Shown: positions 1 through 33,562 of the stretch, one piece after another
How positions within the stretch are numbered: the first letter of the stretch is position 1
Layout of the letters: the number at the start of each line of letters is the position of its first letter
Source: Candidatus Pelagibacter sp.
Lineage (GTDB): Bacteria > Pseudomonadota > Alphaproteobacteria > Pelagibacterales > Pelagibacteraceae
DNA length: 33,562 bases
NCBI GenBank assembly: GCA_002692055.1
Contig: NZJW01000008.1
Coordinates: forward strand, 7,997 to 41,558
Reading direction: 5' to 3'
Notes under the pieces: model-generated
Told to the model about the DNA's origin: nothing
The model's database searches: none
Seen by the model: the letters and a program-made list of their open reading frames with translations, nothing else
Position numbers and translations under genes: made by a program

Positions 1-2
1 AT

Positions 3-3000
3 ATGGAATTATCGTTTACTGATAAAAAAAAAATCAGAAAAAGTTTTGGTAAGTTAGAAAATATCGTTAACATTCCAGACTTAATTGAAGTACAGAAAAA
101 GTCATACGATAATTTTTTACAATTTAATCAAAATAATAAATCTGGGTTGGATAAAGTATTTAAAGAAGTTTTCCCAATAGAAGATTTTGCTGGACTGGCT
201 ACGATTGAATATGTGAGTTACAGATTTGAAAAAGAGAAATATGATGTTGAAGAATGTAAACAAAGAGGCCTTACTTACTCTGCTCCTTTAAAAGCAACAT
301 TAAGATTGGTTTCGTATGATGTCGATGAAGAAGCGCAGACAAAGCAAATTTTATCTGCAAAAGAACAAGAAGTATATATGGGCGACCTTCCACTCATGAC
401 TCCAAGAGGCACTTTTGTCGTAAACGGTATAGAGAGAGTAGTAGTTAATCAAATGCACAGAAGTCCAGGAATCTTTTTAGATCACGATAAAGGAAAAGGC
501 CATTCTAGTGGTAAACTTTTGTTTAACTGCAGAGTTATACCTTACCGAGGATCATGGTTAGATTTCGAGTATGATATAAAAGATATTTTATATTTTAGGA
601 TTGATAGAAAAAAGAAGATTCCGTCAACAACCCTATTAATGGCTCTAGGATATTCACGTGATGAAATTTTAAATTTATTCCATGAAAAAATAAAATTTGA
701 TTTTATAGATAAGCAAAAATTAAAAACAAAATTTATTCCTCAGAGATATAAGAATCATAAATTAAAAAAAGATTTAATCAATGCTGATAATAATAAAAAA
801 ATTTTAAAAGAAGGAACAAAGGTAAACATACCAATTGCAATGAAGTTACAAAAAGAAGGTTTAAAAAATATTTTTATGTCATTGGAAGAAATTAGTGGAC
901 GGTTTTTTGCTGATGATATTTTTAACGAGAAAACTGGAGAGGTATATTTCGAATCTGGAGATGAAATAACTGAAGAGTCGCTAGAAAAACTAAGTATTTT
1001 AAATATTAAAACTTTTTATGTTTCAGAAATTGATGGTTTAAATATTGGTTCTTATTTAAGAAATACTTTAATTGTTGATAAGAACAATACAACAAACGAG
1101 TCAATCATGGATATTTATAGATTGTTAAGACCAGGGGAGCCGCCCACTTTAGAAACATCAACAAATCTTTTTAATAACCTTTTTTTTAACAAGACTCGAT
1201 ACGATCTTTCAGATGTTGGCAGAGTTAAATTGAATTCGAGATTAGCAATAGACTGTGATGCTAGTATTACAACACTTAGAAAAGAAGATATTCTTAAAAT
1301 AGTTGAAACAATGTTAAAATTGAAGGATGGCAAAGAAGAAGTCGATGATATCGATCATTTAGGGAATAGAAGAGTAAGATCTGTAGGAGAATTAGTTGAG
1401 AATCAATTCAGAATTGGGCTTGTTAGAATGGAAAGGGCTATTAGAGAAAAGATGTCATCTGTTGAAATTGATACAGTAATGCCTCAAGATCTTATAAACT
1501 CAAAACCTATTGCAGCATCATTAAAAGAATTTTACGGTACTTCACAGTTGTCTCAATTTATGGATCAAACAAATCCACTTTCAGAAATTACTCATAAAAG
1601 AAGAGTTTCAGCATTAGGACCTGGTGGCTTAACTCGAGAAAGAGCTGGGTTTGAAGTTCGAGATGTGCACCCAACCCATTACGGACGTATATGCCCCATT
1701 GAGACGCCTGAGGGACCAAATATTGGTTTGATAAATAGTCTAGCGACTTATTCAAGGGTTAATAAATACGGATTTATAGAGAGTCCTTATCGAACAGTAA
1801 AAAATGCCAAGGTCACAAAAGAAATACATTATCTCTCTGCAATGGAGGAGGGTAGATATACCATTGCTCAAGCTAATTCGTTATTAAAAGATGATGGTTC
1901 ATTTAAAGATGAACTAGTCTCATGTAGAAGGAATTTGGGGTTTGAGCTTTCTAAACCAGAAAACATTGATTTCATGGACGTTTCTCCAAAACAAGTTGTG
2001 TCTGTGGCATCCGCTTTAATACCATTTTTAGAAAATGATGATGCCAATAGAGCATTAATGGGTTCAAACATGATGAGACAGGCTGTTCCATTAATTAAAA
2101 ATGAATCACCCCTAGTAGGTACAGGGATTGAAAAAGATGTAGCGTTAGATTCTGGAGCAACAATTGTTGCTAAAAGAGATGGTGTAGTAGAAAAAATCGA
2201 TGGCAAAAGAATTGTGGTTAAAGCAACTTCAGAAAAAGATTTAACAAAATCAGGAGTGGATATTTATAGTTTATTAAAATTCCAAAGATCAAACCAAAAT
2301 ACATGTATTAACCAAAGACCATTAGTTAAAGTTGGAGATCTAATAAAAAGAGGAGACGTTATTGCGGACGGACCATCTACTCAATTAGGTGAGCTTGCTC
2401 TTGGACAAAATGTAACGGTGGCATTCATGCCATGGCTGGGGTACAATTTTGAAGATTCTATACTTATTTCAGAAAGATGTGTATCTGATGACGTATTTAC
2501 ATCCATTCATATTGAAGAATATGAAGTTATGGCAAGAGATACAAAACTTGGTCCAGAGGAAATTACCAGGGATATTCCAAACACAAGTGAGGAGGCTTTA
2601 AGAAACCTAGACGAGTCTGGAATTGTGTATGTCGGGGCAGAAGTTAAACCTGGTGACATTTTAGTTGGTAAATTAACTCCTAAAGGTGACACAAAAGTTT
2701 CTTCAGAAGAAAAATTATTAAGATCAATTTTTGGAGAGAAAGCTACTGATGTTCGAGATACCTCTTTAAAAATGCCATCTGGTACTGGTGGAACAATAGT
2801 AGAAGTTAGGGTTTTTAATAGACATGGTATCGAGAAGGATGAAAGGGCGTTATCTATTGAAAAATCCGAAATAGAATCTGTTATGTCTGATAAACAAGCT
2901 GAGGAAAGTATTTTAGAATTAAATATAAAAATTAGAGCGCAACAAATTCTAACTAAAACAGCTTTATCTGAAGATTACAAAATTTACTTAAAAGGCACCA

Positions 3001-4079
3001 AACTTGATGATGAAAAAATTAAGAATCTAACGTTAAATGATATTTTTAAGTTAAAATTAGATGAAAATAAATCTAATGATGATCTTATTGCTTTAAAAGA
3101 ACAGTATAACGAAGCCAAAAAAGACATTCAGTCTAGGTTCGAAGATAAAGTTGATAAAATTGAAAGAGGTGACGAATTGCTGCCTGGTGTTATGAAGATG
3201 GTCAAAGTATTCATTGCAATGAAAAGGAAGTTGCAACCAGGTGATAAAATGGCGGGAAGACATGGTAATAAAGGAGTGATAAGCAGAATTGTACCTGTAG
3301 AGGACATGCCATATATGGAAAATGGTAAACCTGTCGATGTTTGTCTAAATCCTCTTGGAGTTCCTAGTAGAATGAATGTGGGTCAAATACTTGAAACTCA
3401 CTTAGGCTGGGCATGTTCAGAATTAGGAGAAAAAGTTAACAAATTATTTAATGAATATACGTCAAAACAAAAAACTTTAGAACAGGTGACGAGTTCATTA
3501 GGAAAAATTTATAATAAAGATGAAATTGATAAGGAAATTAAAAAATTAAAAGAGGACGAAATTAAAGATTTACTAAAAAATTTGTCAAAAGGTGTTCCAA
3601 TAGCAACACCAGTTTTTGATGGTGCAAGTGTTGAGGATGTTACTAATATGCTTAAATTTGCAGAGCTTCCTGAAAGTGGACAAACAAAACTTTATGATGG
3701 AAGAACAGGTGAAAAATTTGATAGAGAAATAACCGTAGGTATAATTTATATGTTAAAGTTGTATCATATGGTTGATGATAAAATTCATGCCAGATCAACG
3801 GGACCATATAGCTTGGTCACTCAACAACCCTTAGGTGGTAAAGCTCAGTTTGGAGGACAAAGGTTCGGTGAAATGGAAGTCTGGGCTTTAGAAGCTTATG
3901 GTGCAGCTTATACTTTACAAGAAATTTTAACTGTTAAGTCCGATGATGTTGCAGGAAGAACAAAAGTTTATGAAACAATTGTTAAAGGTGACGATGATTT
4001 CGAATCTGGTATACCTGAATCTTTCAATGTTTTAGTCAAAGAAATAAGATCTTTAGGTCTAAATTTGGAGTTAAATTAA
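3..4079 (+). CDS. rpoB: DNA-directed RNA polymerase subunit beta
   Basis: Beta subunit of the transcribing core enzyme; with RpoC it forms the active-site cleft. The 1358-residue protein matches alphaproteobacterial length. The N-terminus ([16 protein letters not shown]) is the alphaproteobacterial type, so the ATG two bases into the window is taken as the true start. The rifampicin cluster begins at G512 ([17 protein letters not shown]) and keeps the sensitive-type residues equivalent to E. coli D516, H526 and S531. [11 protein letters not shown] lies near residue 814, and the active-site segment [12 protein letters not shown] near 1080-1092. The stop codon overlaps the rpoC start by one base (TAATG), so the two subunits are probably translationally coupled. 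The rpoB promoter and the usual rplJ-rplL neighbours lie outside the window. Identity is certain. Confidence 0.99.
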
Positions 4080-7000
4080 TGAGTAAAGAATTAACAAATC
4101 TATTTTCCAAAAAGGTAAATAAGCAAGATTTTTCTAAAATTAAGATTTCAGTAGCTAGCCCAGAAAAAATTAAATCATGGTCTTTTGGTGAAATAAAGAA
4201 ACCTGAGACTATAAATTATAGAACATTTAAACCAGAAAAAGACGGACTATTCTGTGCAAGAATTTTTGGACCGGTCAAAGACTACGAGTGCTTGTGTGGA
4301 AAATATAAAGGTATGAAATTTAGGGGGATTATTTGTGAAAAATGCGGAACTGAGATTACCAAATCTAATGTTAGAAGAGAAAGAATGGGTCATATTGAAC
4401 TTGCAACGCCAGTTTCACACATTTGGTTTTTAAAGTCTTTACCTAGTAGGATCGCATTATGTCTAGATTTAAAACTTAAGGATTTAGAAAAGGTTTTATA
4501 TTATGAAAATTTTATTGTTATAGAACCAGGTCTAACCAAATTGGAAAAAAATCAAATAATAACTGAAGATGAGTTTCTTAAAGCACAGGATGAATATGGT
4601 GAGGATCAATTTTCCGCAGGTATAGGTGCTGCAGCTATCAGAGAATGCCTTACTAGTATAGACGTTGAAACTCAAAGAGACAAACTCAAAGAAGATATAA
4701 AATCAATAAATTCAAAAGTTATTTTAGAAAAAACAATTAAAAGATTAAAATTAATGGAGTCATTTGCAACATCTGGAAATAAACCTGAATGGATGGTTTT
4801 AACTACTCTGCCAGTAATTCCGCCCGAATTAAGACCTTTAGTACCCCTTGATGGTGGAAGATTTGCAACATCAGATCTTAATGATTTATATCGTAGAGTA
4901 ATAAATAGAAATAATCGTTTAGGTCGATTAATGGATTTACGCGCTCCTGATATAATTGTTAGAAATGAAAAAAGAATGCTTCAAGAATCTGTAGATGCGT
5001 TATTTGATAATGGCAGAAGAGGTAGGGTAATAACTGGAACCGGTAAAAGACCTTTGAAATCCTTAGCCGAAATGCTCAAAGGAAAGCAGGGAAGATTCAG
5101 ACAAAACTTACTAGGCAAAAGAGTAGATTACTCAGGTAGATCAGTAATTGTTGCTGGCCCTGAACTAAAATTACACCAATGTGGTTTACCAAAAAAAATG
5201 GCACTTGAGTTATTTAAGCCATTTGTATACGCTCGTTTAGACAAATTAGGTTATGCCACAACAATTAAACAGGCTAAAAAAATTGTTGAAAAAGAAAAAC
5301 AGGAAGTTTGGGATATATTAGATCACGTTATTAGACAACACCCAGTACTGTTAAACAGAGCTCCCACACTTCACAGGTTAGGCGTTCAAGCATTTGAACC
5401 AATTTTAACTGAGGGAAAAGCAATACAACTTCACCCACTGGTTTGCGCCGCTTTTAATGCTGACTTTGACGGCGATCAAATGGCTGTTCATGTTCCGCTA
5501 AGTATTGAAGCCCAATTAGAAGCTAGGGTTTTAATGATGTCTACAAATAATATTTTGCATCCTGCGAACGGGAAACCAATTATAGTTCCATCACAGGATA
5601 TGATTTTAGGAATTTATTATTTGTCCCAAGAGCCCATTGGTAACAAAGATGATAAGCCTCAGGGTTATTTTTTAGATAACGATCAAATTATGCTAGCTCT
5701 AGAAAATGATAATATAAATATACATACAAAAATAGTTTCAAGGTTTGAAACCAAAGATGAAAATGATAACAAAGTATTTTCAAAGTATACTAGTACTGCT
5801 GGTAGATTTTTATTAGCGAATATCCTTCCGAAAAACAAAAATATAAAATTTGATTTAGTAAATAGAGTATTATCAAAAAAACAAATTTCAGAAGTAATAG
5901 ATGTAGTTTTTAGATTTTGTGGTCAAAAAGAAACAGTAGTTTTTTGTGATAAAATTATGTCCTTAGGTTTTAAAAATGCCTTTAAAGCAGGAATTTCTTT
6001 TGGAAAAGATGACTTAATTATTCCGGACAGTAAAGAAAAGATTATTGGTGATGCAAAGAAAATGGTTGAGGAATACGAGAACCAATACGCCGAAGGATTA
6101 ATTACCAGAGGTGAAAAATATAACAAGGTAATTGATCAGTGGTCTAAATGTACAGATAAAATTGCATCTGAAATGATGGAAATTATATCTAGCCCACAAA
6201 AAGACAAAGACGGAAGAGTAAAATCTAATTCAGTATTTATGATGGCTGACTCAGGAGCCAGAGGTTCTCCTGCACAAATGAAACAATTAGCTGGCATGAG
6301 AGGCTTGATGGCTAAACCATCTGGAGAAATAATAGAGACACCAATAATTTCAAATTTTAAAGAAGGTTTAACTATTTTAGAATATTTTACCTCTACACAT
6401 GGTGCTAGAAAAGGCCTAGCTGATACAGCTTTAAAAACTGCAAACTCCGGTTATTTAACACGAAGATTATGTGATGTTTCACAAGATGTTATAGTTACCA
6501 AGAAAAATTGCGATTGTGGATCAAATAAATCCATTACCATCTCTGAAATAATAGAGGGTGGAAATGTGGTTGTAAGTTTAGCAGAGAGAGCTTTAGGAAG
6601 ATATTCTGCTGAGGATATAAAAAATGCATTAACGGGAGAAATTATTGTTAAAAAAAATCAGATGATAGACGAGTTTAAGTGTGACGATTTAGAAGCTGCC
6701 GGAGTAAAATCTTGCAAAGTTTATTCTGTTATGACCTGTGAAAGTAAGCAAGGTGTATGTTCGAGATCATATGGAAGAGATCTAGCGAGAGGTATGCCAG
6801 TTTCTGTGGGAGAATGCGTTGGAATGATTGCTGCTCAGTCAATTGGTGAACCCGGAACACAATTAACAATGAGAACTTTCCACGTTGGAGGCACAGCCCA
6901 AATAAAAGATGACTCATCTATTGCCGCGCCAGACACAGGTATTTTAAAAATTTCAAATAAAAATCTTGTAGAGGACTCAAGTAAAAATCTAATAATAATG

Positions 7001-8263
7001 GGAAGAAATATTGAACTAACACTTGAAAAAGATGGTGTAGTTATTGCATCCTTTAAAGTCCCATATGGTTCAAAATTATATGCTAAACCAGATGATCAGA
7101 TTAAAAAAGGACAGAAAATCTGTGACTGGGATCCTTACACAGTTCCGGTAATTGCAGAGACTTCTGGTATTGCAAACTACGTCGATTTAGTTGATGCAGT
7201 ATCAATTGCTGACAAAACTGATGAGGCAACTGGAATTTCATCGAAGATAGTCTTAGACTGGAGATCACAGTCAAAGAATTTAGATTTAAAACCAAGAATA
7301 ACTTTAAGAGATAGCAAAGATGAAGTAGTTTTAAAAGCTGATGGAAATGAAGCTAGATATTATTTATCACCAGAGACAATTTTATCAGTAGCTGATGGCG
7401 ATAAAGTAAACGCAGGCGATGTGTTAGCAAGACTACCTAAAGCAACCTCTAAAACAAAAGATATAACAGGCGGTTTACCAAGAGTTGCTGAATTGTTTGA
7501 AGCAAGAAAACCTAAGGATGGAGCAATAATTGCTGAAAATGATGGTGAAATAATTTTTGGCAAAGAAATTAGGGGTAAACAAAAAATTACCATTAAAGGA
7601 AAAGATGGATTAGAATCTAATTATCTAATTCCAAAAGGTAAACAAATTAACTATAACCCTGGAGAAAAGATTTCCAAAGGTGAATACTTGTTAGATGGTA
7701 GTCCCGCAACGCATGACATTTTAAGAATACTTGGTATAGAATCATTAACAGATTATTTTGTTAATGAAGTTCAAGATGTTTATCGCCTTCAAGGTGTTGT
7801 GATAAATGACAAGCATATTGAAGTTATTTTAAGACAAATGTTAAGAAAGTTAGAAGTAAAAAATCCAGGAGACAGCGAAATGCTTAGTGGTGAAATAGTA
7901 GATAAAATTGATGCTAAAATAATCAATGAAAAATTAAAATCTGAAGGTAAAAAAGAAATTGAATTTGACCCTGTTATGCTTGGGATTACAAAAGCTTCTC
8001 TACAAACAAAATCTTTTATTTCAGCTGCATCATTTCAAGAGACCACAAGGGTACTTACTGATGCATCATTAAAAGGTAAGTCAGATGATTTAATGGGTCT
8101 TAAGGAAAATGTTATTGTAGGAAGGTTAATTCCTGCCGGAAGTGGACAAAGTAGACAGAAATACAATAAAATTGCCAAAGATAGAGACCTTGAGCTTGAA
8201 AACAAGATGGCATCAGAGACAATTAGTTCTGAAGCTGAAGAACAGCCTGTAGAGGCTCAATAA
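4079..8263 (+). CDS. rpoC: DNA-directed RNA polymerase subunit beta'
   Basis: Catalytic beta' subunit, 1394 residues. The N-terminal zinc site is intact (C71, C73, C86, C89 in ECLCGKY...CEKCG). The Mg-binding loop NADFDGDQ is at about residues 458-465, where E. coli has it. The secondary-channel and trigger-loop region ([16 protein letters not shown]) is present. In the second zinc site C813, C887 and C894 correspond to E. coli C814, C888 and C895, but the fourth position reads Ser ([11 protein letters not shown]897) where E. coli has C898. An extra cysteine sits at 811 (NCDCGS). A GGAG motif eight bases before the ATG lies inside the end of rpoB. The protein ends in an acidic tail ([13 protein letters not shown]). 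Identity is certain; the zinc-site change is described in the findings. Confidence 0.99.
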
Positions 8264-8309
8264 AGCAGAAAAATTTAGTAAATTTTAAGTGAATTCGCTA
8301 AGTGATATG

Positions 8310-8337
8310 TTGACGTTCATCAAATAATCAGTATTAA
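8310..8337 (+). promoter_or_regulatory. candidate sigma-70 promoter for rpsL and the long ribosomal operon
   Basis: TTGACG (8310-8315), a 16-bp spacer, and TATTAA (8332-8337) resemble -35 and -10 elements. The predicted transcription start, about seven bases downstream (near 8344), falls at the first base of the structured leader at 8345. That agreement is the main reason for reporting a -10 with only a moderate match. It lies in the only sizeable gap of the first 22 kb. No RNA data are available, and read-through from rpoBC is equally possible. Confidence 0.5.
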
Positions 8338-8344
8338 TAGCCCA

Positions 8345-8421
8345 CTTTTTAAGGTAGCACGTAAGGCTAATGTTGGCTTTAAACTACTACCAACAACTTA
8401 CCAAAACCTATTCTTAAAAAG
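8345..8421 (+). promoter_or_regulatory. structured mRNA leader of rpsL (nested stems)
   Basis: Three nested complementary pairs can be read directly: CTTTTTAAG (8345-8353) with CTTAAAAAG (8413-8421), a perfect 9-bp outer stem; GTAAG (8361-8365) with CTTAC (8397-8401); and TGTTGG (8371-8376) with CCAACA (8390-8395), closing a 13-nt loop. An alternative pair, GGTAG (8353-8357) with CTACC (8387-8391), would compete with the outer and inner stems. The outer 3' arm ends nine bases before the rpsL ATG, so folding would cover the ribosome entry site. The likely role is autogenous control by a ribosomal protein (inference). I recall an Rfam rpsL leader family from Rickettsiales/Pelagibacter-type genomes but cannot confirm that this belongs to it. 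Confidence 0.65.
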
Positions 8422-8430
8422 ATTATAATT

Positions 8431-8802
8431 ATGCCAACTATAAACCAGTTGTTAAAAAAAAAGCGAGTTAAACAGTTAGTAAGGAACAAAGTTCCTGCTC
8501 TGCAAGCATGTGCATTAAAAAGAGGAGTATGTACTAGAGTTTATACAACTACTCCAAAAAAACCAAATTCGGCTTTGAGAAAGGTTGCCCGAGTAAGACT
8601 CTCAAATGGCTTTGAGGTTACAGCATATATTCCTGGAGAAGGACATAATTTGCAAGAACACTCAGTGGTAATGATTAGAGGTGGTAGAGTTAAAGATCTA
8701 CCAGGCGTAAGATATCATGTTGTAAGAGGCTTATTAGATACTCAAGGTGTATCAAATAGGAAACAACAAAGATCAAAATATGGAGCAAAGAGGCCTAAGT
8801 AA
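8431..8802 (+). CDS. rpsL: 30S ribosomal protein S12
   Basis: Decoding-centre protein of the small subunit, 123 residues, the usual length. The two conserved loops are intact: [12 protein letters not shown] with K43, and [13 protein letters not shown] with K88, D89 and P91. These are the wild-type residues at positions where streptomycin resistance changes occur; D89 is the known methylthiolation site in the family. No strong Shine-Dalgarno sequence precedes the ATG, but a folded leader does. It is the first gene of a tightly packed run of 25 genes. Its stop overlaps the rpsG start by one base (TAATG). Confidence 0.99.
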
Positions 8803-9272
8803 TGTCAAGAAGAAGACGACAAGCTAAAAGACAAGTAACAGACGATCCAATATATGGGTTAAAATCGGTTTCAAAATTTATTAATGCATTAATGATCGGT
8901 GGTAAAAAAACTACCGCTGAAAAAATATTTTACAATTCTTTCACTTTAATAAAAGATAAAGCAAAAGAGGATCCGGTTAAAGTTTTTAGTGAAGCAATTA
9001 AGAACGTAAGACCTAACTTAGAAGTTAAATCAAGAAGAGTCGGTGGCGCTACTTATCAAGTTCCCGTAGAAGTAAAATCTGATCGTGGCCAAGCATTAGC
9101 AATTAGATGGTTATTGAGTGCTGCAAAAAAAAGAGGCGATAAAACCATGCAAGAAAGATTAATGAAAGAATTCGTTGACGCCTCAACCAATAAAGGTTCA
9201 GCAATAAAAAAAAGAGAGGATACACATAAAATGGCAGAGTCTAACAAAGCTTTTGCACATTTTAGGTGGTAA
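8802..9272 (+). CDS. rpsG: 30S ribosomal protein S7
   Basis: S7 nucleates folding of the 16S rRNA 3' domain and contacts E-site tRNA. It is 156 residues, the standard length, starting [11 protein letters not shown] and containing the family block [15 protein letters not shown] and a C-terminal [20 protein letters not shown]. In E. coli S7 represses the str operon by binding the rpsL-rpsG intercistronic RNA. Here the two genes overlap by one base, so that target cannot exist in its usual place. The last codons overlap a possible GTG start of fusA, which I reject in favour of the ATG at 9278. Confidence 0.99.
9264..9269 (+). promoter_or_regulatory. ribosome binding site deciding the fusA start
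   Basis: AGGTGG lies inside the last codons of rpsG, eight bases before the ATG at 9278. The in-frame GTG at 9266 that opens the ORF-track entry is part of this motif, so it cannot use it. This favours initiation at 9278. Confidence 0.6.
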
Positions 9273-9277
9273 AAAAA

Positions 9278-11356
9278 ATGACTAAAGTTTTTTCAAAAGA
9301 TAAATATAGAAACATAGGTATCATGGCTCACATAGATGCAGGAAAAACAACAACTACAGAACGAGTTCTTTATTATACAGGTAAGTCTCATAAGATAGGT
9401 GAAGTACATGATGGCGCCGCTACTATGGATTGGATGGAGCAAGAACAGGAAAGGGGAATTACAATTACCTCTGCAGCCACTACTTGTTTTTGGAAAGATC
9501 ATAGAATAAACATTATAGATACTCCTGGACACGTAGATTTCACTATTGAGGTTGAAAGATCTTTAAAGGTATTAGATGGAGCCGTTGCTGTTTTTGACGG
9601 TGTTGCAGGTGTCGAGCCCCAATCAGAAACGGTTTGGAGACAGGCAGATAAGTACAAGGTTCCAAGGATGTGCTTTGTAAATAAATTAGATAGAACAGGA
9701 GCAGATTTTTATCGCTGTGTTGATATGATAAAGGAGCGTTTAGGAGCAACTCCTTTAGTTTTACAAATTCCAATTGGAGCCGAAGCAGAACTTAAAGGTG
9801 TAGTTGATTTAGTAAAAATGAAAGGCCTTGTTTGGGAAGCTGAAGATCTTGGTGCAAAATTTAATGAAGTAGAAATTCCAGTAGATTTGAAGGAGAAAGC
9901 TGAAAAATATAGAAAAGATCTCATTGAAACAGCTGTGGAACAAGACGAAAAATTAATGGAAGCTTATCTGGATGGCAAAGAAATAAGTGAGGATGATCTT
10001 AAAAGATGCATTAGACAAGGTACCTTAAATTTTAGTTTTGTTCCAGTTTTGACTGGTTCGGCCTTTAAAAACAAAGGGGTACAGCCTTTATTAGACGCGG
10101 TAGTTAATTATCTTCCGAGTCCACTAGATCTTAAAGAAATCAAAGGTACTGAACCTGGCACAGATCAAGAGCTAATAAGAAAATTTGATGATAGCGAACC
10201 ATTTTCTGCATTAGCTTTCAAGGTTGCAAACGACCCGTTTGTCGGAACTATTACCTTTATAAGAATATATTCTGGAAAACTAATTTCTGGTACTGGAGTG
10301 TTAAATTCTACCGCAGACAAAGAAGAGAGAATTGGAAGAATGCTTTTAATGCATGCCAATGATAGAGAGGATATAAAAGAGGCAAGCACAGGAGATATTG
10401 TTGCATTAGCAGGTTTAAAACATACAATTACAGGCCATACATTATGCAACAAAAATGATCCAATTATTTTGGAACCAATGGAATTTCCTGATCCTGTGAT
10501 TGAAATTGCAGTGGAACCAAAAACTAAGGGTGACCAAGAAAAAATGGGCGAGGCATTACAGAGGTTAGCGAAAGAAGACCCTTCGTTTAGAGTTACATCT
10601 GACAACGAGTCTGGCCAAACGATTATTAAAGGTATGGGTGAATTACACTTAGACATTATTGTTGATCGCATGAAAAGAGAATTTAAAGTTGACGCAAATA
10701 TTGGAGCACCTCAAGTTGCTTATAGAGAAACAATTGAGAGATCAGCACAAGTTGATTATATACACAAAAAACAATCCGGTGGTTCCGGTCAATTTGCAAG
10801 GGTAAAAATAACAGTTGAGCCTCAAGAGCCAGGTAAAGGTAGAGAGATTGAGAGTTTAATTAAAGGCGGGGCAATACCAAAAGAATTTATCCCAGGTGTT
10901 GAAAAGGGCATAGAAGGAGTTGCAGATTCAGGAATTTTAGCAGGATTCCCTGTTATCGATTATAAAGTTCAAATAATAGATGGCTTACATCATGACGTAG
11001 ATTCAAGTGTTCTAGCTTTTGAAATTGCAGCAAGAGCTTGTTTTAAAGAAGCTTGTCAAAAAGGCGGCTTAAAACTTCTCGAACCAATTATGAAAGTAGA
11101 AGTGGTCACTCCAGAGGATTATATGGGTGATGTAATTGGTGATCTCAATAGCAGACGTGGGCAAGTTGGTTCAACTGACAAAAGAGGAAATGCAACAGTA
11201 ATTAATGCTAACGTTCCTTTAGCAAATATGTTTGGCTATGTTAACAATTTAAGATCAATGTCACAAGGAAGAGCACAATATACGATGCAATTTTCTCACT
11301 ATGAAAAAGTACCACAAAATGTTCAAGATGAAGTAACAAAAAAATTAGCAGGATAA
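9278..11356 (+). CDS. fusA: translation elongation factor G
   Basis: GTPase that drives ribosomal translocation and, with RRF, ribosome recycling; cytoplasmic. From the ATG at 9278 the protein is 692 residues, normal for EF-G. GTPase motifs are complete: G1 [12 protein letters not shown] (residues 17-28), the switch region [12 protein letters not shown]3 DTPGHVDF and G4 NKLD. Domain II, the G-domain insert and the C-terminal tRNA-mimic domains ([21 protein letters not shown]) follow in order. The ORF track extends to a GTG at 9266, but family alignment and the AGGTGG motif support the ATG. The next gene is rpsJ, three bases after the stop; the tuf gene usually found here is absent. Confidence 0.98.
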
Positions 11357-11359
11357 TAA

Positions 11360-11668
11360 ATGGATCAACAGAGTATTAGAATTAGATTACAGGCATACGA
11401 TCATAAGATACTTGATCAGTCCACGGAAGAAATTGTAAATACTGCAAAACGGACTGGCGCGCAAATAAAAGGCCCAATTCCCCTTCCTACAAAAAAAGAA
11501 ATTTACACAGTATTACGTTCACCACATATTGATAAAAAAAGTAGGGAACAGTTCGAAACAAGAACACATAAAAGATTAATTGATATAATGGAACCAACCC
11601 CAGCTACAATTGAGGCATTAATGAAATTAGATTTAGCTGCAGGTGTTGATGTGGAGATTAAAATATAA
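11360..11668 (+). CDS. rpsJ: 30S ribosomal protein S10 (NusE)
   Basis: Small-subunit head protein that also acts as NusE in antitermination complexes. It is 102 residues, standard, with the S10 blocks [36 protein letters not shown] and [16 protein letters not shown]. It starts three bases after the fusA stop. There is no room for the long leader through which L4 controls the S10 operon in E. coli. rplC follows after two bases. Confidence 0.99.
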
Positions 11669-11670
11669 GT

Positions 11671-12447
11671 ATGAGCATTGGTTTGATTGGAAAAAAACTT
11701 GGTATGACACAAAGATTTTTTGAAAACGGAGAGTCTTTGCCAGTTACAATTTTAAAAATAGAAAAGGCCAAAGTTGTCGATATTATAAACAAAGATAAAA
11801 GAGGTTATACAGCAATCTTAATTGGTTATGGACATGTTAAAAATTCAAAATTAACAAAACAAATGAAAGGTTTTTATTCAAAAAAATCACAAGAACCTAA
11901 AAAAATTTTAAAGGAGTTTAGAACTGTTAATATTGAGGATTATAAACCAGGTACCGAAATTAATTTAGAAGTCTTAAAAGATAAAAAATATGTTGATGTC
12001 AGAGCGAAAACAATTGGTAAGGGATTTGCTGGATCAATGAAAAGGCACAATTTTAGCGGTATGAGAGCCTCTCACGGTGTATCCATTTCTCATAGAGCGC
12101 ACGGCTCAACTGGTCAATGTCAAGATCCTGGAAAAGTATTCAAAGGTAAAAAAATGGCAGGTCACATGGGAGCTAAATTTAGAACAACTTTAGGATTAGA
12201 AGTGGTTGAAACAGATTTAGAAAACAGCTTACTATACTTAAAAGGAGCAATACCAGGCAGCAAAAACTCCTTTGTAGAAATTCAAGAGGCTGTAAAGAAA
12301 AAAAATAAGTCTACAATTCATGACAGGATCAAAAAATATAAAGCATCACTAGATGAAATGAAATCAGTAAAAAAAGAAAAAAAGAAGAAAGGTAAAGACG
12401 AATCTCAAAAAATTGACAAATCGTCTTCTACAATGGAGAAAAAATAA
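11671..12447 (+). CDS. rplC: 50S ribosomal protein L3 with a lysine-rich C-terminal tail
   Basis: Early-assembly large-subunit protein near the peptidyl transferase centre. It starts [16 protein letters not shown] and contains [21 protein letters not shown] and the loop [27 protein letters not shown], all typical of L3. At 258 residues it is longer than the usual 205-240. The extra length is a charged, low-complexity tail after the [13 protein letters not shown] block (about residues 205-258), rich in Lys and ending in a Ser/Met/Lys stretch. It overlaps rplD by one base (TAATG). Identity is certain; the tail is not assigned a role. Confidence 0.98.
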
Positions 12448-13076
12448 TGAAAATCGATGAAATCAGTATAGATGGCAAAAGTGTAGGTACTGTCGATGCG
12501 TCAGATAAGGTTTTTAAAGTAAAGCCTAGGAAAGATATAATTCAACAAGTTGTAGATTGGCAACAGAATAAAACCTTTAAAAAGACTGGTCATACCAAAA
12601 GCAGAGGTGAAGTAAAAGGCTCAAGAAAAAAAATAGTTCAACAAAAAGGTTCAGGTGGTGCAAGACATGGTAATATTACAGCACCAATTTTTGTTGGCGG
12701 GGGTATTGCTCATGGTCCAAGACACAGAGGGAACATTGCTATAAAAAAACTTAATAAAAAAGTTAGAAAACTTGGCTTGGTTCACGCTTTATCCGCAAAA
12801 GCTAGTCAAAAACAATTAGCAATTTTATTTGAGCCAAAAATTACAACTTTAAAAACAAAAAATTTCAGAAATTTTTTAAAAAATATTAAATCTAAAAGCG
12901 CACTATTTATTCATCATAAAAATGCAGCAAAAGAATTTTTAAGAAGTATAAAAAATATACCAAATTCCAAAAGGTTAGAGGACGTTGGGACAAACGTTTA
13001 TGATTTGTTAAAATATGAAAAGATACTTTTTACAAAAGAGTCTTTTAAAGCTATTGAAGAAAGGCTGGAAAAATAA
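12447..13076 (+). CDS. rplD: 50S ribosomal protein L4
   Basis: L4 lines the nascent-peptide exit tunnel; in enterobacteria it also represses its own operon. It is 209 residues, normal. The conserved tunnel-loop region GEVKGSRKKIVQQKGSGGARHG and PIFVGGGIAHGPRHR is present, followed by a more variable lysine-rich C-terminal half. GGAG in the end of rplC lies eight bases before the ATG. It overlaps rplC upstream and rplW downstream by one base each, both as TAATG. Confidence 0.98.
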   Translation: MKIDEISIDGKSVGTVDASDKVFKVKPRKDIIQQVVDWQQNKTFKKTGHTKSRGEVKGSRKKIVQQKGSGGARHGNITAPIFVGGGIAHGPRHRGNIAIKKLNKKVRKLGLVHALSAKASQKQLAILFEPKITTLKTKNFRNFLKNIKSKSALFIHHKNAAKEFLRSIKNIPNSKRLEDVGTNVYDLLKYEKILFTKESFKAIEERLEK

Positions 13077-13372
13077 TGAAAAATAATAACGTACATTTTG
13101 ACATTATTTTATCCCCAATTGTTACTGAAAAATCTACAAACTTAAATGTTTTAAATAAACTCACTTTTAAAGTATCTAAAAATGCCACGAAATTTAATAT
13201 TAAGAAGAGTATTGAAAAACTTTACAAAGTTGAAGTAATAAAAATTAATACAATCTTGTCAAAACCAAAAACTAAAATTGTAAAAGGAAAGCTAGGAAAG
13301 AAAACTGGGTATAAAAAAGCAATAGTAACACTTAAAGAGGGTCAAACTATTGATATGACTTCAGGAGTTTAA
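13076..13372 (+). CDS. rplW: 50S ribosomal protein L23
   Basis: Tunnel-exit protein that docks trigger factor and the signal recognition particle in the family. It is 98 residues, normal. The start of the fold is visible as ILSPIVTEKSTNL, followed by KLTFKVSKNATKFNIKKSIEKLYKV and a basic loop KTKIVKGKLGKKTGYKKAIVTL. One base separates its stop from rplB. Confidence 0.98.
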   Translation: MKNNNVHFDIILSPIVTEKSTNLNVLNKLTFKVSKNATKFNIKKSIEKLYKVEVIKINTILSKPKTKIVKGKLGKKTGYKKAIVTLKEGQTIDMTSGV

Positions 13373-13373
13373 A

Positions 13374-14204
13374 ATGGCTTTAAAAAAATTTAAACCTTAT
13401 ACAAAATCAAGAAGGTCAACAATTTTAGTTGATAGGAGTGATTTGTGGAAAGGTAAACCCGAAAAAAGTTTAACAAAATTTAGAAAAAGATCTGTGGGTA
13501 GAAATAATCAAGGTAGAATTACAACTAGACACAAAATGGCTGGACATAAAAAAAAATATAGACTGATTGATTTTAAAAGATCAAAATTAAATCTCCTAGG
13601 TGAAGTAAAAAGGTTTGAGTATGATCCTTATAGAAGTGCCAATATAATGCTAGTTGAGTATGAGGATAAAACATTGAGTTATGTTTTAGGTGTCGAGGGC
13701 TTAAAAATAGGTGACAAAATAATTTCAAGCGACAAAAATGAAATACAAAAAGGTTTTGCAATGTTATTGAAAAATATTCCTGCTGGAACGTTAATTCATA
13801 ATATTGAGTTAACACCAGGTAAAGGTGGTATACTTACTAGATCGGCTGGCTCCTCCGCATCAGTGATGGGTCAAGATGATGACTATACATTAATTAAATT
13901 AGGATCTGGCGAAACTAGAAAAATACTATCAAAGTGCAGAGCTACTATTGGTCAAGTATCAAATGTAGATAATAAAAATCAAAAAATTGGTAAAGCAGGG
14001 AGAAACAGATGGTTAGGTAAAAGACCGACAGTAAGAGGTGTTGTAATGAATCCTGTTGATCATCCACATGGTGGCGGTGAAGGAAAAACATCAGGGGGAA
14101 GAAATCCTGTATCACCGTGGGGACAAGGAACTAGAGGTCTAAAAACAAGAAATAATAAAAAAACTGACCAATTTATTATTTCTAGAAAGAAAAAAAGGCG
14201 ATAA
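13374..14204 (+). CDS. rplB: 50S ribosomal protein L2
   Basis: L2 is needed for subunit association and for peptidyl transferase activity. It is 276 residues, the standard length. It has the N-terminal KSRRSTILVDRS, the RNA-binding core (GRITTRHKMAGHKKKYRLIDF) and the strongly conserved C-terminal MNPVDHPHGGGEGKTSGG, containing the histidine equivalent to E. coli H229. A 225-residue antisense ORF overlaps its end but is only a shadow of this gene and its two followers. rpsS starts three bases after the stop. Confidence 0.99.
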   Translation: MALKKFKPYTKSRRSTILVDRSDLWKGKPEKSLTKFRKRSVGRNNQGRITTRHKMAGHKKKYRLIDFKRSKLNLLGEVKRFEYDPYRSANIMLVEYEDKTLSYVLGVEGLKIGDKIISSDKNEIQKGFAMLLKNIPAGTLIHNIELTPGKGGILTRSAGSSASVMGQDDDYTLIKLGSGETRKILSKCRATIGQVSNVDNKNQKIGKAGRNRWLGKRPTVRGVVMNPVDHPHGGGEGKTSGGRNPVSPWGQGTRGLKTRNNKKTDQFIISRKKKRR

Positions 14205-14207
14205 GTT

Positions 14208-14516
14208 ATGGCAAGATCAGTTTGGAAAGGACCTTTCGTGCACCCGAGTTTGCTTAAGAAAGTTGAAAAAGGTGGGGATGCTTTGAAAAGACCGATAAAA
14301 ACTTGGTCAAGAGGTTCTACTATAGTACCTGAGTTTGTTGGATTAAAATTTGAAATACATAATGGCAAAAAATTTATTCCCATCACTATCTCAGATGAGA
14401 TGGTTGGCCATAAATTGGGAGAATTTGTGCCAACAAGACAGTTTACTGGACACACTCCTTCAGATAAAAAGGCTGGTGCTTCAGCAACTGCTGCTGCAAA
14501 AAAGGGCAATAAGTAA
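14208..14516 (+). CDS. rpsS: 30S ribosomal protein S19
   Basis: Small-subunit head protein near the A site that forms intersubunit contacts with the 50S subunit. It begins [16 protein letters not shown] and carries [16 protein letters not shown] and [18 protein letters not shown], all diagnostic. It is 102 residues against about 92 in the family; the excess is an Ala/Lys-rich tail ([18 protein letters not shown]). The rplV ATG follows the stop codon with no spacer. Confidence 0.98.
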
Positions 14517-14909
14517 ATGGTAAAAAAAACAAAAAAAGAAACTAAAGATTTATCTGTTGTAAAAGCTATATATAAAAACCTCAGATCCAGTCCTAGAAAA
14601 GTAAATGATATCCTAAGGTCTATTAGAGGAAAGAAAGCAGATATTGCATTGAGAGATTTACAATTTTCTGAAAAAAGAGTTTCAAAGGAAATCTCAAAAA
14701 CTATTAAATCTGCAGTATCAAACGCTGAAAACAACAATCAACTAGATATAGACAATTTATTTATAAAAGAGGCATATGTTGGAAAAGGTATGGTGATGAA
14801 AAGATATAGACCTAGAGCAAGAGGTAGAGCAGGAGAAATTAAGAAACCTTTTTCAAATTTGACAATTATTGTGAGTGAAAAGAAACAAATTAATAGTAAG
14901 AGAGTTTAA
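14517..14909 (+). CDS. rplV: 50S ribosomal protein L22
   Basis: L22 binds all 23S rRNA domains and its long beta hairpin lines the exit tunnel. It is 130 residues. The family core is [21 protein letters not shown], then SAVSNAENN, and the hairpin [24 protein letters not shown] charged N-terminal stretch ([14 protein letters not shown]) precedes the core, as in several alphaproteobacterial L22 proteins. Start at 14517 is supported by contact with the rpsS stop. Confidence 0.97.
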
Positions 14910-14911
14910 CT

Positions 14912-15589
14912 ATGGGACAAAAAGTTAATCCAATCGGCATAAGACTAAAAATCAATAGAACTTGGGATTCTGTTTGGTTCGCAAAAAAACAGAGCTATGG
15001 AACATATTTAATTGAAGATTTTAAAATTAGAAAATACATAAATAGTACTATTAGAAATTCAGGTGTATCCAAAATTTTAATAGAAAGACCTTCAAAAAAA
15101 TGCGTAGTAACAATTTATACATCTCGACCAGGATTTGTTATTGGTAAAAAAGGGTCTGATATAGAAAAAATTAAATTGAATATTTCAAAAATTACTAAAG
15201 ACGATGTCAGTGTAAATATTAAAGAAATTAGAAAACCTGAGTTAGATTCTTTTTTAGTTGCAGAAAATATAGCACAACAATTAGAAAAAAGAGTTGCATA
15301 TAGAAAAGCAATGAAAAGAGCAATGTCTTCGGCATTAAGACTTGGGTCAAAAGGAATTAAAGTTACTGTAAGTGGTAGATTAGGAGGAAATGAGATTGCA
15401 CGAACTGAATGGTTAAGAGAAGGCAGTATACCATTGCACACTTTAAGAGCTGACGTAGACTATGCTGAAGCTGAAGCATCAACAACTTACGGAATAATTG
15501 GCGTCAAGGTATGGATATATAAAGGCGTTGTATTTCAAAAAGATTTACAAAAAAAGATTGAAGCAGAAAAAAAAGAGGAAGCAAACTAA
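14912..15589 (+). CDS. rpsC: 30S ribosomal protein S3
   Basis: S3 sits at the mRNA entry channel and contributes to mRNA unwinding. It starts [23 protein letters not shown], the family signature, and is 225 residues. The KH RNA-binding domain shows the GxxG loop in [16 protein letters not shown] (about residues 71-86). The C-terminal domain has [30 protein letters not shown]. Its stop overlaps rplP by one base (TAATG). Confidence 0.99.
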
Positions 15590-16005
15590 TGTTACAACCT
15601 GCAAGAACAAAGTTCAGAAAAGCTCATAAGGGAAGAATAAAAGGAAAAGCTACAAGGGGCGCATCCTTAAACTTTGGCTCTCATGGTCTTCAAGCTATAG
15701 AACCAGAAAGAATAACTTCAAGGCAAATAGAAGCTGCAAGAGTTGCTTTAACAAGGCATATGCAAAGAAAAGGAAGAGTGTGGTTAAGAATATTCCCAAA
15801 TATACCGGTATCTAAAAAGCCAATAGAAGTACGAATGGGAAAGGGTAAAGGCTCACCTGAATTTTGGGTCTGTAGAGTAAAGCCAGGACGTATAATTTTC
15901 GAAATCGATGGAGTAAATGATTCTGTAGCAAAAGAGTCATTTGATAGGGCTGCTTCGAAGCTTCCTATAAAGACTAAAATAATTAAACGGAATACGAATA
16001 TATAG
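15589..16005 (+). CDS. rplP: 50S ribosomal protein L16
   Basis: L16 is a late-assembly protein that positions A-site tRNA. It is 138 residues, standard. Visible blocks are [43 protein letters not shown] and the conserved basic loop [14 protein letters not shown]. It ends with TAG, one of only two TAG stops seen in the window. One base separates it from rpmC. Confidence 0.99.
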
Positions 16006-16006
16006 A

Positions 16007-16201
16007 ATGAAAACTTCTGAATTAAAAAAACTATCAGTCACTCAGCTTGAGAAAGAGTTAACAAATTTTAAAAAAGAAAAGTTTAATCTAAGATTTCAAA
16101 AAGTTAATTCTCAAGTTCAAAATACCACTAGAGTACGAACAGTGAGAAGATCAATTGCAAAGATTTTAACGTTCTTAAATCAGAAAAAGAAAGATAATTA
16201 A
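16007..16201 (+). CDS. rpmC: 50S ribosomal protein L29
   Basis: Small helical protein beside the tunnel exit and L23. It is 64 residues, normal for the family, with the two-helix pattern ELKKLSVTQLEKELTNFKKEKFNLRFQ and VRTVRRSIAKILTFLNQKK. Position between rplP and rpsQ is the standard one. Overlaps rpsQ by one base (TAATG). Confidence 0.97.
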   Translation: MKTSELKKLSVTQLEKELTNFKKEKFNLRFQKVNSQVQNTTRVRTVRRSIAKILTFLNQKKKDN

Positions 16202-16431
16202 TGACAAAAAGAGTTTTAACAGGAAAAATAGTGAGTTCAAAAAATAAGAACACTGTTGTCATCCAAGTAGAGAGAAAATTCAGGCATCCGGTATTAAAAA
16301 AAGTTCTTAAACGCTCAAAAAAATATCATGCTCATTATGAAACTGGAGATTTCAAAGTAGGTGATCGGATAAGGATAATTGAAAGCAAACCAATTTCTAA
16401 ATTAAAAAAATGGAAGGTTTTAATTAATTAA
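16201..16431 (+). CDS. rpsQ: 30S ribosomal protein S17
   Basis: OB-fold primary binder of 16S rRNA. It is 76 residues, at the short end of the family. It shows [32 protein letters not shown] and the conserved [30 protein letters not shown]. rplN follows after one base. Confidence 0.98.
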
Positions 16432-16432
16432 T

Positions 16433-16801
16433 ATGATACAGGTTCAAACCGAAATGGAAGTCGCTGACAACACTGGAGCAAAAAGAATTGAGTGTATAAA
16501 GGTTCTCGGTGGTTCTAAAAGAAGATATGCCAGCGTCGGTGATATTGTTGTTGTTAGTATAAAAGATGCTATGCCCAAAGGAAAAGTAAAGAAAGGCGAT
16601 GTACATAAAGCTGTAATAGTGAGAACAAAAAAACAAATTCAAAGAAATGATGGGTCATCTATAAAATTTGACAAAAATGCTGCTGTTTTAATAACGGCAA
16701 ATGGAGAACCTATAGGTACGAGAATATTTGGTCCAGTTACTAGAGAACTTAGAGATAAAAGGCATATGAAAATTATTTCCCTTGCTCCGGAGGTCTTGTA
16801 A
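16433..16801 (+). CDS. rplN: 50S ribosomal protein L14
   Basis: L14 forms intersubunit bridges and is the docking point for the silencing factor RsfS in the family. It is 122 residues, exactly standard. Diagnostic segments: [58 protein letters not shown] and [19 protein letters not shown] near its end serves the overlapping rplX start. Confidence 0.99.
16789..16794 (+). promoter_or_regulatory. ribosome binding site for rplX within rplN
   Basis: GGAGGT, a full-strength Shine-Dalgarno core, lies inside the last codons of rplN, six bases before the rplX ATG. It supports that ATG and allows internal initiation in addition to coupling through the TAATG overlap. Confidence 0.75.
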
Positions 16802-17157
16802 TGAAAACTAAATTAAAGAAAGGACAAACTGTTAAATTAATAGTTGGTGTCGATAAGGGGAAAACTGGTGAAATTATAAAGTTATTTCCAAAAGAATATA
16901 GCGCTTTAATTAAAGGAATAAACGTTAAAAAAAAACATCAAAAGCCAACCAAAGAGCAAAAAGGTGGTATCGTTAATATTGAGAAACCTGTTCATTTATC
17001 AAATTTAAAAGTGATGAATGAAAATAAAAGCTCAAAAGTTAACAAAAAAACAGAAATTAAAAGTTTAAAAAATAAAAATAAAGTTGAACAAAAAATTAGT
17101 AAAAAAAATACTAATGTGAAAAAAAATATTAAAAAAACTAAAAGTAAAAAAAAGTAG
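16801..17157 (+). CDS. rplX: 50S ribosomal protein L24 with replaced C-terminal region
   Basis: Assembly-initiator protein of the large subunit. The N-terminal KOW domain is clear (LKKGQTVKLIVGVDKGKTGEIIKLFP), followed by INVKKKHQKP and GGIVNIEKPVHLSNLKV, about the first 73 residues. In typical L24 the rest is a folded segment built around a K-T-G-K-P-T-R-V-G-type motif. Here it is instead about 45 residues of Lys/Asn/Ser-rich low-complexity sequence, giving 118 residues in all. It ends with TAG. Nine bases separate it from rplE. Confidence 0.96.
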   Translation: MKTKLKKGQTVKLIVGVDKGKTGEIIKLFPKEYSALIKGINVKKKHQKPTKEQKGGIVNIEKPVHLSNLKVMNENKSSKVNKKTEIKSLKNKNKVEQKISKKNTNVKKNIKKTKSKKK

Positions 17158-17166
17158 CTAAATAAA

Positions 17167-17721
17167 ATGGAACCAAGATTGAAAACAATATATAAATCTG
17201 AAATTTTACCGGATTTGAAAAATAGTCTCGGGGTAAAAAATACTATGCAAGTTCCTAAGATTGAGAAAATTGTCATCAATATGGGCTTGGGTCTTGATGC
17301 AAATGATAATAAATTATTAAAAATTATAGAGGTAGATTTAGCCAACATAACGGGTCAGAAACCAGTTATAACAAAATCCAAAAAAGCAATTTCTAATTTC
17401 AAGACAAGAGCTGATATACCCCTTGGACTAAAAGTCACTTTAAGAAAAAACAACATGTATTTTTTTCTTGATAGGTTAATTAATATTGCCTTACCTAGAA
17501 TAAAAGATTTTAGAGGTTTAAATCCTAAAAGTTTTGACGAAAATGCCAATTATAGTTTTGGCATTAAAGAACATGTGATTTTTCCAGAAGTAAACTTTGA
17601 TAAGGTAGAAAAGGTTAGGGGTATGGATATTACAGTAGTAACATCGACGTATGATAAGTCGCAAGCCAAAGTATTATTAGATAAATTTAATTTTCCATTT
17701 ATCAAGAAAGGAGCAAATTAA
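17167..17721 (+). CDS. rplE: 50S ribosomal protein L5
   Basis: 5S rRNA-binding protein of the central protuberance that contacts P-site tRNA. It is 184 residues. Family blocks visible are [56 protein letters not shown] and the C-terminal GMDITVVT. In E. coli S8 represses translation by binding at the rplX-rplE junction; here that gap is nine bases. It overlaps rpsN by one base (TAATG). Confidence 0.98.
17707..17713 (+). promoter_or_regulatory. ribosome binding site for rpsN within rplE
   Basis: AAAGGAG, seven bases before the rpsN ATG at 17721 and inside the end of rplE. It confirms the rpsN start at the one-base overlap. Confidence 0.75.
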
Positions 17722-18026
17722 TGGCAAAAATATCTGCAGTTGAAAAAAATAAAAAAAGGATAAAATTAGCAAAGAAATTTGAAACAAAGAGAAGAAAATT
17801 AAAAAAAATTGTTATGGATAAAAAAATAAATTTAAATGAGAGATTTGAAGCTGCGCTTAAATTATCTAAATTACCAAAAAATTCAGCTAAAAATAGAATA
17901 AGAAATAGATGTGAAATAACAGGTAGACCACATGGTTACTATCGTAAACTAAAAATGTCTAGAATTGCATTGAGGGAACTTGCTTCAATGGGAAAAATTC
18001 CAGGCATGACTAAATCAAGTTGGTAA
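17721..18026 (+). CDS. rpsN: 30S ribosomal protein S14, zinc-independent form
   Basis: Small-subunit head protein. It is 101 residues, the long form, and has a single cysteine in the core ([20 protein letters not shown]), so it lacks the CxxC pairs of the short zinc-binding form. The C-terminus [17 protein letters not shown] is diagnostic. The stop codon overlaps the Shine-Dalgarno motif of rpsH. Confidence 0.98.
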
Positions 18027-18030
18027 GGAG
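18025..18030 (+). promoter_or_regulatory. ribosome binding site for rpsH
   Basis: AAGGAG seven bases before the rpsH ATG at 18038; its first two bases are the last two bases of the rpsN stop codon TAA. It sits in the 11-bp gap, the largest in the 25-gene run, and fixes the rpsH start. Confidence 0.8.
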
Positions 18031-18037
18031 ATAGATT

Positions 18038-18439
18038 ATGACAATTAGCGATCCAATTGGAGACATGTTTGCAAGAATTCGAAATGCTCAACAAAGAAGT
18101 CATCCTTATGTTTTAATTCCAGCTTCAAAATTTAAAAAATTTGTATTAGACGCTTTGCAAAGAGAAGGTTTTATCGTAGGTTATGAAATTATCAAAGACC
18201 AAAGCGGAACATTTGATGAATTAAAGGTTGCTTTAAAGTATGTCCATGGCAACCCTGTTATAAACGAAATCAATAGAGTATCTAAACCCGGCAGAAGGAT
18301 ATATACAAGATTTGATAGTTTACCAAGAGTTTTAAATGGTTTGGGAGTAGCAATTATTTCTACGTCATTTGGAATTTTAACTGACAATGAAGCAAGAGAA
18401 AAAAAAGTTGGAGGAGAAATTATTTGTAATATTTCTTAA
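18038..18439 (+). CDS. rpsH: 30S ribosomal protein S8
   Basis: Primary 16S rRNA binder of the central domain; in E. coli also the repressor of the spc operon. It is 133 residues, standard. It starts MTISDPIGDMFARIRNAQQR and includes LIPASKFKKFVLDALQREGFI, VSKPGRRIYTRFDSLPRVLNGLG and the C-terminal GGEIICNIS. A clear AAGGAG precedes it. Six bases separate it from rplF. Confidence 0.99.
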   Translation: MTISDPIGDMFARIRNAQQRSHPYVLIPASKFKKFVLDALQREGFIVGYEIIKDQSGTFDELKVALKYVHGNPVINEINRVSKPGRRIYTRFDSLPRVLNGLGVAIISTSFGILTDNEAREKKVGGEIICNIS

Positions 18440-18445
18440 AAAAAT

Positions 18446-18982
18446 ATGTCAAAAATTGGAAAGAAAAATATCTTAGTACCAAACGATGTCAAAGTCGAGA
18501 TTATTGATAATAAAATTAATCTTGAAGGACCGAAAGGTAAAAAGTCAATTGAAATTAACAAAGAATACCTTAACGTAACTTTCTCTGATGGGAAAATTTC
18601 TGTCACCCCAAAAGACCCTAAAAATCAAAACAAAATTATTTGGGGCCTACAAAGAAGCTTAATTAACAATGCAGTAATTGGAGTTGGCAAAGGTTATACC
18701 GAAACATTAAAGCTTAATGGAGTTGGTTTTAGAGCAAATCTAAAAGATAAACAGTTACAATTACAATTAGGATTTAGTCATGATATTTTTTACAATATTT
18801 CAGAAGGAATATCTATTAAAGTAGACAAGCAAACTACCATAGTAATTAGTGGAGTTGACAAAGAATTGGTTGGAAAAACTGTTGCAGATATCAAATTTTA
18901 TAAACCTGTTGAACCATATAAGCAAAAAGGCATAACTTCTGAGGGTCAATTTATTTTAAAAAAAGAGGGTAAAAAGAAATAA
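18446..18982 (+). CDS. rplF: 50S ribosomal protein L6
   Basis: Large-subunit protein beside the GTPase-associated centre. It is 178 residues, standard, with the two repeated alpha/beta domains. Visible blocks: MSKIGKKNILVPNDVKV, LEGPKGKKS, GYTETLKLNGVGFRANL and the C-terminal signature KFYKPVEPYKQKGITSEGQF, a slightly diverged form of the usual R-x-P-E-P-Y-K-G-K-G. It overlaps rplR by one base (TAATG). Confidence 0.98.
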   Translation: MSKIGKKNILVPNDVKVEIIDNKINLEGPKGKKSIEINKEYLNVTFSDGKISVTPKDPKNQNKIIWGLQRSLINNAVIGVGKGYTETLKLNGVGFRANLKDKQLQLQLGFSHDIFYNISEGISIKVDKQTTIVISGVDKELVGKTVADIKFYKPVEPYKQKGITSEGQFILKKEGKKK

Positions 18983-19323
18983 TGACTTTAAGTGATTTAA
19001 AAAGAAAAAAAAGAGTAAGATTTAAGATAAAAAGGGTTAATAAAGGCAGACCTCGATTAACTGTTTTTCGATCAGCAAAAAATATTTATGCTCAAGTAAT
19101 CGATGATAATAAGAGAGTTACTCTAGCAAGTGCTTCATCTATTGAAAAAAATATTGAAAGAAAATCTAAAAAAGAACTATCAGAACTAGTGGGAAATTTA
19201 ATAGCAGAGAGGTCTATTAAAAATGGTTGCAAAGAAGTTTATTTTGATAGGGGCAAATATAAATATCACGGCAGAGTTAAACAGTTAGCAGAGAGTGCAA
19301 AAAAGGGAGGATTGAAGTTTTAA
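18982..19323 (+). CDS. rplR: 50S ribosomal protein L18
   Basis: 5S rRNA-binding protein of the central protuberance. It is 113 residues, standard. Family features are RFKIKRVNKGRPRLTVFRSAKNIYAQVIDD near the N-terminus and a C-terminal VYFDRGKYKYHGRVKQLAESAKKGGLKF. The rpsE ATG lies three bases after its stop. Confidence 0.98.
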   Translation: MTLSDLKRKKRVRFKIKRVNKGRPRLTVFRSAKNIYAQVIDDNKRVTLASASSIEKNIERKSKKELSELVGNLIAERSIKNGCKEVYFDRGKYKYHGRVKQLAESAKKGGLKF

Positions 19324-19326
19324 ATC

Positions 19327-19824
19327 ATGAGTCAAATAAGTGAATTTAAAGAAAAGTTAGTAGCCATAAATAGAATTACTAAAGTTGTAAAAGGTGGAAG
19401 AAGATTTGGTTTTGCAGCACTAGTAATTACTGGAAATCAAAAGGGCCAAGTAGGTTTTGGCCAAGGTAAAGCAAAGCAGGTTCCAGATGCAATTAGAAAA
19501 GCTTCTGAAGCTGCAAAAAAATCTTTAGTAAAAGTGCCTTTAAGAGAAGGTAGAACCTTACATCACGATGTACGGGGTAAGAATGGTGCAGGCAAGGTTT
19601 TGTTGCGTAGTGCTCCTGCAGGAACGGGCATAATTGCTGGAGGTCCTGTAAGAGCAATTTGCGAAATGTCAGGTATCCAAGACGTTGTAGGAAAATCTAT
19701 TGGTTCTTCAAACCCATACAATTTGGTTAGAGCTTCTTTCGATGCATTAATGAAACAAAAATCACCAAAAGAGATATCATTAATAAGAGGAAAAAAAATT
19801 AAAGAAATAGTTTCTAGAAGGTAA
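19327..19824 (+). CDS. rpsE: 30S ribosomal protein S5
   Basis: S5 acts in decoding fidelity and helps line the mRNA entry channel. It is 165 residues. The N-terminal double-stranded-RNA-binding-like domain is clear ([39 protein letters not shown]), followed by [24 protein letters not shown] and [15 protein letters not shown]. In most bacteria rpmD (L30) comes next; here rplO begins two bases after the stop, so L30 is missing from the cluster. Confidence 0.99.
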
Positions 19825-19826
19825 TT

Positions 19827-20282
19827 ATGGTTGAACTGAATAATCTTAATAAAAAAATACATAAAGCAAAAAAAAGAGTTGGCCGTGGAATTGGTTCTGG
19901 TTTAGGCAAAACATCTGGCAGAGGAGCTAAAGGACAAAAATCAAGATCAGGCGTCTCAATAAAAGCTTACGAAGGTGGACAAATGCCTTTATATAGAAGA
20001 CTTCCAAAAAGAGGATTTAACTCCTTATATAAGAAAGAAAAAAATGTTGCAATTAATTTACATAATATCAGCAAATTAATAGTCACAAAAAAACTAGATT
20101 CATCTAAGTTAATTGATTTAAGGAAATTTTTACTAAAGCCAAAAACACCAAAAAAACTTAAAGTGAAAGTTCTAGGAACCGGAGACTTTAAAATAAAAGT
20201 TAGTATAATGGCAGACAAATTTAGCAAATCTGCACAAGCCAAAATAGAAAAGGCTGGCGGTACAGTAGAAATAATTAAATAA
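19827..20282 (+). CDS. rplO: 50S ribosomal protein L15
   Basis: Late-assembly large-subunit protein. It is 151 residues, normal. The glycine-rich N-terminal arm is diagnostic ([27 protein letters not shown]), followed by [17 protein letters not shown], and it closes with a [10 protein letters not shown]-type C-terminus. It follows rpsE directly and precedes secY by six bases. Confidence 0.98.
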
Positions 20283-20288
20283 CAGAAA

Positions 20289-21605
20289 ATGTCAGGTTTA
20301 GCTCAGAATTCTGAAGGTGGTTTCGGTGCTTTTTCAAAAGCAGATGATTTAAAAAAAAGAATATTATATACCTTATTTATTTTAGTTATTTATCGATTTG
20401 GTACATATATTCCTTTGCCAGGAATTGATCCAACTTCACTAAAAGAGATAGTTGGAGGTAATCAAAGAAGTTTACTAGGTATGTTTAATGTATTTGCTGG
20501 CGGAGCAGTACAAAGAATGGCAATTTTTGCGTTAGGTATTATGCCATACATATCCTCATCAATTATCATTCAACTATTAACAGGTGTTACAGAGTATTTT
20601 AAAAATTTAAAAAGCCAAGGTGAAACTGGAAGACAAAAAATAACACAGTACACACGGTATGGAACTGTTATTCTCGCATTAATCCAAGGTTACGGTGTTG
20701 CAGTAAGTCTTGAAAATTCACAAGGGATTGTACAAGATCCAGGATTTTATTTTAGGTTTGTGACAACCGTATCTTTATTAACTGGAACAGTTTTGCTTAT
20801 GTGGCTTGGTGAGCAAATTACAGCTAGGGGTATTGGTAATGGTATATCACTAATTATATTTTCTGGAATTGTTGCAGAAATACCTGGAGCTTTAGCATCT
20901 ACATTTGAGCTTGGAAGAACTGGAGCTATATCTAGTGGTATCATTATTATGATTTTATTAATTCTGTTGTTAGCAATATACTTTATTGTTTTTGTTGAAA
21001 GAGCACAAAGAAGAGTCTTAATACAGTATCCCAAAAGACAGCAAGGAAATAAAATGTATGGAGGTGAATCATCATATTTACCGCTTAAAGTAAATACTGC
21101 TGGGGTAATTCCTGCAATATTTGCATCAGCACTCCTTTTATTACCAATCACTCTATCTAACTTTTCGTCTTCTTCTGAAAGTTCTATTTTGCTAACTATT
21201 ACCTCTATGCTCGGACAAGGAAAACCTCTTTACATGATATTTTATGCAGCAGGAATTGTATTTTTTTCTTTTTTTTATACATCAATTGTTTTTAATCCAA
21301 ATGAAACAGCTGAAAATCTAAAAAAATATGGAGGATTTGTACCAGGTATTAGGCCGGGAGAGAGAACTGCAATTTTTATAGAAACTCTTTTAACTAAACT
21401 AACAGTAATCGGTTCTGCGTATTTAGTTCTTATTTGTCTTTTGCCTGAGTTTTTAATTGCAAACTACCCTATCCCTTTTTATTTAGGCGGTACAGCCTTG
21501 CTAATTGTTGTTGTTGTAGGAATGGACACAATTACACAGATACAAACAAGATTAATGAGCGTTCAATATGAGTCATTAATAAAAAAAACTAAGTTTAGTA
21601 AGTAA
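20289..21605 (+). CDS. secY: preprotein translocase subunit SecY
   Basis: Channel-forming inner-membrane subunit of SecYEG, the route for secreted and membrane proteins. It is 438 residues, with ten hydrophobic segments expected and visible in the translation. Conserved pieces: the N-terminal KRILYTLFILVIYRFGTYIPLPGID, the plug-region FNVFAGGAVQRMAIFALGIMPYISSSI, the cytoplasmic loop RRVLIQYPKRQQGNKMYGGESSYLPLKVN, and GGFVPGIRPGERT. It lies in the usual place between rplO and adk, with gaps of six and seven bases. Confidence 0.99.
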   Translation: MSGLAQNSEGGFGAFSKADDLKKRILYTLFILVIYRFGTYIPLPGIDPTSLKEIVGGNQRSLLGMFNVFAGGAVQRMAIFALGIMPYISSSIIIQLLTGVTEYFKNLKSQGETGRQKITQYTRYGTVILALIQGYGVAVSLENSQGIVQDPGFYFRFVTTVSLLTGTVLLMWLGEQITARGIGNGISLIIFSGIVAEIPGALASTFELGRTGAISSGIIIMILLILLLAIYFIVFVERAQRRVLIQYPKRQQGNKMYGGESSYLPLKVNTAGVIPAIFASALLLLPITLSNFSSSSESSILLTITSMLGQGKPLYMIFYAAGIVFFSFFYTSIVFNPNETAENLKKYGGFVPGIRPGERTAIFIETLLTKLTVIGSAYLVLICLLPEFLIANYPIPFYLGGTALLIVVVVGMDTITQIQTRLMSVQYESLIKKTKFSK

Positions 21606-21612
21606 AAGTTGT

Positions 21613-22269
21613 ATGAATCTAATTATTTTTGGCCCACCAGGTGCTGGTAAAGGCACCCAATCTTCTTTTTTAGTTGAAAGTAAAAAAATGTTTCAATTAT
21701 CTACTGGAGATTTACTAAGAGAAGAATTAAAAAGTAAATCAAAGTTATCAGAAAAATTAAAAATAATAATGGATTCCGGTAAGTTAGTATCAAATGATAT
21801 AATAAATAATTTAATTGAAAAAAAAATAGCAAACCCATTGATTAATAATAATATTATTTTTGATGGCTTCCCAAGAAATATAGACCAGGCAAAATCTTTA
21901 GATAAAATGCTTTCAAAATATCAGCAAAAAATTTCTTTGGTATTAAATTTAAAAGTAGATAATTTTATTTTAGTAAAAAGAATTTCTGGTCGAGTTTCTT
22001 GTTCAGTTTGCAAAAAACCATTTAACAAGTTTTTTGATCCACCTGGAGATCCCTCTGAATGCACTACAAAAGCTTGTATAAATAGAGAATTAATTAAAAG
22101 ATCAGACGATAATGAAAGCACTGTAAGTAGCAGATTAAAAACATATGAAGAATCTACCTTACCTTTATTAAAATACTACGATTCTCTAAATGTAGTCCGT
22201 AACGTCGATGCAATGAAGTCTATAAACCAGGTAACTAAACAAATTATAGATATAATAAACGACATATAA
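21613..22269 (+). CDS. adk: adenylate kinase with a cysteine-containing LID domain
   Basis: Catalyses ATP + AMP = 2 ADP in the cytoplasm. It is 218 residues, long-LID type. The P-loop is GPPGAGKGTQ (residues 7-16), followed by the AMP-site TGDLLREE and FDGFPRN. The LID has four cysteines: C130, C133, C150 and C155. The first three have the spacing of zinc-binding adenylate kinases, but the fourth is four residues after C150 rather than the usual two. RSDDNESTVSSRLKTYEEST, containing LID and core arginines, follows. It is the last gene of the rpsL-adk run; the next gene has its own promoter. Confidence 0.98.
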   Translation: MNLIIFGPPGAGKGTQSSFLVESKKMFQLSTGDLLREELKSKSKLSEKLKIIMDSGKLVSNDIINNLIEKKIANPLINNNIIFDGFPRNIDQAKSLDKMLSKYQQKISLVLNLKVDNFILVKRISGRVSCSVCKKPFNKFFDPPGDPSECTTKACINRELIKRSDDNESTVSSRLKTYEESTLPLLKYYDSLNVVRNVDAMKSINQVTKQIIDIINDI

Positions 22270-22271
22270 AG

Positions 22272-22299
22272 TTGACTTTGTAACCTTGATTACTATAAT
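22272..22299 (+). promoter_or_regulatory. near-consensus sigma-70 promoter for rpsM-rpsK-rpoA-rplQ
   Basis: TTGACT (22272-22277), a 16-bp spacer and a perfect TATAAT (22294-22299) lie in the 59-bp gap between adk and rpsM. Five of six -35 bases and six of six -10 bases match consensus. The predicted start near 22306 leaves only about 23 bases before the rpsM ATG, containing a T-run followed by an A-run. This is the best promoter match I found in the window. Confidence 0.8.
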
Positions 22300-22328
22300 C
22301 CAATTTTTTTAAAAATAGGCAATTTTCT

Positions 22329-22712
22329 ATGGCTCGTATTTCTGGTGTTAATCTCCCACTTAATAAACAAGTGGTCATTGCTTTACAATATATTTACGGT
22401 ATCGGTGATCGTTATGCTTCTAAAATTTGTAAAGATCTTAAAATAGAAAGATCAAAAAGAGTAAACAACTTAACTGATGATGAAGTCTTAAAAATTAGAG
22501 AATTTATAGATGAAAAATATACCGTTGAAGGTGATCTCAGAAGAGAAATTTCATTAAATATCAAACGACTTAGAGACTTGGGAACATACAGAGGATCAAG
22601 GCATAGAAAAAAATTACCTGTAAGAGGACAAAGAACATCTTCTAACGCGAGGACAAGAAAAGGAAAAGCTGTAGCAATTGCAGGTAAAAAGTTAACAATG
22701 GCAAAGAAATAA
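22329..22712 (+). CDS. rpsM: 30S ribosomal protein S13
   Basis: Small-subunit head protein making intersubunit bridges and contacting P-site tRNA. It is 127 residues. It starts [26 protein letters not shown] and has [33 protein letters not shown], both diagnostic. No Shine-Dalgarno motif is evident. The short predicted leader excludes the S4-binding pseudoknot that controls the alpha operon in E. coli. It overlaps rpsK by one base (TAATG). Confidence 0.99.
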
Positions 22713-23119
22713 TGAGCAAAGAAGAAATTAAAAAAAAAAGTAAATTTAAAAGCAAGAAGAAGGAAAAAAAAATTGTTACCTCCGGTAAAGCATTCGTTAA
22801 TGCTACTTTTAATAACACAATAATTTCCATCACTGATAAAAACGGTAACGTGCTATCATGGTCTTCAGCGGGATCGAAAGGTTTTAAGGGATCACGAAAA
22901 TCAACACCTTATGCAGCACAAATTGCTGCGGATGATGCTGCTGCCAAAGCTTCAGAATATGGATTGAAAACCTTAGATGTTGAAGTAAAAGGTCCAGGTT
23001 CAGGTCGAGAAACTGCCCTTCGTGCATTACAGGCAAAAGGTTTTAAAATTATATCAATAAAAGATACAAGCCCTATGCCTCATAATGGCTGTAGGCCACC
23101 AAAAAAAAGAAGAGTTTAA
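22712..23119 (+). CDS. rpsK: 30S ribosomal protein S11
   Basis: Platform protein near the E site and the mRNA exit. It is 135 residues. A lysine-rich N-terminal arm (about 20 residues) precedes the fold, which shows [43 protein letters not shown] and [21 protein letters not shown], ending in [18 protein letters not shown]. All are diagnostic. A 22-bp gap with a strong ribosome binding site separates it from rpoA. Confidence 0.99.
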
Positions 23120-23128
23120 TAATTAATC

Positions 23129-23135
23129 AAAGGAG
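23129..23135 (+). promoter_or_regulatory. ribosome binding site deciding the rpoA TTG start
   Basis: AAAGGAG lies six bases before the TTG at 23142. No ATG sits at a suitable distance, so this motif and family alignment together point to TTG as the rpoA start codon. Confidence 0.8.
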
Positions 23136-23141
23136 TAAACA

Positions 23142-24158
23142 TTGTTAGAAAAAAATTGGAAAGAACTAGTAAAACCATCGAAACTTAATGTAGAGACTAA
23201 TGACGATAAAAGTTATGCCAAGATTACTGTAGAACCGTTAGAAAAAGGTTTTGCTTTAACTCTTGGTAATGCTCTTCGAAGAATTTTGTTATCATCAATT
23301 CAAGGTACTGCAGTCACAGCAATTCAAATTGATGGTGTACTTCACGAATTTTCATCTATTAATGGAATAAGAGAAGATGTTACAGATATTGTTTTAAATA
23401 TTAAAGCCTTATCTTTAAAGTTAAAAAATCCTGGTCCAAAAAAATTAATTTTAGACTCCCAAGGTCCTGGGGAAATTAAGGCTAAAAATTTAAATGATAG
23501 TGCTGATATTGAAATATTAAATCCAGAGCAAACAATTTGCAATCTTGATGATAATACTAAAGTGTATATGGAATTAACGGTAAACACCGGTAAGGGTTAC
23601 GTACCTGCTGAAAAAAATCGTGGAAAAGATTCACCTTTAGGGTTAATTCCTGTTGACTCAGTCTATAGTCCAGTCAAAAGAGTTTCCTATAATATTTCAG
23701 AAACAAGAGAGGGCCTATCAATTGATTATGATAAACTTACCATGGAGATTGAAACCAATGGATCAGTTGAAGCAGAAGATTGTTTGGCCTACGCTGCAAG
23801 AATTTTACAAGACCAGCTTGGCATGTTTATTAATTTTGAAGAACCTAAGGAGGTTGTAACTCAACAAGCAAAATCTGAACCAGAGTTCAATAAAAATTTA
23901 CTTAGACGTGTTGATGAGCTTGAGTTATCAGTTAGATCAATGAATTGTTTAAAAAATGATAACATAATTTATATTGGAGATTTAGTTCAAAAAACAGAGG
24001 GTGAAATGTTAAGAACTCCAAATTTTGGAAGAAAATCTTTAAATGAGATAAAAGAAGTTCTTTCAGGAATGTCTTTATACCTTGGTATAGAAATACCAAA
24101 TTGGCCACCTGATAACATTGCTGAATTGTCGAAAAAGTTAGAGGATGAATATAAATAA
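23142..24158 (+). CDS. rpoA: DNA-directed RNA polymerase subunit alpha
   Basis: The alpha dimer is the assembly platform for RNA polymerase; its C-terminal domain contacts UP elements and activators. It is 338 residues. The start codon is TTG, giving [18 protein letters not shown], which aligns with alphaproteobacterial RpoA N-termini. The N-terminal domain has [22 protein letters not shown]; the C-terminal domain has [12 protein letters not shown], with residues equivalent to E. coli R265, N268 and K271, then [16 protein letters not shown]. The rplQ ATG follows the stop by two bases. Identity is certain; the non-ATG start is well supported. Confidence 0.98.
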
Positions 24159-24160
24159 TA

Positions 24161-24610
24161 ATGAGACACAAGTTTGCTAATAGAAAATTAAACAGAACAG
24201 CCGAGCATAGAAAAGCATTAATTAAAAATATGCTGAATGCATTAATAAAACATGAACAAATCGAAACAACATTACCAAAAGCAAAAGAGTTAAAAATTGC
24301 AATTGATAAGATTATTACATTAAGCAAAAAAAACAATTTATCTTCAAAGAGAATATTAATTTCTAAATTACAAGATCAAAAGATTGTAAAAAAACTTACT
24401 ACAACTCTTATTAAAAGATATGAAAAAAGAAACGGCGGTTATTCAAGAGTAGTTCGATCAGGTTATCGATATGGAGATAATGCTCCAAAAGCTTATATAG
24501 AGTTAGTCGATAAAGATTTTAATGCAAAGGGACAAGATTCAGGACCTACGCAAAAGAAAACTGAGACCAAAGATAAAGAAAAATCAGATATTAAAAAAGA
24601 TAAAAAGTAA
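24161..24610 (+). CDS. rplQ: 50S ribosomal protein L17 with a charged C-terminal tail
   Basis: Large-subunit protein near the tunnel exit. The family core is complete: MRHKFANRKLNRTAEHRKALIKNML, ALIKHEQIETTLPKAKELK and NGGYSRVVRSGYRYGDNAPKAYIELVD. After this the protein continues for roughly 30 residues of Lys/Asp/Glu/Thr-rich sequence, giving 149 residues against about 120-140 for the family. It overlaps crcB by one base (TAATG), linking a ribosomal gene to a fluoride channel gene. Confidence 0.97.
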   Translation: MRHKFANRKLNRTAEHRKALIKNMLNALIKHEQIETTLPKAKELKIAIDKIITLSKKNNLSSKRILISKLQDQKIVKKLTTTLIKRYEKRNGGYSRVVRSGYRYGDNAPKAYIELVDKDFNAKGQDSGPTQKKTETKDKEKSDIKKDKK

Positions 24611-24981
24611 TGAAGGTATATTTGTTAATTGCTTTATTTGGAGCAATTGGCAGCGTTAGTAGATATAGTTTTATTAAATTTACACCTAATATTTTATTTT
24701 TAAATTTTCCCATAGGCACTTTGCTTGTAAATTTAATTGGGTCATTTTTAATAGGACTTATTTCAGCTATCTTTGAAAAGAATTTTATATCAGAAGAAAT
24801 CAGAACCTATGTTGTCTTTGGATTTTTAGGTGGTTTTACAACTTTCTCAGCTTTTACTTATGAATTCTTCAATTTTCTTAAAAATTCAGATTATTTAAAT
24901 GCATGTCTATATCTGTTATTTTCTGTTTTTTTGAGTTTGGTATTATTTACTATTGGATATAAGTTATTTAAAATTTTTTAA
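24610..24981 (+). CDS. crcB: fluoride ion channel CrcB (Fluc)
   Basis: Dual-topology inner-membrane channel that exports fluoride. It is 123 residues with four hydrophobic segments (about residues 2-20, 33-55, 67-87 and 96-120). Diagnostic motifs are GAIGSVSRY in helix 1, FPIGTLLVNLIGSFLIG in helix 2 and GFLGGFTTFSAFTYE in helix 3, which contains the phenylalanine and Thr/Ser residues of the fluoride path. It overlaps both neighbours by one base as TAATG, so it depends on the ribosomal transcript for expression; no fluoride riboswitch has room to exist upstream. Confidence 0.95.
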   Translation: MKVYLLIALFGAIGSVSRYSFIKFTPNILFLNFPIGTLLVNLIGSFLIGLISAIFEKNFISEEIRTYVVFGFLGGFTTFSAFTYEFFNFLKNSDYLNACLYLLFSVFLSLVLFTIGYKLFKIF

Positions 24982-25844
24982 TGTCTAAAATTACAAGTCT
25001 CTACAAAATTGATAAAAATTTTTCCGATACAAGGTTAGATCGTTTTATAAAAATGGAAGTTTCAAAAATTCCACAATCTTTGATAGAAAAATATATAAGA
25101 AAGAAAAAAATATTAGTTAATAAAAAAAAAATAAAAAGTTCTTATAAATTAATAACTGACGATATAGTTGAAATATATTTTAAACCAAATATTGAAAATA
25201 CTATAAAGTTAAAAAAGATTACAGACAATTTTAATGATTTAAAGATTTTAAGTAAAAAAATTATCTTTGAATGTGAGGATTATATAATTCTAAATAAACC
25301 AGCTGGTATTTCATCACAAGGAGGTTTGAAAGTAAAAAAAAATCTTATAGATATTTTAAATTCAAAAAATCAAAAATTTTATATGGTTCATCGTCTCGAT
25401 AGCGATACTGTTGGATTAATGATTTTTGCAAAAAATAGAGAATTTGCAAAAAAGTTTTCAAACTTATTCCAAACGCATCAAATTAAAAAAAAATACTATG
25501 CAATTATTAATGGATGTATTAATAAAAATAAAGGAGAAATTATTTCTAAAGAATTTAAAAATGGAAAAAATACTATTTCTAAAACTTTATTTGAAGTCAA
25601 ATCTAAATCAAAAAGATACTCACTTCTTGATATAGAATTATTAACAGGTAGGAAACATCAAATTCGAAAACAATTTTTTGACTTAAAATATCCTATTGTC
25701 GGTGATTATAAATATGGTGACAAAATAAATACAATTAATCTTTGTTTATGTAGTTATTTTTTAGAGTTTAAATATAAAGGTGAAATAAAAAGATATAAGA
25801 TTTCTATACCTAAATTTATGCAAAATTTTTTTTATAATTCTTAA
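24981..25844 (+). CDS. rluC: 23S rRNA pseudouridine synthase, RluC/RluD family
   Basis: Converts specific uridines in 23S rRNA to pseudouridine. It is 287 residues. An N-terminal S4 RNA-binding domain (about 16-75, RLDRFIKMEVSKIPQSLIEKY) is followed by the synthase domain. The catalytic motif HRLDSDTVGLMIFAKN begins at H137, with the catalytic aspartate at D140; ILNKPAGISSQGG and GRKHQIRKQF are further family motifs. The crcB neighbour is typical of RluC-type genes in alphaproteobacteria (from memory), so RluC is favoured over RluD; exact target sites cannot be read from sequence. Its last 29 bases overlap the end of lipB on the other strand. Confidence 0.88.
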   Translation: MSKITSLYKIDKNFSDTRLDRFIKMEVSKIPQSLIEKYIRKKKILVNKKKIKSSYKLITDDIVEIYFKPNIENTIKLKKITDNFNDLKILSKKIIFECEDYIILNKPAGISSQGGLKVKKNLIDILNSKNQKFYMVHRLDSDTVGLMIFAKNREFAKKFSNLFQTHQIKKKYYAIINGCINKNKGEIISKEFKNGKNTISKTLFEVKSKSKRYSLLDIELLTGRKHQIRKQFFDLKYPIVGDYKYGDKINTINLCLCSYFLEFKYKGEIKRYKISIPKFMQNFFYNS

Positions 25845-26436
25845 TTATTTTTTCGTCTAAATTTTTTAGATCAGACAAATTTATAAAATCAGTCATATTT
25901 GCTATTCCTTTGTCACGAATTCCACAAGGAATGATACCTGAATAATTTTCTTTGTTAACATTTACATTTAATGAAAATCCATGAAAAGCAATCCACTTTT
26001 TTACACGAATACCTATAGCTGATATTTTATCAATTTTTTGATATTTGTTTTTTACCCAAATTCCAATATTTTTTTCATCGTTAAAAGAAATAATGCCATA
26101 ATCTTTCAAAATATCCATGATGAATCGTTCTATTTTTCTAACAAACTTTTTAATATTTTTATCCTTAATTGTTTGAACAAAATAAACTATTTTTTGACCC
26201 TCTCCATGGAATGTCCACTGTCCGCCTCGGGACGACTTAAAGTAAGGAAATTTTTTAACATCCAATAAGTCATCATTTTGAGCTGAAGTTCCACCAGTAT
26301 ATAAATTAGGATGTTCCAATATCCACAGCAGATCCTTTTCACTATGATTAAGAATTTTCTCTACTCTATCTTCTAAGAATTTGATTGCCGTTTGATATTC
26401 TACAGGTTTTTTACTGATTTTTATTTCTACATTCAT
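25816..26436 (-). CDS. lipB: lipoyl(octanoyl) transferase LipB
   Basis: Transfers octanoyl from acyl carrier protein to lipoyl domains, the first step of protein lipoylation needed by pyruvate and 2-oxoglutarate dehydrogenases and glycine cleavage. It is 206 residues. The family motif RGGQWTFHGEGQ is at 70-81. The catalytic lysine is in KISAIG (K137) and the nucleophilic cysteine in GIIPCGI (C171). Convergent with rluC, overlapping it by 29 bases, and divergent from mgtE with 30 bases between starts. lipA, which completes lipoate formation, is not in the window. Confidence 0.95.
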   Translation of the reverse strand: MNVEIKISKKPVEYQTAIKFLEDRVEKILNHSEKDLLWILEHPNLYTGGTSAQNDDLLDVKKFPYFKSSRGGQWTFHGEGQKIVYFVQTIKDKNIKKFVRKIERFIMDILKDYGIISFNDEKNIGIWVKNKYQKIDKISAIGIRVKKWIAFHGFSLNVNVNKENYSGIIPCGIRDKGIANMTDFINLSDLKNLDEKIIKNYKKNFA

Positions 26437-26466
26437 TATAAAAGGTTGTTAAAAGAGTTAAATATT

Positions 26467-27846
26467 ATGTCAAGCAAACAAGTAATTATGAAAAAAAAAA
26501 CCTTTGAGATAACCAAAGATTTAATAGATAATTTTGAAACACTTATTAATCACAAAAAAATTATAGAAATAAACAATTATATTTTTTCATTACATCCCGC
26601 CAATGCTGCGGAACTTTTGTCAAATATTTCAGAGAATTCAAGGCTAAAACTATTCTCTCTTGAGAAACTGAAGATAAAAGCTGATATCATTATTGAATTA
26701 AATAACGCTCTTCAAAAAGATATATTAAATATTTTATCTATCGATGAAATTGTAAAAATAGTTAATGGATTAGAGTTTGATAACGTTTTACAAATTTTTT
26801 CAAATTTAAATGAATCGAAAAAAACAAAAGTTTATAAAAAAATTCCATTTCAAGATAAACAGCTAATTGAAAAGGTTTTAAATACATATCCAGAAGACTC
26901 CGCGGCAAGATTGATGCAAATTGAATATTGTTCAGTATCTCCAAGTTGGACTGTAGGAGAAACAATAGATTATTTAAGAGAAAATGAAGATTTACCAAAA
27001 GAATTTTTACAAATTTTTATTGTTGATCATGATGGTAAATTAATTGGTTCTGTTGCTTCTTCTCGCGTTTTAAGAAATCCAAGAAATATACAAATGAACA
27101 ATATAATGAATGAGGACCCAGTTTTGATTAATGGCGATTTAGATAAAGAGGAGGTGGGAAACTTATTTGAACAGTATAACTTATTATCTGCCGGAGTTGT
27201 AGATAATGAAAATAAATTAATCGGCATGATTACCGCTGATGATATCTTAACAGTTGTTAAAGAGGAGGCTGAGGAGGATACATTAAAGTTAGCTGGTGTA
27301 CAGGATGAGGAAATTACTGATAATGCTATCAAGGTCACAAAAAAAAGATTTATTTGGTTATTAATAAATTTATTTACTGCAGTGATTGCCTCAAGAGTAA
27401 TTGGTTTATTTGATGAGAACATAGAAAAAGTTGTAGCATTAGCTGTATTAATGCCAATTGTAGCATCAATGGGAGGAAACGCAGCTACTCAAACATTAGC
27501 TATTACAATTAGATTGTTAGCAACAAAAGAATTAAATTCAGATAATTTATTCAAAATTATAAATAAAGAATTTTATGTAGGTTTTTTAAACGGTTTAATA
27601 TTTTCAACTATTACCGCTTTTTTTATATTTTTTTGGTTTTATGATTATAAACTTTCAATTTTAATAGGTATATCAATGGTTATTAATATGGTTTTTGCAA
27701 GTTTATCAGGAATAGTTATTCCAGTATTACTTGAAAAATATAAAATCGACCCTGCTATAGCATCAACAGTTTTTGTTACATCAATCACTGATATAATTGG
27801 CTTCCTATCATTTTTAGGTTTAGCTAGTTTTATTTTGATTATTTAA
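26467..27846 (+). CDS. mgtE: magnesium transporter MgtE
   Basis: Homodimeric inner-membrane Mg2+ channel gated by its cytoplasmic domains. The start is taken at 26467 (MSSKQVIMKKK), giving 459 residues; the ORF track runs 25 codons further up into the divergent lipB gene and is not credible. Order: helical N domain (about 1-135), two CBS domains (about 148-270), then a membrane domain with about five helices. The signature MPIVASMGGNAATQ begins at M329, and the last helices carry TSITDIIG with D442, equivalent to the ion-binding aspartate of the family. No room for an Mg riboswitch exists upstream. Its stop shares TTAA with that of panC. Confidence 0.95.
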   Translation: MSSKQVIMKKKTFEITKDLIDNFETLINHKKIIEINNYIFSLHPANAAELLSNISENSRLKLFSLEKLKIKADIIIELNNALQKDILNILSIDEIVKIVNGLEFDNVLQIFSNLNESKKTKVYKKIPFQDKQLIEKVLNTYPEDSAARLMQIEYCSVSPSWTVGETIDYLRENEDLPKEFLQIFIVDHDGKLIGSVASSRVLRNPRNIQMNNIMNEDPVLINGDLDKEEVGNLFEQYNLLSAGVVDNENKLIGMITADDILTVVKEEAEEDTLKLAGVQDEEITDNAIKVTKKRFIWLLINLFTAVIASRVIGLFDENIEKVVALAVLMPIVASMGGNAATQTLAITIRLLATKELNSDNLFKIINKEFYVGFLNGLIFSTITAFFIFFWFYDYKLSILIGISMVINMVFASLSGIVIPVLLEKYKIDPAIASTVFVTSITDIIGFLSFLGLASFILII

Positions 27847-28646
27847 ATATTGTCTATCAATCGTATATTTTTTATATAGAAAGCAATAAAAAATCTCGAA
27901 TACTTAGTTTTTTTTTTTTCAATTTCAAAATTTTTTATATTTATATTTTTAACGTAATCAAAATTTATTTTGCTATCTTTAAGATATTTTTTTACTATTT
28001 TAATTTTATCATTTAATGGTTTTTTTTTTAAAATATTTTTCTTTATAAAGTTAATAATTCTAGCAGCTTTAAGCAAATCTTTTTTCGCCAATAATTTATT
28101 TCTTGAAGATAAAGCCAATCCGTTTTTATCCCTTATTATTTTGCATTTAATTATCTTTGTATTAATTTTATTTAAATGAAAATAATCTTCAATAATTTTT
28201 AATTGTTGAAAATCTTTTTCACCCAGATACATTTTATTTGCAGGAATTATATCAGATAATTTTTCTATTACTTTTAATACACCGTTGAAGTGCCCCTTTC
28301 TGTATTTATGTTCCATTATGCTCTTAATTTTTGGATATTTTTTCATTTTCATTTTCCAAGAATAAACTTCTTTAAATGAGGGTAGGAATAGGTAATCTAC
28401 TTTCAATTTTTTACAAATTTTAATGTCATCATTAAGTCTTCTGGGATAATTAATTAAATCATTTTTATTAGTAAACTGTTTAGGATTTATAAATATACTC
28501 ACAAAAGTGATATTATTTTGTTTTATTGATTTCTTTATGAGTGATTCATGACCTTTATGCAAGGAGCCCATTGTTGGAACAAAACCAGTTCTTCTAATAC
28601 TGTTGAAAAGCGAGTTTATTTCTTTAGATTTTTTTATAATTCTCAT
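27843..28646 (-). CDS. panC: pantothenate synthetase
   Basis: ATP-dependent joining of pantoate and beta-alanine to pantothenate, the precursor of coenzyme A. It is 267 residues, slightly shorter than the usual 280. Motifs in order: VPTMGSLHKGHESLI (nucleotide-binding H30 and H33), VSIFINPKQF, RKGHFNGVLKVIEKL, YLGEKDFQQLKII and the second nucleotide site GLALSSRN. The C-terminal domain is lysine/isoleucine-rich and diverged. panB, often adjacent, is not here. It is convergent with mgtE (4-bp overlap) and divergent from galU, with only 16 bases between starts. Confidence 0.95.
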   Translation of the reverse strand: MRIIKKSKEINSLFNSIRRTGFVPTMGSLHKGHESLIKKSIKQNNITFVSIFINPKQFTNKNDLINYPRRLNDDIKICKKLKVDYLFLPSFKEVYSWKMKMKKYPKIKSIMEHKYRKGHFNGVLKVIEKLSDIIPANKMYLGEKDFQQLKIIEDYFHLNKINTKIIKCKIIRDKNGLALSSRNKLLAKKDLLKAARIINFIKKNILKKKPLNDKIKIVKKYLKDSKINFDYVKNINIKNFEIEKKKTKYSRFFIAFYIKNIRLIDNI

Positions 28647-28662
28647 TTAAAATTTAGTTATT

Positions 28663-29457
28663 ATGATTAAACAAGCAGTTATACCACTTGCAGGTCTAGG
28701 CACAAGAATGCTTCCATTAACTAAAGCATTGCCAAAGGAACTTTGGCCGCTTGGCAATAAATCAATATTGGAATATATATTAGATGAATGTTTTGATGCA
28801 GGCATTACAGAGGTTATTTTTGTGATTTCAAAAAATAAAGAAGTTATAAAAAAGTATTTTTTAAGAGATAAACAACTTGAAAAAGCCGTTAAAAATAAAT
28901 CAAATATATTAAAGACATTATTAAATTTAGACAAAGTTTCCAAAAAAATTAAATTTGTTTATCAGGATAAACCGAAGGGTTTGGGGCATGCTGTATTATG
29001 TGCTCAAAAATTGTTAAAATCTAAATATTTTTTATTACTCTTACCAGATGATGTTATAAAAGGAAGTAATTGCTCAAAAGAACTTATTGCAATCAATAAA
29101 AAAAAAAATTCCTCAGTAATAGCTTTGAGAAAAGTCAAAAAAAATGATGTTAAGCGATATGGCATCGTTGGATTCGCAAATAAACACAAATTAAAAATAA
29201 ATAAGATGATTGAAAAACCATCAATAAAACTTGCGCCATCAAAGTTTGCTATTATTGGAAGATATTTATTGAATAAATCAATTTTTAAATTATTAAAAAA
29301 ACAAAAAACTGGAAAACTAGGTGAAATTCAAATTACTGATGCAATAAACAATATGATCGTTGATGAAAATTTCTATGGTTGTAAGTTTAAAGGAAAATAT
29401 TTGGATTGCGGTACAACAAAGGGATATATAAAATCATTTATAGAAATGAATAAATAA
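28663..29457 (+). CDS. galU: UTP-glucose-1-phosphate uridylyltransferase
   Basis: Makes UDP-glucose from UTP and glucose 1-phosphate. It is 264 residues. The nucleotide-binding start is VIPLAGLGTRMLPLTKALPKE. Later motifs are GLGHAVLCAQ, LLPDDVI, KRYGIVGF, MIEKPS (catalytic-site lysine), GEIQITDAI and YLDCGTTKGY. The usual PKEMLPIVDKP reads PKELWPLGNKS here. A thymidylyltransferase of the RmlA type is less likely because of the AGLGTR form and the ugd neighbour, which uses UDP-glucose. It overlaps ugd by one base (TAATG), so the two steps are coupled. Confidence 0.9.
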   Translation: MIKQAVIPLAGLGTRMLPLTKALPKELWPLGNKSILEYILDECFDAGITEVIFVISKNKEVIKKYFLRDKQLEKAVKNKSNILKTLLNLDKVSKKIKFVYQDKPKGLGHAVLCAQKLLKSKYFLLLLPDDVIKGSNCSKELIAINKKKNSSVIALRKVKKNDVKRYGIVGFANKHKLKINKMIEKPSIKLAPSKFAIIGRYLLNKSIFKLLKKQKTGKLGEIQITDAINNMIVDENFYGCKFKGKYLDCGTTKGYIKSFIEMNK

Positions 29458-30764
29458 TGAATATTTGTTTTATTGGAACAGGTTATGTCGGTTTAGTATC
29501 CGGAGTTCTTTTTTCTGACTTTGGTAACAACGTTATATGCGTTGATAATGATAAAAAAAAAATTGAAAATTTAAAAAAAGGAATAATTCCTATATTTGAG
29601 CCTACATTAGATGAGCTTGTAAAAAGAAATTATAAATCAAAAAGACTTCACTTTACAACAGACATACATAAAGCAATTAAAGACTCTGATATTGTGTTTA
29701 TTGCAGTTGGAACACCCTCGGCTAAAGATGGCGTTTCAGCGGATTTAAAAAATGTTTACGCTGTAGCAAAAGTTATAGCTCAAAATATTAATAAATATAA
29801 AATTATTGTTATCAAGTCTACCGTACCGGTTTGTACCGGCGATGAAGTTGAAAAAATTATAAAAAAAAAAAACTCTATCTCTAAATTTGATGTTGTATCT
29901 AATCCAGAGTTCTTAAGAGAGGGTGAGGCTATCAGAGATTTTAGATATCCAGATAGAGTTGTTGTTGGATCAAATAATTTAAAAAAAATAAGACCAGCAT
30001 TAGAAAAAATTTACGAACCAATAATAAAGAAGGGTGCCAAATTTTTAACAACTACCAGAAGAAGCTCAGAGTTAATAAAGTATGCTGCAAATGCATTTTT
30101 AGCTACTAAAATTACTTTTATCAATGAAATCGCAAACTTGTGCGAACAAGTTGGATCCAATGTTGACGACATTGCATCAGGCATAGGTACAGATGCCAGA
30201 ATAGGTTCAAGATTTTTAAGAGCAGGCCCAGCTTATGGAGGCTCATGCTTCCCCAAAGACACTAAAGCTTTAACTATGATTGGTAATAAGTTTAAAACAG
30301 AAATGTCTGTTGTTACATCTGTGATAAAAAGTAATGAAAAAAGGAAATCATTATTAGCTGATAAGATTTTAAAAATTTTAGGTAATCCTAAGAATAAAAA
30401 AGTTGGATTTTTAGGTGTTACTTTCAAAGCAAACACTGATGATATGAGAGATACCCAATGCCTGAAAATATTTCCTAAACTTTTAAAGAAAGGTGTTAAA
30501 ATTTCTTACTATGATCCTTCTGGTGAAAAAAAAGAGTTGAAAAGGTTATCTTGTAAAAAAAATTCTAATGAAATTTTGACAAACAGTGACCTTGTTGTCA
30601 TACATACAGAATGGGATGAATTTAGATCGTTAAATTTTAGCAAAATCAAATCTAAGAAACTGAAAATTTTTGACATGAGAAATCTATACCAACCTAATAG
30701 TTTTTCAAATAAAAATATTGTCTACTATTCAATTGGAAGGCCATTTTATGAAAAAAAAGCTTGA
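29457..30764 (+). CDS. ugd: UDP-glucose 6-dehydrogenase
   Basis: NAD-dependent two-step oxidation of UDP-glucose to UDP-glucuronate, a precursor for surface polysaccharides or glucuronate lipids. It is 435 residues. The Rossmann start is CFIGTGYVGLVSGVLFSDFG; VGTPSAKDG follows; the central dimerisation helix region is ELIKYAANAFLATKITFINEIANLCE; the catalytic cysteine is C264 in GGSCFPKD; the C-terminal UDP-binding domain has GVTFKANTDDMRDT. It is the only gene seen in the window ending in TGA. clpS begins inside its last 17 bases. Confidence 0.96.
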   Translation: MNICFIGTGYVGLVSGVLFSDFGNNVICVDNDKKKIENLKKGIIPIFEPTLDELVKRNYKSKRLHFTTDIHKAIKDSDIVFIAVGTPSAKDGVSADLKNVYAVAKVIAQNINKYKIIVIKSTVPVCTGDEVEKIIKKKNSISKFDVVSNPEFLREGEAIRDFRYPDRVVVGSNNLKKIRPALEKIYEPIIKKGAKFLTTTRRSSELIKYAANAFLATKITFINEIANLCEQVGSNVDDIASGIGTDARIGSRFLRAGPAYGGSCFPKDTKALTMIGNKFKTEMSVVTSVIKSNEKRKSLLADKILKILGNPKNKKVGFLGVTFKANTDDMRDTQCLKIFPKLLKKGVKISYYDPSGEKKELKRLSCKKNSNEILTNSDLVVIHTEWDEFRSLNFSKIKSKKLKIFDMRNLYQPNSFSNKNIVYYSIGRPFYEKKA

Positions 30765-31050
30765 TATAATTGAAAAAATCAAACAAGAAAAAATATTAAA
30801 AAAACCACATTTGTACAAATTAATTCTTTTAAACGATGATTTTACAACTATGGAATTTGTTGTTAAAATTTTAATTATGTTTTTAAATAAAAATAAAATT
30901 CAAGCAATATCATTGATGATGAAAATTCACATTGAAGACTCTGCTGTTTGCGGTTTATTTACATTAGACATTGCCAAAACTATTAAAACAAAAATAAACA
31001 ACTACTCTAATATAAACCAACAACCTCTCAAATGTATTATTAGAATATAA
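30748..31050 (+). CDS. clpS: ATP-dependent Clp protease adaptor ClpS
   Basis: Adaptor that hands N-degron substrates to ClpAP. The start is set at 30748 (MKKKLDIIEKI), giving 100 residues; the ORF track opens ten codons earlier inside ugd without support. The binding-pocket motif LNDDFTTMEFVV and the helix containing MKIH match the family. The following segment reads IEDSAVCGLFTLDIAKTI; the usual form has Lys-Gly before AVCG and ends YEVAETK, so the ClpA-facing end is somewhat diverged. It overlaps ugd by 17 bases and clpA by one (TAATG), consistent with coupled synthesis of adaptor and chaperone. Confidence 0.93.
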   Translation: MKKKLDIIEKIKQEKILKKPHLYKLILLNDDFTTMEFVVKILIMFLNKNKIQAISLMMKIHIEDSAVCGLFTLDIAKTIKTKINNYSNINQQPLKCIIRI

Positions 31051-33341
31051 TGGCAACTTTTACAAAATCCTTAGAAAAGTCAATTTCAAATGCTTTTGCT
31101 TTAGCATCAGAAAAGAGTCATCAATATGTTACACTTGAACATTTACTATTTTCATTAATGGACGAAGAGGATGCTGTTAATGTAATGAAAGCATGCAGCG
31201 TAGACATAGGATTATTAAGGGAAAATTTAGAACATTATATTGATAATGAACTTGACAATATTGTAAATTCTGAAAAATTGAATGACCCTCAGCCCACAGC
31301 TGGGTTTCAAAGAGTGATACAGAGATCAATTGTTCATGTGCAATCTTCAGGTAAATCAGAAGTAACTGGAGCAAATATTTTAGTATCTCTTTTTGCTGAA
31401 AGAGAAAGTCATGCAACTTTTTTTTTACAAGAACAAGAAGTTACAAGATATGACGTAGTTAATTTTATATCACACGGTATTTCAAAAATTGAGAATTTTA
31501 CTTATACTGAAAACCTCGAACACGGACAAAAAACAAACACAAAAGCAAATGAAAAAACAGCACTTGATAACTTTTGTATTAATTTAAATTATAAAGCCTC
31601 CTGCAATAAAATAGATACTTTGATTGGCAGAGATGAAGAAGTTAATCGCATGGCCCAAATTTTATGCAGAAGAACAAAAAATAATCCTCTGTTAGTAGGT
31701 GACCCCGGCGTAGGCAAAACAGCTATTGTAGAGGGATTGGCTAAAAGAGTATTTAAAAACTGTGTTCCTGAACCACTAAAACACTGTACAATTTTTTCAC
31801 TAGATTTGGGCTCTTTGCTTGCTGGCACCAGGTATAGAGGTGACTTTGAAGAAAGATTAAAAACAATCATAAAAGAAATTGAAAAAAATGAAAATTATAT
31901 TTTATTTATAGATGAAATTCATACATTAGTTGGAGCTGGCACAACCACTGGCAATTCGATGGATGCTGCTAATATGCTAAAGCCGGCCCTACAATCAGGA
32001 AAAATTAAGTGCATTGGTTCAACAACTTTTACAGAATATCGTTCTAATTTTGAAAAAGATAGGGCTTTGCAAAGAAGATTTCAGAAAATAGATGTTTCAG
32101 AACCCTCAATTGAAGAAACTTACAAAATAATGTTTGGCTTAAGAGATAAATATGAGGAGTATCATAAAGTAAAATATAGTGACGCAGCTATTAGGACTTC
32201 TGTTGATCTTTCTTCTAAATATATTGGTAACAAACGACTTCCAGATAAATCTATAGATATTTTAGATGAATTAGGAGCTTACGAAAATTTAAAACTAAAA
32301 AAAGATAAAAAAGAAATTCTAGACGAAAATGATGTTGAAAAAATCGTTGCTAAAATAACCAAGATCCCTGAAAAAAGTATTACTGTAAATGATAGATATT
32401 ATTTAAAAGATTTAGATAAAAATCTAAAAAGACTAATTTACGGCCAAAATCATGCTGTAGATGCGTTATGTTCATCAATTAAACTATCGAGATCGGGTTT
32501 AAGAAATCCAGAAAAAACTATTGGGAATTATCTATTTAATGGTCCAACAGGAGTTGGTAAAACAGAGTTGGCAAAACAATTATCAAAGATACTGGGGGTT
32601 GAACTTGTAAGGTTTGACATGTCAGAATTTACCGAAAAACACACAATTTCAAAACTGATAGGTTCGCCTCCAGGTTATGTAGGTTTTGATCAAGGAGGTC
32701 AGTTATCCGAGTCAATTGAAAAAAATCCATATTGTGTTTTATTAATTGATGAAATTGAAAAAGCTCATCCAGATATTTTTAACATTCTTCTTCAAATTAT
32801 GGACTATGGAAAACTAAAAGATCAAAATGGCAAGGATATTGATTTTAGAAATGTGATTTTAATACTAACTAGTAATATTGGTGCCATTGAACTTGAAAAA
32901 GATCAAATAGGCTTTGTAAATAAAAAAAATGATAAAGTGGACCAAGAAACTATAAATAAAGTTTTTAGTCCTGAATTTAGAAATCGTTTAGACTCAATCA
33001 TTAGCTTTAATCGATTAGATAAATCTATAATTAAACAAATTGTAACTAAATTTATATTAGAATTAGAAACTCAATTGAACGCAAGAGACGTGGTCATAGA
33101 ACTTTCAAATCAAGCAAGCGATCTAATATGTAAAAAAGGTTATTCCGCAACAATGGGTGCTAGACCTATCTCACGATATATCGATGAAAATATTAAAAAA
33201 ATACTTGCTAATGAAATTATTCACGGCAAGCTTGTAGACGGGGGTCACGTAGCAGTTGATGTTGTTGATGATAAAATAATTTTTAACTATAAAAAAATAT
33301 CAAAATCAGAAAAGCCTGAAAAAGTTTTAGGTAAACATTAA
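31050..33341 (+). CDS. clpA: ATP-dependent Clp protease ATP-binding subunit ClpA
   Basis: Hexameric AAA+ unfoldase that feeds substrates to ClpP. It is 763 residues, normal for ClpA. The N domain (about 1-145), which receives ClpS, is followed by AAA-1 with Walker A GDPGVGKT (217-224) and Walker B LFIDEIHTLVGAG, then AAA-2 with Walker A GPTGVGKT (498-505), Walker B VLLIDEIEKAHPD and sensor region SPEFRNRLD. The ClpP-docking loop IGF is at 620-622. There is no long coiled-coil insertion, which excludes ClpB. It overlaps clpS upstream, and its stop shares TTAA with the ridA-type gene. Confidence 0.97.
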   Translation: MATFTKSLEKSISNAFALASEKSHQYVTLEHLLFSLMDEEDAVNVMKACSVDIGLLRENLEHYIDNELDNIVNSEKLNDPQPTAGFQRVIQRSIVHVQSSGKSEVTGANILVSLFAERESHATFFLQEQEVTRYDVVNFISHGISKIENFTYTENLEHGQKTNTKANEKTALDNFCINLNYKASCNKIDTLIGRDEEVNRMAQILCRRTKNNPLLVGDPGVGKTAIVEGLAKRVFKNCVPEPLKHCTIFSLDLGSLLAGTRYRGDFEERLKTIIKEIEKNENYILFIDEIHTLVGAGTTTGNSMDAANMLKPALQSGKIKCIGSTTFTEYRSNFEKDRALQRRFQKIDVSEPSIEETYKIMFGLRDKYEEYHKVKYSDAAIRTSVDLSSKYIGNKRLPDKSIDILDELGAYENLKLKKDKKEILDENDVEKIVAKITKIPEKSITVNDRYYLKDLDKNLKRLIYGQNHAVDALCSSIKLSRSGLRNPEKTIGNYLFNGPTGVGKTELAKQLSKILGVELVRFDMSEFTEKHTISKLIGSPPGYVGFDQGGQLSESIEKNPYCVLLIDEIEKAHPDIFNILLQIMDYGKLKDQNGKDIDFRNVILILTSNIGAIELEKDQIGFVNKKNDKVDQETINKVFSPEFRNRLDSIISFNRLDKSIIKQIVTKFILELETQLNARDVVIELSNQASDLICKKGYSATMGARPISRYIDENIKKILANEIIHGKLVDGGHVAVDVVDDKIIFNYKKISKSEKPEKVLGKH

Positions 33342-33562
33342 ATTTCAAAAATAGTTTCCAATTCTACTGCTGCATTTAAAGGCAAGGAGTTTGCTCCGAT
33401 AACTGCTCTTGCATGCATTCCTTTTTCACCTAATACATTAATGATTAAGTCCGATGCGGTATTAAGTAATTTTGGGTGTTCTCTGAAATTATTAGTACAA
33501 TTATAATATCCAGTAATTTTAATACACCTCTTAACTAAATTCAAATTTCCTACTGCTTTTTG
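33338..33562 (-). CDS. RidA/YjgF-family enamine/imine deaminase, C-terminal part
   Basis: The frame is open from the window edge (first visible residues QKAVGNLNLVKRC) to the stop at 33338, 74 codons, so the N-terminal part lies beyond the window. The TTG start suggested by the ORF track is only an internal codon. Matches to the family are KITGYYNCTNNF, LLNTASDLIINVLGEKGMHARAVIG and the C-terminal LPLNAAVELETIFEI, with the conserved arginine in HARAVIG. RidA proteins hydrolyse reactive 2-aminoacrylate and related imines. Its stop overlaps that of clpA by four bases. Confidence 0.9.
   Translation of the reverse strand, partial: QKAVGNLNLVKRCIKITGYYNCTNNFREHPKLLNTASDLIINVLGEKGMHARAVIGANSLPLNAAVELETIFEI

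Follow-up and report, generated by a model that had tools for sequence, protein, structure and literature searches.

The rpsL upstream region and its promoter

In the window, that is, the whole stretch of 33,562 nucleotides from Candidatus Pelagibacter sp. (SAR11) that was analysed, rpoC ends at position 8263 and rpsL, the first gene of a large ribosomal cluster, starts at 8431. The intergenic gap contains promoter-like sequence and a leader (8344-8430) located directly 5' of rpsL. The preliminary description of this DNA counted 25 tightly packed genes after the leader; this run, rpsL to adk, is confirmed except at the gap 16006-16432, which we take as the site of two small genes. Within the cluster, fusA is followed directly by rpsJ (11356-11360) without an intervening tuf, an arrangement that differs from the classical str operon, and rplO comes directly after rpsE (19824-19827), the place where rpmD (L30) normally lies having no gene. 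Further downstream, a gap of 59 nt between adk and rpsM (22270-22328) breaks the tight packing, and a second promoter or leader could fit there.

A promoter had been predicted from the sequence of the window with its start at the outer stem of the leader, and the comparison with relatives agrees with this prediction: TTGAC, a 16-nt spacer and a -10-like hexamer accompany the element in 15 of 15 genera, 23 of the records having been parsed by eye instead of by script. The predicted transcription start is probably around A8344, at the outer stem. A generic promoter scan did not list the leader promoter, because its -10 hexamer ends in A. The discriminators of SAR11 (8338-8343 in the window) are rich in G+C, often AGCGCA, within an A+T-rich genome; such a discriminator would be in keeping with a promoter sensitive to growth rate or ppGpp.

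Table 1. Positions of the promoter, the leader parts and rpsL in the window.
Feature	Position	Strand	Remarks
Promoter: TTGACG (8310-8315), 16-nt spacer, TATTAA (8332-8337), discriminator TAGCCC	8310-8337	+	Spacing conserved in 15 SAR11 genera
P1a 5' arm (outer stem), CUUUUUAA(G)	8345-8352	+	Partner 8413-8421; co-evolves between genera
P1b 5' arm, GGUAG	8353-8357	+	Conserved and covarying (swap test, helix-level null)
GUA	8361-8363	+	Start of P2 and 5' side of internal loop; in the alignment an invariant GU is followed by A or G
P1c 5' arm, GUAAG	8361-8365	+	Competes with P2, crosses P1b
P2 5' arm, UAAGGC	8362-8367	+	96.8% of cells paired; double changes at 4 of 6 pairs
P2 3' arm, GCUUUA	8376-8381	+	Partner of 8362-8367
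UAAAC	8380-8384	+	Last two P2 bases plus AAC; in the alignment only the middle A varies (>90% A), the other four bases being invariant
P1b 3' arm, CUACC	8387-8391	+	Partner of 8353-8357
P1c 3' arm, CUUAC	8397-8401	+	Partner of 8361-8365
P1a 3' arm, CUUAAAAAG	8413-8421	+	Ends 9 nt 5' of rpsL ATG (8431)
rpsL (ribosomal protein S12)	8431-8802	+	Gene 1 of the cluster

Folding of the single leader

All pairs listed in the preliminary description are present, namely an outer stem of 9 bp (8345-8353 with 8413-8421, here P1a), a middle stem of 5 bp (8361-8365 with 8397-8401, here P1c), an inner stem of 6 bp (8371-8376 with 8390-8395) and an alternative pair, GGTAG (8353-8357) with CTACC (8387-8391), here P1b. 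The distance of nine nucleotides given there between the end of the outer 3' arm and the ATG is likewise exact. The minimum-energy fold of the leader (-15.7 kcal/mol) consists of the outer, middle and inner stems and three extra pairs, and with a z-score of -2.1 and 7 of 200 shuffled sequences folding equally well, the predicted fold by itself is only modestly better than chance. GGTAG/CTACC had been considered mutually exclusive with the outer stem, but the two have only base 8353 in common, and a fold that combines GGTAG/CTACC with the outer stem and one further hairpin reaches -15.0 kcal/mol.

Relation to known rpsL leader families

An rpsL motif of 'Cand. Pelagibacter ubique' was proposed in 2009 by Meyer et al. 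(PMC2704228), who argued from context that r-protein expression is controlled and were unable to name a binding partner, and it corresponds to Rfam family RF01823 ('rspL'). The comparison with Rfam that had been suggested for the window returned no match at the gathering level, and RF01823 (gathering threshold 37 bits) did not match its sense strand. An antisense match to RF01823 (21.9 bits, 8279-8404) was dismissed as chance, the family reading in the sense direction in three genomes of genus g4. In these, sense-strand rpsL leaders scored 86-97 bits, and several other genera gave sub-threshold scores of 25-33 bits at the equivalent place. A model that included Pelagibacter and left out the window's clade (R2) found the window leader as its sole match in the window, at the exact position, with 23.1 bits and E=0.013; the full model scored it at 52.7 bits, the window being among its training sequences.

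RF01823 and the window leader are both SAR11 elements located between rpoC and rpsL, on the same strand and in the same large operon, and both have a bulged P1, a covarying P2 hairpin and a conserved AAAC after P2. They differ in that the P3 hairpin of RF01823, which belongs to a three-stem junction, cannot form in the window leader because the linker 8392-8412 (AACAACTTACCAAAACCTATT) has no G for the 5' strand of P3, and in that P1b, present in the window leader, is missing from the Rfam structure; in the closest genus the arms of P1b are invariant and the helix is therefore undetectable by covariation. The leader is accordingly a divergent homologue of RF01823, the rpsL motif; because it scores below the Rfam threshold and lacks P3, it is called a variant rather than filed as a member.

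The Rickettsiales family mentioned in the preliminary description, RF01774 (rpsL_ricks), is probably not the relative of this leader; RF01823 is. RF01774 had no match in the window at the gathering threshold, and 61 SAR11 genomes likewise gave none, although the control genomes of that search were unmatched too.

Conservation of the leader across SAR11

The rpsL 5' regions compared comprised 116 SAR11 leaders from 15 genera and two Pelagibacterales families. They share the order TTGAC promoter, P1a 5' arm, P1b 5' arm, 2-4 nt, GUA, P2 and UAAAC, followed by 1-2 nt, the P1b 3' arm, a linker, the P1a 3' arm and the ATG. Every one of the 116 leaders has P1b with 5/5 or 4/5 pairs, made from sequences that vary among clades: the window's clade has GGUAG/CUACC, other clades have GUUAG/CUAAC and AGUUA/UAACU, the genus that best matches RF01823 has GGUUG/CUGCC (one mismatch), and the second family has AGUAG/CUACU or AGAAG/CUUCU. 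The arms of P1a also change from genus to genus, from CUUUUUAAG/CUUAAAAAG in the window to AUUUUGAA/UUCAAAAU in g5, UUUUGAUA/UAUCAAAA in g2 and UUUGUGG/CCACAAA in g9.

Across the window's family, the rpsL ATG has no Shine-Dalgarno sequence before it. The second family (g15-17) gives no support for P1a and has GGAG ahead of this ATG; leaders L157 and L159-L166 of this family retain the P1b/P2 core next to an unsupported outer stem and the Shine-Dalgarno-like GGAG, as if the output part had been swapped. In g12 (L009, L012, L040-L042), parts of the P2 arms reappear downstream as AAGCU(UU), and additional competing pairs are possible there. The trained full model matched neither 62 non-SAR11 rpsL loci nor, under strict filters, any of 188 further genomes from the class. 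As far as tested, the leader element is restricted to SAR11.

Tests of the helices

A core alignment of 54 sequences was made with MAFFT, which is unreliable for the linker across genera, and P1c was therefore kept off the alignment tests. P1b and P2 together showed standard pairs in 86.5% of cells, compared with 74.2% in shuffles and 21-50% when the arms were slid, and RNAalifold recovered P2 without a supplied structure. In an R-scape-like test, in which columns were re-evolved independently along a FastTree tree, no single pair covaried significantly under the phylogenetic null, the best being the P2 pair 22-39 with E 0.88. At the level of whole helices, the covariation of P2 and that of P1b each exceeded 500 of 500 simulations (p=0.002). 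The covariation among relatives that had been proposed as a check of the stems is thus found for P1b and P2 as helices but not for single pairs.

Swapping the 3' arms between genera, in a test that treats genera as exchangeable and in which the register of P1b was set clade by clade, weakened the pairing of P1b (p=1e-4) and P2 (p=5e-5). The same test gave p=5e-5 for P1a when the last 38 nt of the leader were considered and p=0.004 with the whole downstream region, whereas P1c showed no co-evolution between genera (p=0.45). The outer stem of the preliminary description is therefore conserved and co-evolves between genera but has no support in the second family, and the middle stem GTAAG/CTTAC exceeds shuffled sequences (see below) but lacks co-evolution between genera. 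The inner stem GTTGG/CCAAC is confined to the window's genus and a sister genus (g1 and g8). The nested three-stem fold does not hold as the conserved structure; the covarying core is instead P1b plus P2, and the P2 hairpin UAAGGC/GCUUUA, which had gone unnoticed, is the best-supported helix across relatives and is bordered by the near-invariant GUA and UAAAC. These results support a structured, conserved cis element at the head of the operon.

A competing pairing, P1c

The middle stem of the window is one case of something more widespread: in most of the first family, the sequence around GUAAGG has a potential partner in the linker, immediately 5' of the P1a 3' arm, as for example in L054 (GAAGUAAGG/CCUUACUUC). 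Because P1c shares bases with P2 and crosses P1b, P1c and P1b plus P2 are alternatives; a pseudoknot of P1b and P1c was considered and dropped, the 5' strand of P1c being common to P2. When only the linker was shuffled, the pairing probability of the P1c strand was above the shuffled-linker mean in 11 of 12 genera and the ensemble energy was below that of the shuffles in 12 of 12 (Wilcoxon p=0.0005), with the placement of the P1a 3' arm approximate for some genera. This makes a leader with two conformers plausible. A simple duplex z-score for P1c gave no decision either way. Predicted thermodynamics prefer the competing fold in most genera.

The preliminary description had suggested a two-state switch. 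Competing folds are indeed plausible, but the states differ from those first proposed, the conserved conformer being the pair then called the alternative together with P2. With the states re-assigned in this manner, a true switch would mean that conformer I (P1b+P2, with P1a weak and the start region open) and conformer II (P1a+P1c, a long helix with the start region closed) are both selected and that a ligand shifts the balance between them. Besides the linker shuffles, the window itself speaks for such a switch, as its two folds are 0.7 kcal/mol apart and the predicted probability of P1a falls from 0.99 with P1c forced to 0.13 with P1b+P2 forced. However, this balance is not conserved, since elsewhere in the window's genus the competing fold is preferred by about 5 kcal/mol, and in other genera the forcing of P1b+P2 alters the accessibility of the start region in some and not in others. 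P1c also lacks co-evolution between genera. A selected two-state switch is plausible but less probable than the reading put forward in the Discussion.

Discussion

With moderate confidence, we propose that the leader is a ribosomal-protein leader that places the 25-gene run under autogenous translational control. Transcription would begin at the outer stem, and the conserved conformer would be a stem of P1a, P1b and P2 with an internal loop of G opposite UAAAC. The P1b helix, at a fixed distance to GUA and UAAAC, likely marks a candidate protein site, within which the near-invariant UAAAC is a probable candidate recognition element. An r-protein encoded in the operon may bind this P1b/P2 internal loop and, when bound, set whether P1a stays closed. 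As the P1a 3' arm would lie within the 30S footprint, just before an ATG without Shine-Dalgarno sequence, closure of P1a would be expected to lower rpsL translation, and tight coupling of the genes could carry the lowered translation through the 25-gene run; pairing of P1c would form a second conformer and possibly the other state. Against this reading stand the lack of a significant single pair, the predicted preference for the competing fold in most genera, the mixed effect of forcing P1b+P2 on the start region, the failure to find an rRNA mimic and, in the second family, an unsupported P1a together with GGAG before the ATG.

In E. coli, several r-proteins of this operon are known to act as feedback regulators (PMC2704228). 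The S7 repression site of the E. coli str operon belongs to the same gene cluster and shares the proposed autogenous logic, but it is located between rpsL and rpsG whereas the window leader lies 5' of rpsL, and Meyer et al. (PMC2704228) found it to have no structural likeness to their motif. A search for rRNA mimicry by covariance model and motif scan, which covered the rRNA of G006 and G031, gave no convincing match, the motif being short and the power low; no 16S was found in the window's own assembly, and rRNA was therefore taken from a sister genome.

It is unlikely that the leader is simply a stable 5' end or a standby site that acts on mRNA stability or initiation without sensing a ligand: the outer stem does begin at the predicted first nucleotide, and the rpsL ATG of this family has no Shine-Dalgarno sequence, but a near-invariant unpaired G, the AAC and a covarying hairpin exceed the needs of a simple 5' stem. 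A transcription attenuator like that of Rickettsia, for which the shared gene, the position 5' of rpsL in another alphaproteobacterium and the family first suggested would speak, is very improbable, since RF01774 carries a terminator (Naville and Gautheret, 2010, PMC2965389) whereas the window leader has no terminator-like site, the Pelagibacter element was judged short of terminator criteria (PMC2965389) and RF01774 was unmatched in the SAR11 genomes searched without a positive control.

Returning to the ribosomal-protein leader, what is added here is the covarying P1b helix, its fixed spacing to GUA and UAAAC, and P1a adjoining an ATG without Shine-Dalgarno sequence, the idea that r-protein expression is controlled, with which we agree, having already been published. 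The published structure, which came from a single genus, is revised by P1b, by the fixed P2/UAAAC core and by an occurrence in fifteen genera instead of one; the current Rfam model overlooks most of the order. P1b and the P2/UAAAC core also provide a specific target for binding tests.

A tentative extension of the proposal is a bistable leader, in which the order-wide P1b+P2 would stand against the published long helix P1c and one r-protein of the operon, acting at the G/UAAAC loop, would set how most ribosomal genes of this very abundant marine lineage are translated. The cells of SAR11 rank with the most abundant in the sea, and few regulators are known from them. Placed before 25 ribosomal genes, one RNA would be a main lever on their growth machinery.
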